NCBI GenBank assembly: GCA_947502975.1 | Contig: CANNBV010000006.1 | Coordinates: 1-64,000 of the forward strand | From: an uncultured Flavobacteriaceae bacterium | Lineage (GTDB): Bacteria > Bacteroidota > Bacteroidia > Flavobacteriales > Flavobacteriaceae | DNA length: 64,000 nucleotides | Direction of reading: 5' to 3' | Shown: positions 1 to 64,000 of the stretch, piece by piece | How the letters are laid out: every line of letters begins with the position of its first letter | How positions within the stretch are numbered: the stretch's first letter is position 1 | The notes under the pieces: model-generated | What the model was told of the DNA's origin: nothing | The model's input: the letters and a program-made list of their open reading frames with translations, nothing else | Database searches by the model: none | Made by a program: the position numbers and the translations under genes

Positions 1-2
1 TA

Positions 3-167
3 CAAATTTATGATCGTTATGGTAAGCTATTAAAACAATTATTAACCTCTTCTAATGGATGGGATGGTACATACAGTAGACAGCTAATGCCTACTGATGA
101 TTACTGGTTTAAAGTATTCCTTGAAGACGGTAGAACTTTTATGGGACATTTTACTTTAAAACGTTAA
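3..167 (+). CDS. C-terminal fragment of a T9SS type B sorting-domain (gliding motility-associated C-terminal) protein, truncated by the window edge
   Basis: Frame 3 reads QIYDRYGKLLKQLLTSSNGWDGTYSRQLMPTDDYWFKVFLEDGRTFMGHFTLKR*, matching the typical CHU_C C-terminus (YDRYGKLL..GWDGTY..G..LP.DDYWF....G....GHFTLKR). Confidence 0.9.
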   Translation, partial: QIYDRYGKLLKQLLTSSNGWDGTYSRQLMPTDDYWFKVFLEDGRTFMGHFTLKR

Positions 168-246
168 CAGCTTTTTCTTAATTAATTCTTATTCTCATCT
201 ACTTTAAGTAATTTAGATGTTTTAAATATTTTGGGAATTTGCGTCT

Positions 247-2250
247 ATGAAATTTAAAATTCAATCAGATTTTAATCCAACTGGTGATCAACCTGATGCT
301 ATCAAACAACTTACAGGTGGCATAACATCAGATGAAAAACATCAAACACTTCTGGGAGTAACTGGATCAGGTAAAACATTTACGGTAGCAAATGTTATAG
401 AAGAAGTGCAGCGTCCTACACTAGTGTTAGCGCATAATAAAACACTAGCGGCTCAACTATATTCAGAATTCAAACAATTTTTCCCTGAGAATGCTGTGGA
501 GTATTTTGTGTCTTATTATGATTATTATCAGCCTGAGGCGTACATACCTGTTTCTGGCGTTTATATAGAAAAGGATTTATCTATAAACGAAGAAATAGAA
601 AAAATGCGATTAAGTACCACATCTTCCCTACTCTCAGGAAGACGTGACGTTCTTGTTGTAGCATCAGTGTCATGTCTTTATGGTATTGGAAACCCTGTTG
701 AGTTTCAGAAAAATGTAATCACACTTAAAAGAGACCAAGTAATATCAAGAACTCAATTATTACATCAATTGGTTCAAAGTCTATATTCAAGAACGGAAGC
801 CGATTTTCGTCATGGAAACTTTAGAATTAAAGGTGACACCGTAGATATTTTTCCTAGTTATGCCGATGATGCATTCCGCATTCATTTCTTTGGAGATGAA
901 ATCGAGGATATTGAATCTTTTGATATCCAAACTAATGAAGTTATAGAAAAATATGACCGTTTGAATATTTATCCAGCAAACATGTTTGTAACTTCTCCAG
1001 AAATTTTACAAGGTGCGATAAAAGATATTCAAGATGATTTAGTAAAACAACACGATTATTTTAAAGATATAGGAAAACATTTAGAAGCAAAACGCTTAAA
1101 GGAACGCACAGAATTTGATTTAGAAATGATTCGTGAATTAGGCTATTGCTCTGGCATTGAAAACTATTCGAGATATTTAGATGGACGCGCACCAGGCACT
1201 AGACCTTTCTGTTTATTAGATTATTTTCCAGATGATTATTTAATGGTGGTAGATGAAAGCCATGTTACTATTTCTCAAGTGCATGCCATGTATGGGGGCG
1301 ATAGAAGTAGAAAGGAAAACTTGGTTGAATATGGCTTTAGACTACCTGCTGCTATGGACAATAGACCTTTAAAGTTTGAAGAATTTGAAGCATTACAAAA
1401 CCAAGTGATTTATGTGAGTGCCACTCCTGCTGATTATGAATTACAAAAATCTGATGGGGTATATGTTGAACAAGTTATTCGTCCAACAGGACTATTAGAC
1501 CCAATTATTGAAGTGCGACCAAGTTTAAATCAAATTGATGATTTAATTGAAGAAATTCAACAGCGCGTAGAAAAAGATGAACGCACCTTAGTGACTACTT
1601 TAACTAAGAGAATGGCCGAAGAGCTAACAAAATATCTTGATCGTATTCAAATTAGATGCCGATATATACATAGTGATGTAGATACTTTAGAGCGCGTAGA
1701 AATTATGCAAGATTTACGAAAAGGTCTCTTTGATGTGTTGGTTGGTGTTAACTTGCTTCGTGAAGGTTTAGATTTACCTGAGGTATCTCTGGTAGCCATT
1801 TTAGATGCTGATAAAGAAGGATTTTTACGTTCTAATCGTTCTCTCACACAAACTGTAGGTAGAGCGGCAAGAAACTTAAACGGTAAAGCAATTATGTATG
1901 CTGATAAGATTACAAATAGCATGCAAAAAACAATTGACGAGACGGAATACCGACGCGAAAAACAAATAGCTTATAATACCAAACATAATGTAAAACCTAA
2001 AGCTTTAAATAAGAGTTTGGATAACGCATTGTCTAAAAATTCTGTAAGTACTTATAGTTATGAATTAGAAGCTGCAAGAGCCGCAGAACCTGAAAGCGAA
2101 TACTTAACAAAACCCGAGTTAGAAAAAAAAATTCGAGAGAAGCGCAAACTTATGGAAGAAGCCGCCAAGGCCTTAGACTTTATTATCGCTGCTCAATTAA
2201 GGGACGACATAAAAGCATACCAAGATAAACTAGAAAAGCTAAAAGTTTAA
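247..2250 (+). CDS. uvrB: Excinuclease ABC subunit UvrB
   Basis: 667 aa; GVTGSGKTFTVANV, YFVSYYDYYQPEAY beta-hairpin, GVNLLREGLDLPEVSLVAILDADKEGFLRS, C-terminal UVR domain. Confidence 0.98.
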   Translation: MKFKIQSDFNPTGDQPDAIKQLTGGITSDEKHQTLLGVTGSGKTFTVANVIEEVQRPTLVLAHNKTLAAQLYSEFKQFFPENAVEYFVSYYDYYQPEAYIPVSGVYIEKDLSINEEIEKMRLSTTSSLLSGRRDVLVVASVSCLYGIGNPVEFQKNVITLKRDQVISRTQLLHQLVQSLYSRTEADFRHGNFRIKGDTVDIFPSYADDAFRIHFFGDEIEDIESFDIQTNEVIEKYDRLNIYPANMFVTSPEILQGAIKDIQDDLVKQHDYFKDIGKHLEAKRLKERTEFDLEMIRELGYCSGIENYSRYLDGRAPGTRPFCLLDYFPDDYLMVVDESHVTISQVHAMYGGDRSRKENLVEYGFRLPAAMDNRPLKFEEFEALQNQVIYVSATPADYELQKSDGVYVEQVIRPTGLLDPIIEVRPSLNQIDDLIEEIQQRVEKDERTLVTTLTKRMAEELTKYLDRIQIRCRYIHSDVDTLERVEIMQDLRKGLFDVLVGVNLLREGLDLPEVSLVAILDADKEGFLRSNRSLTQTVGRAARNLNGKAIMYADKITNSMQKTIDETEYRREKQIAYNTKHNVKPKALNKSLDNALSKNSVSTYSYELEAARAAEPESEYLTKPELEKKIREKRKLMEEAAKALDFIIAAQLRDDIKAYQDKLEKLKV

Positions 2251-2264
2251 ACTTTTAGCTTTTC
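2233..2264 (+). terminator. Inverted repeat overlapping the uvrB 3' end, probable terminator
   Basis: GAAAAGCTAAAAGTTT/AAACTTTTAGCTTTTC is a perfect palindrome spanning the uvrB stop codon. Confidence 0.6.
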
Positions 2265-2308
2265 ATAAAAATTCAGCCGATTAACCGACCTACCTTTGTC
2301 TACGTTTA

Positions 2309-2722
2309 TTAGTTATACTGTGTTTTAAAAATATCAATTAAAACATCAGGTGGTACAATTTTATTTGGAAAACTTTCCATTAAGTACAATACTTTAGATA
2401 TAGATTCATGACTTAACCCCATACGTAATCCAAAATTATATAGTTTAATAACTCCAGCTGAGGCTTTATTATTTCCATGTTCTTGCTCAATATTCATTAA
2501 TAATACTAATCTATGAAACTGAACAATGCGCTCACTATGAGATTTTAAATGTGTATAGTTTATAGGGTGGTTGATTAAATAGTCAAAATCTTCACGAGAG
2601 ATATCTAATTGTTTAGCTACTCCCAGTAAAAAGTTGTACTCAATGTCTTGTATATCTTTATCGTATTGCGCAAAAGCAATCATTTCTGATAAAAGACTCA
2701 ATTTTTCAATTCTATTAATCAT
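2309..2722 (-). CDS. TerB-like/uncharacterised helical protein
   Basis: 137 aa, all-helical TerB-like pattern (LLSEMIAFAQYDKDIQDIEYNFLLGVAKQLDIS). Confidence 0.6.
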   Translation of the reverse strand: MINRIEKLSLLSEMIAFAQYDKDIQDIEYNFLLGVAKQLDISREDFDYLINHPINYTHLKSHSERIVQFHRLVLLMNIEQEHGNNKASAGVIKLYNFGLRMGLSHESISKVLYLMESFPNKIVPPDVLIDIFKTQYN

Positions 2723-3088
2723 TCTTATTAGGTAATTTTATTGTATTATAAATTTACACAGAAAGGTTTTTTTCTAATCGTATATATAATACCTCTTATC
2801 GAAAAACGTAACGCCATTTATCGGCTATTTTATCATTTTTATCATATGTGTTTTTCTTTAGTCTGAAATATATGCATATCAACATTTAATCGATAATCTA
2901 ACAACCTAAACACATTAGCGTTTAAAACGCTGATTATAAGTAATTTGAATATTGTTTTTGAACTAAAAATAAAGATTTTTAATAGTGAATTTTGAAGTAT
3001 CTTTGAAAATATAAGCAAAACGCTAGAAACACATTTCATATATTACAAAATCGATGAAATGCAAATTATAAATCCACACATATAAACT

Positions 3089-3367
3089 ATGACTAATAAT
3101 GATGTTTTAAAAAAACTTAGAGTGGCCTTAAAGTTACGTGATGATGATATCATAAAAATATTAGCCTTAGTAGACTTCAGGATTTCCAAAAGTGAATTAG
3201 GAGCGTTTTTCAGACGAGAAGATCATCCAAAATATATGGAGTGTGGTGATCAAATCCTTAGAAATTTTTTAAACGGACTCGTTATCCACTTAAGAGGCCC
3301 AATGCCTCCTAAACAAAAATCAACTCCCAAAGGAGAAAACAGAAAACAAAAAAAGAGCAACGATTAA
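3089..3367 (+). CDS. DUF1456 family (YehS-like) protein
   Basis: MTNNDVLKKLRVALKLRDDDIIKILALVDFRISKSELGAFFRREDHPKYMECGDQILRNFLNGLV is typical of DUF1456. Confidence 0.85.
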   Translation: MTNNDVLKKLRVALKLRDDDIIKILALVDFRISKSELGAFFRREDHPKYMECGDQILRNFLNGLVIHLRGPMPPKQKSTPKGENRKQKKSND

Positions 3368-3382
3368 AGTTGCTCTTTTTAT
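3351..3382 (+). terminator. Rho-independent terminator
   Basis: AAAGAGCAAC-GATTAAA-GTTGCTCTTTTT. Confidence 0.8.
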
Positions 3383-3397
3383 TTATATAATTTTGAG

Positions 3398-3418
3398 ATG
3401 CTGAAATAAATTCAGCAT
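3398..3418. repeat. Short intergenic hairpin ATGCTGAA-ATAAA-TTCAGCAT followed by GACA
   Basis: Perfect 8-bp stem; TTCAGCATGACA recurs at 21105-21116. Confidence 0.5.
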
Positions 3419-3430
3419 GACATAATATGT

Positions 3431-4621
3431 TTAAGATAATACAGCTTGAACTTTATCTGCCGCTTCTTGGAATTCTGTTGCACTTAATACATCAAGACCA
3501 GAATTATCAATAAGCTCCTTAGCTATATCAGCATTTGTACCCTGTAGTCTCACAATAATTGGTACACTAATATTACCCATATTTTTATAGGCATCTATAA
3601 CACCTTGCGCTACTCGATCGCAACGTACTATACCACCAAAAATATTTATTAGAATAGCTTTTACAGCTGGGTCTTTTAAAATTATTTTAAAGGCAGCTTC
3701 TACTCTAGCAGCATCAGCAGTACCACCAACATCTAGAAAGTTTGCTGGTTCTCCACCTGCTTGCTTAATCAAATCCATAGTTGCCATTGCTAAACCAGCG
3801 CCGTTAACCATACATCCAACATTTCCATCTAAATCAACATAATTTAAACCTACTTCTTTAGCTTCAACCTCTACTGGATTCTCTTCTCTTAAATCTCTTA
3901 AGTCTACATAATCTTTGTGTCTATATAATGCATTATCATCAATTGTTACTTTAGCATCAACAGCCATAATCTTATTATCACTTGTCTTCAGTACTGGATT
4001 AATTTCAAATAAAGAAGAATCAGATTTTACATAAGCAGTATATAAAGCAGAAACAAATTTTGTCATCTCCTTAAATGCTGTACCTGAAAGCCCTAAATTA
4101 AAAGCTACACGTCTTGCTTGGAAAGGTAACAATCCAACAGAAGGATCAATTTCTTCTGTAAAAATTAAGTGAGGTGTTTCTTCTGCTACTGTTTCAATAT
4201 CCATTCCCCCTTCTGTAGAATACATAATCATGTTTCTACCAGTACCACGATTTAAAAGAACAGACATGTAGAATTCATCGGTTTCTGTTTCTCCTGGATA
4301 ATACACATCCTCAGCAACTAATACTTGATGCACCTTCTTTCCTTCTGCAGAAGTTTGAGGTGTAATTAAATTCATGCCTATAATTTGTCCAGCAATTTCT
4401 TCTACTTCATTTAGGTTTTTAGCGAGTTTTACACCGCCTCCTTTACCGCGCCCACCTGCATGTACTTGAGCCTTAATAACATGCCAACTTGTTCCTGTTT
4501 CAGAAGTTAATTGTTTTGCAGCTGCTACAGCTTCGTGCTTATTTTGTGCAACAATACCACGCTGTATACGCACTCCAAAATTGCTTAAAATTTCTTTTCC
4601 TTGATATTCGTGTAAATTCAT
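3431..4621 (-). CDS. sucC: Succinyl-CoA synthetase (ADP-forming) subunit beta
   Basis: 396 aa; MNLHEYQGKEILSNFGV, KAQVHAGGRGKGGGVKLAKN, NIFGGIVRCDRVAQGV. Confidence 0.98.
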   Translation of the reverse strand: MNLHEYQGKEILSNFGVRIQRGIVAQNKHEAVAAAKQLTSETGTSWHVIKAQVHAGGRGKGGGVKLAKNLNEVEEIAGQIIGMNLITPQTSAEGKKVHQVLVAEDVYYPGETETDEFYMSVLLNRGTGRNMIMYSTEGGMDIETVAEETPHLIFTEEIDPSVGLLPFQARRVAFNLGLSGTAFKEMTKFVSALYTAYVKSDSSLFEINPVLKTSDNKIMAVDAKVTIDDNALYRHKDYVDLRDLREENPVEVEAKEVGLNYVDLDGNVGCMVNGAGLAMATMDLIKQAGGEPANFLDVGGTADAARVEAAFKIILKDPAVKAILINIFGGIVRCDRVAQGVIDAYKNMGNISVPIIVRLQGTNADIAKELIDNSGLDVLSATEFQEAADKVQAVLS

Positions 4622-4826
4622 AATTTGCGCTTTCTTTTAAGAACAGCAAAAGTAAATAATCACATGTAATTATTCTAATATTTATCTGAGTATTGCTTTA
4701 TATTTTAATTATTACAATTCAACTAATTGTTAAATAATTAACAAAATGTTTAATTTGTAATAATTTATTGTTATTTATTTGTTTTTAAAGCTAAAGAAAT
4801 ATCTTTGTCCAAATTATTTAAAACTG

Positions 4827-6062
4827 ATGGAAAATACCCAATTATTAAAGATTGCTAACGAATTTGGTAGCCCCTTGTACGTGTACGATGGAGAAAAAAT
4901 TGAATCACAATACAATAGACTAACGTCGGCTTTTAAATCTGTTAAGAAATTAAAACTGAATTATGCTGTTAAGGCATTATCAAATATATCTGTATTAAAA
5001 CTTTTTAAAAATTTAGGAGCAGGAATAGACACAGTTTCTATACAAGAAGTACAACTAGGTTTAGCTGCAGGTTTTAAAGCTGAACAAATTATATATACTC
5101 CTAATGGTGTTTCATTAGACGAAATTGAAAAAGCTGCTAAACTTGGTGTGAAAATTAATATTGATAACTTATCAATTTTGGAACAGTTTGGGACAAAGCA
5201 TCCAAATACCCCAGTATGTATCAGAATAAACCCCCACGTTATGGCTGGTGGAAATGCAAATATTTCTGTTGGACATATAGATTCTAAATTCGGGATTTCA
5301 ATTCATCAAATACCTCATTTATTGCGTATTGTAGAAAACACAAAAATGAATATAAATGGCATACACATGCACACTGGTAGTGATATTTTAGATATTGATG
5401 TATTCTTATATGCCAGTGAAATTCTTTTTGAAACCGCCAAAAATTTTAAAAATCTAGAATTTATAGATTTTGGATCTGGTTTTAAAGTACCGTATAAAGT
5501 TGGAGATATTGAAACTAACATCGAAGAATTAGGTAAAAAGCTCTCAACCAAATTTAATGCGTTTTGCAAGGAATACGGAAAAGATTTAACCTTAGCTTTC
5601 GAACCTGGTAAATTTTTAGTGAGTGAATCTGGTCACTTTTTAACTAAGGTAAATGCTGTAAAACAAACTACTTCTACTGTTTTTGCACAAGTAGATTCTG
5701 GTTTTAATCATTTGATAAGACCTATGTTTTATGGCTCACATCATGAGATTGACAATATTTCAAATCCAAATGGTCGCGAACGCTTCTACTCAGTTGTAGG
5801 TTACATTTGTGAAACAGATACATTTGGAAATAACAGACGCATTAATGAAATTAATGAAGGTGATATTTTAAGATTTAAAAATGCTGGAGCCTATTGTTTT
5901 TCTATGGCTAGCAACTACAACTCAAGATATAGGCCTGCCGAAGTGTTATGGTATAAAAACAAAGCTCATTTAATTAGAAAGCGGGAAACCTTTGATGATA
6001 TACTAAATAATCAAATTGAAGTTGATTTCTCAACCAAAAAAGAAAAAGCTTCCGCAGTTTAA
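4827..6062 (+). CDS. lysA: Diaminopimelate decarboxylase (ORF track start 4779 is TTG; ATG at 4827 preferred)
   Basis: YAVKALSN PLP-lysine motif, HMHTGSDI, FEPGKFLV; ends ...GAYCFSMASNYNSRYRPAEVLW. Confidence 0.9.
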   Translation: MENTQLLKIANEFGSPLYVYDGEKIESQYNRLTSAFKSVKKLKLNYAVKALSNISVLKLFKNLGAGIDTVSIQEVQLGLAAGFKAEQIIYTPNGVSLDEIEKAAKLGVKINIDNLSILEQFGTKHPNTPVCIRINPHVMAGGNANISVGHIDSKFGISIHQIPHLLRIVENTKMNINGIHMHTGSDILDIDVFLYASEILFETAKNFKNLEFIDFGSGFKVPYKVGDIETNIEELGKKLSTKFNAFCKEYGKDLTLAFEPGKFLVSESGHFLTKVNAVKQTTSTVFAQVDSGFNHLIRPMFYGSHHEIDNISNPNGRERFYSVVGYICETDTFGNNRRINEINEGDILRFKNAGAYCFSMASNYNSRYRPAEVLWYKNKAHLIRKRETFDDILNNQIEVDFSTKKEKASAV

Positions 6063-6072
6063 AAACAAAAAA

Positions 6073-6102
6073 GTGTTACTGAAAATAGTAACACTTTTTT
6101 TT
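6073..6102 (+). terminator. Rho-independent terminator after lysA
   Basis: GTGTTACT-GAAAAT-AGTAACAC-TTTTTTTT. Confidence 0.9.
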
Positions 6103-6152
6103 ATATCTTTAAAATCTCCCTAGGTCTCTTAATCCCAACTGTTAAGACTTAT

Positions 6153-8042
6153 ATGATAAAGATTAAAGTTCCAACTCTAGTGGCATGCTTTATATTTTGC
6201 GCTGGATTCTCTCAAACCAAAAATCTCAATCTCGAAAACGCAAAACTACAACCTATTGATTCCTGTTTATCTTGGATGCGTAAAAATGCATACACAGGAA
6301 AAGATTTAGATAATTTTCATTCTATTGCACTTCAAACTTTAAATCGCACTTTAAAAACTGATGATTCAAAACTTATCGCTGAAGTCCATGAAGAAATTGC
6401 CAACTGGCATGGATACAATGGTACATTTTCTCCAGATTCCATAGTGCATCATTCCGAAAAAGCTTTGGAAAACTACATCAAAATAGATGATAAAAAGAAA
6501 ATTGCTGGCACTTACAGAACATTAGCTATAGATTATATGAATGTACGTGAGCTGAACAAAGCCCAAGACGTCCTCTTCAAAGCTATTTCACTATATGAGG
6601 ATATGGAAAATGAAGCAGGAATAGGCAGTTCTTACAGAACACTTGGTGTGCTTCACGAAGTGATGGAAGAGCCCGAAAAAGCCATTGAGTATATTAACAA
6701 AGCTGTTCCTATTTTAGAAAAAACCAAAAACTATGCTTCTGTTGCTATTGCACAATTTAGTCTTATTAAAGCTTATGGTGAATTGGGTGAATTTGAAAAA
6801 GCTTACAAAGCTGCTGACTATTGTTTAGAAATTGTAAGGACAAAAGCATCTGAAGAAATTTTTGTTCCTGTACGTGCACATTCATACAGAGGCGAAGTGT
6901 ATGTGAAAGCCAAAGATTATGACAATGCTTTAAAAGATTTTATAAAAGCTTGGGAATTATGTTCAGCAAATATTGGAAAAGAGCGCTGTTCCACTTATAG
7001 AACAGAAATCGGACAAGTTTATTTACTTCAAAATGATTACAATAGAGCATTAGAGCATCTATCCGCAGGGGTTGAAGCCTATGAAGCTAAAGGACAAACT
7101 TCTATTGTAACCCAATATGAAGATCTAGCTAAATGTTATGAGAAACTAGGAGATTTTCAAAATGCGCTCCACTACCAAAACAAAGCACATGCAAACCAAA
7201 TAAATAATCTTGAAGGTAAAATTGAAAGCATTGAGGAAGAAACCATTGTAAAATACGAAACTGAAAAGAAAGACGAAGTTCTGGCATCTCAAGCCTCTTT
7301 ATTAGAGCAAAAAACAAAAACTCAAAACCTAATTATCGCCACGGCTGCTTTATTAGGCTTATTACTCCTATCCTTATTTTACTTTTTTAGTAAGAACAAA
7401 AAAGCTACAAAAATTATTCGTGCTAAAAATGCTGAAAACGAGTTGCTACTTAAAGAGATTCACCATCGTGTTAAAAATAATTTAGAAATGGTTAAAAGCC
7501 TTATTGCCCTTCAATCTTCAAAAATAGAAGACTCCGCTACCAAAGATGCTATGATAGCTAGTCAAAACAGGGTACAATCTATGGGGATCATTCACCAAAA
7601 ATTGTATCAAGGCGATAATTTAGGCAGTATAGAAATGAAGGATTATTTTCTAAACCTCAGTGAGGGTATTTTAGATACGTTTAATGCAGAAGACAAGGTA
7701 AAGATAAAATGTGTTATGGATACGCTAAATCTTGATGTAGACACTGCTGTTCCAATCGGGTTAATAGTTAATGAACTGCTTACTAATGCCTTAAAATATG
7801 CCTTTCCAGAAGATGAAAAAGGTGAGATTTCTATTAGTTTGGAAAAGTTTCAGGAAAATCATTTGAAACTAAAAGTGTCGGATAATGGTGTTGGAAAACA
7901 GAAAGATATTGCGCCAAAAGGCACAGGGTTTGGTTCTCAATTAGTCCACCTTTTAACCCAACAACTTAATGGTAAAATGACTGAGACATCAGAAAAAGGC
8001 ACATACGTAGAATTTGATTTTCTAATTGACACCGCAGCATAA
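6153..8042 (+). CDS. TPR-containing sensor histidine kinase (HisKA_2 type)
   Basis: Signal peptide, TPR repeats, TM, then EIHHRVKNNLEMVKSLIALQSSKI and GLIVNELLTNALKYAFP / GTGFGSQLV. Confidence 0.92.
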   Translation: MIKIKVPTLVACFIFCAGFSQTKNLNLENAKLQPIDSCLSWMRKNAYTGKDLDNFHSIALQTLNRTLKTDDSKLIAEVHEEIANWHGYNGTFSPDSIVHHSEKALENYIKIDDKKKIAGTYRTLAIDYMNVRELNKAQDVLFKAISLYEDMENEAGIGSSYRTLGVLHEVMEEPEKAIEYINKAVPILEKTKNYASVAIAQFSLIKAYGELGEFEKAYKAADYCLEIVRTKASEEIFVPVRAHSYRGEVYVKAKDYDNALKDFIKAWELCSANIGKERCSTYRTEIGQVYLLQNDYNRALEHLSAGVEAYEAKGQTSIVTQYEDLAKCYEKLGDFQNALHYQNKAHANQINNLEGKIESIEEETIVKYETEKKDEVLASQASLLEQKTKTQNLIIATAALLGLLLLSLFYFFSKNKKATKIIRAKNAENELLLKEIHHRVKNNLEMVKSLIALQSSKIEDSATKDAMIASQNRVQSMGIIHQKLYQGDNLGSIEMKDYFLNLSEGILDTFNAEDKVKIKCVMDTLNLDVDTAVPIGLIVNELLTNALKYAFPEDEKGEISISLEKFQENHLKLKVSDNGVGKQKDIAPKGTGFGSQLVHLLTQQLNGKMTETSEKGTYVEFDFLIDTAA

Positions 8043-8785
8043 TGAGTGACAAAATCAAGATATTAATTGTAGAAGACGAAATGGTTATTGCTGCAAATAT
8101 TTCGCTTCAACTGACTGAATTGGGGTATGAAGTAATTGGAATTGTGCCAAGAGGCGAAGACGCCTTAAAACAGATTGAAATAAATGCACCAGATATTTTA
8201 CTATTAGACATCAATTTAAAAGGTGCTTTGGATGGTATAGAAACTGCTAAGGCAATGCAAAAAACGCATAATATTCCCATCATTTATTTAACGGCAAATA
8301 TTGATGATGCAAATTTTAATAGAGCTAAAACTACGCATCCTTATGGTTTTATTGCTAAACCTTATAAAAAACTAGACTTACAACGTACTATAGAATTAAC
8401 CATAAGTCAAATAACTTCAGAAACTAAAACATCTTATCATACTGAACCAGAACATTCAGAATCTTACATATTAAGTGATAGCGTATTCGTTCGTCATAAT
8501 AATACAATGGTAAAAGTGAATATAAATGATATTCTATACATTGAAGCAGAACGCAATTATTGTCGCATATATTCAAAGAATAGAGAATACTTGTTGGTTA
8601 TAACTCTTAAGGATATGGATGGAAAGTTACCTTCTAAACACTTTCTTCGTGTACATCGATCATTTATTGTAAGCATTTCCAAAATCAATGAAGTTAGTAA
8701 TACGCATATCGTTATAGAGAAAAAAGCAATTCCTATAAGCAAATCATTGAAGGAAGAGCTGTTGAAACGTCTACAAACCATATAG
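8042..8785 (+). CDS. LytTR family response regulator
   Basis: REC domain (ILIVEDEMVIAANI, DILLLDINLKG) plus LytTR (ILYIEAERNYCRIYS...FLRVHRSFIVSISKI); start overlaps the kinase stop. Confidence 0.93.
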   Translation: MSDKIKILIVEDEMVIAANISLQLTELGYEVIGIVPRGEDALKQIEINAPDILLLDINLKGALDGIETAKAMQKTHNIPIIYLTANIDDANFNRAKTTHPYGFIAKPYKKLDLQRTIELTISQITSETKTSYHTEPEHSESYILSDSVFVRHNNTMVKVNINDILYIEAERNYCRIYSKNREYLLVITLKDMDGKLPSKHFLRVHRSFIVSISKINEVSNTHIVIEKKAIPISKSLKEELLKRLQTI

Positions 8786-8934
8786 CTGTTCTTCTATTAA
8801 TATTATAATAATTAATAACGACGTTTCGGACAAAAAAACAGCACTTTCGTCCTAGATCACTCTATTTTAAAATTGATAATCAGTTACTTGGTACATGAAT
8901 TCAATTATCATTAACCATTAAAATACTATTAATT

Positions 8935-9672
8935 ATGAAGATTATCAAAACAACATTGGTATTGGTATTATTACTATTAATTCTACCAATTTCTACACAA
9001 GCGCAAGATGATGAGAGCTTTATTTTAAATTTAACCGAGTTTACTATAAAGTTTGGACACAACTCGAACTTTACAGATGGTGTAAAAAAATGGAACAAGT
9101 GTTACAAAGAAAACGATGGCAAAGACAAATGGAATGTTTGGCACCGTTTACAAGGTAAAGGTAATGTTTATGTAATGGCGTCTCGTCTTAACAATTGGGC
9201 AGAAATGGATGAAAGAGACCCTGCTGGAAAAGCTTGTAGAGCAATTGCAATAAGCGCTATTGTACCTTATATCGAGGGCTCAGAGTTTAACACCGCATCA
9301 CCAATGCTGGAGATCAGCAAGAAAGATCCTCTAGGAGACAACACCATAGTCTGGGTAAATAGCTTTAAGGTAAAAAATAGCATGGTTTTTAATGAAATCG
9401 TAAAAGAGGTGACTTCAACCATAAAAGCTGAAGAAGGCGACTTTCGTGCCTATTGGTACCGTCAGATGGCTGGAGAAGGTGCCAATTATTTTGTATCTAC
9501 TCCATTTAAGGATTTTGCAGCCATGGACAACGATAGAGACAGTGTATGGAAAATTTATGAAAAAGTACATGGGAAAACAAAAACAAAAGAAATTCGAGAA
9601 AAATTTTATAAGGTTTTAAAAAGTTCATCTAGCTATACTTACACTTTAGATAAAGATTTGAGTATGCAATAA
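8935..9672 (+). CDS. Secreted hypothetical protein
   Basis: 245 aa with signal peptide ending STQAQ; no family recognised. Confidence 0.7.
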   Translation: MKIIKTTLVLVLLLLILPISTQAQDDESFILNLTEFTIKFGHNSNFTDGVKKWNKCYKENDGKDKWNVWHRLQGKGNVYVMASRLNNWAEMDERDPAGKACRAIAISAIVPYIEGSEFNTASPMLEISKKDPLGDNTIVWVNSFKVKNSMVFNEIVKEVTSTIKAEEGDFRAYWYRQMAGEGANYFVSTPFKDFAAMDNDRDSVWKIYEKVHGKTKTKEIREKFYKVLKSSSSYTYTLDKDLSMQ

Positions 9673-9696
9673 ACGAACTCAACTTTGTTGACCTTC

Positions 9697-9767
9697 GAAA
9701 ATTCCAAAAATCTAGGTAGTTCAATCTTTCCATAAGTTAGTATTGCTTCTTAGGTTTTTGGAATTTT
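9697..9767. other. Long intergenic hairpin
   Basis: AAAATTCCAAAAATCTA (9698-9714) pairs with TAGGTTTTTGGAATTTT (9751-9767): 17 bp with one G-U. Confidence 0.5.
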
Positions 9768-9776
9768 AATATATGC

Positions 9777-9892
9777 AAAACAGGCAAGACTATAAAAATC
9801 ACATCAGTAATAGCAATTTTGCTTCTACTAAACTGAAATGTTTTGAAGTATTGTAATTAGTTAATGATAAGCTATTACTGGTGGTCTGTTTT
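9777..9892. other. Second long intergenic stem structure
   Basis: AAAACAG (9777) / CTGTTTT (9886) outer stem; CATCAGTAATAGC (9802-9814) / GCTATTACTGGTG (9871-9883) inner stem. Confidence 0.45.
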
Positions 9893-9978
9893 GAGAAAAC
9901 TACAAAAGGAACCAATCTAAATTTTAATCCTTTTTGTATACCTTTAGACAGATTATTAACTATTGAAAAGTAACATAA

Positions 9979-11160
9979 ATGTCATCAATCAAATCTAAAA
10001 GAATTGAATCTATAGATATTTTAAGAGGTCTAGTAATGGTATTAATGGCTTTAGATCATACACGCGACTTCTTCCATTATGATGCCTTTTTCTCTAACCC
10101 TACAAATCTAGAAACGACAACACCATTTATATTCTTTACGAGGTTTATAACGCATTATTGTGCTCCTGTTTTTATTTTTTTGGCAGGAACCTCAGCATTC
10201 TTATATGGAAATAAAAAGAGTAAATCTAAACTATTTAAATTTTTAATTATTAGAGGAATTTGGCTTATTATTTTGTCCATTGTGGTTAATAATTTTGTTT
10301 GGAAATTTGATATTACCTATAGTTTTATTATTCTCCAAGTTATTTGGGCAATTGGCCTATGCATGATTCTACTTTCTTTTGCTATATATCTTCCCATGAG
10401 AGCATTGTTGCTAATAGGTATAATACTAGTAGCCGGCCATAATTTACTAGATGGAATTACTGCTGAAGGCACAAGTTTTATATCCATAGTTTGGTATATA
10501 CTCCACCAGCAACAATTTGGTATAGTAGGTAACCGAATGTTTTCTATTGCTTATCCTATTATTCCTTGGTTTGGATTAATAATTTTAGGCTATTGCTTTG
10601 GAAGGTTGTATATAAAAGATTTTAACCCTAAAAGAAGAAGAATGTATTTAATGTATTTAGGAATTGGTGCAATTGTATTATTCTTCCTTGTTAGAGGCAT
10701 AAATGTCTATGGAGATTTAGTACCATGGACAGTTCAAGATACACCAACCAAAACGGTACTGTCGTTCTTTAAAGTCACAAAATATCCACCATCACTAAGT
10801 TATCTCTTAATCACTATGGGGCCTGCACTTTTGTTTTTATGCGCTATAGAAAACATTAAAAATAGAATAACAGATTTCCTTCTTGTTTTTGGCCGCGTAC
10901 CACTATTTTATTACTTCCTACATATAATTCTGATACATATCTTAGCTATAATTGGTATGCTAATTTTTGGAGGAGATTGGAAAAACATGATTTTAACTAG
11001 TGATGTTTTTATGAATGCTAAACTCTTAGGTTACGGATATTCTTTATTTACAGTATATTTAGTTTGGATTTTAGTAATCGCCCTACTCTATTTTCCTTGT
11101 AAAAAATATATGATTTACAAGGCAAACAATAAAGATAAATGGTGGTTAAGCTACCTTTAG
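9979..11160 (+). CDS. DUF1624 / heparan-alpha-glucosaminide N-acetyltransferase-like membrane protein
   Basis: RIESIDILRGLVMVLMALDHTRDFFHYD...FLAGTSAFLYG, multiple TM segments. Confidence 0.85.
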   Translation: MSSIKSKRIESIDILRGLVMVLMALDHTRDFFHYDAFFSNPTNLETTTPFIFFTRFITHYCAPVFIFLAGTSAFLYGNKKSKSKLFKFLIIRGIWLIILSIVVNNFVWKFDITYSFIILQVIWAIGLCMILLSFAIYLPMRALLLIGIILVAGHNLLDGITAEGTSFISIVWYILHQQQFGIVGNRMFSIAYPIIPWFGLIILGYCFGRLYIKDFNPKRRRMYLMYLGIGAIVLFFLVRGINVYGDLVPWTVQDTPTKTVLSFFKVTKYPPSLSYLLITMGPALLFLCAIENIKNRITDFLLVFGRVPLFYYFLHIILIHILAIIGMLIFGGDWKNMILTSDVFMNAKLLGYGYSLFTVYLVWILVIALLYFPCKKYMIYKANNKDKWWLSYL

Positions 11161-11232
11161 AAATATGGAAATCGTTTTTAAAGAAAGCATTGGTTTCGAC
11201 TCTCAATCAGTTAAAGGAAAAGTTGGGTTAAA

Positions 11233-11790
11233 CTAATCTCGCAACTTTCCAGCAAACACACTTACTTTAGAATTAAACGGATTCCCTGAAGCACGACGCA
11301 ACATCACCACTTGTCCACAATGCCATAAGGCATCGGCAATAGGGCCGTTAATGATGTTCCAAAATGGAAATCTGTTATTATCAAACTTTGATATATCATC
11401 AGTAGACCTTAAAATATCTGATGCTGTTTTATAATTCAGTAAAGTTTGCTTACGTTTTTCTTCAAATATCATTTTACTTCCATCTACTGGTTTAAAATCT
11501 TTAATTATGGTACCCAAAATAAAATTTGATAATCCATACAAATGATCAATAGTTTCCATTGTGGTTCTACCAGATTCACTTGGTTTATACGTTAGATCTT
11601 CTGGCCGTAATCCTTCAGTTGCCCAATAATAACGAAACCCTAAGCCATCAATCATCCTTGAAACTGTGGTTCCTGCTGTATAGGTTTCTGCTGCTTCTGG
11701 TATTTCATAATATGGTAATTCTTGTTTCACTTCTTGTGCCGTTATTAAATGAGATAATAGAATTGCAAAAGCTAAAGTTATGGTTTTCAT
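11233..11790 (-). CDS. Secreted DinB-like protein
   Basis: Signal peptide MKTITLAFAILLSHLITAQ; GRTTMETIDHLYGLSNFI...NGPIADALWHCGQVVMLRRASGNP is DinB-like. Confidence 0.6.
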   Translation of the reverse strand: MKTITLAFAILLSHLITAQEVKQELPYYEIPEAAETYTAGTTVSRMIDGLGFRYYWATEGLRPEDLTYKPSESGRTTMETIDHLYGLSNFILGTIIKDFKPVDGSKMIFEEKRKQTLLNYKTASDILRSTDDISKFDNNRFPFWNIINGPIADALWHCGQVVMLRRASGNPFNSKVSVFAGKLRD

Positions 11791-11828
11791 TAATTCGAAT
11801 TTAAAGTTTGATATTATTTATTACAAAA

Positions 11829-12155
11829 TTATTTGGGAGGTAAAGACATGACATAATCATAGCTTTCATTTAATAGATTTACGATGGTTTCAGAATCGTC
11901 TAGCATTCTGTCTGGAATTAATACATAACCTTTCATTACTGCACCGTATGATTTGTATATGGAGGTCTCAAATGCCTCGATATATTGTGCTTTTACAGCT
12001 TCAGAAAATCGAATACCTATTTCTCCTGCTTTATTTAACAATGCAAACATGTAACCATTAGCGGAGGTATAAATCATGGATTTCCCTTTCCTTTCAAATC
12101 GAGGACATTGCTCTACTAAGTTATCAAAAAGCTGTAATTTTTCATCCCAAGTCAT
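11829..12155 (-). CDS. TfoX N-terminal-like small protein
   Basis: 108 aa; KSMIYTSANGYMFALLNKAGEIGIRFSEAVKAQYIEAFETSIYKSYGAVMKGYVLIPDRML. Confidence 0.5.
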   Translation of the reverse strand: MTWDEKLQLFDNLVEQCPRFERKGKSMIYTSANGYMFALLNKAGEIGIRFSEAVKAQYIEAFETSIYKSYGAVMKGYVLIPDRMLDDSETIVNLLNESYDYVMSLPPK

Positions 12156-12166
12156 ACTTAAAAGTA

Positions 12167-13579
12167 TTAATTTTTAATTCTTGGTGGATTAGCTATCGGA
12201 TTAACACCATAAGTATCATATAAATAAACTAAAGCAGTCATGGTAGCTGCACCCAATTCTAATTCTCTTTTATTCACTGCGTCAAAGGTGTCGTTACTAG
12301 CATGATGATGGTCGAAATAACGTTGAGAATCTGGTCGTAGTCCTGCTAAAACATTTGTATTGCTTTTTAACGGCCCAACATCTGCGCCACTGCCACCTTG
12401 TTCAAAATAGTGAATTAAATAGGGTTTAAAAAGAGATTTCCATCCTAAAACTTGATTAAAATTAGCATCATTACAATCAAAAGAAAATCCTCTTGGTGTA
12501 AATCCACCAGCATCACTTTCTAGCGCAAAAATGTGATTTTCGCCTTTAGCTTTTGCTTCTGCTGCGTATTTTTTACCGCCTCTTAATCCGTTTTCCTCAT
12601 TCATAAACAATACGACTCTAATGGTGCGTTTGGGTTTTATATTTAGAACTTTCATTAGTCTAAGTACTTCCATGGATTGTACAACACCTGCCCCATCGTC
12701 ATGAGAACCATCACCTAAATCCCAAGAATCTAAATGGCCACCAACAATAATATATTCGTCTGGAAATTCGCTGCCTTTTATTTCACCAATAACATTATAG
12801 GATTGTACATCTTTTAATTGTTTACAATGTTGACGAAAGTGGAATTTTGTATCCGCATCTAATTTCAACATACTACTCAATAACTCAGCATCATTGGTAC
12901 TTATGGCAGCAGATGGGATGCGTTTATCGTTTGGTAAATCATCATACGTCATACTTCCTGTATGTGGCAAATCGTCTAATCTTAAATTCATAGAACGCAC
13001 CACGACACCTATCGCACCATATTTTGCAGCTTCAACGGCGCCTTTATAGCGTTGGTTTACACAGCCACCATAAGCTTGAAAGGTTTGTATTAAATCGGCT
13101 TGCATAGGGCGATTAAAAAACACAATCTTCCCTTTCACATGTTCAACTCCTAATGTTTCTAATTCCTCAAAATTTTGAACTTCAACAACCGAAGCTTTGA
13201 TACCTAAGCTTGGTGTTGCAATAGAGCCTCCCAAAGCGCAAATATTAACAGTTGTAGTTTTGCCTTCTCCTGATTCTATATAGGCGTACTCTTTAGCACC
13301 TCGTACCCATTTTGGGACCATGACTGGCTGCAACCATACTTTGGTTAGTCCTAATTTTTCTAATTCTTCTTTCGTGTATTTTACAGCGCGTTCTGCATTA
13401 TATGATCCTGATAAACGCCCACCAATTTGATTCGACAAATGGTCTAACCACTCATAACTATTGCCATTGGTCAATGATGTTGTATAAATATTTTTTATGG
13501 TAGCTTCATCCGTTTGTGCTTTGGTTTGGAATGGTAATAGCAACAAAAGTGTCAACATACTTAGGTTCAGTAATCGCAT
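12167..13579 (-). CDS. M28 family metallopeptidase with PA domain
   Basis: IIVGGHLDSWDLGDGSHDDGAGVV, VLFMNEENGLRGGKKYA; signal peptide. Confidence 0.92.
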   Translation of the reverse strand: MRLLNLSMLTLLLLLPFQTKAQTDEATIKNIYTTSLTNGNSYEWLDHLSNQIGGRLSGSYNAERAVKYTKEELEKLGLTKVWLQPVMVPKWVRGAKEYAYIESGEGKTTTVNICALGGSIATPSLGIKASVVEVQNFEELETLGVEHVKGKIVFFNRPMQADLIQTFQAYGGCVNQRYKGAVEAAKYGAIGVVVRSMNLRLDDLPHTGSMTYDDLPNDKRIPSAAISTNDAELLSSMLKLDADTKFHFRQHCKQLKDVQSYNVIGEIKGSEFPDEYIIVGGHLDSWDLGDGSHDDGAGVVQSMEVLRLMKVLNIKPKRTIRVVLFMNEENGLRGGKKYAAEAKAKGENHIFALESDAGGFTPRGFSFDCNDANFNQVLGWKSLFKPYLIHYFEQGGSGADVGPLKSNTNVLAGLRPDSQRYFDHHHASNDTFDAVNKRELELGAATMTALVYLYDTYGVNPIANPPRIKN

Positions 13580-13790
13580 ATGGTTTTTTGTTTCTAAATA
13601 TAGGGCTTATGAAACTTTCTGTATCCAAAAGTAATCTTAAAATTGTCTCTCATAAAGATATTTAGTCTCAAGGAGATATGACTGTAACAGAAAAATAATG
13701 ATTTACTCAGTAAATCTAGCTGCTATTAAAATTTTTGTATTATTTTTATTATGACTCAAAATATAGGTTAATTTAAGAGTTGTACTGCAT

Positions 13791-14294
13791 ATGGCTAACT
13801 TAATAATCATAGTAATTGTAATGTTATCTTGGGTAGTTTTCGGAAACCTTGGAATTCACCTCTATTTTAAAAAGAAAAGAGAAAATGTAATTGAGAATTT
13901 GAATGGAATAAACTACGAAATGATTAATAATATCGTGACTCATATCTCTAAAAAAAATAGATTTAGTATTTCCTATCAGAGAAAAAAATCAGATGTAGTA
14001 TTCTATGAAAATAATATTTTAATACTTCCTTATAACGCAACCAAACTATTCAAACAATATCAACCTTCATTGCAATACTCTTTTTCAAAAACAGAAAAAA
14101 AAATTGATGGAATAAGCACTACGATTGAAATTGAAAGTATTATGCAAAAAGAAAACAAAATAAAACTTTCGCATCAAGGAATAGGTGGAATTTTAAATGG
14201 AAAGATGACAACTGAATTGGAATTCACAGCAACTGGAATTAATTTATATGAAATTATAAACAACAATAAATACGCAATACAACAATGGTTATAA
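13791..14294 (+). CDS. Hypothetical protein, N-terminal TM (first gene of putative cassette array)
   Basis: 167 aa ORF; followed by a hairpin spacer. Confidence 0.6.
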   Translation: MANLIIIVIVMLSWVVFGNLGIHLYFKKKRENVIENLNGINYEMINNIVTHISKKNRFSISYQRKKSDVVFYENNILILPYNATKLFKQYQPSLQYSFSKTEKKIDGISTTIEIESIMQKENKIKLSHQGIGGILNGKMTTELEFTATGINLYEIINNNKYAIQQWL

Positions 14295-14410
14295 ATAATA
14301 GCCGGTTATCGCCTGCTTATAAAAATCCTTTCGAATTTTCAGTTTGGTGTGTACTTGAAAAGTTAAGTGCTCACACACGCAACTAATCATAGCTGAGACC
14401 GTTAAGCAAC
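14278..14410 (+). repeat. Cassette-array spacer 1 (attC-like candidate)
   Basis: 5' arm TACAACAATGGTTATAAATAATAGCC matches 20756-20781 at 24/26; 3' arm CGCAACTAATCATAGCTGAGACCG matches 15832-15855 at 22/24; ends ...CCGTTAAGC (fits GTTRRRY). Confidence 0.6.
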
Positions 14411-14431
14411 ATTTGACAAAAACAGTAGAAA

Positions 14432-14671
14432 TTGAAATTTAAGATTGGACTTTCATTATTTTTTATCTTCGGGTTTTTCTTTTTCAGAATAATCGGACCA
14501 ATTATTACCAAAAAGTTGAAAGATTTTCATGTCAGAAATAATACCGGATTAGTTGAAAAAGCACCTGGTGTTTTTAAATTTTTTAATCTTTTTTTCAAGG
14601 CTTCTGCAATTTTCTGTTTAATTTATGTGGTAATGATTTGGACTGGATTTGTTACAATACCGAGTGAATAA
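14432..14671 (+). CDS. Small hypothetical membrane protein (TTG start in track)
   Basis: 79 aa with two hydrophobic segments, adjacent to the next ORF. Confidence 0.5.
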   Translation: MKFKIGLSLFFIFGFFFFRIIGPIITKKLKDFHVRNNTGLVEKAPGVFKFFNLFFKASAIFCLIYVVMIWTGFVTIPSE

Positions 14672-15207
14672 TGTTCTGGAAAAGAAAGAAAAATAAATCA
14701 ACGGAATTTAAATGTGCTGTATGTGGACAAATACATTCGGATTGGCCTGCATTAGCTTATAGCTCACCTGCGAATTACCACAACCTTTCTGAAAAGGAAA
14801 AATCGGAAATTGGTAAATTGGACACGGACTTTTGCGAAATTCATTACGCAGACCAAATTGACCGTTTTATAAGAGTAACGCTTACTCAAAAAGTAAAAGA
14901 CGCTTGCGAAACGTTGGAATACGGACTTTGGGTATCATTAAGCGAAAAAAGTTATTTAGACTATAAAGAAAATTACAATAATCCGAATCACGAAAATAAA
15001 TACTTTGGTTGGTTATGTAGCAATGTCCCTGAATATGGAGATACATCTTCAATTCCTTGCGATGTAATAACAAAAAGCGGAAATAACAGGCCAGAAATTT
15101 TTCCTCACGAAGATTTTGACCATCCATTAGTTCGGGATTATTACGACGGAATTTTAAAAACAGAAGCTGAAAATAGAATAAACGAAATGATAAAAAACCT
15201 TGGGTAA
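14671..15207 (+). CDS. DUF2199-like protein
   Basis: FKCAVCGQIHSDWPALAYSSPANYHNLSEKEKSEIGKLDTDFCEI..FIRVTLTQKV; CxxC near the N-terminus. Confidence 0.75.
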   Translation: MFWKRKKNKSTEFKCAVCGQIHSDWPALAYSSPANYHNLSEKEKSEIGKLDTDFCEIHYADQIDRFIRVTLTQKVKDACETLEYGLWVSLSEKSYLDYKENYNNPNHENKYFGWLCSNVPEYGDTSSIPCDVITKSGNNRPEIFPHEDFDHPLVRDYYDGILKTEAENRINEMIKNLG

Positions 15208-15320
15208 CAACGTATATAACTTATTGCTTGGTTCTCGCTTACCTACAAAATCCTAGCGGATTTTCTATTCGGTTTGTATTTGATTAACCACGCAACAAAC
15301 CATATACAAACACGTTTGCA
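15205..15320 (+). repeat. Cassette-array spacer 2 (attC-like candidate, clearest hairpin)
   Basis: GTATATAACTTATTGCTTGGTT (15212-15233) against AACCACGCAACAAACCATATAC (15286-15307): 17/22 complementary; inner hairpin AAAATCC-TAGC-GGATTTT (15247-15264). Confidence 0.65.
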
Positions 15321-15364
15321 GTAATTATGTGAACGCAATAAAACTGAAAAAATATATTTGCTAA

Positions 15365-15754
15365 ATGAATTTCTTCAAAAAAATATTCTCAATTAATACG
15401 AAGGGAAATTCTTTTCCAAGAAAAGAAAGATATCCTGAAAATTCAAAGGGCGATTTTTATGTAGAGAACCAAGTCTGTATAACTTGTGGTGCACCCGAAG
15501 CAGAAGCACCTGATTTAATTGAACATTCTAAACTTGAATATGGACATTGTTATTTTAAAAAACAACCTACAACAGCAGACGAATTAGACAGAGCAATTAG
15601 CGCAATGCAAGTTTCTTGTATCGCAGGAATCCGATATGGCGGAAAAGACCAAGCGATACTTAAAAGACTATCTGATTTGAATTTGCAAGCAGAATGTGAT
15701 TATACTTTGAAAGATGTACTTAAAGAATACAATGAAATTGATAAACAGAAATAA
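15365..15754 (+). CDS. Hypothetical protein with CxxC (ferredoxin-like annotation possible)
   Basis: 129 aa; VENQVCITCGAPEAEAPDLI...YGHCYFKKQP. Confidence 0.55.
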   Translation: MNFFKKIFSINTKGNSFPRKERYPENSKGDFYVENQVCITCGAPEAEAPDLIEHSKLEYGHCYFKKQPTTADELDRAISAMQVSCIAGIRYGGKDQAILKRLSDLNLQAECDYTLKDVLKEYNEIDKQK

Positions 15755-15767
15755 AAAAAAACTACTG

Positions 15768-15860
15768 CCAAAAATGTATGAAAATAATGCTTAAATTTAA
15801 TCCTAAATCTAAACGTTAGTGAGTAGAAATCCGCAACTACTCATAGCCGAGACCGCTGGC
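15768..15860 (+). repeat. Cassette-array spacer 3 (attC-like candidate)
   Basis: 3' arm CGCAACTACTCATAGCCGAGACCG is 22/24 identical to spacer 1; 5' TATGAAAATAATGC partly pairs with it. Confidence 0.5.
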
Positions 15861-15884
15861 AAAAAGCTCAAAAAAGATTAACAA

Positions 15885-16136
15885 ATGAAGAACACAGACT
15901 TGAAAAGTAAAACGACTGAAAATTTAGAAGCAGAATTGAAAGGAATTAAGATTATCACTTGGGCATTAATTGGAATCTTAATACCATTATTTTCATTAAC
16001 AATTTATGGACTGATTACGAATAAAAGCTCTACTGATTTACCTTTATTGGTAGTTGCAATTTCTTGTAGCGCAATACTTCCATTACAATTTATTAATATG
16101 AAGAAAATCAAAACAGAATTGAATGCCAGAGGCTGA
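15885..16136 (+). CDS. Small hypothetical protein with two TM segments
   Basis: 83 aa; WALIGILIPLFSLTIYGLI, DLPLLVVAISCSAILPLQFI. Confidence 0.55.
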   Translation: MKNTDLKSKTTENLEAELKGIKIITWALIGILIPLFSLTIYGLITNKSSTDLPLLVVAISCSAILPLQFINMKKIKTELNARG

Positions 16137-16150
16137 ATTTGAAACCTGAA

Positions 16151-16846
16151 ATGAAAAAATTACAGAAAGTCATACTAATAATCGTTGGATTGATTTGTTT
16201 TTCCCAATGTAAAAGAAAAGTGAATATATCAAATGACATTGCTTATAGCGGAAAACCTAAGATTAAACTTGACAGTCTAAAGAATTTAGACAGTTTAGAT
16301 ATAGATTTCCAATTAAGAGGGAATTGCTACGCTTTTAGTAGTAAAAAAAATGCTAAAAAATCAAATGGAGAAGCACACTCAAAGAATATAGCGAAGCCCA
16401 ATAATGGAAAGTTTGAAAAAGGATTATTCGGACTTTATCTGAACGAAAATGAACTTCAAAAAATTTATGAGAAAAATATTGGTCATACTCTTTATTTAAT
16501 CAATACAACCTCCAAGAATATTGATTTATCTGCTCAAGACAGTCGAATTGATATAAAAACAGAAGTTAAATCTAAAGTTGGATTATGGACTGAAATTACT
16601 TATCTACCATCAAGTTGGTGTGGAAATAGTTACCACACAATTACTCTAGGTTCTGACGAATATTGGGAATTTGTCCAACCTATATTTAAGGGAAGTTTTA
16701 AAACAACGCTTCGCTATAAATTAGAACTAGAAGATAGTACAATTGTATCTAATGAAATAGTGGCTTTCATCAATCCAGAACAGTTAGACAAAGACAGAAA
16801 AGAAGGTCATAAACCGAACAACATAATGGATCCTTACAACGAATAA
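16151..16846 (+). CDS. Hypothetical lipoprotein (track start 16139 is TTG; ATG at 16151 preferred)
   Basis: MKKLQKVILIIVGLICFSQCKRK lipobox-like signal. Confidence 0.6.
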   Translation: MKKLQKVILIIVGLICFSQCKRKVNISNDIAYSGKPKIKLDSLKNLDSLDIDFQLRGNCYAFSSKKNAKKSNGEAHSKNIAKPNNGKFEKGLFGLYLNENELQKIYEKNIGHTLYLINTTSKNIDLSAQDSRIDIKTEVKSKVGLWTEITYLPSSWCGNSYHTITLGSDEYWEFVQPIFKGSFKTTLRYKLELEDSTIVSNEIVAFINPEQLDKDRKEGHKPNNIMDPYNE

Positions 16847-16926
16847 AACTCAAAAACTTGGTAACATTATCTAATATTTTGCGTCTCTTTTGGCAATGAA
16901 AATTATATGTATTAATCAAAAAGAGA

Positions 16927-18003
16927 ATGAAAAAACGGATAATTGGAATTGATGTGGCAAGAGCTATAGCTATCATCGGAATGATAATAGTGAATTTTAA
17001 AGTCGTTTTTGGTAATACTGGATCCAATTGGGTAAAATCTGTTGCAAGTGTTTTCGATGGAAAAGCAGCGGCAACATTTGTTGTTATAGCTGGTATTGGA
17101 CTTGCTTTAATTACAAACTCTGCTATTGATCAAAAAGACAAACTCAAATTAAAAATTGCTCGAAATAGAATTATCAAAAGAGCTATATTTCTGTTCATTA
17201 TTGGAATTTCATATATAGCAATTTGGCCAGCAGATATTCTACATTTTTATGGTATTTATATGGCAATAACAATCTTGCTGTTGTCTAGTAAAGAAAAAAC
17301 TATTTTAATTTCAGCTATCTCTTTTATTATAGCCTTTCCAATACTAATGGCATTTTGGGGTTACGAAACGGGTTGGGATTTTGATACATTAAGCTATCAA
17401 GAATTTTGGTCAATAAAAGGGTTTATTAGAAATCTATTTTATAATGGTTTTCACCCAGTAATTCCTTGGACCGCTTTTATGCTATTTGGTTATTGGTTTG
17501 GTAAACAGGATTTACATAACGAAAAATTTATAAAAAAAACATTTTGGGTTAGTACAATCATTTTTATTGCTATTCAAGTACTTTCATATTTGTCTATTTC
17601 ATTTTTATCAGAAGGAAACCAAGATTCTGCAAAAGCATTATCCGAAATTCTTGGAACCAATCCTATGCCACCATTACCAATTTATATGTGCAATGGTATT
17701 GCAATTTCTTTCGCCATAATTTCTGCTTGTATAATGATTTCCAAACGATTTGAGAATAGTTTTATAATTGATGCTTTAAACAAAACTGGACAATTAGCTT
17801 TGACTTTCTACGTAGCGCATGTTATTATCGGAATGGGAATAGTAGAAGCAATAAATCCTTCTGAAATGGGAAAATACTCTATTGAATTTTCTGTGATTTA
17901 TGCGTTAGGGTTTAGTCTATTATGCATTGTATTTGCAGTAATCTGGAGAAAATATAAAAAAACAGGACCATTAGAGTGGCTTATGCGAAAAATAACAGAT
18001 TGA
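16927..18003 (+). CDS. DUF418-like / acyltransferase-like membrane protein
   Basis: MKKRIIGIDVARAIAIIGMIIVNFKV...AATFVVIAGIGLALIT, many TM segments. Confidence 0.75.
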   Translation: MKKRIIGIDVARAIAIIGMIIVNFKVVFGNTGSNWVKSVASVFDGKAAATFVVIAGIGLALITNSAIDQKDKLKLKIARNRIIKRAIFLFIIGISYIAIWPADILHFYGIYMAITILLLSSKEKTILISAISFIIAFPILMAFWGYETGWDFDTLSYQEFWSIKGFIRNLFYNGFHPVIPWTAFMLFGYWFGKQDLHNEKFIKKTFWVSTIIFIAIQVLSYLSISFLSEGNQDSAKALSEILGTNPMPPLPIYMCNGIAISFAIISACIMISKRFENSFIIDALNKTGQLALTFYVAHVIIGMGIVEAINPSEMGKYSIEFSVIYALGFSLLCIVFAVIWRKYKKTGPLEWLMRKITD

Positions 18004-18018
18004 AAAAACTAGTTACAA

Positions 18019-18140
18019 AAAGGTGTATAGTTCATTGCTCGGGTTTATGTTAATCGGAAAATTCGAAGGATTTACCTTAGGTTCGGTTCCTTTTGCTAAA
18101 TTAGTTGTGAAGCAATCGATACTAACCGTTCTAAAATATC
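18019..18140 (+). repeat. Cassette-array spacer 4 (attC-like candidate)
   Basis: GGTGTATAGTTCATTGCT (18022-18039) against AGCAATCGATACTAACC (18111-18127), imperfect inverted arms; resembles the spacer 2 5' arm (GTATA..TTATTGCT). Confidence 0.45.
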
Positions 18141-18709
18141 TGAGAACATTGAGTTTAAAAGAGAAAATATTTGAGAAATATGATGAATTTAGTTTACTTG
18201 AAAACCAAACTGAAAAGGACATTTTACGCTCTGAAATCAAAACAATACTAGCGGAATATTCTGAAATGGATTCCAATTGTTATCATCTGCTTGGACTTGT
18301 TGATTATGAATCAGACGACTGGAAAGAAAATATTGAAGCCTCTATTGGAAATTTTAAAAAGGCAATTGAATTAGATAAGGATAATTTTTTAGCTCAATTA
18401 TATTTAGCACACTGTTACCACGATTTGAATAGATTGGAATTGGCTTTGGAAAACTATAACAAAGTTGACAGAGAAAAACTAAAAGTGTTTCAAGTATGGA
18501 GATACACAAAACTGATTGAACAAATTGGATATTGCCAATATAAGCTTGGAAATAAACAAATTGGAGAGCAACACTTTGAGGAAGTTTTGGAATGGTATAA
18601 AAAACTTCCAGAAATCGACCGAGCTGTTCCATCTGAATTAATTGAATGTTTACCAAAAAATCATCGGATTGTAACCGAAATGAAAAAGATAGAAAGTTAT
18701 TTAGAATAA
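18023..18709 (+). CDS. TPR-containing hypothetical protein (true start probably downstream of about 18140)
   Basis: AIELDKDNFLAQLYLAHCYHDLNRLELALENYNKVDREK TPR pattern; the first ~40 codons of the track ORF lie in the hairpin spacer. Confidence 0.6.
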   Translation: MYSSLLGFMLIGKFEGFTLGSVPFAKLVVKQSILTVLKYLRTLSLKEKIFEKYDEFSLLENQTEKDILRSEIKTILAEYSEMDSNCYHLLGLVDYESDDWKENIEASIGNFKKAIELDKDNFLAQLYLAHCYHDLNRLELALENYNKVDREKLKVFQVWRYTKLIEQIGYCQYKLGNKQIGEQHFEEVLEWYKKLPEIDRAVPSELIECLPKNHRIVTEMKKIESYLE

Positions 18710-18720
18710 AAAAACGTTTT

Positions 18721-18860
18721 ACAACAATAACCATAATTCATTGTGATTTTATGCCATACCAAAATAAAAGTATAAATCAAACGGATGGATTTTGGTAGAA
18801 TAATCCTGCGGATGATTCCGCATCGAAATCATAACCAAACCGTTAGGCACAACGTAACAG
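18721..18860 (+). repeat. Cassette-array spacer 5 (attC-like candidate)
   Basis: Starts ACAACAATAACCATAATTCATTG, ends ACCGTTAGGCACAACG (GTTAGGC fits GTTRRRY); inner AATCCTGCGGATGATT hairpin. Confidence 0.5.
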
Positions 18861-18908
18861 TACTATGACCGCGTCGTCTTCCTAGAACAAACTAATCTTA
18901 AAAGCATA

Positions 18909-19763
18909 ATGCCTAAAAATTTATCGGAACATAGAGAAACTTGGACAACGATTTTTATTTTTATCACAATTGTTACTATTATTAGTTCGCTATTTCATTT
19001 TGCAATAGTTAATCTATATCCTTCGCGAATATATATTGGAGGTCTAATGTGGTGTCCAGCTGTAGCCGCCATAGTTACGCTAAAACTAAAAAAACGACCT
19101 ATTTCTTCACTAAATTGGAATTGGGGAAATTGGAAGTATATTCGATTTTCATATTTTATTCCTGCTTTATATGGCGTAATCACTTATATACTAATCTGGA
19201 TTTTTGGATTTGGAAGTTTAACAAATAGAGAAGCTATTACGGATTGGGCAAAAGATCTTGGTTTGATTGGTATAGGAACATTAAATACTACATCAATTAT
19301 AGTCATAGCTATTATCTTATTAGGAACTATAGAAGTAATACGATCTGCAGCAACAACTTTAGGAGAGGAAATTGGGTGGCGAGGTTTTTTTATTTATGAA
19401 TTAAGAAAAGTGCTTTCCTTTACTGGTGTTTCCCTTTTTAGCGGGATTGTTTGGGCATCTTGGCACTGGCCATTAATTGTATACTACGGAGATAATGTAA
19501 TATTGGAATTAACAACATTTTATGTAGTTATTATAGCAATGTCATTTATTATGACATACTATACTTTTAAATCTAAAAGTCTATGGCCCGCAGTAATATT
19601 TCACGCAGTAAGTAATGTGTATATTCAAAAAATATTGCCTGAATTAACAATTAAGAATGAGGGAACGGAACATTGGCTTGGTGAAAACGGAATTATGTTT
19701 GCAATTGTTACGTGTATTTTTGGATTTTACTTTTGGAGAAAAGCAATTAAAGAAAAATTATAA
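18909..19763 (+). CDS. CPBP family intramembrane glutamic endopeptidase (CAAX protease/bacteriocin-processing-like)
   Basis: LGEEIGWRGFFIYEL, FSGIVWASWHWPLI, SLWPAVIFHAVSNV motifs. Confidence 0.88.
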   Translation: MPKNLSEHRETWTTIFIFITIVTIISSLFHFAIVNLYPSRIYIGGLMWCPAVAAIVTLKLKKRPISSLNWNWGNWKYIRFSYFIPALYGVITYILIWIFGFGSLTNREAITDWAKDLGLIGIGTLNTTSIIVIAIILLGTIEVIRSAATTLGEEIGWRGFFIYELRKVLSFTGVSLFSGIVWASWHWPLIVYYGDNVILELTTFYVVIIAMSFIMTYYTFKSKSLWPAVIFHAVSNVYIQKILPELTIKNEGTEHWLGENGIMFAIVTCIFGFYFWRKAIKEKL

Positions 19764-20014
19764 GTAAAAAACAGCGCCCAATGCCGTATTAATTAATACT
19801 ACAGCTGGAAATCACAGCTAATCTTCCCTGATTAATCATCCATGAAGTGTTGAATGTAATAGCTTCTCGACATATTTTAAGCTATCTTTGGTTAGTCGAC
19901 TCAAAACTACACACATCAGCGTGTATAATGAATGAGGTGTAATTATGACACTCGTGAGGCTCGCCTCGCTTCACCATACAAAGTGGACGTTGTGCTTAAT
20001 GTAAAATTTCATCA

Positions 20015-20755
20015 ATGAAAGACAAATTAGGACTAATATTTATTCATGGTGCCGGATTGGGAAATCATATTTGGAATGACCTCCATGACCTCCAACAGAA
20101 TTTAAACTATTTGTACTTAATGATTGAATTCCCAAATAGAAATGCAGGCGACAACGCAAATTCCAAATTAAGTTTCGAAGATTATGTTACAAAAGCAATT
20201 TCGGATACGAAAAATTTTGAAAAGCAAAAAGTAATTATTGTTTCTCACTCAATTGGGGGGCTTATTGGACTAAGAATCGCAGAACATTTAAAAGACAAAG
20301 TAGTTGGATTTGTTGGAATTGGTTCTGCAATCCCAAAAAACGGAAAATCATTTATTTCTTGTCTACCTTTTCCCCAAAAGCTAATAATGCCATTGATCAT
20401 GAAATTGGCAGGTACCAAACCACCAAAATCGGCTATTGAAAATGGATTATGTAATGATTTAAAGCCATCACAATCGAAAAAGATTGTCGAAAAATTTACA
20501 GCTGAATCAAGAAGCCTGTACACAGATAATTCTAAAACAGTAATTCCCAACGTAAACAAACTATATATAGAATTGACTAACGATAGAGAATTCCCCTTAC
20601 CTGTTCAAAGGAAAATGGCAGAAAATCTGAATTGTAAAAACATTGTATCACTTGACAGTGGTCATTTACCAATGTTAAGTGTTCCAGAAAAACTTACCGG
20701 AATTTTGAATGCATTTATTGATAGTTGTATGGAACAGGATTTAGAAAATATCTAA
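20015..20755 (+). CDS. Alpha/beta hydrolase
   Basis: GLIFIHGAGLGNHIW, VIIVSHSIGGLIGLRIAEHL, SLDSGHLPMLSVPEKL. Confidence 0.85.
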   Translation: MKDKLGLIFIHGAGLGNHIWNDLHDLQQNLNYLYLMIEFPNRNAGDNANSKLSFEDYVTKAISDTKNFEKQKVIIVSHSIGGLIGLRIAEHLKDKVVGFVGIGSAIPKNGKSFISCLPFPQKLIMPLIMKLAGTKPPKSAIENGLCNDLKPSQSKKIVEKFTAESRSLYTDNSKTVIPNVNKLYIELTNDREFPLPVQRKMAENLNCKNIVSLDSGHLPMLSVPEKLTGILNAFIDSCMEQDLENI

Positions 20756-20800
20756 TACAACAATGGCTATAAGTAATAGCCTGTAACGCGTGAAATCACT
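20756..20800 (+). repeat. Terminal partial cassette-array spacer
   Basis: TACAACAATGGCTATAAGTAATAGCC is 24/26 identical to the 5' arm of spacer 1; no matching 3' arm follows. Confidence 0.5.
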
Positions 20801-20864
20801 TTTCGTAAGCGCTCTCAAAAATAAAACATATTTTAAATTTAAACACTTGAGCTAGCAGATAGGT

Positions 20865-21023
20865 GCGTTAAGGATAGAAGCGGCATCCTTTTTATGGTTA
20901 AAACATATGTATTTTGATATTTGAGCACAAAGTAATGAGATTGCTTCGTCGCCCTCTCCTCGCAATGACACCATAAAAAGATACAGCGGATAGCCTGACC
21001 ACGCCACAGGCGTGGTAACGCCC
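20865..21023 (-). repeat. Intergenic repeat, copy C (GGGCGTTACC ... CTTAACGC), containing a nested repeat
   Basis: Minus strand: GGGCGTTACC..GTGGTCAGGCTATCCGCTGTATCTTTTTATGG...CCATAAAAAGGATGCCGCTTCTATCCTTAACGC. Confidence 0.65.
20937..20970. repeat. Nested GAGATTGCTTCGTCGCCCTCTCCTCGCAATGACA repeat
   Basis: Imperfect palindrome (GATTGCTTCG...CTCGCAATG...), the DNA behind common spurious HCEERATKQSH-type ORFs. Confidence 0.6.
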
Positions 21024-21030
21024 AAAAACA

Positions 21031-21058
21031 AAAAATCCCACACAAGGCGGGATTTTTA
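21031..21058. terminator. Terminator-like hairpin downstream of glyA
   Basis: AAAAATCCC-ACACAAGGC-GGGATTTTT. Confidence 0.6.
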
Positions 21059-21124
21059 AATTTTATAGCTGCTTAAACTTACTTCGACTTCGCTCAGTAA
21101 GGAGTTCAGCATGACACTTGTTTA

Positions 21125-22396
21125 TTACACAAACAACGGCTTATCCTTCATCATAGTATTTACACGTGCTTTTACCGATTCTAAAGTCGCTTCGTTATCG
21201 AAATTAGTAATGACCTCGTCTATTAGCTCTACTATCACTTTCATGTCGTCTTCCTTACAACCACGTGTGGTGATTGCAGCAGTACCTAAACGAATACCTG
21301 AAGTTACAAATGGTGATTTATCATCAAATGGCACCATGTTTTTATTTGCGGTAATATCTGCTTTTACTAAGGCTTGCTCTGCATCTTTTCCAGAAACGTT
21401 TTTGTTTCTAAGGTCGATAAGCATCATGTGGTTATCGGTTCCTCCAGAAATGATGTTGTAATCTTTAGCAACTAATGCCTCGGCCATTGCTGATGCATTC
21501 TTTTTTACTTGTAATTGGTAGTTTAAAAACTCATCTGTTAATGCCTCACCAAATGCAATTGCTTTTGCTGCGATGATATGTTCTAAAGGCCCGCCTTGGT
21601 TTCCTGGGAAAACAGCTGAATCTAACAACGACGACATTTTTCTTAATTTTCCACTCTTTAGAGTGATACCAAATGGGTTATCAAAATCTTTTCCCATCAT
21701 AATCATACCTCCTCTTGGACCTCTTAAGGTTTTATGCGTTGTTGTGGTTACAACGTGACAATGTGGTAACGGATCGTTTAAAATACCTTTAGCGATAAGT
21801 CCTGCAGGATGTGAAATATCTGCCAATAAAATAGCACCAACGCTATCGGCAATGTCTCTAAAACGCTTAAAATCTATATCTCTTGAATATGCAGACGCCC
21901 CAGCGATAATAAGCTTAGGTTGCTCTTTTGTAGCAATCTCCTGAATTTTATCGTAGTTCAACACACCTGTGTCCTTTTCAACACCATAAAACACTGGATT
22001 GTACAAACGCCCTGAAAAGTTTACTGGCGACCCATGTGTTAAATGCCCTCCGTGTGACAAATCGAAACCTAAAATAGTATCTCCAGGCTTAATACAAGCG
22101 TGGTATACTGCAGTGTTAGCCTGACTTCCAGAGTGTGGTTGTACATTTACATACTCCGCATTAAACAAAGCTTTGGCTCTATCAATAGCTATTTGCTCTA
22201 CTTCGTCAACCACCTCACAGCCGCCGTAGTAACGCTTGCCTGGATACCCTTCAGCATACTTATTGGTTAATACAGAACCGCCAGCTTCCATCACTTGGTC
22301 ACTAACAAAATTCTCTGATGCTATAAGTTCTATACCATGTAATTGGCGCTCTTTTTCGGCTTGAATAAGTTCAAAAATTTGTTCGTCGCGTTGCAT
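21125..22396 (-). CDS. glyA: Serine hydroxymethyltransferase
   Basis: 423 aa; [46 protein letters not shown]. Confidence 0.98.
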
Positions 22397-22589
22397 AAAA
22401 TTAAATTGTCGTTAAATAATTGCGCAAAAATAACAAATACAAGCCTTAAAAACATCAAAATACATATATTTACTAAGCAAGTTATACACCGATTTATTAA
22501 CCTTGTAATGAAACGTATATTTTATTGATTTTTTTCTATAAAAATGAAAAAAATACGTAGGTTTGATAAGCAAATAAAAAGATAAAAAT

Positions 22590-23873
22590 ATGCCTTTGTC
22601 AGCAAATAATCCAGATAGAACGTCGTGGTTGCACGTCGATAAAAATTCCGATTTTCCCATTCAAAACATTCCTTTTGGTGTGTTTTTAACACGAGATGAT
22701 ATCATCACCATTGGTACACGAATTGGTGACACTGCTATAGATTTAGGCGCATTGCACCAATTAGGATATTTTGATGGCATTCCTTTAACAGACGATATCT
22801 TTCTTCAAGACACTCTAAACGACTTTATTGCAGACGGTAGAAAAACGTGGCGCTTGGTACGCAATCGTATTGCCGAAGTTTTTGATGCTGAAAACAATGC
22901 ATTAAAAGACAACAAAAAACACAAAGAAATTGTACTCTTTCGTTTGGATGAAATAGAAATGCAGTTACCTGTGCAAATAGGAGATTATACCGATTTTTAC
23001 TCAAGTATAGAACACGCCACAAATGTAGGCACCATGTTTAGGGATCCTGATAATGCACTATTACCAAACTGGTTGCATATTCCTGTGGGTTATCATGGTA
23101 GAAGTTCGTCTATAATTCCATCGGGGATTCCGGTACACCGTCCACAAGGGCAAACCTTACCAAGCGATGCTAAAACACCTGTTTTTGGTCCGAGTAAGTT
23201 GGTAGATTTTGAGTTAGAAATGGCATTTATTACCACAGATGCTAACGACTTGGGAGAACCTATTCCTATCGAAGAAGCTGAAGAATATATCTTCGGTCTC
23301 GTATTATTAAACGATTGGAGCGCACGCGACATCCAAAAGTGGGAATACGTGCCGCTAGGTCCGTTTTTAGCAAAAAATTTCGCTTCATCCATTTCACCGT
23401 GGATTATCACCTTAGATGCTCTGGAACCTTATCGCGTAGAAGGCCCAAAACCAAAACAAAAACAATTGCCATATTTGCAAAGTAAAGGCGCAAAGAGTTT
23501 CGATATCAATCTAGAAGTAGCTTTGCAACCAAAAGGCGCTAAGGAAACTGTGGTAAGTAAATCCAACTTCAAACACATGTATTGGAATATGTCGCAACAA
23601 TTGGCACACCATACCGTAAACGGATGCCCAGTAAACTCAGGAGATATGATGGGAAGCGGCACCATTTCTGGCCCTACCGAAGATAGCTACGGCTCTATGC
23701 TAGAACTCACCTGGAAAGGTGAAAAACCACTAAAAATGGCAGATGGTACGGAACGAAAATTCATCAACGACCACGATACAGTCATCATGCGTGGGTATTG
23801 CGAAAAAGACGGCACACGCATCGGTTTTGGCGAAGTTACCACAAAACTATTGCCAGTTTACAGTAAAAAGTAA
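22590..23873 (+). CDS. fahA: Fumarylacetoacetase
   Basis: 427 aa; IPVGYHGRSSSIIPSG, LLNDWSARDIQKWEYVPLGPFLAKNF. Confidence 0.96.
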   Translation: MPLSANNPDRTSWLHVDKNSDFPIQNIPFGVFLTRDDIITIGTRIGDTAIDLGALHQLGYFDGIPLTDDIFLQDTLNDFIADGRKTWRLVRNRIAEVFDAENNALKDNKKHKEIVLFRLDEIEMQLPVQIGDYTDFYSSIEHATNVGTMFRDPDNALLPNWLHIPVGYHGRSSSIIPSGIPVHRPQGQTLPSDAKTPVFGPSKLVDFELEMAFITTDANDLGEPIPIEEAEEYIFGLVLLNDWSARDIQKWEYVPLGPFLAKNFASSISPWIITLDALEPYRVEGPKPKQKQLPYLQSKGAKSFDINLEVALQPKGAKETVVSKSNFKHMYWNMSQQLAHHTVNGCPVNSGDMMGSGTISGPTEDSYGSMLELTWKGEKPLKMADGTERKFINDHDTVIMRGYCEKDGTRIGFGEVTTKLLPVYSKK

Positions 23874-23901
23874 CAGTGTATCACAAACAAATTAGCAATA
23901 G

Positions 23902-23926
23902 AAATCCTGCCTAGTGTAGGATTTTT
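23902..23926 (+). terminator. Terminator after fahA
   Basis: AAATCCT-GCCTAGTGT-AGGATTTTTT. Confidence 0.65.
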
Positions 23927-23931
23927 TATTT

Positions 23932-24043
23932 GGGCGTTACCCCACTTGTTCGCTGAGGCTCTCGAAGCGGGGTCGGGCTTTCCATTACAAGTCCTCGCAC
24001 CTCCTTCGTCGGGCTGTGGGCTTTCCTCTGCAATCCCTAACGC
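23932..24043 (+). repeat. Intergenic repeat, copy A (GGGCGTTACCC...GGGTCGGGCTTTCC...CAATCCCTAACGC)
   Basis: Shares ends and internal blocks with copy B (38639-38721) and ends with copy C (20865-21023). Confidence 0.65.
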
Positions 24044-24148
24044 AGGGTCTGTTTGCTTTGGCCTTCACTCAATCTATAAGTCTTTTCTATTTGAAATGTA
24101 TGATGACATATCATACCGTTTACGATGTTCTTATAAAACTTACAAAAT

Positions 24149-24676
24149 ATGAACGCAAAACTTATTTTTCTATCCTTACTCATTAGCCTAATTTATGGAT
24201 GCTCAAGAGACGAATCAGACCCCATTATTGAGACTAGCGCAAACCTAACTTTAAATATTGCTGGTATGCAGGAAATTGTATTAGAAAACACCTCAGGAAC
24301 AGCAATGGGAAGTAATTATGAATCAGGGTTTCGTGAATCTGCGGAAATAATTGCAACAAATAGTTTAAATGATGTTACCGTTACAATTAATTTAGTAGAT
24401 AATACAAGTGCTATCGGAACAAAAGATTTACAACCCGGTGAAACCATAAGTATAGACCCTACGATGTCTGTAGGAGTTTATGCAACATTAAATATCGACA
24501 ATGGTACTATATACGAAGCAAACTCTGGTACAATTAGCATATCGTTTTATGATTATGAATCTCAAAGCGGTGACAAAATCATAGTCTCTGGTAGTTTTAA
24601 TGTCTCAGATGGCAATCAATCTGCAACTGGAACATTCTCAAATATTAAACTCAATTGCACAGAATGTGGTGGATAA
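24149..24676 (+). CDS. Hypothetical lipoprotein
   Basis: MNAKLIFLSLLISLIYGCSRDESDP lipobox. Confidence 0.65.
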   Translation: MNAKLIFLSLLISLIYGCSRDESDPIIETSANLTLNIAGMQEIVLENTSGTAMGSNYESGFRESAEIIATNSLNDVTVTINLVDNTSAIGTKDLQPGETISIDPTMSVGVYATLNIDNGTIYEANSGTISISFYDYESQSGDKIIVSGSFNVSDGNQSATGTFSNIKLNCTECGG

Positions 24677-24690
24677 AGAGTTACAGCTAA

Positions 24691-24867
24691 ACAACTGTTC
24701 AACATATTTTCAAATCAATATTCAAATTAGTCCGTAGCATTTTTGCTTCACCAGATTATAGCACTTTAAGCTTAAAACACATACTTACTCTTGGCTTTCT
24801 AGAAGGGAAACTCATACTAAATCATTTAGAAGAAAACATTCTGAAATTTAAAAAACACCTTAAATAA
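24691..24867 (+). pseudogene. Possible gene remnant with no ATG
   Basis: Open frame TTVQHIFKSIFKLVRSIFASPDYSTLSLKHILTLGFLEGKLILNHLEENILKFKKHLK* with protein-like composition but no standard start. Confidence 0.3.
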
Positions 24868-24993
24868 GAAAGAATAAACTTTCAAAATTGAATTATTTTT
24901 TACATTTTAACGTATATATTGGTATTTCATAGATATATTCATTATTTTGGCACCACAATTGAATAGGTAACCAAAACCTTTAAATTTAGACCC

Positions 24994-26181
24994 ATGAAAA
25001 AAATTTTACTTTCAGTATTAGTATTCGTCTTTCTATTGTCTTGCAGCACACGAAGACAAATGGAAAAAACGATTAGTTATGGCAACTACGATCGTGCTAT
25101 TAACGATGCCATTGGAAAACTAAAAATAAATAAAGACCGAAAAGGAAAAGCCGATATCATAGTGCTTTTGGAAGAAGCATTCCATAAAGCTACCGCCCGT
25201 GATTTAGAGAATATCAGTTTTTTAAAGAAAGATAACAACCCAGAAAATTATCTGCGCATTTTTGATGCTTACGTTAGTATAGATCACCGACAAGAAGCCA
25301 TCAAACCTCTATTGCCATTATATGTAAAAGGTAATGAGGTTAGGTTTGATTTTAACAATTACAGCAACCAGATTATCACGTATAAAAACAGTGCGTCTTT
25401 ACAATTGTACAATAACGCACAAGCCTTATTAAAATCTAATAACAAGTTTGATATTAGAGCGGCTTACGATCAGCTTAGAGAGATCGAAAACATCAATCCT
25501 AATTACAAAGACACTCGTGCTTTAATGGATGTTGCACATCAAAGAGGTACCGATTTTGTACTTGTGGATATGATTAACGATTCTGGAAAAATTATTCCGG
25601 CGCGTTTAGAAAACGATCTGCTAAACTTTAGCAGTTATGGTTTAAACAACTTTTGGTTACAGTTTCATAGTACACCAGAAGATAAAGTGAACTATAACTT
25701 TAATATGAAGGTAAACCTTCGTGACATCAACATTTCACCAGAGCAAATAAAAGAGCGTCAAATTATCAAAGAGAAGCAAATTGCTGACGGTAAAGAGGAT
25801 TTACTTGAAAATGGTAAAGTTGTAAAAGACAGCTTAGGTAATGCCATTAAAATAGACCGTATGAAAACGGTACGTTGCGAATATTATGAATTCACACAGT
25901 TTAAAGCCTCACAAATCACTGGCAATGTAGAATATTATGATTTAAGCAACAACCAATTAGTAGACGCTTTCCCAATAAGTAGCGAATTTGTATTCGAACA
26001 TATTTACGCCACTTCAAGAGGTGATAGAAGAGCATTAGAACGCACACTAATTCCGTTTTTAGACCTTCGAGCAGTGCCCTTCCCTACCGAAGAACAAATG
26101 ATTTATGATACAGGCGAAGATTTAAAAATACAGCTCAAACAAATTATAAACTCTTATTCCACAGCAGTAGCAGGAATTTAG
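24994..26181 (+). CDS. Hypothetical lipoprotein
   Basis: MKKILLSVLVFVFLLSCSTRRQMEKTISYGNYDRAINDAIGKL; 395 aa. Confidence 0.7.
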   Translation: MKKILLSVLVFVFLLSCSTRRQMEKTISYGNYDRAINDAIGKLKINKDRKGKADIIVLLEEAFHKATARDLENISFLKKDNNPENYLRIFDAYVSIDHRQEAIKPLLPLYVKGNEVRFDFNNYSNQIITYKNSASLQLYNNAQALLKSNNKFDIRAAYDQLREIENINPNYKDTRALMDVAHQRGTDFVLVDMINDSGKIIPARLENDLLNFSSYGLNNFWLQFHSTPEDKVNYNFNMKVNLRDINISPEQIKERQIIKEKQIADGKEDLLENGKVVKDSLGNAIKIDRMKTVRCEYYEFTQFKASQITGNVEYYDLSNNQLVDAFPISSEFVFEHIYATSRGDRRALERTLIPFLDLRAVPFPTEEQMIYDTGEDLKIQLKQIINSYSTAVAGI

Positions 26182-26186
26182 AATAC

Positions 26187-26217
26187 AAAAACTCCCAACA
26201 ATGTTGGGAGTTTTTTT
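26187..26217 (+). terminator. Rho-independent terminator
   Basis: AAAACTCCCAAC-AAT-GTTGGGAGTTTTTTT. Confidence 0.9.
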
Positions 26218-26250
26218 GTGGCTAAGAAAGTAGCAATACGCTACTTGTTT

Positions 26251-28005
26251 TCAAATTCTTTCATTGTCAATTTTTGAGACTTTTGTAAAATATAAGCTCA
26301 AAAAGACAAGCCATGAGGTCCATCCTAAAAATAGTAACCTCTGAATGATACCCCAATAATTTTGAACAAATTCAGGAATAGAAGATCTGCTCATAATAAT
26401 ACCTATAGAAGCTATCATCAAAAGAAAACTAACAACAGAGAATAGCCTAATTTTTGATAATCTCTTACTTCTCCAAATAATAATAGCTAGTATTGGTCCT
26501 AGAATACTTAAAATAATACAGTTCGCGAAAATAGGGAATAACACATTTGGAAATGGAAATAATGATGAGCCAATCATATATACGGGAATGAAAACCATCG
26601 GTATTAAAGGAATTATATTAATACTTAATTGTTTGCAGCTTATATAGGATCTGATAAGAAATGGTATGAAAAGTATTGAAATTATTAACTGAATACTAGT
26701 CATAAAAGTTCCAGAACCACTATAAAAAGAATTCAATTTAGTAACCCCATCGCTAACATGACTATATTTCCCGTACAAAAATCCAGAGATGATTGTTCCT
26801 ACCCAAAATAGTGCAGGAATAATGAACCCTAAGTAAAGAGGATATTTAGTATTTAGAAATTCTTTGCATTTTAATTTAACGATCAAAAATAACATGAGTC
26901 CAATCCCAAAAATTAGAAACGCTTGAAAATTTCTATTCATAGATATTGCAAACGGTTTATTGTGATAAATTTTTAAAACATTATGTAATATATCTTCTTT
27001 GCTAATCACATAACCATTAGTAGTATATGCTACTGCTAGCCTATCTTCTGGATAATAAAAAAGACTAGATTGTGATAGCCAGCTTCCTGTATGCCCAAAA
27101 CCTTCATGTTTATCAAATTGTGTTTTCATTAATCCAAGTCTATAGAAATCTTCTCCCTCAAGCATTTTATTGAGGCTCTGCTTTGTAACTAATTTTTCAT
27201 CAAACAACGCATCGATAAACAGTGCCATATCTTCAGTTGTTGAGACGATACCACCATCGGCAGTAGCAAGATGATTATTGTAACTCGCTTCTTCTGGTGT
27301 TGCTTTCCAAATCTTATCGTAATAAAATGTATTCGCTTTATTGGTAAGACTTCTTAGTCCATTTTCGCCAAAATGAGTGTTTTTGAGATTTATTTTGGAA
27401 GAGATTCTCTTAGAAAGTGAAGTTGCATAAGTAGAATTATCTAAAATTTCAATAATATATCCTAAAAACAGATAGTTAGAATTACTATATCTAAAGCTCT
27501 CATCAGGTTTAAAATTAGGTTTAAATTGTGCTATAACTTGTGCAACAGAATCTTTACTTTTTATACCATTTAGATTGACACTTTCTTTAATATCGTTTAC
27601 ATAATCAAATATGCCACTTCTATGAGAAAGCATAAGTTTTATTGTTATTTTTTCGGCATTTGGTATTTCAGGATAAAAGGTATTTAAGGTAGTTTCTAAC
27701 GACAATTTGCCTTCTTCTATCAATTGAAAAATCATAACTGCTGTATATGTTTTAGTGATAGACCAAATTTTATAATGTGTGTTTGTGCTAGAATTAGTTT
27801 TCTTTTCACCCTCTATAGTTTTATATCCTATTGCTTTAGAATAAATGAGTTCACCATTTTTAGATATAGCAATACTTCCCATGGCTTCATTTCTCTTTTC
27901 GAGTGAATTAAAAAAATCATCAAGTTTGTTGGTGTCTAAATTTTGTGAAAAAGTGTGACTAGACAATAAAACTAGTATTGTAAAAAAGGTTGTTTTTAAT
28001 TTCAT
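26251..28005 (-). CDS. Serine hydrolase (beta-lactamase family, class C-like) with C-terminal TM region
   Basis: YKIWSITKTYTAVMIFQLIEEGKLSL (SxxK), YSNSNYLFLGYIIE (YxN), GHTGSW. Confidence 0.9.
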   Translation of the reverse strand: MKLKTTFFTILVLLSSHTFSQNLDTNKLDDFFNSLEKRNEAMGSIAISKNGELIYSKAIGYKTIEGEKKTNSSTNTHYKIWSITKTYTAVMIFQLIEEGKLSLETTLNTFYPEIPNAEKITIKLMLSHRSGIFDYVNDIKESVNLNGIKSKDSVAQVIAQFKPNFKPDESFRYSNSNYLFLGYIIEILDNSTYATSLSKRISSKINLKNTHFGENGLRSLTNKANTFYYDKIWKATPEEASYNNHLATADGGIVSTTEDMALFIDALFDEKLVTKQSLNKMLEGEDFYRLGLMKTQFDKHEGFGHTGSWLSQSSLFYYPEDRLAVAYTTNGYVISKEDILHNVLKIYHNKPFAISMNRNFQAFLIFGIGLMLFLIVKLKCKEFLNTKYPLYLGFIIPALFWVGTIISGFLYGKYSHVSDGVTKLNSFYSGSGTFMTSIQLIISILFIPFLIRSYISCKQLSINIIPLIPMVFIPVYMIGSSLFPFPNVLFPIFANCIILSILGPILAIIIWRSKRLSKIRLFSVVSFLLMIASIGIIMSRSSIPEFVQNYWGIIQRLLFLGWTSWLVFLSLYFTKVSKIDNERI

Positions 28006-28106
28006 TTTCGATTTATTTTGATTGCGTTCAAAAATATTCGAATAATGATTTTATAAATAGAGAAGTCACAAGCAATTTTTATGACATTTTTATGACATTT
28101 GTAGTG

Positions 28107-28670
28107 TTATACTATGTTTGGAAAGAATTTTAAAATCTTCTTTTTTTTGTCTATTGCAAGAGAAGTATGAATTACAATAAGGATATTTACTGTTGAATAC
28201 AAAAAGTAAATTATGGGCACAGGTCTTGGAATAGCTCCATTTCCTCTACCTATAATAAAAAAAAGACTGATTGCTATACCAGATAAAATAAAAGTGATTA
28301 GTATTTGAATACTAAGTATTCTTCTACCTAAATTATTTACATGCTTATTAGATTTATTAAGAATAAAAAGAATAGTTGGAAGAATAATATTACCAAAAGG
28401 TATAAGTAAGACAGATAATATACTAAAATTTATAAGTTTTACTTTTTGATAGTCATCATTAATTGCATTTTCTTGTTTAGTAATTATTAAATCAGAACTT
28501 TCAATATTAAGTGCTTTCGCCAATGCTTTTATAGTATGCGAACTTCCAGTTGTTAACCCTTTTTCAATTCGCTGAATTGTTCTGATTGATATGCCAGAAT
28601 GTTTAGCTAATTCTTCTTGGGTATAATTCTTCACTTTTCTATATGCCTTTAGCGTATTCAGTTTTTTCAT
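28107..28670 (-). CDS. XRE-family HTH regulator with C-terminal TM segments
   Basis: YTQEELAKHSGISIRTIQRIEKGLTTGSSHTIKALAKAL then hydrophobic segments. Confidence 0.88.
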   Translation of the reverse strand: MKKLNTLKAYRKVKNYTQEELAKHSGISIRTIQRIEKGLTTGSSHTIKALAKALNIESSDLIITKQENAINDDYQKVKLINFSILSVLLIPFGNIILPTILFILNKSNKHVNNLGRRILSIQILITFILSGIAISLFFIIGRGNGAIPRPVPIIYFLYSTVNILIVIHTSLAIDKKKKILKFFPNIV

Positions 28671-28849
28671 TTTATAATGGAATTCTTATGATGAATACCA
28701 ACGGTTAGATATAATTTCGTTTAATGAACTATATCGTTCGATAAGCGAAGTTAGAGTTTTCGTATTATAAAATCAACACCTACTTACATATAGTTTTTAA
28801 CGATGAGTAAACATAATTCATTGTCAAAGAAATTCTACCAATGTAAACT

Positions 28850-29254
28850 CTAAAAATATATCTGATACATCTTATCTTCTACTTGAAGCTTGACAGGTTT
28901 GTGTTTATAAGACATATCAAAATGAAGTATTTTAGAGATACTCTTATTTGGTTTCAGTTTTATCTTTTTTTTCGTTAAAGGGCTAGGGAAACGTACACGA
29001 TAATAAGTATTGATACGATCGAGCGCAAAAACATCCTTCAAATCTATAACTAAAGTATTTTTTCCTGTGTTGGTAAACTTAAATTTCAACTTAGTGTATT
29101 CATCATCCCCAGAAGTTGGAAAATTAGGATCATAACTCCTAATTTTCTGCTCTACATGTTCTAAGAACTCAACCTCTAAGTATTTTAAATCTAAATTTTG
29201 ACCAACAACGTACAAAGAACAGCATAGAAATAATGCAAAAAAGGAAGTTTTCAT
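28850..29254 (-). CDS. Secreted hypothetical protein
   Basis: 134 aa with signal peptide ending LYVVGQ. Confidence 0.55.
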   Translation of the reverse strand: MKTSFFALFLCCSLYVVGQNLDLKYLEVEFLEHVEQKIRSYDPNFPTSGDDEYTKLKFKFTNTGKNTLVIDLKDVFALDRINTYYRVRFPSPLTKKKIKLKPNKSISKILHFDMSYKHKPVKLQVEDKMYQIYF

Positions 29255-29445
29255 AATTGATGATTTAGCTGAGTAATTAGAATATGGAAAGTTACAAAAG
29301 AAGTGTCAGATTGTTTAAGTGCATATTAAATAAAAAGAGTTAATACTAAAATTTGACGTATGCGTGAAAATCATAACCAAATTAATCACATCTAAAACAC
29401 TCAATCTTTATTTTTGTAAATTCAACATCCAATTAAACAAATATC

Positions 29446-30645
29446 ATGAAATCATTTTTCCATTATTTCACCGTTTTAGTAGTGTCTATTACAATCCTAT
29501 CTTGCAAACAGTCAAAACAGGAACCAACCGCAACAGAAACAACACCTAAAGACGTCGTCTTTTTTACACCTAACCCTCAAAAAGTAAAAAAACAAGAGAT
29601 AAAAACCTTAGAAGTTGGAGCAAAAGCCCCAGATTTCAAACTCCCTGGTGTAGATGGTAAATACCATACACTTAGTGAGTACACCTCTGATGTTTTAGTC
29701 ATTTTATTTACGTGTAACCATTGTCCAACGGCACAAGCTTATGAAGATCGTGTAATTACATTTGTAGACGATTATAAAGATAAAAATGTGGAATTGATTG
29801 CCATTTCTTCAAATAGTATTTTAGGATTATTGCCCGAAGAATTAGGCTATTCTGATTTAGGTGATAGTTTTGAAGATATGAAAGTAAGGGTTGAAGAAAA
29901 AGGCTATAATTTCCCTTATTTGTATGACGGCGACACTCAAGAAGTTGCTTTAAAATATGGACCAGTTGCCACACCGCACATCTTTGTTTTTGATAAAACC
30001 AGAAACTTACAATATGTAGGGCGTTTGGATGGCACAGAAAAACCAGGTACTGCCAATGCTGAGGATTTACGCAATGCTGTAGATGCTTTATTATCTGGAG
30101 CATCACCCGAAGTTCAAAAAACTAAAACCTTTGGTTGCTCTACCAAATGGGGATGGAAGTTTGAAAACAAAGTAAAAGCTGATATCGAATGGAAACAAAA
30201 ACCTGTAGAGCTAACTAGAATTAATGAGGCTGGAATTAAAACACTTCTAAAAAATGTAGACTCTAAAAAATTAAGATTACTAAATATTTGGGCAACATGG
30301 TGCGGCCCCTGTAGGATAGAATATCCTGAGTTTGTTAACATACAACGTATGTTTGCTTGGAGAGATTTAGAGTTTATATCCTTATCTGCCGACAACCTAA
30401 AAAGTGAAGCTAAGGCTCTTGAATTCCTTAAAAACAACTATTCTGCTGTTGAGAATTACATTTTTGAAAATGAGGACAAATATGCGTTAATTGAAGCAAT
30501 TGACCCTGATTGGGATGGTGCTTTACCTTATACTCTTTTAATAGAACCTAATGGTAATATAGCGTGGACGCATCAAGGCGAGGTAGATTTTAGAGAACTA
30601 AAAAAAGTTATTGTTGAACACGATATGATTGGTAGATATTATTAA
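29446..30645 (+). CDS. Lipoprotein with two fused thioredoxin-fold domains (redoxin plus TlpA-like)
   Basis: Domain 1 VGAKAPDFKLPGVDGK..ILFTCNHCPTAQAYEDR; domain 2 LNIWATWCGPCRIEYPEF; N-terminal lipobox ITILSCKQ. Confidence 0.88.
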   Translation: MKSFFHYFTVLVVSITILSCKQSKQEPTATETTPKDVVFFTPNPQKVKKQEIKTLEVGAKAPDFKLPGVDGKYHTLSEYTSDVLVILFTCNHCPTAQAYEDRVITFVDDYKDKNVELIAISSNSILGLLPEELGYSDLGDSFEDMKVRVEEKGYNFPYLYDGDTQEVALKYGPVATPHIFVFDKTRNLQYVGRLDGTEKPGTANAEDLRNAVDALLSGASPEVQKTKTFGCSTKWGWKFENKVKADIEWKQKPVELTRINEAGIKTLLKNVDSKKLRLLNIWATWCGPCRIEYPEFVNIQRMFAWRDLEFISLSADNLKSEAKALEFLKNNYSAVENYIFENEDKYALIEAIDPDWDGALPYTLLIEPNGNIAWTHQGEVDFRELKKVIVEHDMIGRYY

Positions 30646-30737
30646 ATCTTTCTAGTTGATATGAACTAAAACCTCCCAAGTTTTCCTCAGGAGTTTTAGT
30701 TCACCACTTTTTAAACTTTAACTAAATAAGTAGAAAA

Positions 30738-31292
30738 CTATTTTTTAGTTTTAATGATAACCACACCGTTAGGCGCATTGTATTTCTTTAAAGCCTTTTC
30801 ACCTTTTATAACATCAATACTTTCTATATCATCTGGTGATAATTTCTCAGTAGCCTTTTTATTAGACACTTTACCATCTATAATTATCATCGGAGCCAAC
30901 TCACTCATTTCTTTCATATTAGGACCCTTTGATGTATCAAAAGGTACAGTATGTTTTTTATCTTTTGCCTTTATCTTTTCTTTTGATTTACCATCAGAAC
31001 TCCCTTCCTCTTTAGTTTTAATCAATATGACGCCATTGGGAGAATTGTATTTTTTCAATTGCTCTCCATCTTTAACTACAAATATTGATTCTATTTTTTT
31101 TTGATCTATTAATCCTACAGGAAAATCAAATTTCTTTCCATCAACATAAACATCTGGTTTTGCACCATCTTTAAGCTTTACGAAGAGTTTTCCTAAATTT
31201 GGTTCTCCTTCTATAGTTACTTTTTTCCCTTGTTCTTGTGCCATAGAAACGGAAAAACATATTGCAAAAACTGCTACTAGTATTTTTTTCAT
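30738..31292 (-). CDS. Secreted protein with two TonB-plug-like repeats
   Basis: IESIFVVKDGEQLKKYNSPNGVILIKTK and IESIDVIKGEKALKKYNAPNGVVIIKTKK. Confidence 0.7.
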   Translation of the reverse strand: MKKILVAVFAICFSVSMAQEQGKKVTIEGEPNLGKLFVKLKDGAKPDVYVDGKKFDFPVGLIDQKKIESIFVVKDGEQLKKYNSPNGVILIKTKEEGSSDGKSKEKIKAKDKKHTVPFDTSKGPNMKEMSELAPMIIIDGKVSNKKATEKLSPDDIESIDVIKGEKALKKYNAPNGVVIIKTKK

Positions 31293-31338
31293 CTTTTTAA
31301 ATATTTAACTGTTAGTACTTTTTATTTTAATGTTTACT

Positions 31339-31764
31339 CTATTCATATTTTGTATACACAACCACCAAATCATCTTCATAAATGATGTTTTGTAAAGTCT
31401 GTACCTGTTCTGTTTCGGGAAACATATTTAATGCTTCTTCAAGTAGTGCCTGCTTCTCTGCATAACTTAATTCTTTTGGTTTAAGACTATTTATGGTAAT
31501 GGTTATCAATAATAGTATTGAAGCCGCCGCTGATAGTATTTTTATAAACCGGTTATTTCTAAACGTTTTCTTTTCAAAAGAAGCCCAAAGTGTATCGTTG
31601 AAATTTTTAGGTGCTGTCTTTTTATGTGTTTTAACAAATTCTCCCAATGCTTTAAATTCGGAGGCAGATGGATCTGCAGTCTCAAACAGTAATTGTTCCT
31701 CTTCTAAAGTACTATTACCTGCTTCGTACTTTTCAATCAGCGCTTTAATAGTGTCCTCTTTCAT
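31339..31764 (-). CDS. Hypothetical membrane protein, probable anti-sigma partner
   Basis: 141 aa with one TM (ILSAAASILLLITITI); start overlaps the 3' end of the ECF sigma gene. Confidence 0.55.
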   Translation of the reverse strand: MKEDTIKALIEKYEAGNSTLEEEQLLFETADPSASEFKALGEFVKTHKKTAPKNFNDTLWASFEKKTFRNNRFIKILSAAASILLLITITINSLKPKELSYAEKQALLEEALNMFPETEQVQTLQNIIYEDDLVVVYTKYE

Positions 31765-32260
31765 AACTATATGTGTTTTTTAATGCTGTACCAATTTGTT
31801 TTCTTGCGCGCGACAATAAAACTCTAGCATGTTCTACTTTAATTTCCATAGCAGCAGCTATCTCTGTAAACTCATAACCATCTATATCTCTCATCATAAA
31901 CACCTCTTGCTGCTGTTCTGGAAGGGTTTTTAAAACGTTTTTGATAATACTATTTAACTCCTTCCATTCTACATCTTTGTGATCTTCTCCCGATTTTAAA
32001 ACATTTAGATATGGTGTTGCATCATCTACAATCTGTTTCTTTTTTCGCAACACATCTATACAGTAATTACGCGCCATTAGAAATACAAACCCAGTAATAT
32101 TTGGATGGCGTTCAAGATCTTTACGCTTATCCCAAAGCTTCATCATGATATCTTGGATTGCATCTTCTGTACTTGTAGCATTTCCAAGCAAACGAGATAC
32201 CATTGGGAACAACCGTTCTGATAATGAAAATACCTTAAGCTTAAAATCGTTTTTGTTCAT
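31745..32260 (-). CDS. ECF RNA polymerase sigma factor
   Basis: EDAIQDIMMKLWDKRKDL, LPEQQQEVFMMRDIDGYEFTEIAAAMEIKVEHARVLLSRARKQI. Confidence 0.93.
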   Translation of the reverse strand: MNKNDFKLKVFSLSERLFPMVSRLLGNATSTEDAIQDIMMKLWDKRKDLERHPNITGFVFLMARNYCIDVLRKKKQIVDDATPYLNVLKSGEDHKDVEWKELNSIIKNVLKTLPEQQQEVFMMRDIDGYEFTEIAAAMEIKVEHARVLLSRARKQIGTALKNTYSYERGHY

Positions 32261-32645
32261 TCTATTTTAATAACGATAAAATGGATGTGTTCATAACAAC
32301 ATTTTCGATTTTATTTTTTTAGTAGGTAAAAGTGAAATAGAAATCCTTGATTAAATCAAGGGTTACAAGAACCTTAAAATTTGATTTCAAAATACATGTT
32401 ATAGATGATCTTTGAATATTTTTTCATTCAATATTCTGAATTAAACCTAACCAACATTATGATTTTGCTAATTACAACAATACTGAAAACTAACAACTTG
32501 TTAAAATGTTGAGTTTTTATCTAGTCAATTGTCAGGCATTTGATTGCAATAACTTCTGAAGACAACTTTTTGTATGTGTTTTTTTTATAAGTTGCAGGAG
32601 CACGATGGCTAAACCTAAAAAAACAACACATTTAAGCGCTTTATT

Positions 32646-33185
32646 ATGAGACATAGAAACAACACCCAGAAAAACAAAAATCATAATTTTTCTAATCTAT
32701 TTGGGAAATACTTTTTTATCGCAATGTTTACAATTGCAAGTATGGGTTACGGTTATGCCCAAAATACAGATGTACAGTCTAACCAAAATGATCAGGCAAG
32801 AGTTACGGGCTTAAAATACATCTGTGTGCATGTACTTCAACTTGAAAAAACGTTAAAGCTGTACCAGGAGATCCTCGGTTTTAAAATGTCTGACGCAAAG
32901 GTGCTTCATGGTCCGGGACTTGAGGGTATGCTTGTAATGAAACTGAAGGCAGATGATTTAGAAATTAATCTGTCACTAACTGCACCAGAATTTCAACACA
33001 CTATTGGACCTGTTGGAAACACTAATCATAATCACTTTATGCTTCAGGTTAATGATATTGGACCTATTGGAGACAAGTTAAAAGAAGAAGGCTACGAATT
33101 AGAAAACGAGAACTACGTTCGTGATAAATACACATTTTTTGTTGGACCAAACGGAGAAATTATTGGTCTATCTGCTTGGGATTAA
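32646..33185 (+). CDS. VOC/glyoxalase family protein with N-terminal hydrophobic signal
   Basis: YICVHVLQLEKTLKLYQEILGFKMSDAK..NHNHFMLQVNDI...YTFFVGPNGEIIGL. Confidence 0.8.
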   Translation: MRHRNNTQKNKNHNFSNLFGKYFFIAMFTIASMGYGYAQNTDVQSNQNDQARVTGLKYICVHVLQLEKTLKLYQEILGFKMSDAKVLHGPGLEGMLVMKLKADDLEINLSLTAPEFQHTIGPVGNTNHNHFMLQVNDIGPIGDKLKEEGYELENENYVRDKYTFFVGPNGEIIGLSAWD

Positions 33186-33257
33186 CATCTTATCATTTAA
33201 CATAAAACAGAACTCTCAAGAATTCTTGGTAGTTTATAATTATCAATTCATTGGGCT

Positions 33258-34157
33258 CTAAAACAGTGCCTTCTGCGTTTGAGTTAACGCATCGATCTCT
33301 CTAATTCTAATGTCTTTAAAAAAGACTTCAGCACCTTCACTTTGCAATTGAATTTTTCCTTGAATTAAAGGTACACCATTACCATTGTCGTCAATATATC
33401 TAGAGTTTTTAAGAATCATCACCACTTCACCGTTTACGACATGTAAACTCTTGCCTTCGTAACAGTATAAGTCTAGCGTATTCCATTCATCATGTGGCTT
33501 TTCATAATTACTCTTCTTTCTACAATAGCCTTTATAAGGACTATTCATTCCTATTGGTAGAAAATCTTGAGATTCGTGTGCCAGAGGATCTAATACAGAT
33601 TCTGGTTTGTAGGCCCTAATATCGATGGCTGAGTTTTTCTGACTCCAAAAATCCCCTGTATGGCCTTCCATAATTTGAAACTCTTGAGACAACATCCAAG
33701 ATCGCCAATATTCCACACCCATCGGTCCTATAGAATGGTAGAGAATTCCAGAATCCTTAAGCAATTCTTTTCTAAAACCCCATGTATTATCTCCCCATTT
33801 GTATTTTAATTGGAAGTGGTAATTTTTAAACTCTTCTTTGGTAATTAAACAACCATAATATTCGCCAGTGTTTCTTATGATGGCCTCACCACCTTCTTGA
33901 ATAGTGGTGAATACATCATAGCCTGATTTATTTAACCCGATGGGTGGAATTAATTCCCCGTGTTCATTTTTTGGCTGAGAACCATTGTAACCAACTTGAT
34001 GTTGATAACTTAAAAAAACATCCCATTTGGATAGATTGTCATCAATTAAATCGTTCCATTTATAATTGTCTTCTGAATTAGATGTCTTTTCAGGATTACC
34101 CTGAGCACAGGATACAATGATCAAAAAAACGAAGCCTAGTGTTTTACTATAATTCAT
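33258..34157 (-). CDS. DUF1080 family (3-keto-disaccharide hydrolase-like) protein
   Basis: NYHFQLKYKWGDN..RKELLKDSGILYHSIGP...GKIQLQSEGAEVFFKDIRIREI. Confidence 0.85.
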   Translation of the reverse strand: MNYSKTLGFVFLIIVSCAQGNPEKTSNSEDNYKWNDLIDDNLSKWDVFLSYQHQVGYNGSQPKNEHGELIPPIGLNKSGYDVFTTIQEGGEAIIRNTGEYYGCLITKEEFKNYHFQLKYKWGDNTWGFRKELLKDSGILYHSIGPMGVEYWRSWMLSQEFQIMEGHTGDFWSQKNSAIDIRAYKPESVLDPLAHESQDFLPIGMNSPYKGYCRKKSNYEKPHDEWNTLDLYCYEGKSLHVVNGEVVMILKNSRYIDDNGNGVPLIQGKIQLQSEGAEVFFKDIRIREIDALTQTQKALF

Positions 34158-34209
34158 ATATGTTGGTTATTTAATGTAGTTTAAGCAATTTTACAAAATT
34201 CCATTACTA

Positions 34210-35892
34210 TTAAAAAGGTGTTTTGCTAATAAACTCTAAAACTTCTTGTGTCACAGGATGTGTGAATTTTAACTGTGCTGCATGTAAATGTAAACGTTCT
34301 CCTTTTGTACCGTACAAATCATCACCAACTATTGGGGTATTTAATCCATCTGTATGTGCTGCATGCACGCGTAACTGATGTGTACGTCCAGAAATTGGGG
34401 AAAAGTGAATTCGTGTTTTTCCGTTTTCAATACTAACAACTTTGTATTTGGTTTTAGCAGGTTTACCATGTTGGTAACAGACCAATTGTTGCGGACGGTT
34501 ATCTAAATCTACACGCAAAGGTAAATTAATAACGCCTTCCGTATTTGAAATTATACCATCTAACAAAGCGACATATCGTTTTTTGATAGAACGATTAATA
34601 AACTGCTTTTGAAGGTTTTTATGTGTTTTTTCATTTTTAGCTACTAACAACAATCCAGAGGTGGACATGTCCAACCGATGTACTAACAAAGGCCCCTTGG
34701 CTTTTGGCAAATAGCGTTTCATTCGCGTTAATACAGATTCCTGAATATGCTTCCCAGGAACCGATAAAAACTCATGAGGTTTGTTTACCAATAGTAAATA
34801 TTCATCCTCATAAATGATTTCTAGTGGCGCTTTGTGTGTTATTATATGTTGAATGGGGTTTACTTCAACATTTAAACCTTGCATCATATGTCCTAAAATA
34901 GGTTCGCATTTACTACGACATGATGGGTAAAATTGCTTGTGTTTTCGCACTTCAGATTTTGGAGAGGCGCCCCACCAAAACTCTGCCATGGCAATCGGTT
35001 TTAAATCATTTTCATATGCATATTGAAATAACTTTGGTGCCGCACACTCTCCTGATCCAGCTGGAACTGGCGTCATAGCATCTTTAAAAATATCAAGTAA
35101 ATCTTTAGTAACCCCTTCCGCATTCAAAAAACGGTATTGCTCGTGTAAACGTTTCTGTAAGTTAGCTGATAACGTAGCACGCTTTTCTTTTAAATGCTCA
35201 ATAGGTTGCAAAACAGTATTTAAATCTGTTTTGGCTTGTTTAATTTTTGCTTCCCAATCTTGTTTTAAATCTTTTAGCCGAAAATGATAATAAATACTTT
35301 GTTTTTTTAAATCTTCATCTAAAGCTTTATACGCCTCTTCAGACAATTCACTTAACGCTTTTTCACGCTTAATTTTTCGCTCCTTTTTCTTGCTTTTAAT
35401 TTCTGCTTTAAAAGTGTTTAATTGTGCAGCATACTTATGAATCTCTCCATCTAAATTGAACTTTGCTTCCTCTAATGCTTTGGTAGTTTCCAAATATTCG
35501 ATTTCACGATTTAGTCTATTTAACTCCGCTTCCCCTTTTTTGTAAAATCCGTTTTCATCTAAAGTATCGTAGACTGTAGGTACAAAACCTTTATGATAAT
35601 TATTCTCAGCCAATTTCCCTGAGAATGCAGCCAAATAGCCTAATTCACCTTCGCTATTTTGTGCTACCATCACACCAAACATCTTGCCTATTTGTAAGCC
35701 CGTTTGCTCAGAATCTAATCCAAAGTTATGTACAAAATCGGTTTGAAGCTTCAAATAATTTTGCAGATCTATAGCAGCTAAAACACTTAATTGATGTGGC
35801 GTGTAATAGAATGGAAATGTAAATTGTTTCGGTAACTCTATTTTAGTTTCTAGATATAACCGATGAAATAAGGTTTCACCAAAGTCCTGCAT
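34210..35892 (-). CDS. RluA family pseudouridine synthase with long N-terminal extension
   Basis: LLVHRLDMSTSGLLLVAKNEKTHKNLQKQF, HFSPISGRTHQLRVHAAH; ~340-aa coiled-coil-rich N-terminus. Confidence 0.9.
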   Translation of the reverse strand: MQDFGETLFHRLYLETKIELPKQFTFPFYYTPHQLSVLAAIDLQNYLKLQTDFVHNFGLDSEQTGLQIGKMFGVMVAQNSEGELGYLAAFSGKLAENNYHKGFVPTVYDTLDENGFYKKGEAELNRLNREIEYLETTKALEEAKFNLDGEIHKYAAQLNTFKAEIKSKKKERKIKREKALSELSEEAYKALDEDLKKQSIYYHFRLKDLKQDWEAKIKQAKTDLNTVLQPIEHLKEKRATLSANLQKRLHEQYRFLNAEGVTKDLLDIFKDAMTPVPAGSGECAAPKLFQYAYENDLKPIAMAEFWWGASPKSEVRKHKQFYPSCRSKCEPILGHMMQGLNVEVNPIQHIITHKAPLEIIYEDEYLLLVNKPHEFLSVPGKHIQESVLTRMKRYLPKAKGPLLVHRLDMSTSGLLLVAKNEKTHKNLQKQFINRSIKKRYVALLDGIISNTEGVINLPLRVDLDNRPQQLVCYQHGKPAKTKYKVVSIENGKTRIHFSPISGRTHQLRVHAAHTDGLNTPIVGDDLYGTKGERLHLHAAQLKFTHPVTQEVLEFISKTPF

Positions 35893-35933
35893 AAATCATT
35901 TTAAACAGCTACAAAGAAACGAAATTTAATAGA

Positions 35934-37721
35934 TTAACTGGCTTTAACACTAGCTATCCAAGCATCAATTTTGTTTTCTAATAACTGCAATGGAATGCAA
36001 CCAGTTTCTAAAACTTGATCATGAAATTCTCTAACATCGAAAGCATCACCTAATTCAGCCTTGGCTTTAGCTCTTAACTCAATAAGCTTTAGTTGTCCTA
36101 TCTTATAAGACAATGCCTGTCCTGGATTTGCCATATAACGTTCTATCTCACTAGTGATACTTGCTTCAGATTCTGCTTCATTATCTAGTGAATATTCAAT
36201 GGCCTGTTCTCTAGTCCAACCTTTAGCATGCAATCCTGTATCAACTACCAAACGTATAGCACGATGAATTTCCGCACTTAGCATACCAAAGTATTGGTAT
36301 GGATCTTTATACAATCCTAATTCTTCTCCCATCGATTCTGTATATAATGCCCATCCTTCTCCATAAGCACTATACCATAATGTTTTTCTAAAATCAGGTA
36401 ATTCTTCATTTTCTTGAGCCAATGAAATCTGGAAATGATGACCAGGTATAGCTTCATGTAAAAATAAATCTTCTTTATCAAAAATATTATAAGCCAATAC
36501 ATCTGGAATTGGCGTATAAAAAATTCCTGGGCGTGTACCATCCAAAGATCCAGCACTATAGTTGGCAGCAGCAGATTTTTCTCTAAATGGTTCTGTTCGT
36601 CTTACTTCAAAAGGTGTTTTAGGTTGTTTTCCAAATAACTTATCAATTTTTGGTTTCATAACATTATGTATGCTATCATAAAACGCAATAACTTGAGAGC
36701 GCTCTGTAAATGGTTTCAAAGCTTTATTAGTTCTTACATGATCAAAAAAAGCTTTTAAATCTCCCTTAAAACCTACTTTACTCTTTATCTCTTCCATCTC
36801 TTGCCTAATTCTAGCTACTTCTTTTAAGCCTAATTGATGGATGTCATCAGCTGTCATAGACGTTGTTGTATATAACTTGATTTGGTGATTATAGTAGGCA
36901 TCTCCTAGAGGTGTAGCATTTATACCATCGGTATCTCTTCCAGCTGACAAATAATCTGTTTTGAGAAAATCAGTCATTGCAGCATATGCAGGTATAACTT
37001 TATCTTGCACCATAGATCTGTATGCAACAGTTATAGCATCTCTATCTTCTTTTGAAAATGTTTCTGGTAATAATTTAATTGGCGAAAAATACAAGTGGGA
37101 TTCTACGTCTCCTTTTGATAATCCTTCAAATTGAGGAATTACTTTTTTAATTAACGACTTTGGCAGTACATAACCACTAGCTATACCCTTTTCCATATTA
37201 GCTTTGGCAGAAGCCAACCACACCAAATATCCATCCACACGTTTTAACCAGTTTTCATAATCTTCAACAGTTTTAAATGGTTGTGCAGTAATACCGCTAG
37301 CTAACTGATTGAAATCTAAATTTTTAGACCACATTTGATCTATAGGCATTAAATCTTTACTAAAAGAAAGCGACTCTAAATTGATTTCGCAATCCCATTG
37401 TAACACAGCCATACTCATTCTTTCTGTATCAGTAAGCGTAGTTTCGTCTATGTTAGATAATGCCTCTAAAGACTGCTCATAAAATGCCTTTTTCTCTGCT
37501 TTATAAGATTCCGAAAGAAAATCTGGATACGCAGCATTGTATCTGTTGTCACCAGCTCTAGTCGCTTGAACTGGATCTAGCTCATAACCTTTTTCGCCAT
37601 AATCAGACAATAGTTTGGTAAGCTTTAACTCATTTTCATATGTTGCAGTTTCTTTCTTAGAGTTTTCTTTACATGAAATTAAAAAAAGTAATAAAATAGA
37701 AGTAAGAATCAGTTTTTTCAT
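35934..37721 (-). CDS. DUF885 family lipoprotein/metallohydrolase
   Basis: FLHEAIPGHHFQISLAQE, YGEGWALYTESMGEELGLYKDPYQYFGMLSAEIHRAIRLVVDTGLH; N-terminal lipobox. Confidence 0.9.
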   Translation of the reverse strand: MKKLILTSILLLFLISCKENSKKETATYENELKLTKLLSDYGEKGYELDPVQATRAGDNRYNAAYPDFLSESYKAEKKAFYEQSLEALSNIDETTLTDTERMSMAVLQWDCEINLESLSFSKDLMPIDQMWSKNLDFNQLASGITAQPFKTVEDYENWLKRVDGYLVWLASAKANMEKGIASGYVLPKSLIKKVIPQFEGLSKGDVESHLYFSPIKLLPETFSKEDRDAITVAYRSMVQDKVIPAYAAMTDFLKTDYLSAGRDTDGINATPLGDAYYNHQIKLYTTTSMTADDIHQLGLKEVARIRQEMEEIKSKVGFKGDLKAFFDHVRTNKALKPFTERSQVIAFYDSIHNVMKPKIDKLFGKQPKTPFEVRRTEPFREKSAAANYSAGSLDGTRPGIFYTPIPDVLAYNIFDKEDLFLHEAIPGHHFQISLAQENEELPDFRKTLWYSAYGEGWALYTESMGEELGLYKDPYQYFGMLSAEIHRAIRLVVDTGLHAKGWTREQAIEYSLDNEAESEASITSEIERYMANPGQALSYKIGQLKLIELRAKAKAELGDAFDVREFHDQVLETGCIPLQLLENKIDAWIASVKAS

Positions 37722-37764
37722 AAATATTTATAATTGAAGACTAAAAATACCCAAAAAACTATTA

Positions 37765-38172
37765 TTAATCATCAGAAAACGTTAAAAAATCACCTGAAAT
37801 TATATGTGTAACATCAGTAACTGAACCATTATAAAGATACACCCAAGCATCTATAGAATTTCCATTTTCTAAAAAAACTGTTGTAATTTTTCGCTTGAAT
37901 AAGCTTTCATTTGGCTGTTCTACATCAAAACCTTCATAGTCATCTAAAACCTTAAACGTTTCAGATATATGTTTTAACTTATAAACAGTACCATATACAT
38001 GTTCTGAAGTAACGTCACTAGAAATAGCACCAGGAAACCAAGAAATCTTGTAGAGTTTACCTAAAATAAACCCTTTGCTTACAACCTCAGAGTACTGTGA
38101 CAAAAATTTAGACATCTCATTATCTAAATCTTGTTGTAATGTGCCGTAAACAAAAAGATAGTCAGAATTCAA
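37765..38172 (-). CDS. Gamma-glutamylcyclotransferase (AIG2-like) family protein
   Basis: YLFVYGTLQQDLDN..., LDDYEGFD. Confidence 0.85.
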   Translation of the reverse strand: MNSDYLFVYGTLQQDLDNEMSKFLSQYSEVVSKGFILGKLYKISWFPGAISSDVTSEHVYGTVYKLKHISETFKVLDDYEGFDVEQPNESLFKRKITTVFLENGNSIDAWVYLYNGSVTDVTHIISGDFLTFSDD

Positions 38173-38181
38173 AAGAAAATA

Positions 38182-38571
38182 CTAAACAAATCGATTCAAA
38201 TCCACCTGATTAATTTGTCCGTGAGACGCATGAGCAACTAACTCACCGTTTTTAATCACCAAAAGTTGTGGAGATTCATGAATCAATTGAAATTTATAGC
38301 CAACTTCATCAGAAACTTGTCGGTAATTTAAAATATCCAAATAGTATAAATCTAAATCCTTTTCACTAAAGTTGTAGTCATTGATAAACTGACGTTGCAC
38401 CATACTACTAATGCCACATCTCGTAGAATGTTTAAAAATAACCTGAGTTTTAATGCTCGATTTTTTCTTTATATAATCTATTTGTGGTAAATCATTTAAG
38501 GGAATCCATGGTAACACTTTCTCCTCTTTTTCTACTTTTTCTCCTCCAAATATTTTTTTTAATAATCCCAT
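38182..38571 (-). CDS. ytxJ: Bacillithiol system redox-active protein YtxJ-like
   Basis: VIFKHSTRCGISSMVQRQF, YYLDILNYRQVSDEVGYKFQLIHESPQLLVIKNGELVAHASH. Confidence 0.88.
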   Translation of the reverse strand: MGLLKKIFGGEKVEKEEKVLPWIPLNDLPQIDYIKKKSSIKTQVIFKHSTRCGISSMVQRQFINDYNFSEKDLDLYYLDILNYRQVSDEVGYKFQLIHESPQLLVIKNGELVAHASHGQINQVDLNRFV

Positions 38572-38638
38572 AAATTGCTATTAACCGTATCTTAGTTTTA
38601 TTTAAACGTAATGTTTAAGCTTACATTGTATGTTTTCA

Positions 38639-38721
38639 GGGCGTTACCCAAAGGGTCGGGCTTTCACTACTCAATCCCTCCTTCGTCGGGGATTTCAAAC
38701 ATGCCGTTCAATCCCTAACGC
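38639..38721 (+). repeat. Intergenic repeat, copy B (GGGCGTTACCC...TCAATCCCTAACGC)
   Basis: GGGCGTTACCCaaaGGGTCGGGCTTTCactacTCAATCCCTCCTTCGTCGGGgatttcaaacatgccgtTCAATCCCTAACGC. Confidence 0.65.
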
Positions 38722-38909
38722 GCCACTGTTATGTGCTTACTCAAACCTTAAGTCGCATATCAATTTAAAATCTTACATCTGACGAAAAGTCATTTGTTTC
38801 GGGAGAATTCACGACATTTTGTCTTAAATCAAGATGCTTTTTAAATTGGTAAGATAATTGACTTATACAGAACGTAAAGTTAACGAAAAAGAAACCAAAT
38901 CATATAAAA

Positions 38910-41513
38910 ATGAATTTTAATAATTATACTATAAAATCTCAAGAAGCCATACAGCAAGCGCAACAAATAGCGCAAAGCCATGGCCATCAACAAATTGAAA
39001 ATGAGCATATATTTAAAGGCATTTTCGAAGTTGATAAAAACGTGTTACCATTCATTTTAAAAAAATTGAATGTAAACGTTTCTATATTAGAACAAGCCTT
39101 AGATAAACAACTAGAAAGTTTTGCTAAAGTCTCTGGCACAGAACTAATGTTATCTCGAGAAGCTGGCAAAGCCTTAAACGAAGCGTCTATTATAGCAAAA
39201 AAGATGAAAGATGATTTTGTGTCTATTGAACATTTAATACTAGCTGTTTTTAAATCAAACAGTAAAATAGGACAAATGTTAAAAGACCAAGGCGTTACTG
39301 AAAAAGGATTAAAAGGAGCTATTGAAGAATTACGTAAAGGCGAAAACGTGACCTCTCAAAGTCAAGAGGAAACTTATAACGCTTTGGGGAAATATGCGAA
39401 AAATTTAAATCAATTAGCCAAAGATGGTAAACTAGATCCAGTTATTGGTCGTGATGAAGAAATCCGAAGAATACTTCAAATTTTATCAAGGCGTACAAAA
39501 AACAACCCAATATTAGTTGGAGAGCCTGGTACTGGAAAAACTGCTATTGCCGAAGGTTTAGCCCATAGAATTATAGATGGTGATATCCCTGAAAATCTCA
39601 AAGAGAAGCAAATTTTTGCTTTAGATATGGGAGCCCTTATCGCTGGTGCAAAATATAAAGGGGAGTTTGAAGAACGCTTAAAAGCTGTTATTAAGGAAGT
39701 GACTACAAGCGATGGTGATATTGTATTATTTATAGATGAAATTCACACGCTTGTTGGTGCTGGTGGTGGACAAGGCGCTATGGATGCGGCAAACATCTTA
39801 AAACCCGCACTTGCTCGTGGTGAATTACGTGCTATTGGCGCAACAACTTTAGACGAATATCAAAAATACTTTGAGAAAGACAAGGCTTTAGAGCGTCGTT
39901 TTCAAAAGGTAATGGTAGACGAACCAGATACAGAAAGTGCCATTTCAATATTGAGAGGTATCAAAGAAAAGTACGAAACGCATCACAAAGTACGCATAAA
40001 AGATGATGCTATCATTGGTGCAGTGGAGTTATCACAGCGGTATATTACAAATCGATTCTTACCAGATAAGGCTATCGATTTGATGGACGAAGCTGCTTCA
40101 AAAATGCGTATGGAAATTAATTCCAAACCAGAGGAACTTGACGTTTTAGATCGTAAAATCATGCAGTTAGAAATTGAAATTGAAGCGATTAAGCGAGAAA
40201 AAGATGAAACAAAGTTAAAATCGTTGCGTGCAGATTTAGCTAATATTAAAGAACAGCGCAATGAGATTAACGCCAAGTGGAAATCTGAGAAAGAAGTTGT
40301 AGACAATATTCAGAATACAAAACAAGATATTGAAAACTTTAAGCTAGAAGCAGAAAAGGCAGAACGCGAAGGTGATTACGGCAAAGTAGCAGAGTTGCGA
40401 TATGGCAAAATTAAAGAAGCCCAAGAACAGCTTGAGATACTGCAAAAGCAATTACAAGAACAACCTGAAAACTCTTTAATTAAAGAAGAAGTTACCTATG
40501 ACGATATTGCAGAAGTTGTAGCAAAATGGACAGGAATTCCAGTTACCAAAATGCTACAAAGCGAACGCGAGAAGTTGCTAAAACTTGAAGATGAACTACA
40601 TAAACGCGTAGTTGGACAAGAAGAAGCTATTGAAGCAGTAAGTGATGCTGTAAGACGTAGCCGTGCTGGTTTGCAAAACCCACAAAAACCTATCGGTACC
40701 TTTTTATTCTTAGGAACAACTGGTGTGGGTAAAACTGAGCTTGCAAAAGCCTTAGCCGAGTATTTATTTGATGACGAAAACGCTATGACTAGAATTGATA
40801 TGAGCGAATATCAAGAACGTCACGCTGTAAGCAGATTAGTTGGTGCACCTCCAGGATATGTTGGGTATGATGAAGGTGGACAGCTCACCGAAGCTGTACG
40901 AAGAAAACCTTATTCTGTAGTGTTGTTAGATGAAATTGAAAAGGCACATCCCGATACATTTAATATCCTTTTACAAGTTTTAGATGAAGGCCATTTAACT
41001 GATAATAAAGGTCGTGTTGCAGATTTTAAAAACACCATCATTATCATGACCTCTAATATGGGAAGTACTGTTATTCAAGAACGTTTTGAAGCGACAAAAG
41101 ATATAGATTCTGCCATAGAGGCTGCAAAAGTAGATGTGCTGGCATTGTTAAAGCAAACGGTGCGTCCAGAGTTTTTAAACAGAATTGACGACACTGTAAT
41201 GTTCACACCATTAAGTAAGGAAAATATTGTTGATATTGTTGGATTACAGCTTAAAAGTGTAACAAAAATGATAGCCCAGCAAGGCATAACATTCGATGCT
41301 ACTCAAGAAGCTATAAGTTACTTGGCAGAAAAAGGATATAATCCAGAATATGGTGCAAGACCTGTAAAGCGGGTCATTCAAAAAGAAGTATTGAATGCTT
41401 TGAGTAAAGAAATACTTTCTGGTAAAGTTACCACAGACAGCATTATTTTGCTAGATGCTTTTGATGATAAGTTAGTTTTTAGAAATCAAAGCGACTTAGT
41501 AGAACATATATAA
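38910..41513 (+). CDS. clpB: ATP-dependent chaperone ClpB
   Basis: 867 aa; two AAA+ domains (GEPGTGKTAIAEGLAHRI, GTTGVGKTELAKALAEYLF), middle coiled-coil. Confidence 0.98.
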   Translation: MNFNNYTIKSQEAIQQAQQIAQSHGHQQIENEHIFKGIFEVDKNVLPFILKKLNVNVSILEQALDKQLESFAKVSGTELMLSREAGKALNEASIIAKKMKDDFVSIEHLILAVFKSNSKIGQMLKDQGVTEKGLKGAIEELRKGENVTSQSQEETYNALGKYAKNLNQLAKDGKLDPVIGRDEEIRRILQILSRRTKNNPILVGEPGTGKTAIAEGLAHRIIDGDIPENLKEKQIFALDMGALIAGAKYKGEFEERLKAVIKEVTTSDGDIVLFIDEIHTLVGAGGGQGAMDAANILKPALARGELRAIGATTLDEYQKYFEKDKALERRFQKVMVDEPDTESAISILRGIKEKYETHHKVRIKDDAIIGAVELSQRYITNRFLPDKAIDLMDEAASKMRMEINSKPEELDVLDRKIMQLEIEIEAIKREKDETKLKSLRADLANIKEQRNEINAKWKSEKEVVDNIQNTKQDIENFKLEAEKAEREGDYGKVAELRYGKIKEAQEQLEILQKQLQEQPENSLIKEEVTYDDIAEVVAKWTGIPVTKMLQSEREKLLKLEDELHKRVVGQEEAIEAVSDAVRRSRAGLQNPQKPIGTFLFLGTTGVGKTELAKALAEYLFDDENAMTRIDMSEYQERHAVSRLVGAPPGYVGYDEGGQLTEAVRRKPYSVVLLDEIEKAHPDTFNILLQVLDEGHLTDNKGRVADFKNTIIIMTSNMGSTVIQERFEATKDIDSAIEAAKVDVLALLKQTVRPEFLNRIDDTVMFTPLSKENIVDIVGLQLKSVTKMIAQQGITFDATQEAISYLAEKGYNPEYGARPVKRVIQKEVLNALSKEILSGKVTTDSIILLDAFDDKLVFRNQSDLVEHI

Positions 41514-41537
41514 GAAATAGTTTAGTTTGGTTAGTTG

Positions 41538-41580
41538 AAAAGCAGCGGAAATCTCCTTAAGATGTACGCTGCTTTTTTTT
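41538..41580 (+). terminator. Terminator after clpB
   Basis: AAAGCAGCG...CGCTGCTTTTTTTT. Confidence 0.75.
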
Positions 41581-41630
41581 GTAACAAATTATAAGTTTTT
41601 AATACTTATGAATAAATCAAAACAACTTTT

Positions 41631-42485
41631 ATGAAATCTACCTTACTTACTTTTGTTGCTCTACTTTTCATTTTTACAATAACTGCTCAAAACTTAGAGA
41701 ATTCTACACTTTGGAAAATTAGCGGAAATAATCTTGAAAAACCTTCATATCTTTTTGGGACAATACATCTAACATGCAATGCTTCATTTGATGAAGATGC
41801 CAAGAAAGCCTTAGATGAAACCACTCAAATAGTGTTAGAAATCGATATGGATGATCCAGCATTACAACAAAAAATGATGGGAGATATGTTTATGAAAGAA
41901 GGTAAAACAATTAATGATTTTCTTTCTGAAGAGGATTACAAGATTATTGATACCTTTTTTTTAGAAAATCTGGGAATATCTTTAAAAAACATGCAAAACC
42001 TAAAACCGTTCTTTTTATCTACAATGCTATATCCTAAAATGTTAGATTGTCCAATACAATCTTATGAATTAGAATTGGTTAAAATTGCTAAAACTCAAGA
42101 AGAAGAGATATTGGGTTTAGAAACAATTGAAGATCAATTACTCGTATTTGATACCATTCCCTATCAAGATCAAATTAACGACTTACTTAGAACAGCTAAG
42201 GATAAACTTAAGTATGATAAAGAAAATTTTTCCAAGATGCTTAAATTATATGATGATGAAGATATTTCAAAGTTATTAAAGATGATCATAGAAGATGAAA
42301 ATTACTCTTTTGGTAAATATCAAGATGTGTTTTTAAATAATCGCAATAAAAACTGGATTTCTAAAATTAAATCCTATTCTAAAGATAAACCTACGTTTTT
42401 TGCTGTTGGTGCTGGTCATTTAGCAGGAGAAGAAGGCGTTATAAATCTTCTAAGAAAAGCTGGTTTTACTGTTACAGCGCTTTGA
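41631..42485 (+). CDS. TraB/GumN family protein
   Basis: LWKISGNNLEKPSYLFGTIHLTCNASFDED...FFAVGAGHLAGEEGVINLLRKAGFTVTAL. Confidence 0.9.
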   Translation: MKSTLLTFVALLFIFTITAQNLENSTLWKISGNNLEKPSYLFGTIHLTCNASFDEDAKKALDETTQIVLEIDMDDPALQQKMMGDMFMKEGKTINDFLSEEDYKIIDTFFLENLGISLKNMQNLKPFFLSTMLYPKMLDCPIQSYELELVKIAKTQEEEILGLETIEDQLLVFDTIPYQDQINDLLRTAKDKLKYDKENFSKMLKLYDDEDISKLLKMIIEDENYSFGKYQDVFLNNRNKNWISKIKSYSKDKPTFFAVGAGHLAGEEGVINLLRKAGFTVTAL

Positions 42486-42498
42486 TAAAATTTAAAGT

Positions 42499-42534
42499 GA
42501 TAATAAAATATACCAATTGGTATATTTTATTATC
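42499..42534. promoter_or_regulatory. 36-bp perfect palindrome, probable TetR operator overlapping the tetR promoter
   Basis: GATAATAAAATATACCAA|TTGGTATATTTTATTATC; a TAnnTTTG -7-like element TATCTTTG sits at 42531-42538. Confidence 0.75.
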
Positions 42535-42543
42535 TTTGTACTT

Positions 42544-43140
42544 ATGATTTCAAAAGCTGAACTTACAAAACAACATATTATAGAGGTCACAGCGCCTATT
42601 TTTAATAAGAATGGCTATGCAGCCACTTCCCTTTCTGATATTACAAAAGCCACAGGTTTAACTAAAGGTGCTATTTATGGCAACTTTAAAAATAAAGAAG
42701 AACTAGCATTTTCCTGCTTTAAATATATGGTGAGGTATTTAATGAAACCTTTATCTGATCATCTTAAATTAAGCGACTCTCCTATTCAAAAACTTTTTCT
42801 TATTACCGATTTTTACAGAAATTATTACCCTTTTAGTAAAAATTTGGGGGGCTGTCCTGTTTTAAATATTGGTGTTGATGCCAATAACAGTAATTCAGAA
42901 TTACTTGGGAAAGTTAGAGATGTCATACAGCGTATACAAGATAATTTATGCTCTTTGATAGAAAATGGTATTGCTGCGAATGAAATATCATCTGAAATAA
43001 ATGCAATGACATATGCTAAACGTATGGATACCATTATTCAGGGTGCAATTTTTATGACATACACCATGAATGATGAATTTTATATGAAAGATGCTATGAA
43101 TTACTTAGATCAAATAATTAACAATGAACTAAAAGTTTAA
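42544..43140 (+). CDS. TetR/AcrR family transcriptional regulator (ATG at 42544 preferred over track start 42517)
   Basis: AELTKQHIIEVTAPIFNKNGYAATSLSDITKATGLTKGAIYGNFKNKEELAFSCF. Confidence 0.93.
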   Translation: MISKAELTKQHIIEVTAPIFNKNGYAATSLSDITKATGLTKGAIYGNFKNKEELAFSCFKYMVRYLMKPLSDHLKLSDSPIQKLFLITDFYRNYYPFSKNLGGCPVLNIGVDANNSNSELLGKVRDVIQRIQDNLCSLIENGIAANEISSEINAMTYAKRMDTIIQGAIFMTYTMNDEFYMKDAMNYLDQIINNELKV

Positions 43141-43156
43141 AAAATTTAAATTAAAA

Positions 43157-43172
43157 TATACCGATTGGTATA
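43157..43172. promoter_or_regulatory. Degenerate second copy of the palindrome upstream of the thioesterase gene
   Basis: TATACCGATTGGTATA: a 16-bp palindrome with one mismatched pair, core matches 42499-42534. Confidence 0.6.
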
Positions 43173-43186
43173 AAAAACTAAAAATT

Positions 43187-43678
43187 ATGAAACAACTTCC
43201 AAAAGTATTAGAATCCACTACAAAAATTAGATTTCAACATTGCGACCCATTTAATCATTTAAATAATGGTAGTTACATAGATTATTTCATGAATCATAGA
43301 GAAGATATGCTCATAAAGTATTATGATTTAGACATATATACAATAGCAAAAAAAACAGGAAAAAGTTGGGTGTCTAGCAGTAACCAAATTGCATATTTAA
43401 AACCAGCCTTTTTAATGGAAACTGTAACTATCGAGTCGCAACTTATAAATTATAATAATAGTGAATTATTTGTTGAAATGCGCATGTATAATGAGCATAA
43501 AACACATTTAAAATCAATTATCTGGTGTAGTTTCGTACATTTTAATCTTTTAGAACAAAAACGTGAAACACATTCAAATGACCTAATGTCTCTTTTTAAA
43601 GATGTAAATCATCCTGTACTACAAAATTCCTTCGAAAATCGTTTAAAACATCTTAAAACCAATAGTATACACTCTTGA
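43187..43678 (+). CDS. Acyl-CoA thioesterase (4HBT hot-dog) family
   Basis: STTKIRFQHCDPFNHLNNGSYIDYFMNHREDML. Confidence 0.82.
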   Translation: MKQLPKVLESTTKIRFQHCDPFNHLNNGSYIDYFMNHREDMLIKYYDLDIYTIAKKTGKSWVSSSNQIAYLKPAFLMETVTIESQLINYNNSELFVEMRMYNEHKTHLKSIIWCSFVHFNLLEQKRETHSNDLMSLFKDVNHPVLQNSFENRLKHLKTNSIHS

Positions 43679-43967
43679 GAGTAATTATAAATTTCATTTT
43701 TTAATGATATAAATGTGAGTTTTTCTTAAAACTTTGGTTATCAATCATAAAACCTAAATATTGATTCCTTTCATCGAATAATGTCATAAATAACCTTCAT
43801 ACTGTATAATAATGTTTACTTTTAAATGTTTATTAATCTGTTGATAAAAATATATGTCGGAAGCTCTCCAAGCTGGCTTAAATTTTTAATTTCACACACA
43901 GATCTTATTGCCCCAATAAGAAGACGGTAAGAAATAATAATATTTAAAGGAAAACCTACTTTTATTT

Positions 43968-44711
43968 ATGAATTTATCTAATTATATAGACTACACATTT
44001 TTAAAGCCAATTGCTACAGAAAGAGATATTATAAATGTATGCAAAATTGCAAAGGCAAACTCCTATTTTTCGGTATGTATTAATGGCTGTTATGTAAAAT
44101 TAGCTAAAGAACTTTTAAAAGATACTCAAGTAAAAGTATGTACAGTTGTTGGGTTTCCTTTAGGTGCTTCTTCTACACAAAGTAAAATAGCTGAAGCCAC
44201 CAATGCTATTGAAGATGGTGCCGACGAAATAGATATGGTTATCAATTTAGGATACCTAAAAAGTAGAAATTATGTTTCTGTTTTAAGAGATATCTCTGAT
44301 GTGAAACGTGCTATAGGTGATGTTACTTTAAAAGTTATTATTGAGATTTCTGAGCTTAATAAAAATGAAATAGTCAAAGCTTGTGAAATAGCTGTTGATG
44401 CTAATGCAGATTTTGTCAAAACCTCTACTGGATTTGCTTCAGGAGGCGCAACATTTACCGCTGTGAAAATCATGAAAAAGACGGTAAAAGATAACGCTAA
44501 AATAAAAGCATCTGGTGGTGTTTCTGATTTTGAGACTGCCGTTAAATATTTAGAGTCTGGCGCTGATAGAATTGGTACATCTACTATGTTAAAACCTGAG
44601 AAAGATACGCTTCAAAAACGTAATTCTAAAATCTATAGACGTTATATGGAAACGTCTCAAAGAAGCGAAGTATCTCTTGAAGTTTTAAAAGATATTAAAG
44701 TAAAACTTTAA
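43968..44711 (+). CDS. deoC: Deoxyribose-phosphate aldolase
   Basis: NLSNYIDYTFLKPIATERDI, VCTVVGFPLGASSTQSK, DFVKTSTGFASGGAT. Confidence 0.95.
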   Translation: MNLSNYIDYTFLKPIATERDIINVCKIAKANSYFSVCINGCYVKLAKELLKDTQVKVCTVVGFPLGASSTQSKIAEATNAIEDGADEIDMVINLGYLKSRNYVSVLRDISDVKRAIGDVTLKVIIEISELNKNEIVKACEIAVDANADFVKTSTGFASGGATFTAVKIMKKTVKDNAKIKASGGVSDFETAVKYLESGADRIGTSTMLKPEKDTLQKRNSKIYRRYMETSQRSEVSLEVLKDIKVKL

Positions 44712-45556
44712 TCTTTTAGTTTAAAACACACTTTGCTACCTGTATACTTTTGTGCCAAGGTATTAATTGCACTTTCGGTTAGCTGCAGTACTCTCGGGTA
44801 ACCTCCCGTTGTTTGACAATCACGCATCAAAATTATCAGTTTGCCGGATGGTGTTAACTGTACAGTTCCTGGTAATACTGGAGATGTAATGATCGGCTCT
44901 AAAGTGTTTTCTAGAGCTTCTTCAAGTTGATACGCCATCCTACTATTATCTTTTGAAATTGTAAATAGTTCTGAAAACAATTTATCTTTTTGAACCTCTG
45001 TTAAATTTTCAAATTCTGGAGCTTTATAAACATCTAGATTTGAGTTTTTTATATAGGAATCATTCATCTTTAATCCAGAAAAGTGTTTCTGATATTTTGG
45101 ATTATTTTGATTAATCCTTAATACATCTTCTTTATTAATACAAGCAAATTGAGTTACACCTTTATACATACTCTTACTGCCTAAAACCTCTTTAGTTTGA
45201 AAGCCTCCGATAACAGATAAATAACTCCTAAAACCTGAATTCAACCTCCCAAAACTTAAAACATCTCCTTTGTTAATAATAATAAATCGATTATAGTCAA
45301 GTGATTTTCCATTCAACGACGGAGCCATATCTGCTCCTGTAATAGCAATTGCAGAATTACATTCAAATTTCAACTTTGGTCCGCTCATTGTAATTTCTAG
45401 TACCGCAGCTTCTTCTGAATTTCCGACTAAAACATTTGCTAATCTAGTAGCTCTTTGATCCATAACTCCAGAAATAGGCACACCATGATGCTGAGCACCT
45501 AGTCTCCCAATATCTTGGATACTAGAATAAAACCCTGTATTTAAAACCCTAACCAT
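44708..45556 (-). CDS. pxpC: 5-oxoprolinase subunit PxpC (biotin-dependent carboxyltransferase-like)
   Basis: GFYSSIQDIGRLGAQHHGVPISGVMDQRATRLANVLVGN. Confidence 0.93.
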   Translation of the reverse strand: MVRVLNTGFYSSIQDIGRLGAQHHGVPISGVMDQRATRLANVLVGNSEEAAVLEITMSGPKLKFECNSAIAITGADMAPSLNGKSLDYNRFIIINKGDVLSFGRLNSGFRSYLSVIGGFQTKEVLGSKSMYKGVTQFACINKEDVLRINQNNPKYQKHFSGLKMNDSYIKNSNLDVYKAPEFENLTEVQKDKLFSELFTISKDNSRMAYQLEEALENTLEPIITSPVLPGTVQLTPSGKLIILMRDCQTTGGYPRVLQLTESAINTLAQKYTGSKVCFKLKD

Positions 45557-46280
45557 GAATCACCTCACTTTCTATTTGATACACTCCTGCATTAACTAAC
45601 GTTTTGATATCACTAAACTCTTCTAATGTAATTGAATAAAACCGAAGACTATCTCCTGCCTTAGCAAAGCAAGGTTCTGTTTTTAAAACGTCAAAAAAAT
45701 GAATTGGAGAATTACCGATAATGTTCCATCCACCAGGGCTTTCATTCGGATAAACCCCAGTTTGCTCACCTCCAATAGCTACAGCTCCCTTTTCAATCTT
45801 TAATCTTGGTGTCTTTCGCCTAGGTGCATAAAGCGCTTTATCTAGACCGCCTAAGTATAAAAATCCAGGTAAAAAACCTATAAAGAAAATTGTATAAATT
45901 GGCTTGGTATGCTTCTTAATTATTTCATCTACTGTGATTTGTTTTCCTTTTGAAAGTACTTTTAAATCTATTCCAAAGCTTTCATGATAACATACCGGTA
46001 TTTTCCATAATGTATGTGATATTTTTTTTGAGATGTCTGATGATTGATATATTTCCTTTAATAAATGTACTTCAGAAGAAAAATTAAAACATCCTTCATT
46101 AAATATAATTATAAGTGAAGCATAAGCATGATTTAAACTTTCAATACCTAAAATATTGGCTTTCTCTAATTTTGATTTAAACGTGAGAATATCATTAAGA
46201 ATAGATTTGTCTATTATTTGCGGCCATTCTACAAGAATCGAATTCGCTCCGTATTGTTTGTATTTCAATTGAAACTTCAC
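45549..46280 (-). CDS. pxpB: 5-oxoprolinase subunit PxpB
   Basis: IFFIGFLPGFLYLGGLDKALYAPRRKTPRLKIEKGAVAIGGEQTGVYPNESPGGWNIIGNSP. Confidence 0.93.
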   Translation of the reverse strand: MKFQLKYKQYGANSILVEWPQIIDKSILNDILTFKSKLEKANILGIESLNHAYASLIIIFNEGCFNFSSEVHLLKEIYQSSDISKKISHTLWKIPVCYHESFGIDLKVLSKGKQITVDEIIKKHTKPIYTIFFIGFLPGFLYLGGLDKALYAPRRKTPRLKIEKGAVAIGGEQTGVYPNESPGGWNIIGNSPIHFFDVLKTEPCFAKAGDSLRFYSITLEEFSDIKTLVNAGVYQIESEVIHG

Positions 46281-46282
46281 CT

Positions 46283-47026
46283 CTACTGAATACTTATACC
46301 TTTAAATTGTAAGGCGCTTTTCAATCTATTTACCAATCCTATAGCTTTAGGATTATCACCATGTACACAAAATGTTTGTGCCTTAATTTTAATGTGTTTA
46401 CCAGAAACTGTCTTAACTTCTCCGTTAGAAATCATTCTAAAAACATGATCAAAAACTTCATTTTCATCATATAAAACTGCATTTTTTTCCTGTCTAGGAA
46501 CTAATGTTAAATCATTATTATAATTTCTATCTGCAAAAGCTTCATAAACTATAGGAATTCTATTTTTAATTGCAATTTCAGCTATAACAGAATTGTAAGG
46601 TACATACAAATGCACTGGTAAATGCATGGCTTTCATAACCTCAATAATAACTGTTGCAATTTTAGAATCTGTCATGGCCATATTGTACAGCGCACCGTGA
46701 GGTTTTACATGATGTAACGTAACGCTTTGTTCCTTCAAAACATCAACTAAACTATTAACCTGATCTTCGATAGTTTTAAATAATGCAGCACAAGGCATAT
46801 CCATTGGAAGTCTCCCGAAATTCTCAACATCAGGAAATGATGGGTGTGCACCTATTTTTACTTTATGAGTCTTAGCTAGTCTTATTGCTTCCCGCATTGT
46901 ATTTTCATCTCCTGCATGGCCGCCACAAGCAATATTGCAAGATGATATTAATGGCATTAGTTGGGCTTCATTACCTATACCTTCTCCTAAATCTGCATTT
47001 ATATCTATTGACAATTGTTGCATCAA
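46283..47026 (-). CDS. pxpA: 5-oxoprolinase subunit PxpA (LamB/YcsF family)
   Basis: SIDINADLGEGIGNEAQLMPLISSCNIACGGHAGDE. Confidence 0.95.
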   Translation of the reverse strand: MMQQLSIDINADLGEGIGNEAQLMPLISSCNIACGGHAGDENTMREAIRLAKTHKVKIGAHPSFPDVENFGRLPMDMPCAALFKTIEDQVNSLVDVLKEQSVTLHHVKPHGALYNMAMTDSKIATVIIEVMKAMHLPVHLYVPYNSVIAEIAIKNRIPIVYEAFADRNYNNDLTLVPRQEKNAVLYDENEVFDHVFRMISNGEVKTVSGKHIKIKAQTFCVHGDNPKAIGLVNRLKSALQFKGISIQ

Positions 47027-48252
47027 AATAAATTCAAATGAAACACTTTATTTAAAGCTGCTAATGCCAAAAGTACACTAATTAAAAAAATCAGTCCACC
47101 AAAAACATTATGAAGTATCGTATTTTTATAAGTACCTAATAGTGCCTTTCTATTCATAATCCAAAGTAAAAAACCAGCAATAATAGGGAGCAACACACCA
47201 TTAGCTACTTGTGCAAATTTAATAATTTGAATAGGTTTTAAACCAGAAGACGACAGTACAACACCTAAAACTAAAATAACTATCCAAACCATTCTAAATC
47301 GTGAAGACTTTAGGTTTGAGTGCCATCCTAAACATCCAGTTGCAACATATGCTGCTGCTAATGGTGCTGTAATAGCACTTGTAATACCAGCTGCAAATAA
47401 ACCAATAGCTAAAAAATATTTTGAAAAACTACCAAATAATGGTTCTAAACCTAAGGCTAAATCTGCTGCATTTGTTACATCATTACTTTTAATAACTGTT
47501 GCAGAAACAATAATACTCATAGAAACCAAACCGCCTAAAACTATTGCTATAACTGTATCTTTTCTAGCATATTTTAAATCATCTGGGTTACTCCATTTTT
47601 CTTTAACCAAGGAAGCATGTAAAAATAAATTGTAGGGTACAACTGTCGTACCAATTAAAGCTACAATCATTAATGTACTCCCATCAGGAAATTTTGGGGT
47701 TAATACCCCTCGAAATAGCTCTGTAAGATCTGGTTGCGTTAAAATTGCTGTAGTTAAAAAAGCGATACTCATTAATATTACTAGACCTATAAGTGTACGT
47801 TCTAAGATTTTGTAATTACCAATGTACAATAAAATAAATGCTATAATACCTATAAGAAAACTGAAACCATTTAATTGAAAATTACCAAAATCTATTAATG
47901 ATTTTCCAAACAAAGTTTCTAAGCCTAAAACACCTCCACTAATATTACCGCCTTCATAAGCCGCATTTCCGATAACTATCGCAGCGAGTACTAAACCTAT
48001 TGATAAAAACTTAAGGAATGGTGTTTTTATCTCTTGTCGTATTACTTCAGATAATCCTTTTTGCGTCACCAAACCTAATCTGGCTGTCATTTCTTGAAGT
48101 ACAATTGTAGCAATTACCGATAATACCATTGCCCACAGTAGTGCAAAACCAAACTTTACACCAGCAAGCGTACAGACCGTAACTGTTCCTGGGCCAATAA
48201 AAGCAGCAGCAATCAAAGGCCCAGGACCAATATTTTTGAATAATTTTCTCAA
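47023..48252 (-). CDS. Nramp family divalent metal transporter
   Basis: IGPGPLIAAAFIGPGTVTVCTLAGVKFGFALLWAMVLSVI; 409 aa with many TM segments; start overlaps the pxpA start region by 4 nt. Confidence 0.9.
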   Translation of the reverse strand: MRKLFKNIGPGPLIAAAFIGPGTVTVCTLAGVKFGFALLWAMVLSVIATIVLQEMTARLGLVTQKGLSEVIRQEIKTPFLKFLSIGLVLAAIVIGNAAYEGGNISGGVLGLETLFGKSLIDFGNFQLNGFSFLIGIIAFILLYIGNYKILERTLIGLVILMSIAFLTTAILTQPDLTELFRGVLTPKFPDGSTLMIVALIGTTVVPYNLFLHASLVKEKWSNPDDLKYARKDTVIAIVLGGLVSMSIIVSATVIKSNDVTNAADLALGLEPLFGSFSKYFLAIGLFAAGITSAITAPLAAAYVATGCLGWHSNLKSSRFRMVWIVILVLGVVLSSSGLKPIQIIKFAQVANGVLLPIIAGFLLWIMNRKALLGTYKNTILHNVFGGLIFLISVLLALAALNKVFHLNLF

Positions 48253-48275
48253 ATTAAAATAGTTTCCTCAATATA

Positions 48276-51200
48276 CTATTTTAATTGACTTAATAATTCA
48301 TCTACTGCCTTTTTAAGTTGTGTGTCTTTTTGTTTTGCTTTATCATCTGGATTATTATCGACAATAATGTCTGGAACTGCTGGCCCTAATTCCATATTTG
48401 ATTTAGTTGCTTTTACATACCAACCTCTAAAAGGCATTCTTATAAAAGAACCATCTATTAACCCATTCCCGCCAGTAGAAATTACAGCTCCAAATGTTGG
48501 TATGCCAACCAAAGTACCAATATCTAATGTTTTGTATGCATGTGAAAATATCTCTGCATTTGAATAACTATTCTGATTACATAAAGCAATTGATGGTTTT
48601 GTCCAAGATGCCAATGGTAAGCGTTCACTATATGGATAATGTCCTGTAAATTTTGTTTGTTCGGCTTTTAAATCTTTGGCAGCACCTCGGGGCACTGTAT
48701 ATGCATGTTGCTTTACCGTTAATACTGCCATGAGGTAATCTGTAGTCCAGCCGCCACCATTAAACCTCACATCAATCACAATCCCATCTTTACCTAGTCC
48801 TGCGGCGGTCAATTCGCGCTCAAAACGTTCAAAGCTGGTCCAATTCATACCTTGAATATGGATATACCCTAATCTTCCATTAGAGTATTGCTCCGTTAAA
48901 CGTTGACGTTCTTTTACCCAAGCATTATAATTTTCAGCACGGTTACTACTTTTTGGTCTGATTACGATCTCTTTTGAACTACCTCCACGATCAACTTCAA
49001 GATATATTTTTTCGTTAGAAGTACCTTCTAACAATTCGTAAACATTTTTAGTCTTATCGAGAGCATAACCGTTTACTGCTGTAATAATATCACCAACAAA
49101 CATTTGACTTGAACTTCTGTCTCCAGGCATTGCAGGTACAACTGATATTACTTTTAGATGCCCTTTTGATGTTGGTTCTAATTCAACACCTAATAATCCA
49201 GTGCGTTCTCTTTCTAAATCTTCTCTAGTTTCAACGCGATATAATCCCATATGGCTCGCATTAATCTGACCTAACATCCAATTAAAAATCGTCTGAAAAT
49301 CACTTCGTGTGGAAGCGTTCAAGGCTAATGACTCGTATTTCTTTCTTAGATTCTCCCAATTTTGCCCATGGAAATCCGGATCGTAAAACCCGTCATTGAT
49401 GGCTTTCCAGGCTTCATTAAATATTTGTTGAGATTCAATATTATAATCTATATCCATCTTAGCAGAAAATGATAACGCTTCCATTTTATCACTAGACATA
49501 TTAATACTTGATACACTACCCCCTCTTTTAGTTAAATAAATTTTAGAGTTCTTTTTATCTTTAGCTAAATTTGATGGTCTTGTATTTTTAGAGGTTAATG
49601 ATTTTTTATCATTTCCATCCCATTTTATTTTGAATAGATCAGATTCTGTATCAGCATTACCCCTACTACCATTACCAGTTGTGTAATAAATGGTTTTTGA
49701 ATCTTTGGAAAACAACTGCCCGAATTCACCGCCAGTAAAAGAAGTCACTTGAACTTGACGTTCATGAATGTCGTCAAAATCAATAACAACTGGATTTACT
49801 TTTGGAGTTTTATCTTTTTTACTCGTATCACCTTTTTTATCGTTCTTTTTATCGCCTTTCTTGGCTTTGTCATCATCGGTATCTTCTTCCCAATCTTGAG
49901 TTGTTTTTTCCCAATCAGCTTTTGCTAACCATGTAAACCACACATCATAATCACTATTATTTCTATTAGATGAAAACATCAATTTTTTACCATCTGGACT
50001 CCATACTGGTCCTCGATCTTGTTTAGGGTGCATTGATATATTTACAGGTTTTTCACTATTATCAGCTTTGTGAATATAAATTTCAGAATTAAAATCTAAA
50101 TCACTTAAGCTATAAGCTAACCATTTAGAATCTGGAGACCAGGACACATTGCTTGCAGTTGCCCAACCATCTAACATCGTCTTTTTGTTAGAAAGCTTAC
50201 CATTATTATCGATATTAGCAACCATTAATTTTCCTCTTCCTAAATTATATACAATTGACTTTCCATCTGGAGATATCACTGGATTATTTTCATTATCAGA
50301 AGTTTTTGTGAGCCTCTCAATTTTGTGCTTTAGTGTTTTAAATAAATCACTTTCATTTGCATTATTAGATCTCACCAAATACATATCTTTTTGTCCATCT
50401 CTATCAGAAATAAAAAGTAAAGTAGTGTCATTTATCCATGTGGCATCAGTATCTCTAAAAGATGATCTTGTTAGGTTTACTGTTCGCTTTTTATCTTTTG
50501 AAGTTTCTCGAATAAACACTTCACCTCTAATATTAATTGCTGCATATTTTCCGTTAGGTGAAATAGAAATTTCGTCCACATCGTTACTATACGTTTTATG
50601 CACCACAGGGTTGAATCTATAATCAGATGCAATATTTATAGCAACTGCTTGTTTAGCTTTTGTTTGAGCATTAACTAAAAACACCTTATCACCTTTAACT
50701 GCAACTATATCTTTACCATTTCTACTGATCTGAAATGAAAAAATGCCCATGTCTGAAAAATCAGTGATTTGCGAAATATTACCTTGCTTGGCTCCAGCAT
50801 CACTGATAGTCATTTTATGAACATTGTATTTTCCTGATCTCGAAGACTGAAAATAAATGGTATTATCATCGCCCCATTGTGGATAAAAATCGTTGCCATC
50901 ATAATCTGTTAACTTCGTATAGCTATCATTCTTAATGTTGTATAACCAAACATCTCTATTTGCTGGACCTCTGTAAGTTTCGCGTTCTAGCCTACAACTC
51001 CCTTTCACAAAAATCAAAAAATTACCATTGGGTGATAATGCAGCATCAAAACCAGTAGCATCTAAATAGCGTGTTGGTGTGCCACCATCTTCACTCACAA
51101 TGTGTGTTTCAAATTCACGTTCAACTTGAACAAAATTGCGTCTTGTAGAAAATAGAAGGTTACCTTCAGGTGTGTAGTCGGTTATAATATCTGCGGTTGA

Positions 51201-51518
51201 GTGATACGTAATACGCTTGGGTGTACCTCCAGAAGCTGGCATTAAGAACACATCATTATTACCGAAACGTTCACTTATAAATGCAATAGATTTCCCGTCT
51301 GCGCTCCAAACAGGTTTGGTATCGTAAGCTTCATGAACAGTAAGTCGTTTTGGATTTGAGCCATTAATAGCACTCGTCCAGATATCACCTTGGTAATTAA
51401 ATGCAATGGTTTGTCCGTCTGGACTGATAGTAGGAAAATTAATTAAAGGATTTTGGGCTATTCCTAAACTTGCAAATAGTATAACTACAAGTTTGAAAAT
51501 TGCTGATGGTAGTTTCAT
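48276..51518 (-). CDS. Tricorn-like S41 family protease
   Basis: 1080 aa; N-terminal beta-propeller repeats, PDZ, GIVIDVRFNGGGWTTDYL and NQNSYSNAEIFSHAYK catalytic serine region. Confidence 0.93.
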   Translation of the reverse strand: MKLPSAIFKLVVILFASLGIAQNPLINFPTISPDGQTIAFNYQGDIWTSAINGSNPKRLTVHEAYDTKPVWSADGKSIAFISERFGNNDVFLMPASGGTPKRITYHSTADIITDYTPEGNLLFSTRRNFVQVEREFETHIVSEDGGTPTRYLDATGFDAALSPNGNFLIFVKGSCRLERETYRGPANRDVWLYNIKNDSYTKLTDYDGNDFYPQWGDDNTIYFQSSRSGKYNVHKMTISDAGAKQGNISQITDFSDMGIFSFQISRNGKDIVAVKGDKVFLVNAQTKAKQAVAINIASDYRFNPVVHKTYSNDVDEISISPNGKYAAINIRGEVFIRETSKDKKRTVNLTRSSFRDTDATWINDTTLLFISDRDGQKDMYLVRSNNANESDLFKTLKHKIERLTKTSDNENNPVISPDGKSIVYNLGRGKLMVANIDNNGKLSNKKTMLDGWATASNVSWSPDSKWLAYSLSDLDFNSEIYIHKADNSEKPVNISMHPKQDRGPVWSPDGKKLMFSSNRNNSDYDVWFTWLAKADWEKTTQDWEEDTDDDKAKKGDKKNDKKGDTSKKDKTPKVNPVVIDFDDIHERQVQVTSFTGGEFGQLFSKDSKTIYYTTGNGSRGNADTESDLFKIKWDGNDKKSLTSKNTRPSNLAKDKKNSKIYLTKRGGSVSSINMSSDKMEALSFSAKMDIDYNIESQQIFNEAWKAINDGFYDPDFHGQNWENLRKKYESLALNASTRSDFQTIFNWMLGQINASHMGLYRVETREDLERERTGLLGVELEPTSKGHLKVISVVPAMPGDRSSSQMFVGDIITAVNGYALDKTKNVYELLEGTSNEKIYLEVDRGGSSKEIVIRPKSSNRAENYNAWVKERQRLTEQYSNGRLGYIHIQGMNWTSFERFERELTAAGLGKDGIVIDVRFNGGGWTTDYLMAVLTVKQHAYTVPRGAAKDLKAEQTKFTGHYPYSERLPLASWTKPSIALCNQNSYSNAEIFSHAYKTLDIGTLVGIPTFGAVISTGGNGLIDGSFIRMPFRGWYVKATKSNMELGPAVPDIIVDNNPDDKAKQKDTQLKKAVDELLSQLK

Positions 51519-51606
51519 TTTTACGGGTTGTATTAGTTTTCTCGATAAAAATAAAACTTATAATAGGAAGATCTTTAAAAATTAAAATATGTTTAACAAA
51601 GAACAG

Positions 51607-52740
51607 TTACAAACTAGAAGAGTTTAAGGCATAAATAGCAAAACTGCCTAACCAATGTCCGCCCATATAATCGTCACCAAAAATACTTGGCAAGGAATAA
51701 TTGATATGTTGATTAGCTACTGATTTAAGGTGTTTATATTCAGGCAGGTCTTGAGCTATTTTAAACAAATTCCAAGCACGCGAAAAATTAACACCATCCA
51801 AATGCACTAAATGCCCATCTGTCCTATCGGATACTACTCCAACTTCAATATTAAAATTTTTGTTTTTCAATTGAGGTAAAAATGTGTCTAACCAAATCTT
51901 GTAATCATCTGTTGGCAATAAACGTTTCATCAATGCTGCTTCTTCTAAACAAGGGGACAAAAAATCACTTCCGCTAGGCTCCCATGTAATAGGACATCCT
52001 GTATCATTTTTATAAAAATACATAGCACGCTCTTTTATGGCGTGTTGTAAAGCTTCATGGTTTACTGTTGTAGCATAATCGTATGCAAAAGACAACCCAA
52101 AAGCTGTATTAGTATGTGTTCCCACACGTTGTGGATAATTTAATTTTGGTAAAAATGTGATGTATTTATCAACAATTAAATCAGTTAGCGGTTGTAAATT
52201 GTTTTCTAATAGTCGTGCCGTGTCATCATCCCAAGTATGCAGTTCCTCCGCAAGTTTTAAAAGCCAAGCCCAACCATAAGTGCGCTCATAAGATGTGTTA
52301 TGTTTTCCATGAAAATATGCAACTTCTGCTTCTATATTTTCTTTTGAAATGTTATGGAGTAAGCGTTGTTTTATATCATCTGAATGCTTAATATTGGGAA
52401 ACGATTTTAATAAACTCACCAAACTCCAGTGTCCGTGAACAGAAGAGTGCCAATCAAAACAACCGTAAAATGCGGGATGTAATTCAGTTGGAGGTCTTAA
52501 ATCATCGTCACCTCCTAGAGTTTGAGATAAACGGTTTGGATATTCAATATTAATACAGTGCAATGGTAATTCAGCTAGTTTAATTGCCTGCGCCTCATCT
52601 AATCGTGTAATTTCTGTACTGATTTTTGAATTTACGTTGAACGTTTCTTCTGAGTTTAAATTTTCTGATGCTTTGGATGCTTTAGAATTTTCACATCCTA
52701 AAACCAAAATAAAAATTATAATATATCTGATTTGCTTCAT
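51607..52740 (-). CDS. DUF2891 family protein (ATG at 52740 preferred)
   Basis: HPAFYGCFDWHSSVHGHWSLVSLL, HTNTAFGLSFAYDYA, WEPSGSDFLSPCLEEAALM. Confidence 0.88.
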   Translation of the reverse strand: MKQIRYIIIFILVLGCENSKASKASENLNSEETFNVNSKISTEITRLDEAQAIKLAELPLHCINIEYPNRLSQTLGGDDDLRPPTELHPAFYGCFDWHSSVHGHWSLVSLLKSFPNIKHSDDIKQRLLHNISKENIEAEVAYFHGKHNTSYERTYGWAWLLKLAEELHTWDDDTARLLENNLQPLTDLIVDKYITFLPKLNYPQRVGTHTNTAFGLSFAYDYATTVNHEALQHAIKERAMYFYKNDTGCPITWEPSGSDFLSPCLEEAALMKRLLPTDDYKIWLDTFLPQLKNKNFNIEVGVVSDRTDGHLVHLDGVNFSRAWNLFKIAQDLPEYKHLKSVANQHINYSLPSIFGDDYMGGHWLGSFAIYALNSSSL

Positions 52741-52864
52741 TAGTTTTGTTTTTGAACAATACTTACATGTTTTTGAAGATATGTGACCTATATAATTTAA
52801 GCCCACGTTTCTTTATACAATATCTTTGTAATATCAAAAATTAAATATAACACAACTAAACTGA

Positions 52865-56134
<3,270 letters not shown>

Positions 56135-56154
56135 TGTAATAACGTATCGAATTT

Positions 56155-56187
56155 TGAGGGTGATTTTTAATAAAATTGCCCTCTTTT
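56155..56187 (+). terminator. Terminator-like hairpin after the beta-galactosidase gene
   Basis: GAGGGTGA...TTGCCCTCTTTTATTTT. Confidence 0.6.
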
Positions 56188-56214
56188 ATTTTATACATTG
56201 TACTTCTTGATATG

Positions 56215-56237
56215 CTTCGAAGTTATAAACTTCGAAG
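56215..56237. terminator. Strong hairpin between convergent lacZ-like and HlyD-like genes
   Basis: CTTCGAAGTT-ATA-AACTTCGAAG, perfect 10-bp stem. Confidence 0.5.
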
Positions 56238-56262
56238 GGTTGGTGAATAATAATTTCATATA

Positions 56263-57312
56263 CTACTGCACTTTAATCCTATCAAATTTTTTAAGATTAG
56301 ATAACACTTCCGTATAAATACCATCTGAAAGACCTGTTTCTATTTCAATTTCTTTAATATTATCATCTATCCCAATGACTTCGACAAAAGAATTTTTATT
56401 CCTATATATGATGTTTTTTTCCTTTATAGTCAAGGTGTGTTCTTTCTTTTGCAAAACAAATTCAGCCAAGCCAGTATAACCAGGCTTTATATTTGAAATA
56501 GTATCTAAAACTATAGCACTTGCTAGATAATAAAAACTTTCACCTTCTTTTATCAAAGGCTTTAATTCTTGCACTTTTGCACTAATTAATTTATTGCTTA
56601 AAGCCTTAATATAAACGCCAAAAGTATCTCCAACTTTTACGTTAGGAACATCTATTTCTGTTACTTCAAATTCAAAATTAAAACTAGAAGTATTAACTAT
56701 TGTAGCAATGGTATTACCATCATTGAATGTATTGCGCTCAGTAACATTCATCCCTTTCTTAACAAGTACATTTAAAACTTCTCCATTAATTGTAGCTTTA
56801 ACTATATTAGGTGATTCATTTGCGTTTTTAGAAAATCCATTTTTAACAATATTGTAATTATTCTGTGAATTTGTATATTCTATTTTAGCAAAATTCAATG
56901 CTAATTCAGTTGTTTCAAATTCAGATCTAGCAATAACACCTTTTTTAAATAACTTTATACTCCTATCGTGATTAATCTGTTTTTGTTTTAAATCAGTTAA
57001 TGCCATACGTAAGCTTCGTTTTACGCGTTCCATGTCCTCTGGTATTGGAACAATTCTGAGCTTAGCTATATTTTCACCAACTGAAACAGTGTCTCCTGTT
57101 TTAACATAAATAGAATCAACAACACCAGAAATCTTAGGTTGGATTTTTACCATTTCATAAGGTTTAAATTTACCTAAGAAAAAAATCATTTTATTGATGT
57201 CTCTATATTTAGGTGATTCACTTGGAATTGTTTTTCCAGTGTTCACCGATGAGACAACCACAACAATAGCGATGAAAAACAGTATTATAAAAAAAATTAT
57301 TCTCTTATTCAT
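56263..57312 (-). CDS. HlyD/MacA-like periplasmic adaptor
   Basis: N-terminal TM; FKPYEMVKIQPKISGVVDSIYVKTGDTVSVGENIAKL, coiled-coil, KPGYTGLAEFVL. Confidence 0.85.
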   Translation of the reverse strand: MNKRIIFFIILFFIAIVVVVSSVNTGKTIPSESPKYRDINKMIFFLGKFKPYEMVKIQPKISGVVDSIYVKTGDTVSVGENIAKLRIVPIPEDMERVKRSLRMALTDLKQKQINHDRSIKLFKKGVIARSEFETTELALNFAKIEYTNSQNNYNIVKNGFSKNANESPNIVKATINGEVLNVLVKKGMNVTERNTFNDGNTIATIVNTSSFNFEFEVTEIDVPNVKVGDTFGVYIKALSNKLISAKVQELKPLIKEGESFYYLASAIVLDTISNIKPGYTGLAEFVLQKKEHTLTIKEKNIIYRNKNSFVEVIGIDDNIKEIEIETGLSDGIYTEVLSNLKKFDRIKVQ

Positions 57313-57319
57313 AAACCTC

Positions 57320-58546
57320 TTAATTATTTAATTCTCTAAGCGCCTCAACTGGCAAAACTTTCGATGCTTTTCTTGCTGGTATAATACCAGCAATACAACC
57401 AGATAACACCAATAATAAAATAGCAGATACAATGACGGAAATATTAAGATCTAATATGAGAAATTGGATGTTTCCACCAGAAATTTCTAGATACTTATTG
57501 ATAAGACAAATAACAATAAAACCGATTGTCAGACCAATTACCCCAGATACTAAGGTAATCAGTAATGATTCTAAAAGCACCATAGTTTGAATTGAAACTG
57601 GTCTAGCTCCAAGAGCTTTTCTAAGACCAAATTCCCCGGTTCTTTCCTTTACAATGACTGTCATAATATTAAATATACTCAACATACCACTAATCAAAAA
57701 TGAAATACCTATAAACCATAAAAAAAGGTTGACGGCATTAAATAGTGTATTAAGTGATTTAATGGTATTCTCAATGTTATTAAAAAAGAAAGCCGTTTTA
57801 TCTTTAGAATTAACTCCTTTTTTATTAGATAAATATATTTTTAGTGTTTTTTGAAACTCCTCGGTATTTATATCGCTTTTTAAAGATAAAATGAATTCAT
57901 TCAACTCAGTTTCAGAGTTTATATTTAATGCATTTTCATAAGAAATATATGCTTCATATCCAGAGTTATTGAACATATTATCTTTTTTTACTACTCCAAT
58001 AATTTTATAACCTACATTATCTATAAAAACTAATCTTCCAACACAATTGACATTGTTAAAGAGTTGCTTTGCAATTTCATACCCAACTATGATAACCTTT
58101 CTATTCATATCATGAATATTAAAAGCTCTCCCTGTATTAAATTTTAAGGTCTTTATACTAAAGTAGTTTTCATTGATACCTTTAAGTGAAAAATGATTTA
58201 TACTTTTTCTTTCTGAAATAATTTTAGACACATTAACATTTACAACTGGCGATATATTCTGAATTTCATTAAAATTTAGAATACAACTTTTAATGTCTAT
58301 CATCGTAAAAGAAATCAAATCTCCCTTGGTGACATTAATATCTGATATTGATGCTTCGCCAGAAAAAACCTCAATTGTATTTACAGTATAATCTGCAAAT
58401 AACTTCTTAACTCCATTCTGCAAACCTTCACCAATACCTACTAAAATAATTAATAGCATAATACCCCAAGCCACAGTAATACCTGCAATAATACTTTTGC
58501 TTTTGTTCTTGTATGTGGCACTTAAAACCTCTGGTGTATGAAACAT
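57320..58546 (-). CDS. FtsX/MacB-like ABC transporter permease (no ATPase domain)
   Basis: N-terminal TM, MacB-like periplasmic domain, IFNIMTVIVKERTGEFGLRKALGARPVSIQTMVLLESLLITLVSGVIG. Confidence 0.88.
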   Translation of the reverse strand: MFHTPEVLSATYKNKSKSIIAGITVAWGIMLLIILVGIGEGLQNGVKKLFADYTVNTIEVFSGEASISDINVTKGDLISFTMIDIKSCILNFNEIQNISPVVNVNVSKIISERKSINHFSLKGINENYFSIKTLKFNTGRAFNIHDMNRKVIIVGYEIAKQLFNNVNCVGRLVFIDNVGYKIIGVVKKDNMFNNSGYEAYISYENALNINSETELNEFILSLKSDINTEEFQKTLKIYLSNKKGVNSKDKTAFFFNNIENTIKSLNTLFNAVNLFLWFIGISFLISGMLSIFNIMTVIVKERTGEFGLRKALGARPVSIQTMVLLESLLITLVSGVIGLTIGFIVICLINKYLEISGGNIQFLILDLNISVIVSAILLLVLSGCIAGIIPARKASKVLPVEALRELNN

Positions 58547-58547
58547 T

Positions 58548-60662
58548 TTAAGCGTACTTTAATGAAATTATTTTTTCTTCAAGTAAATAGTTATCTTCTG
58601 GGTTGTCTGAAGAAAGTTGCTCGTTGTGAGTTATAAATAAAATTACCATGTTTTCCTTTAGCTTATCTAAAAGCTCTAAAATCCTACTTTGAATTGCTTT
58701 GTCCATTGAAGCAGTAGCTTCATCAAGAATCAATACTTTGGGTCTTGAGAATAAAGCCCTAGCAATGGCTATAATTTGCTTTTCTCCTCCAGATGGCATA
58801 ACTCCTTCTTTTCCTAAAATAGTCCAATATGAGTTTTTGAATTTTGAAATTATATCACCAAAATTCAGATAACTTTCACAAAAATCAATCACTTTATCTT
58901 CTAAGAGTTTATCATCCAAACAGATATTGAACAAAACACTATCATTAAAAATCTTTATGTTTTGAGAAACATAGGCAATATTTTTACGCCACAACTCAGT
59001 TTTTATAGCTGATAGCTCATACTCGTCGTTAATTGTAATGTTTCCAGAGTGGGGTTTATAAAATTTTAAGAGCAATTGTGAGAGTGTACTTTTCCCACTT
59101 CCACTTTTGCCTTTAAGAAACGTTATATTTCCTTTACTTAACTTTAAGTTTGCTTTTGTAATCAAGCAATCTTGACCAGGATATGAAAAGGATAAGTCTT
59201 TAATAGAAATCAGATATATCTGTTCAACATCCTTTTTATTGGTTTGGCTTTTTGCTTCGTCTAACTCATTACTTCTTTCTGCAAAATCAAACATACGTTC
59301 AATAGCTATCTTACTTTCAAAAATCTCAAAATTAAGCTGAACTGTACTTTTTACTGCCCCTAGAACCATAAATATCAATGATATGATAGCAATTAAGTCC
59401 CCGACTTCAATATTTTTATTAAAGACTAATAAAACAGCATAGGCAATTGCAGAGACAGATATAGCCATACTACAAATTTCAATAAATGTTTCTTGATTAA
59501 CCTCATGTCTTATTAATTTCAAAATTGAATCTTGAAATACCTTATGTTTTGTTACATTTTTTTTATAGAATAAAGCTTCTTTGTTAAATATTTTTATAGT
59601 TTCTATACCACTAATAGTATCTATATAGTGAGATTCTGTTTGTGCATAGTCAATAAACATTCTATGCTGAAATGTTTTAATATTGGTATTGAATAGCCAC
59701 GAACATAAATAAAGTACAGGAAAGGATGCTAAGAGTATCAAAGCCACACCGCTAGAATAATAGAATAAGAGAATAAGTGCTATTACTATCACAAACAGTT
59801 CAATTAATGAATCAGCTATAACAGTCTTTATATTTCTTTGTATACGCTGAGTATCATTCATTCTCGCAATCATGTCGCCTTGCTTTTTACTATCAAAAAA
59901 CACTTTTGGCATTTTGAGTAAACGCTTAAAGAAATATTTAAATACTCTTATATTGAAATTATAAGCTTGTTGAACCAATACTACTGACCTGATATATCTA
60001 AGTCCTATTGTTGCTAGTAGTAAGATAAACCATATACTTATGGTTTTAAGCAATAACTCTAAACTTCTTGAAGGTAAAACAACGTCTATTAATTTTTCAG
60101 TAAAAACTAATGTTGTCATATTAAGCAAAGCAATAATAATACCCAGAAAAACAGCCGAAATATAATATGATGCATCCTCTTTTACCATATCCAATATCCA
60201 ATTTAGATAGTCTCTTTTTTGGGTTTTAACTATTGGAATTGAATTATTTTTTTTTATTATTAGGATATAACCACTTTTCCAAACTTTTAAAAGGTCTTCT
60301 TTTGAATAAGTTTGAATACCTAAAGCGGGGTCTATGATGGTAAACCCTTTTTTATTTTCATAACCAAAACATAGAAGGTAATGTAAAAAGCCTTGACGCT
60401 CAATATGAATAATAAATGGATCTTCGATTGTTTTTATATCGTTAATTGATGCTTCGTATGCTTCAGATGATAAACCAATTTTCTCAGATGCCTGAATAAG
60501 ACCAAAAAACGATGTACCTTTGGAACTAGTTCCACTAATCTCTTTAAGATATTCTAAGTTGGCATCACCACCATAGTATCTTAAAGCCATTTTAAGGCAG
60601 GCACAACCACAATCTTTTTGGTCGTGTTGTAAAACCACATATTTCTTGTAGGTATTAATCAA
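58548..60662 (-). CDS. Peptidase-domain-containing ABC transporter (C39 peptidase, PCAT)
   Basis: VVLQHDQKDCGCACLKMALRYYGG (Cys), GFLHYLLCFGY (His), TIIDPALG (Asp); LKGKSGSGKSTLSQLLLKF Walker A; MPSGGEKQIIAIARALFSRPKVLILDEATASMD. Confidence 0.95.
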   Translation of the reverse strand: MINTYKKYVVLQHDQKDCGCACLKMALRYYGGDANLEYLKEISGTSSKGTSFFGLIQASEKIGLSSEAYEASINDIKTIEDPFIIHIERQGFLHYLLCFGYENKKGFTIIDPALGIQTYSKEDLLKVWKSGYILIIKKNNSIPIVKTQKRDYLNWILDMVKEDASYYISAVFLGIIIALLNMTTLVFTEKLIDVVLPSRSLELLLKTISIWFILLLATIGLRYIRSVVLVQQAYNFNIRVFKYFFKRLLKMPKVFFDSKKQGDMIARMNDTQRIQRNIKTVIADSLIELFVIVIALILLFYYSSGVALILLASFPVLYLCSWLFNTNIKTFQHRMFIDYAQTESHYIDTISGIETIKIFNKEALFYKKNVTKHKVFQDSILKLIRHEVNQETFIEICSMAISVSAIAYAVLLVFNKNIEVGDLIAIISLIFMVLGAVKSTVQLNFEIFESKIAIERMFDFAERSNELDEAKSQTNKKDVEQIYLISIKDLSFSYPGQDCLITKANLKLSKGNITFLKGKSGSGKSTLSQLLLKFYKPHSGNITINDEYELSAIKTELWRKNIAYVSQNIKIFNDSVLFNICLDDKLLEDKVIDFCESYLNFGDIISKFKNSYWTILGKEGVMPSGGEKQIIAIARALFSRPKVLILDEATASMDKAIQSRILELLDKLKENMVILFITHNEQLSSDNPEDNYLLEEKIISLKYA

Positions 60663-61200
60663 TTTGAGCTGCTTTTATATATCTAAGTATAGTTTTAACA
60701 GGAACATCATCATTAATGATTTTAATAAGTTCCTGCTTGGTATTGTATATAAAGTATGATGGAGTGATAGTTTGTTTAAAGAGTGTAAAGAAATCTCCTT
60801 TGCTACATCTCAGAAATTTCACATTAGATATTGAATCTAGCTTAAATTGTTTTTGATAAGCAATAATTTTTTCTTTTGAATTATGAGAAACAAAAATAAC
60901 TTGTGATGCTTTATGGAATTTTTTGAATGTATTAAATAATTTACCTGACTTTTTACAAAGACTACAATCAGGATCAAAATAAACTAGGATTAGACTTTCA
61001 TTTTTTTCTAAGTCATATTTTGAGAAGGGAATAGAATCTAAGGTGTAAAATTCAAAAAGTGGTAGTTTTATATTACTTATCTCAACAGTTGACAACTCAT
61101 TTTCACTTACCTTCTCTGAAGTTTGTTTAGCTTTATTAAAGACTATAATGAGAATACCTATTAGCGATAAAACTATAATAACCTTCACAACCGTTCTCAT
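60655..61200 (-). CDS. Thioredoxin-like/AhpC-TSA-like membrane-anchored protein
   Basis: N-terminal TM; SLILVYFDPDCSLCKKSGKLFNTFKKFH (CxxC), ITPSYFIYNTKQELIKII. Confidence 0.75.
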   Translation of the reverse strand: MRTVVKVIIVLSLIGILIIVFNKAKQTSEKVSENELSTVEISNIKLPLFEFYTLDSIPFSKYDLEKNESLILVYFDPDCSLCKKSGKLFNTFKKFHKASQVIFVSHNSKEKIIAYQKQFKLDSISNVKFLRCSKGDFFTLFKQTITPSYFIYNTKQELIKIINDDVPVKTILRYIKAAQID

Positions 61201-61203
61201 AAT

Positions 61204-61923
61204 TTAAACAAGATCAAAAAGATACCAAAAAACGGTGTTGTAGAATATAAAAATTATAGAATAGGCTAAATAGGAATAACCAATAAGTGCTCTTTTTTTA
61301 ATATTTGTGTAGATATAGCCTAGAAGCAAACCAACAATTAACGGAAATAACACATATACAAAACCTGTTTCATTAACTATATTCCATAACCATTTTGATG
61401 TATTAGCTTTATCAAAAAACATATTGAATCTAAAATAACTTTCAAAGTTATGAATATCATTAAGCTGATAATTTTTCTTGAATATTATAAAGTAAATAGC
61501 AGAAATAACTTCTGGAACATAAAAAACTATAAACGCAATTAATGAGGCTTTCAATATGTTAAGGTATTTTAAAATGTATAGCTTTTTATGAAATAGAATT
61601 AAAATTAAAAAAGTAGCGCTAAAACCCAATGAAACCAAAAGAAGTGGTACTAGAACAAACAATGAATCAACATAGAATGTATCCCAACCATAACTACTAT
61701 CATCAGCGGTTTGTTCAAATTGTTTAAGTTCATCTTCAAATTCAGTTAAATCAATATCTAAATTCCTATACTCATTATATTTTGTTTCATATTTTTTATC
61801 TAAATGTTTTTGGTATACTTTGTCACTTAGTACAACATCATTTGATACAAAAGAAACTAAATAAGAAATTATAATAACTAAAAGTGTAATTAATAATGTG
61901 CTACTATCTAAAAACTTTTTCAT
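61204..61923 (-). CDS. Multi-TM membrane protein of unknown function
   Basis: 239 aa, about 5-6 hydrophobic segments; ATGA overlap with the upstream gene. Confidence 0.65.
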   Translation of the reverse strand: MKKFLDSSTLLITLLVIIISYLVSFVSNDVVLSDKVYQKHLDKKYETKYNEYRNLDIDLTEFEDELKQFEQTADDSSYGWDTFYVDSLFVLVPLLLVSLGFSATFLILILFHKKLYILKYLNILKASLIAFIVFYVPEVISAIYFIIFKKNYQLNDIHNFESYFRFNMFFDKANTSKWLWNIVNETGFVYVLFPLIVGLLLGYIYTNIKKRALIGYSYLAYSIIFIFYNTVFWYLFDLV

Positions 61924-63323
61924 TGATGTTCAAACTGTTCTTTTAGGCTTATCTTCTTTTCTAAGTCATTAATCATCTTTTTTTCTTCTTTAGATTCTAA
62001 AAGAATATTATAATTATCCCAAAACTCTTTATCGTATGGCCTAGGAGTAAAAATATTACTATTCCAATCTGTATCAACTTTAATAAGATTACTATTTGTA
62101 ATAATATTTGTAAATAATATTTCTTGTTTAAGAAAATACTGATTCTCTTTATTTATCTCCTTTTTTGAGACCATGCTATCCATTATAGCGCCCATTCTAA
62201 AAAATATTTTAGGTTTTTCATATGATATATATTTTGGATACATTTTCCCATTAATTTTCATAAGTTTAACTGTGAACTTAGAATGTACTTTTGAACCACC
62301 TATTTTACTAAAAACTCTTACTTTATTGTCATGAATTAAAATGTATTCAAACTCTACTATAGAATAATCATTTGCGTTAATATAAATCCAACCATAAGGC
62401 AATAGATACTTTCCAAAATGCTTATTCAATTTAGCTGGTGGGTTCTTGGGTGTTATTTTAATTTTACAGATATCTGCATTATCAATGTCGCTGGTTATAA
62501 TTGTATCTATTTTAAACGAATGTTTTTTGAGTAAGTTTTTATCTAGAAAAGCATTTTTTTGATTATAATATCTTATTGGATTTATACCACTTGATAATAC
62601 GTATTCCGGATTACCAGATTTATTATCATTATAAATGATAGCTTTTTCAATTTCATCAATTGAAACTTTCTGGATATCGATTACTTTTTTTTGTGATTTT
62701 TTAAAAGACATCCCCTTAACATTACTTAAATAGTTTCTGTAAAAATCTAAAGTATCAATGTTTCTGTTATCATAACTTTTTTTGATTTTAACTATATTAG
62801 TTTTTATATGTTCAATATCTTTATCATATCCAGGATCATACATTTGGATTGCTGCTTCAATCAACCATTTATACTCCAGCTTGTTTTTTTCTGTATGCCG
62901 CAAAAATCCTTCAGCTACAAAGGCTGATTCTGGAAAATTCTTATTGTATAAATCAAATGCTTTATTAACTATTTTTTCAGCAGATAGTCCTGGTTTTATA
63001 ATAACCTCGTCAAGGAGTATGTTTTTAGATTCCAACCTTACAAAATCCATATTAAGCACTTCATGTACACTTAACTTTTTAAGTTCATATCCTAATACTG
63101 AAACAATTAGTTTATTATCATTCTTGGTAATATTTTTAGGTATCGAAATTTTGACATGACCATCTTCATTACTTATGGTGCCCATGGTTTTATTCTCAAA
63201 AAAAATATTTGCATAAGGGATAGGAATACTATCATTATTTACTAGAGTAAACTCAATAATATTCTGAGCATATACTGATAATTGTAAAAATATAAATGTG
63301 AATAATGTCAAGCTCTTTTTCAT
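61920..63323 (-). CDS. Carboxypeptidase-regulatory-like-domain secreted protein (ATG at 63323 preferred over track start 63404)
   Basis: Signal peptide MKKSLTLFTFIFLQLSVYAQ; IEFTLVNNDSIPIPYANIFFENKTMGTISNEDGHVKISIPK...NDNKLIVSVLGYE; LDEVIIKP. Confidence 0.78.
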   Translation of the reverse strand: MKKSLTLFTFIFLQLSVYAQNIIEFTLVNNDSIPIPYANIFFENKTMGTISNEDGHVKISIPKNITKNDNKLIVSVLGYELKKLSVHEVLNMDFVRLESKNILLDEVIIKPGLSAEKIVNKAFDLYNKNFPESAFVAEGFLRHTEKNKLEYKWLIEAAIQMYDPGYDKDIEHIKTNIVKIKKSYDNRNIDTLDFYRNYLSNVKGMSFKKSQKKVIDIQKVSIDEIEKAIIYNDNKSGNPEYVLSSGINPIRYYNQKNAFLDKNLLKKHSFKIDTIITSDIDNADICKIKITPKNPPAKLNKHFGKYLLPYGWIYINANDYSIVEFEYILIHDNKVRVFSKIGGSKVHSKFTVKLMKINGKMYPKYISYEKPKIFFRMGAIMDSMVSKKEINKENQYFLKQEILFTNIITNSNLIKVDTDWNSNIFTPRPYDKEFWDNYNILLESKEEKKMINDLEKKISLKEQFEHQ

Positions 63324-63457
63324 TAATAAATACTTTTTTCGATGAAATAATGCTTTTAATAAAAAATAAAGATGATATTGATATCGACTAAATTTTAATT
63401 TCAAACAACAAATACAATTCTTAACACATTTGTTGTTTGAAATAATTTAGTAAACAA

Positions 63458-63616
63458 TCAAAACCATATAGTTCCAGAACAATTCTTTTCTATTCTAGCT
63501 TTTAAACGTGTTTCTCCACCACCTCTTCTCTGCCATCTACTAGCCATTGCCATACAACGTCCATATGTAGCCCCGCCAAAAATCTTTGAATTTTGTATAA
63601 AGTCTATTTTTTTCAT
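63458..63616 (-). CDS. Small GG-leader peptide precursor 1 (candidate bacteriocin)
   Basis: Read from the reverse complement: MKKIDFIQNSKIFGG|ATYGRCMAMASRWQRRGGGETRLKARIEKNCSGTIWF* (52 aa); not in the ORF track. Confidence 0.75.
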   Translation of the reverse strand: MKKIDFIQNSKIFGGATYGRCMAMASRWQRRGGGETRLKARIEKNCSGTIWF

Positions 63617-63651
63617 TTTTCTTAAATTAATTAATTTAAATTCAGTTTTAA

Positions 63652-63798
63652 TTACAAAACTCTTTCATGTCTCTCTACCATTCTATAGAATCTTGCACAA
63701 TCTCCATGATTGTAACATTTATTCATTTGTTTTCTCATGCGCTCTGCAAGCCCCGAAGCAAAAATCTCACTACTTTCGTTTAATTCTAATTTTCTCAT
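63652..63798 (-). CDS. Small leader-peptide precursor 2 (candidate bacteriocin)
   Basis: Read from the reverse complement: MRKLELNESSEIFASGLAERMRKQMNKCYNHGDCARFYRMVERHERVL* (48 aa); leader aligns without gaps to peptide 1 through ..IF; not in the ORF track. Confidence 0.68.
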   Translation of the reverse strand: MRKLELNESSEIFASGLAERMRKQMNKCYNHGDCARFYRMVERHERVL

Positions 63799-64000
63799 AA
63801 AATAAGGTTTTAAAATATTGTCTACTCTATTAGCTTTTCGACCTCCGCTTTTCTTACATTTTACAAATGCAAAAAATATTTAGAACAATTAAATAACTAA
63901 TTTTGGATATGTTTAAATATCAAAATCAGAAGTGAAATTTTGTTTTAATTTTTGTAATCTTTAGATAAAAACAATTCTTTCTACCCCATAAATCTAAATA

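Follow-up and report, generated by a model that had tools for sequence, protein, structure and literature searches.

How did a series of co-oriented genes, divided by related hairpin spacers, come to lie between a peptidase gene and a glyA-like gene in the 64-kb stretch of DNA analyzed here (the window)? A sequence-only reading had put forward two options, a CALIN or else an analogous cassette system. It is the second that our analysis bears out, through the complementarity of each cassette's private ends, movement by whole units and a host in which we found no cassette integrase. Comparing sequences within and between genomes, we put at about 0.9 the probability that the region holds about seven gene cassettes in a decayed array, part of an integron-like capture system of Bacteroidota.

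Sites and units of the array

Both of the repeats first quoted as evidence that the spacers are related were found again, together with a longer alignment between the first and last sites (Table 1). This relatedness is not due to chance, because the site family has 64 copies in the host genome and at least one site in 216 of the 251 sampled genomes of the host's family; one complete genome carries about a hundred cassettes. Three viral contigs contain the core hairpin, and a search of phage records for a viral reservoir of sites returned no match.

The earlier reading had suggested covariance models, and we searched the whole 64-kb window with one of our own (R1), built from 47 copies of the site and mainly a sequence profile, since RNAalifold contributed just 12 base pairs. 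At a cut-off of E<0.05, R1 detected six sites, all on the plus strand and all within the spacers named beforehand (next-best match, E=0.12), four of the six being weak; it missed the seventh spacer. The predicted division into roughly seven units held, as did the gene labels DUF2199, DUF418, TPR, CPBP/Rce1 and alpha/beta hydrolase (Pfam).

Table 1. Flanking genes, cassettes and cassette sites of the array, in window coordinates
Feature	Position	Strand	R1 (bits)	Details
Left flank, M28-type peptidase gene	12167..13579	-		Identified by eye; conserved neighbor of glyA (250-340 nt from it in G009, G001 and G005)
Cassette 1	13779..14400	+		Start GTTGTACTGCATAT; 167-aa gene 13791-14294; 3' site; own end ATACGCAATACAAC (14270-14283), 12/14 match to own start
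Site 1, attC-like	14270..14414	+	140	Runs into start of cassette 2
Cassette 2	14401..15313	+		79-aa TM protein 14432-14671; DUF2199 gene 14671-15207 (Pfam); own-end match 10/14
Site 2	15195..15327	+	111	
Cassette 3	15314..15854	+		129-aa CxxC protein 15365-15754; own-end match 10/14
Site 3, degenerate	15759..15868	+	29	GTT changed to GCT
Cassette 4	15855..18127	+		83-aa TM protein 15885-16136; lipoprotein 16151-16846; DUF418 protein 16927-18003 (Pfam); own-end match 5/14
Site 4, degenerate	18006..18141	+	32	
Cassette 5	18128..18841	+		TPR protein about 18158-18709, start codon uncertain; own-end match 10/14
Site 5, degenerate	18712..18855	+	23	
Cassette 6	18842..19988	+		CPBP/Rce1 protease 18909-19763 (Pfam); GTTAGGC junction; spacer missed by R1, about 19768-20002; own-end match lost, 3/14
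Cassette 7	19989..20806	+		Alpha/beta hydrolase 20015-20755; truncated site; own-end match 9/14
Site 7, truncated	20748..20801	+	20	39-nt alignment with site 1 (14268 versus 20746), 85% identity
Right flank, glyA-like gene	21125..22396	-		Conserved in 12/12 genomes of the genus

A clear own-end match is kept by units 1, 2, 3 and 5 only (4/7). Cassette 4 is probably a fusion, judging from its length of 2.3 kb and its poor own-end match, and the right end of cassette 7 appears to resemble the 3' half of a lone hairpin in the related genome G009.

Private ends and movement of the cassettes

Across the family, a cassette consists of one or a few co-oriented genes followed by an imperfectly palindromic 3' site, with junctions at G^TT. 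The 14 nt at its start can pair with the opening 14 nt of its own site, position 11 being a fixed mismatch. In 248 cassettes from the host and related genomes, a start matched its own 3' end at 5.03 of 6 positions, compared with 2.12 (sd 0.08) after shuffling and 2.29 within the same site. The match is exactly 14 nt long, with position 11 unpaired and occupied by A in 191/191 starts, whereas in a control set of ten class 1 plasmid cassettes it stops at about 7 nt, half that length. Such private complementarity is a hallmark of circularizing integron cassettes, and the rule that it provides detects cassettes without any site model.

The R boxes read NNNYAAC/GTTRNNN, in which AAC/GTT is invariant and the fourth base is Y/R. 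The proposed fit to the attC box GTTRRRY therefore stands for GTTR and fails at positions 5-7, which depart from RYY/RRY; the attC core boxes of integrons are RYYYAAC/GTTRRRY.

Discrete gain or loss of cassettes, whose absence among related strains was part of what the earlier reading said would refute it, is seen at the peptidase-glyA locus, which is empty in some related species and in others holds single cassettes inserted at the predicted G^TT. At this locus G009 carries nothing but a hairpin site, into which a single cassette is inserted in G007 and another in G003. A homolog of cassette 1 in G007 (80% identical) lies at an attI-like junction; the two share their gene and ends and differ in the site core, a difference that simple exchange at G^TT does not explain. 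Among 98 pairs of similar cassettes, duplicates that come mostly from one complete genome, identity is 97% inside the start and 42% beyond the 3' GTT. Two Chryseobacterium plasmids are likewise 90% identical through the GTT that follows the integrase and unrelated thereafter. These boundaries suggest that cassettes move as discrete units.

We envision a cycle in which a XerA-type recombinase would join two sites at G^TT and release the intervening cassette as a circle, which could then be inserted at attI or at another site. In the circle, the private 14-nt ends would pair with each other and, as happens in the attC of integrons, supply the outer stem when the single-stranded site folds.

The spacers might instead be structured elements of an ordinary kind, namely terminators, REP-like repeats or 3' UTR RNAs, that take no part in gene movement. 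They are indeed intergenic hairpins, and single-strand folding of 45 sites gave mean z scores of -3.2 for the top strand and -3.9 for the bottom, both better than shuffled sequence. Against this, the outer arm of a spacer pairs with the start of its own cassette and not with the opposite arm (5.03 versus 2.29 of 6), copies and insertions of cassettes have their junctions at GTT, and a recombinase heads arrays. No Rfam family covers the spacers, the sole match being Flavo-1 at 20850-21004, outside the array. We consider this explanation extremely improbable and return to the cassette system.

A XerA-type integrase in related genomes

In relatives of the host, a XerA-type tyrosine recombinase of 370-400 aa lies directly upstream of the array and in the same direction, and an attI-like first cassette junction follows its stop codon at a distance of about 20-250 nt, an arrangement of these relatives and not of the window. 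All 32 of the 32 site matches are downstream on the same strand. The end rule alone finds cassettes at 14 loci and at 0/94 controls. The catalytic active-site residues are invariant across these integrases, and those adjacent to arrays have an extra N-terminal domain. The association is not universal, as some integrase relatives have no adjoining cassettes. Two further sets of candidates were dropped. The XerA of a Flagellimonas plasmid (272 aa, near a DHFR-like cassette) at first seemed to be the cassette integrase, but it resembles the enzyme of G012, whose stop codon is followed by no junction; G008, G009 and G022 have enzymes of a 355-aa type that were dropped on the same ground.

These integrases lack the IntI insertion, leaving about 43 residues of IntI 2a3v without a counterpart. 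None of 23 relatives passes the cut-off of the IntI family TIGR02249, and one array integrase taken as an example scores 215 against 265 bits. NCBIfam NF040815 matches 16/16 integrases and is the top family for that example. Xer enzymes act at a fixed dif site and resolve chromosome dimers. The cassette enzymes are closest to XerA/Xer recombinases in sequence and in the fold of the catalytic part, but differ in their extra N-terminal domain and their location at arrays.

A whole-genome search of the host, which also addressed the earlier question of an IntI, found no cassette integrase, so the array in the window is CALIN-like and decayed. Because the integrase is absent, the array would now be frozen and wearing down. 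A CALIN is defined by two or more canonical attC sites with no IntI nearby, and the window has at least six sites in a genome without an integrase. A true CALIN would be a canonical attC cluster whose cassettes were recruited by a standard IntI that has since been lost. The integrase-free genome fits this account, as do R boxes that end in AAC and start with GTTR and the presence of true IntI elsewhere in the phylum, in classes other than the window's (85/299 genomes exceed the cut-off). However, only G095 among those 299 sampled genomes represents the window's class over that cut-off, and the account is also at odds with the IntI scores of the relatives, an own-end match of 14 rather than 7 nt, and the box positions 5-7; box consensus and arm length both differ from canonical attC. 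We regard a true CALIN as very unlikely. Strictly speaking, the array would not qualify as one, since the enzyme that accompanies such sites in relatives is XerA-like, with no IntI insertion.

What the relatives point to is a system that appears to work like an integron yet is not an IntI integron. It shares with integrons a tyrosine recombinase plus array, co-oriented and sometimes duplicated cassettes, the G^TT junction, palindromic 3' sites with a variable core, cassette starts complementary to their own sites, large chromosomal arrays and, as for attI, an array that begins just after the integrase. It differs in its enzyme, in the 14-nt match with the fixed mismatch at 11, and in an integrase that faces the array, whereas the usual integron layout is divergent.

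Relation to rAID arrays

The layout described for rAID (recombinase-associated acquired interbacterial defense) arrays, a tyrosine recombinase with co-oriented short genes and conserved intergenic motifs (PMC12247911), is the same as that in the relatives, the window being an array without a recombinase. The window could be imagined as a rAID-type defense array, a collection of orphan immunity genes maintained by the system that gut Bacteroidales use. Both have a co-directional upstream tyrosine recombinase of the same broad family and repeated palindromic spacers; in two rAID-like plasmid arrays, too, the units have private matching ends, and the recombinases of these arrays are 41-48% identical to the cassette integrases. 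But the ends in rAID-like arrays measure about 8 nt and meet at CCA^TTA, against 14 nt and G^TT here, and rAID arrays have spacers of about 40 nt and immunity-gene cargo. The cassettes of the window instead encode DUF2199, DUF418 (acyltransferase-like), TPR, Rce1/CPBP protease, hydrolase and unknown products, among which Pfam recognized no named immunity family. The unknown ones could still be immunity genes. We judge a rAID-type array unlikely, and favor a decayed array of the integron-like system.

The origin of rAID arrays is an area of active research (PMC12247911), for which the end-matching rule suggests a mechanism. We think it likely that Bacteroidota have an integron class of their own, with a XerA-type integrase that lacks the IntI insertion and faces its array, and with 14-nt private ends that carry a built-in mismatch. 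This class would be nearly universal in Flavobacteriaceae and reach Bacteroidales, Cytophagales, Spirochaetota and Paenibacillaceae, the gut rAID immunity arrays would be a specialized branch of it, and it would have been missed by integron searches keyed to IntI. Work with IntegronFinder at first turned up cassette-less integrases alone in Bacteroidota, then a single complete integron in Salinibacter, and described gaps of this kind in integron distribution as intriguing (PMC9024848). The cassette system of the flavobacterial family sampled here does without the standard integron enzyme, so that surveys have recorded next to no integrons there. Bacteroidota have been counted as nearly integron-free, yet 216/251 genomes of this one family have cassette sites. 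The IntI insertion has been described as essential to integron function (PMC8138268), and a cassette system without it offers a way to study how a Xer-like enzyme gained the ability to read folded DNA.

Spacer sites in the window and in the family

The sequence-only reading described about 10 plus-strand genes in roughly seven units with related spacers, and both the genes and the related palindromic spacers are found in the array interval (Table). We built a site model from 47 of the 80 spacer copies that align end to end, a set that comprises two main subfamilies. In the window, it returns six sites at E<0.05, all on the plus strand and within the proposed spacers; scores are high for the first two (140 and 111 bits) and low for the remaining four (20–32 bits). 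The same model finds 64 sites in several clusters across the host genome, one of them lying on the same contig beyond the window.

The sites are real. A BLAST search with the first spacer retrieved further copies in the host genome, in 23 of the 60 sampled genomes of relatives and on Persicobacter and Flagellimonas plasmids. Because the model matches at least one site in 216 of 251 sampled genomes of the host's family versus 30 of 198 in the whole-class sample, with mostly weak matches outside the family, the site family is largely confined to Flavobacteriaceae, a family assignment deduced from named relatives that the integrase retrieved. The 405-kb plasmid pPP2 of Persicobacter psychrovividus (L059), from another order, Cytophagales, carries about 26 cassettes that have sites of this family. 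On a mobilizable Flagellimonas marinaquae plasmid, a DHFR-family cassette with sites of the same family adjoins ermF and a Tn3-family transposase, and the cassette start, GTTGGCAT, complements the cassette's own end perfectly. Draft contigs often stop at a site or just past the integrase (for example, contigs C6 and C20 of genome G008 and loci L127 and L125), as expected if repeated sites break assemblies. We found no description of these arrays in searches of open-access papers.

Arrays, cassettes and neighboring features, including cassettes recognized by the end rule alone
Feature	Source	Position (strand)	Detail
Array	Window	13779-20806 (+)	About 10 genes, seven units
Flavo-1 RNA (RF01705)	Window	20850-21004 (+)	52 bits; between array and glyA
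Second, larger site cluster	Host genome G000, contig C6	105478-112764 (-)	
Homologous cassette	Window	13779-14414	Paired with L103
Homologous cassette	L103	1873-2500	Paired with window
DHFR-family cassette	F. marinaquae plasmid NZ_CP092416 (L060)	7295-8148	
rAID-like array	Bacteroides ovatus plasmid (L273)	9030-15810	
rAID-like array	Parabacteroides distasonis plasmid (L276)	8880-14905	
Rule-only chain	Rufibacter		Six cassettes; cores 52-54 nt
Rule-only chain	Arundinibacter		Four cassettes; core 118 nt
Rule-only chain	Saccharibacillus kuerlensis (L169)		Three in a row; core 82 nt
First cassette alone, directly after related integrase	Spirochaetota MAG (L148)		10/11
First cassette alone, directly after related integrase	Paenibacillus sp. 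NFR01 (L173)		9/11

Cassette ends, junctions and gain

Because the start and end of an integron-like cassette adjoin in the excised circle, its first bases should be the reverse complement of its own 3' outer arm, whereas in a plain hairpin the outer arm should pair with its counterpart within the spacer. In 248 cassettes from arrays of the host, its relatives and one Persicobacter plasmid, the outer arm matches the start of its own cassette at a mean of 5.03 of 6 positions, perfectly in 171 cases; with shuffled partners the figure is 2.12 (sd 0.08), and between the two arms of one site it is 2.29. For the 191 cassettes with at least 5/6 matches, complementarity runs for 14 nt and then ends, and position 11 is A in every start and almost never paired. 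The match in ten class 1 integron control cassettes reaches only about position 7, whereas the arms described here are about twice as long and contain a built-in mismatch. Given the match across the 248 cassettes and this control, the cassette principle, judged from sequence, is that of integrons. Cassettes would be excised as circles, folded single strands may serve as the substrate and the mismatch may have a role; the bottom strand folds somewhat better than the top.

Genome comparison establishes cassette units, their junction, gain at one locus and duplication. Similar full-length cassettes at different places (98 pairs, mostly within one complete genome, G025) share a mean identity of 97% over their first 40 nt versus 42% over the 60 nt past the 3' GTT. 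A pair of Chryseobacterium plasmids that carry the same integrase shows 90% identity through the GTT after it and no relationship from the next base on. The interval between a peptidase gene and glyA spans 7.4 kb in the window versus 250–340 nt in relatives G009, G001 and G005. The sequence-only reading had proposed comparing strains for cassette gain or loss at GTT, and among relatives this locus shows gain: G009 has a lone hairpin, TTCGTTTAAC...GTTAAACGAAC, and in relatives G007 and G003 the corresponding hairpin holds a single cassette at its G^TT position, a different one in each genome. In G007, a homologue of the window's first cassette, 80% identical to it, lies immediately past a decayed integrase gene and has the same start, GTTGTACTGCATATG. 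The homologous cassettes of the window and locus L103 (Table) have the gene and both ends in common and differ in their site cores, a pattern that a simple exchange at G^TT leaves unexplained. Several relatives that lack the array have Flavo-1-like sequence adjoining glyA.

The array-adjacent integrase and its relatives

In relatives, a tyrosine recombinase of 370–402 aa lies just upstream of the array and is aimed at it, the first junction falling about 20–250 nt past its stop codon. At loci chosen solely because a related recombinase is encoded there, every one of the 32 site matches is downstream and on the same strand. Applied without the site model, the end rule yields 14 loci at 10/11 matches versus 0 of 94 controls, 7 of which reach 9. 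End-rule cassettes right behind a related integrase also occur outside Bacteroidota (L169, L173 and L148; Table).

The integrase has invariant catalytic residues, is closest to XerA by both sequence and fold and lacks the roughly 43 residues that make up the IntI insertion; this absence and the association with arrays are established at the sequence level. The enzyme also has an additional N-terminal domain (about 95 residues), partly beta-stranded in a structure model whose scores (pLDDT 81, pTM 0.51) leave the domain arrangement uncertain. Four IntI sequences from the phylum branch apart as a clade of their own, with full support. True IntI exceeds the cut-off in 85 of 299 Bacteroidota genomes, with just one genome (G095) listed in the window's class. 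A promoter-like TAnnTTTG occurs around the integrase end, ahead of the junction, at 13 of 27 loci (2.1 expected), and cassettes may be expressed from a promoter near attI.

A plasmid search with the integrase led to immunity-gene-rich arrays behind a related recombinase in Bacteroides ovatus and Parabacteroides distasonis, which we label rAID by layout and gene names and whose layout agrees with described rAID systems (PMC12247911). In this small set of two plasmids, 17 units have private end matches of 9.1/13 versus 6.6 for other partners, a value as high in 0 of 5,000 permutations; the match spans about 8 nt and the junction is CCA^TTA. Because these units obey the same own-end complementarity rule as the flavobacterial cassettes, rAID arrays seem to be cassette arrays of broadly the same type.

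State of the window's array

Over 10 nt, own-end matches in units 1–7 of the window are 9, 7, 8, 4, 8, 2 and 6, with the own partner the best in its row for units 1, 2, 3 and 5. Unit 4, which is long, is probably a fusion; site 6 is almost gone and site 7 is truncated. The recombinases encoded by the host genome are XerC-like, XerD-like and two others; a cassette-type enzyme is not among them. Assembly gaps could have hidden an integrase, but this is unlikely at 99.99% completeness. Because the integrase is absent from the genome, the array in the window is best interpreted as frozen and would now be wearing down.

Follow-up and report, generated by a model that had tools for sequence, protein, structure and literature searches.

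A putative bacteroidetocin-like operon headed by two cationic, two-cysteine peptide precursors in an uncultured Flavobacteriaceae bacterium

Near the end of a 64,000-nucleotide stretch of an uncultured Flavobacteriaceae genome (NCBI GenBank assembly GCA_947502975.1, contig CANNBV010000006.1, positions 1 to 64,000; hereafter the window) lies a 52-aa open reading frame (ORF) that a sequence-only reading had proposed as an unannotated precursor for a peptidase C39 exporter, raising the question of whether it is a gene at all and, if so, what kind of peptide it would yield. We conclude that this ORF, pep2, is a genuine gene for an exported-peptide precursor and is accompanied by a complete export operon. 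Its product is probably a cationic peptide that is secreted and closed by a disulfide. A second precursor, pep1, is probably made with it, and the two genes would open a class II bacteriocin operon of bacteroidetocin-like type. The earlier proposal of a C39 precursor stood, and was incomplete in that the second precursor, the operon and the bacteroidetocin neighbourhood had been missed.

The precursor genes and the export operon

The ORF exists where it had been placed and runs on the minus strand (63616→63458), which the sequence-only reading had left unstated; the plus-strand reading of the same interval is interrupted by stops. Translation gives the proposed 15-aa leader ending in IFGG and the 37-aa core with cysteines at core positions 6 and 31 and an internal RRGGG, and a recount of the core reproduces its eight basic residues (two Lys, six Arg) against two Glu, with a net charge of +6. 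We scanned for ATG-initiated ORFs of 40–80 aa that combine M[K/R]-X(9-13)-GG with two or more cysteines after residue 15, and found one match in the 64-kb window, pep2, compared to 0/100 for dinucleotide-preserving shuffles. This result, together with comparable peptides at syntenic sites in two other genera, indicates that pep2 is not a chance ORF. The predicted structure, of low to moderate confidence (mean pLDDT 62), has helices at residues 15–30 and 35–46, and the hairpin geometry of these two modelled helices would place Cys21 and Cys46 near each other, suggesting that they pair. In line with the earlier remark that the core was not recognised as a known bacteriocin family, it matched no Pfam, NCBIfam or PDB family, and the curated bacteriocin family models of Pfam and NCBIfam gave no match at E values up to 1. 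Class IIa (pediocin-like) identity was rejected, as the core reads ATYGRC and lacks the YGNGVxC motif.

Two further features had been overlooked. The pep1 gene (63798→63652) lies 35 bp upstream of pep2 in the same direction; its leader is 16 aa long and ends in SG rather than GG, after which cleavage would be expected, and its cysteine spacing is unlike that of pep2. Upstream of pep1 is a conserved gene that we take, by eye from its sequence, to be YifB/Mg-chelatase-like. The other feature is a stem-loop that lies after pep2 and before the gene for a CarboxypepD_reg-like protein (CarbD); this stem-loop is probably an attenuator or an RNA-processing or stabilising hairpin.

Table 1. Peptide genes, stem-loop and export operon of the window, in order of transcription.
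Feature	Position	Strand	Basis
pep1, second precursor, MRKLELNESSEIFASG/LAERMRKQMNKCYNHGDCARFYRMVERHERVL	63652..63798	(-)	ORF list; leader aligns with pep2 and relatives; two Cys, net +4
pep2 precursor, MKKIDFIQNSKIFGG/ATYGRCMAMASRWQRRGGGETRLKARIEKNCSGTIWF	63458..63616	(-)	ORF list; core composition; pattern scan
Stem-loop	63387..63451	(-)	MFE -21.7 kcal/mol, z -6.05, 0/200 shuffles as good
CarbD, CarboxypepD_reg-like, signal peptide, 467 aa	61920..63323	(-)	PF13715, E 6.3e-10
Multi-TM protein, 4-5 hydrophobic segments	61204..61923	(-)	Hydropathy; profile-profile comparison
Membrane-anchored thioredoxin-like protein, CSLC	60655..61200	(-)	Weak Thioredoxin_2/Redoxin matches below curated cut-offs
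C39 peptidase-containing ABC exporter (PCAT)	58548..60662	(-)	Peptidase_C39 E 2.4e-33, ABC_membrane, ABC_tran; catalytic and Walker motifs
MacB_PCD/FtsX permease, without own ATPase domain	57320..58546	(-)	Domain match
MacA/RND-like membrane fusion protein (MFP)	56263..57312	(-)	TIGR01730 above its cut-off

From CarbD to the MFP the operon genes are almost gapless, and a gap precedes CarbD. The Cys/His/Asp site of the PCAT's C39 domain is apparently intact (QHDQKDCGCAC, LHY and DP), and the presence of this exporter in the same operon, within a TM/thioredoxin/C39 context, supports the earlier assignment of pep2 as a C39 substrate. The CSLC thioredoxin-like protein probably acts on the cysteines of the peptides as an oxidant or isomerase. 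The window operon encodes no ATPase partner for the FtsX permease and MacA-like adaptor. At another locus (L049), a fuller ABC ATPase-FtsX-FtsX-MFP set adjoins a related PCAT.

Related loci and distribution

Searching 400 genomes of the same family with the PCAT returned G092 (61% identity), G021 (57%) and about ten more relatives at 37–40%, the last of which adjoin a TM protein and usually also a thioredoxin; a PCAT search of genome contigs gave only two distant matches. The order CarbD-TM-Trx-PCAT-FtsX-MFP is the same in G092 (locus L040) and G021 (locus L041), which represent two other genera, and both loci keep the CxxC motif of the thioredoxin-like protein and have CarbD copies 35–41% identical following the peptides. 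Three small GG-leader, two-Cys, Arg-rich peptides are encoded in L041, in two groups, each of which is followed by a hairpin and its own CarbD copy, while L040 encodes one comparable peptide (IKRIQLKDASTIYAGG/ASDRRCARIVKRAARNLERGNLKAFTRLTNNYERLCSRFFK) and then a hairpin, so that hairpins lie 3' of the peptide genes in all three loci. At the L040 peptide gene (14768-14941, minus strand) no ATG, GTG or TTG is in place and ATT alone fits the leader start; the gene may use a rare start codon, contain a sequencing error or be in decay.

Leaders align among the window, L040 and L041 peptides, and the cores diverge (22–33% identity between genomes outside the leader), each core being hydrophilic (GRAVY -0.45 to -1.16), with two cysteines and a net charge of +4 to +9. 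Two of the L041 paralogues show nine synonymous codon differences in their first 27 codons, including TCA/AGT and CGT/AGA, which speaks for translation. A profile built from six peptides gave confident matches in only the window genome, G092 and G021 among 400 genomes; its remaining matches had E values of at least 3e-4, many with stops. We detected no sequence kin of the pep2 core beyond these three genomes, and a single-sequence peptide search among 60 relatives found nothing reliable. A pep2-type peptide was absent from the 11 congeners searched, and the genes around the flanking yifB-like gene vary among congeners, indicating that the operon is an accessory element.

The exporter cassette compared with known systems

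In a 40-sequence tree, the TM/thioredoxin-associated PCATs, including that of the window, fall on one side of a 100/99 branch. PCATs of the HlyD/TolC type lie outside this clade, among them the one on the Phocaeicola plasmid L121, which was among the nearest plasmid C39 loci. Besides the window and the related loci, the clade takes in two loci on Flammeovirga plasmids that carry TM-redoxin-ABC genes, and the PCATs of the window, G092 and G021 are grouped in a 100/100 subclade whose branch is long. Profile-profile comparison links the window TM protein to ten TM proteins of related loci (97.3%, E 1.6e-11). The loci with PCATs at 37–40% identity encode peptides of differing kinds: some have hydrophobic, Gly/Ala-rich peptides with two cysteines, and others (L042, L043 and L108) have four-Cys peptides (KFWG...). 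The four-Cys peptides fit the description of bacteroidetocins A and B in their 15-aa leader, Lys after GG and four cysteines (PMC6671954). A four-Cys peptide query against plasmids found nothing.

Four genes are described for the bacteroidetocin region, encoding a protein with five TM segments, a small peptide with a GG leader, a thiol oxidoreductase and a C39-type ABC transporter (Coyne et al. 2019, PMC6671954). Deleting any of the first three attenuates the toxin, and in E. coli the set of four is enough. Other peptides were admitted as putative bacteroidetocins by the length of the leader, the presence of two or more cysteines and the ancillary genes; four cysteines mark the A/B core group and are not shared by every one of the 19 peptides listed (PMC6671954). 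The target is BamA (PMC8546649), and no immunity protein was found (PMC6671954).

The window resembles these systems in having a 15–16-aa leader and at least two cysteines and in bringing a TM protein, a thiol oxidoreductase and a C39 ABC exporter together in a single region, and the bacteroidetocin producers are likewise Bacteroidetes. Taken item by item, pep2 has a GG leader and cysteines of this description, whereas the 16-aa leader of pep1 ends in SG; the exporter is of the TM/thiol-oxidoreductase-associated type; the CSLC thioredoxin-like protein, with family matches below curated cut-offs, is the counterpart of the thiol oxidoreductase; and the protein with 4–5 hydrophobic segments, homologous to the TM proteins of related loci, may be that of the five-TM protein. 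Because all four gene kinds are present, the operon most likely works as a bacteroidetocin locus. In contrast to bacteroidetocins A and B as described in print, the window cores are Arg-rich with two rather than four cysteines and have no Lys after GG, and the window differs from bacteroidetocin regions in its two precursors, in its extra CarboxypepD_reg-like, FtsX and MFP genes and in its TM protein, which in the window subclade has an insertion and is a distant relative at best. The operon is thus most likely bacteroidetocin-like by the broad criteria of leader length, cysteines and ancillary genes (PMC6671954), with peptides outside the four-Cys A/B core group, a placement drawn from the gene set and from relatives that match the peptide descriptions.

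Other systems offer partial likenesses. C39-processed class II bacteriocin precursors in general combine a GG leader with a C39 exporter in the same operon, as in the window. Gallocin A, of class IIb, has two small GG-leader peptides with two cysteines each, both of them required and modelled as antiparallel disulfide-closed helical hairpins, and a thioredoxin-like helper; it differs in its Gram-positive producer, its BlpAB exporter and its few positive charges, compared to the strongly cationic window cores (PMC10100652). The window likewise has two peptides with two cysteines each, and the model of pep2 consists of two helices (with the mean pLDDT given above). In YknWXYZ of Bacillus, an SDP-toxin efflux system, an FtsX/MacB permease, an MFP and a multi-TM protein likewise accompany a peptide-toxin system (PMC4887032); the window FtsX and MFP recall YknZ and YknX, but a YknY ATPase gene is absent from the window operon. 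One relative of the window TM protein gives a weak match to YknW that spans its full length (E 0.01–0.35), and kinship of the window protein with YknW is unsupported, as the window protein itself gave no match.

Proposed function and alternatives

We read the locus as a divergent, multi-peptide bacteroidetocin-like bacteriocin locus whose products are presumably antibacterial. Both precursors would be translated from one transcript, and the hairpin 3' of the peptide genes may keep both more abundant than the products of the genes downstream. From its motifs and place in the operon, the C39 domain of the PCAT would recognise the leader and cut after GG (SG in pep1) during export of the core. 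The CSLC thioredoxin and the TM protein would oxidise the two cysteines, closing the helical hairpin, much as bacteroidetocin activity depends on the equivalent genes (PMC6671954), and the Arg-rich peptides might then attack the envelopes of related competitors. More speculatively, the CarboxypepD_reg-like protein, the FtsX-MFP pair or both could protect the producer or take the peptide across the outer membrane.

The peptides could instead be exported signals, matured by the same C39 route, since pheromones too are matured by C39 exporters (PMC6363468, PMC10100652). The hydrophilic cores would suit such a role, but the operon genes include no histidine kinase/regulator pair, the strong cationic charge and dedicated oxidant argue against it, and the several differing cationic cores in L041 are unlike one receptor-matched signal; we regard pheromones as improbable. 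Enzymatic modification of the cores, as in thioether, radical SAM or graspetide RiPPs with cysteines not in disulfides, appears very improbable: none of the three operons (window, L040 and L041) encodes a modifying enzyme and each has the CSLC thioredoxin, even though GG leaders are common to Bacteroidota RiPP families and two related loci give weak, sub-threshold TIGR04149 leader matches. That the 52-aa ORF is fortuitous, with the operon exporting only pep1 or some other substrate, is scarcely credible. Low identity between genomes outside the leader would be in its favour, but the shuffles yielded no such ORF, the leader and cysteine pattern recur at the same site in two other genera, and the L041 paralogues differ by synonymous codons.

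The preferred bacteriocin reading leaves CarbD to be placed. Relatives of CarbD occur widely across the family, in a constant chromosomal setting (L127–L153) where GG-leader peptides are lacking, and we therefore rejected CarbD as specific to peptide clusters; the operon copy is a recruited paralogue and did not originate with the operon. The fixed locus adjoins genes that we take, reading by eye, to be an acyl-CoA dehydrogenase and a xerC-like (tyrosine-recombinase-like) gene. No high-scoring chromosomal CarbD copy appeared among the four scored matches from the window genome (G000), G092 and G021, a lead drawn from three genomes. The repeated pairing of CarbD with peptides in L041 is as expected of an immunity protein or a peptide-specific envelope factor, and we speculate that CarbD is a candidate for immunity or an outer-membrane factor; its predicted structure is too poor for use (mean pLDDT 51). 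A distinct Bacteroidota family of Arg-rich, single-disulfide, helical-hairpin bacteriocins, with immunity from a duplicated and diverged chromosomal CarboxypepD_reg-like protein, is a tentative reading that we consider possible but rather unlikely. If it holds, the chromosomal CarboxypepD_reg-like protein, or a partner of it, could be the target.

Two things appear new here: the Arg-rich core family, and a paralogue of a chromosomal envelope gene that follows the peptides in every copy and is a candidate immunity factor. The operon type retains the bacteroidetocin processing machinery yet bears hydrophilic, Arg-rich cores, several per locus, and offers a small system for how Bacteroidota withstand their own exported peptides. 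Across Bacteroidota, the TM/thioredoxin/C39 cassette seems to serve structurally very different peptides.

Among other loci with the same cassette, L044, L045, L046, L050, L089 and L090 encode very different peptides, some being hydrophobic, Gly/Ala-rich, two-Cys and bacteriocin-like, and several in L090 being short and Cys/Pro-rich. The Flammeovirga plasmids L122 (NZ_CP034564.1) and L123 (NZ_CP076130.1) carry a TM-redoxin-C39 ABC set with two-Cys GG-leader peptides of 49–51 aa; a GLPGLI-family protein stands where CarbD would be, and a LanC-like gene lies next to one of them.

Follow-up and report, generated by a model that had tools for sequence, protein, structure and literature searches.

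The window, meaning the whole 64,000-nt stretch of DNA that we analyzed from an uncultured Flavobacteriaceae bacterium, contains a run of eight genes on the minus strand. In order of transcription, they encode two small precursors (peptide 2 and peptide 1), a CarboxypepD_reg protein, a membrane protein, a thioredoxin-like protein, a PCAT, a MacB-type permease, and a membrane-fusion protein (Table 1). The peptide 2 frame runs from ATG to TAA and encodes 48 residues, MRKLELNESSEIFASGLAERMRKQMNKCYNHGDCARFYRMVERHERVL; 35 nt separate it from the gene for peptide 1, which reads MKKIDFIQNSKIFGG/ATYGRC... across its leader/core junction. Upstream of peptide 2 lie a gap of ~0.5 kb and then a large gene, which from its sequence we take to be ComM/YifB-like; peptide 2 is therefore probably the first gene of the operon. 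Bacteroidetes-type promoter patterns were no more frequent in the window than expected by chance, and none was close to either peptide.

Table 1. Features of the precursor operon, with positions in the window
Feature	Position	Strand	Description	Evidence
Precursor peptide 2	63652..63798	-	leader MRKLELNESSEIFASG, core LAERMRKQMNKCYNHGDCARFYRMVERHERVL, net charge +4	ORF, leader profile, AlphaFold, codon match to L046 leader
Precursor peptide 1	63458..63616	-	leader MKKIDFIQNSKIFGG, core ATYGRCMAMASRWQRRGGGETRLKARIEKNCSGTIWF, net charge +6, Cys nearer the ends	ORF, leader homology
Perfect 16-nt inverted repeat (stem-loop)	63398..63443	.	between precursor genes and rest of operon	repeat search, fold
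CarboxypepD_reg-domain protein	61920..63323	-	467 aa, signal-peptide-like start	Pfam PF13715, E 5.6e-10
Hydrophobic multi-TM membrane protein	61204..61923	-	239 aa	profile search of 74 stretches: PCAT clade only
Thioredoxin-like protein	60655..61200	-	CSLC motif	weak Pfam thioredoxin-like matches; clade orthologues all CxxC
PCAT	58548..60662	-	704 aa; C39 peptidase, ABC membrane domain, ATPase	PF03412 (E 2.4e-33), PF00664, PF00005
MacB/FtsX-type permease	57320..58546	-	without ATPase domain	PF12704, PF02687
HlyD/RND-type membrane-fusion protein	56263..57312	-		PF16576; TIGR01730 over its cut-off

The operon of peptide 2 thus includes a transporter that unites the three PCAT domains in one protein; its best NCBIfam match, TIGR01193, falls under the cut-off. 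A search of the genome's own contigs with this PCAT returned just two distant ABC transporters. The thioredoxin-like protein is probably a thiol oxidoreductase acting on the Cys pairs of the precursors. The permease has no ATPase domain of its own, and its role could be export or self-protection. The model of the CarboxypepD_reg protein was too poor for use (pLDDT 52). The 81-nt stretch around the stem-loop folds at -23.8 kcal/mol and carries no intrinsic-terminator pattern; this element is perhaps a partial terminator or an mRNA stabilizer. Inverted repeats are also found 3' of the precursors in two related operons described below (L046 and L047), with sequences that differ from that in the window.

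A sequence-only reading had described peptide 2 as the second precursor of a pair, with a leader parallel to that of peptide 1 and aligning to it without gaps over residues 1 to 13. Both points are borne out, as are the coordinates and residues given for the frame. The alignment score of the two leaders has a p of ~0.0004 against shuffles, and leader-to-leader scores among the precursors in general exceed nearly all shuffles. As an independent measure, we built a leader profile from 29 GG leaders, covering positions P13 to P3 and leaving P2 and P1 unused, with both window peptides excluded. Among 1,856 small ORFs located outside long genes in 74 PCAT stretches (the window and its relatives), peptide 2 ranked 66th. 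For comparison, the three GG precursors of L047 ranked 75th (itself a seed), 125th, and 126th. On profile rank and shuffles we rejected chance as the source of the similarity, and on these sequence comparisons the leader of peptide 2 is real. Neither peptide has a match in Pfam, NCBIfam, or PHROGs, and single-sequence searches of 40 relatives returned matches at chance level alone, several of them containing internal stops.

The same reading had called the cleavage site of peptide 2 noncanonical, and it is: depending on the register, the site is A-S or S-G, outside the GG, GA, and GS endings described for double-glycine leaders (PMC10885120). The two registers rest on conflicting evidence. The 16-residue leader of the L046 precursor ends in AGG and aligns without gaps to the ASG of peptide 2, and the two sites pair codon by codon, IFASG (ATT TTT GCT TCG GGG) with IYAGG (ATT TAT GCT GGA GGG). 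Here a single Gly has been replaced (TCG against GGA) and the last Gly kept, so the site is best read, from the codons, as a Gly-to-Ser change beside a retained Gly. Alternatively, A-S is favored by the hydrophobic anchor residues, Ile at -4 and Leu at -12 in peptide 2; L046 in this register has an A-G site resembling those in L053 and L054, whose leaders read IIAG and VMAG. The earlier statement that GG is replaced by AS(G) corresponds to the A-S register, one of the two. In both, position -7 is Ser, a residue also found there in a GG sister leader of L047, MKTLSLNESSSVMGG.

Like double-Gly PCAT substrates, peptide 2 has a PCAT in its operon, a site made of small residues, and, when read in the A-S register, hydrophobic residues at -4 and -12; it departs from them in the AS or SG ending and in the Ser, rather than a hydrophobic residue, at -7 (PMC6363468, PMC10885120). 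The 75 top-ranked ORFs comprised 61 with GG sites, two with GS, two with AG, and one with AS, which was peptide 2; the remaining nine were misplaced or chance matches. Since AG leaders (L053 and L054) and GS leaders (L103 and L125) exist among those collected, Ala at P2 and Ser at P1 each occur, and the A-S combination is unique to peptide 2 among the leader-like ORFs listed. Judged by its residues, the site lies outside the described set, yet not far from it, being built of small residues in either register. Because it keeps these residues, and ends in Gly in one register, ordinary cleavage of peptide 2 appears to be the simpler reading.

A deviant site could instead mean that the leader stays uncut or is cut slowly, peptide 2 being a paralogue of the toxin that protects the producer as a hairpin mimic. 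The operon contains no other obvious small immunity gene, and the gallocin immunity peptide GIP has been modeled as a hairpin and proposed to protect by mimicry (PMC10100652). Nevertheless, we regard this role as distinctly unlikely: peptide 2 has a full PCAT-type leader, which immunity of the GIP type would not need, small residues and a Gly remain in ASG, and neither L046 nor L047 has an equivalent non-Gly copy. Its more specific form, in which the eroded ASG would slow or block cleavage, keep the leader-bearing hairpin with the producer, and turn peptide 2 into a sister-derived decoy against the peptide 1 toxin of the same operon, seems to us highly improbable.

The PCAT of the window belongs to a clade of ~12 members sharing ~37 to 61% identity, most other PCATs in 397 genomes of the family being at ~30% or lower. 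Across the 74 stretches, the multi-TM gene accompanies this clade exclusively, and the thioredoxin gene is nearly confined to it, with one clear exception (L087). The whole operon is present in two relatives, L046 (PCAT identity, 61%) and L047 (57%). L047 encodes three precursors (MKSIELNTLSEIIGG/DYCSRI..., MKTLSLNESSSVMGG/DKCSRL..., and MKTLSLNESSSVMGG/DRCSRL...). It also has two CarboxypepD_reg homologues, against one in L046, and these paralogues alternate with the precursor genes (L047:11968-15329); this interleaved duplication suggests that the CarboxypepD_reg protein is a peptide-specific partner with an immunity, receptor, or surface function. The single precursor of L046 appears to be ATT initiated (L046:9769-9942, minus strand), its frame reading (I/M)KRIQLKDASTIYAGGASDRRCARIVKRAARNLERGNLKAFTRLTNNYERLCSRFFK with no in-frame ATG, GTG, or TTG past the upstream stop; the codon may be a rare start, or the fragmented genome may be misassembled here. 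Near the L046 operon, on the opposite strand, lies a further precursor with a GG leader, of a different type, MKNLNEFGVKGLNSPEMLEINGG/GKKPRRS... (L046:13187-13402, plus strand). In L048 (9342-9503) and L049 (8849-9031), precursors with the leader MKELSLEKLENLEGG and a multi-Cys core are followed by an exported-looking protein of ~300 aa and a same-clade PCAT, and the thioredoxin gene is absent. A profile from six sequences, run over the 397 genomes, recovered the known precursors and nothing else credible, and the precursor family is therefore rare. Weak matches in G327 and G211 were rejected because they overlap unrelated genes.

These operons bear on whether peptides 1 and 2 work only jointly, as in an obligate two-component (class IIb-like) bacteriocin. 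The two genes adjoin and have parallel leaders, two precursors are likewise present at L051, L052, L054, and L056 in the wider PCAT clade, and gallocin A offers a precedent in which each of two peptides is a disulfide-closed helical hairpin (PMC10100652). However, the three close operons hold one (L046), two (window), and three (L047) precursors, and distant loci of the PCAT clade hold one or two. Because precursor number varies, the two peptides do not form a unit conserved among these operons. The two-component product that had been suggested as one possibility is thus unsupported as a fixed pair: the earlier reading named absent co-occurrence in related clusters as its refutation, and this applies to the pair but not to the peptide family, of which L046 and L047 each have at least one precursor. 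No relation is detectable between the peptide 1 and peptide 2 cores (p 0.73), which differ in Cys geometry, as described below. Partner peptides of class IIb are often unrelated to each other. Taken together, we consider an obligate pair rather unlikely.

The cores from the three operons have a common Arg/Lys-rich, two-Cys composition, with net charges of +4 to +9 across six cores. As first noted from the sequence, peptide 2 has a C-x5-C pair (C28 and C34), in contrast to the wide C-x24-C spacing of peptide 1; in the cores of peptide 1, L046, and L047, the Cys residues lie toward the two ends. An AlphaFold model of peptide 2, with the six-sequence alignment as input, has helices at residues 17 to 31, beginning directly past ASG, and 35 to 47 (pLDDT of ~86 over residues 21 to 40; pTM, 0.46). 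The core is therefore predicted to be a helical hairpin, with Cys28 and Cys34 bracketing the turn. Its second helix is amphipathic (p 0.0085). A structure search of the PDB with the hairpin model gave no match, and a PDB search by sequence profile gave nothing above chance level.

Could peptide 2 be a functionless, degenerate copy with an eroded cleavage site? It lacks the Cys pair at the core ends, its site is noncanonical, and its core is only weakly similar to those of relatives; the similarity to the L046 core (p 0.019) is marginal and uncorrected for multiple comparisons. On the other hand, its frame is open, its leader is strongly conserved, its Cys pair flanks the predicted turn, its second helix is amphipathic, and it heads the operon. 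Decay of the precursor is accordingly very unlikely in our view.

The reading we favor, at a probability of roughly 55%, is that peptide 2 is a diverged class II-type bacteriocin-like precursor with a hairpin core, cut and exported by the PCAT of its operon. Two known systems serve as precedents. Bacteroidetocins, proposed as class IIf by Coyne et al. in 2019, are peptides with a leader of 15 to 16 aa and two or more Cys, encoded in regions that also contain genes for a TM protein, a thiol oxidoreductase, and a PCAT; the toxin is attenuated when either accessory gene is deleted (PMC6671954). By gene content alone, the TM protein, thiol oxidoreductase, and PCAT are present here and clade-wide, and peptide 2 likewise has a 15- to 16-aa leader and a small core that contains two Cys. 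The leader GG of bacteroidetocins is found in peptide 1 and not in peptide 2; the cores here are Arg/Lys-rich predicted hairpins; and the operon adds the CarboxypepD_reg protein, the MacB permease, and the membrane-fusion protein. Gallocin A, of class IIb, consists of two hairpins with intramolecular disulfides that depend on a thioredoxin-domain protein (PMC10100652). The window resembles it in having two adjacent precursors, predicted two-Cys alpha-helical hairpins, and a thioredoxin-domain protein in the locus. Gallocin differs in its 23-aa GG leaders, its Gram-positive host, its few positive charges, and its obligate pairing, and peptide 2 in having its Cys at the turn; moreover, the joint retention of two peptides across related operons that marks class IIb is not seen in the three close operons here.

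On the strength of these precedents, we infer PCAT export, disulfide closure, and antibacterial action as follows. The leader of peptide 2, 15 to 16 residues long, would dock onto the C39 domain of the PCAT encoded in the operon. This transporter would cut past Ala-Ser-Gly, or past Ala-Ser in the other register, and export the core from the cytoplasm. The CxxC-containing thioredoxin-like protein would form a single disulfide between C28 and C34, bracketing the turn, where in relatives the bond would join the ends. The product would be a cationic, amphipathic two-helix hairpin that most likely acts on related bacteria at their envelope, by itself or with peptide 1.

These peptides extend the bacteriocin-like products of this group by a family that is new to description and narrow in distribution, made up of Arg/Lys-rich predicted hairpins with two Cys each. 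One of its members, the apparently ATT-initiated precursor gene of L046, would escape the usual gene callers. With GG in one precursor and ASG in the other, the window offers a natural pair of substrates for a single PCAT, which allows the site tolerance of the C39 peptidase to be probed directly.
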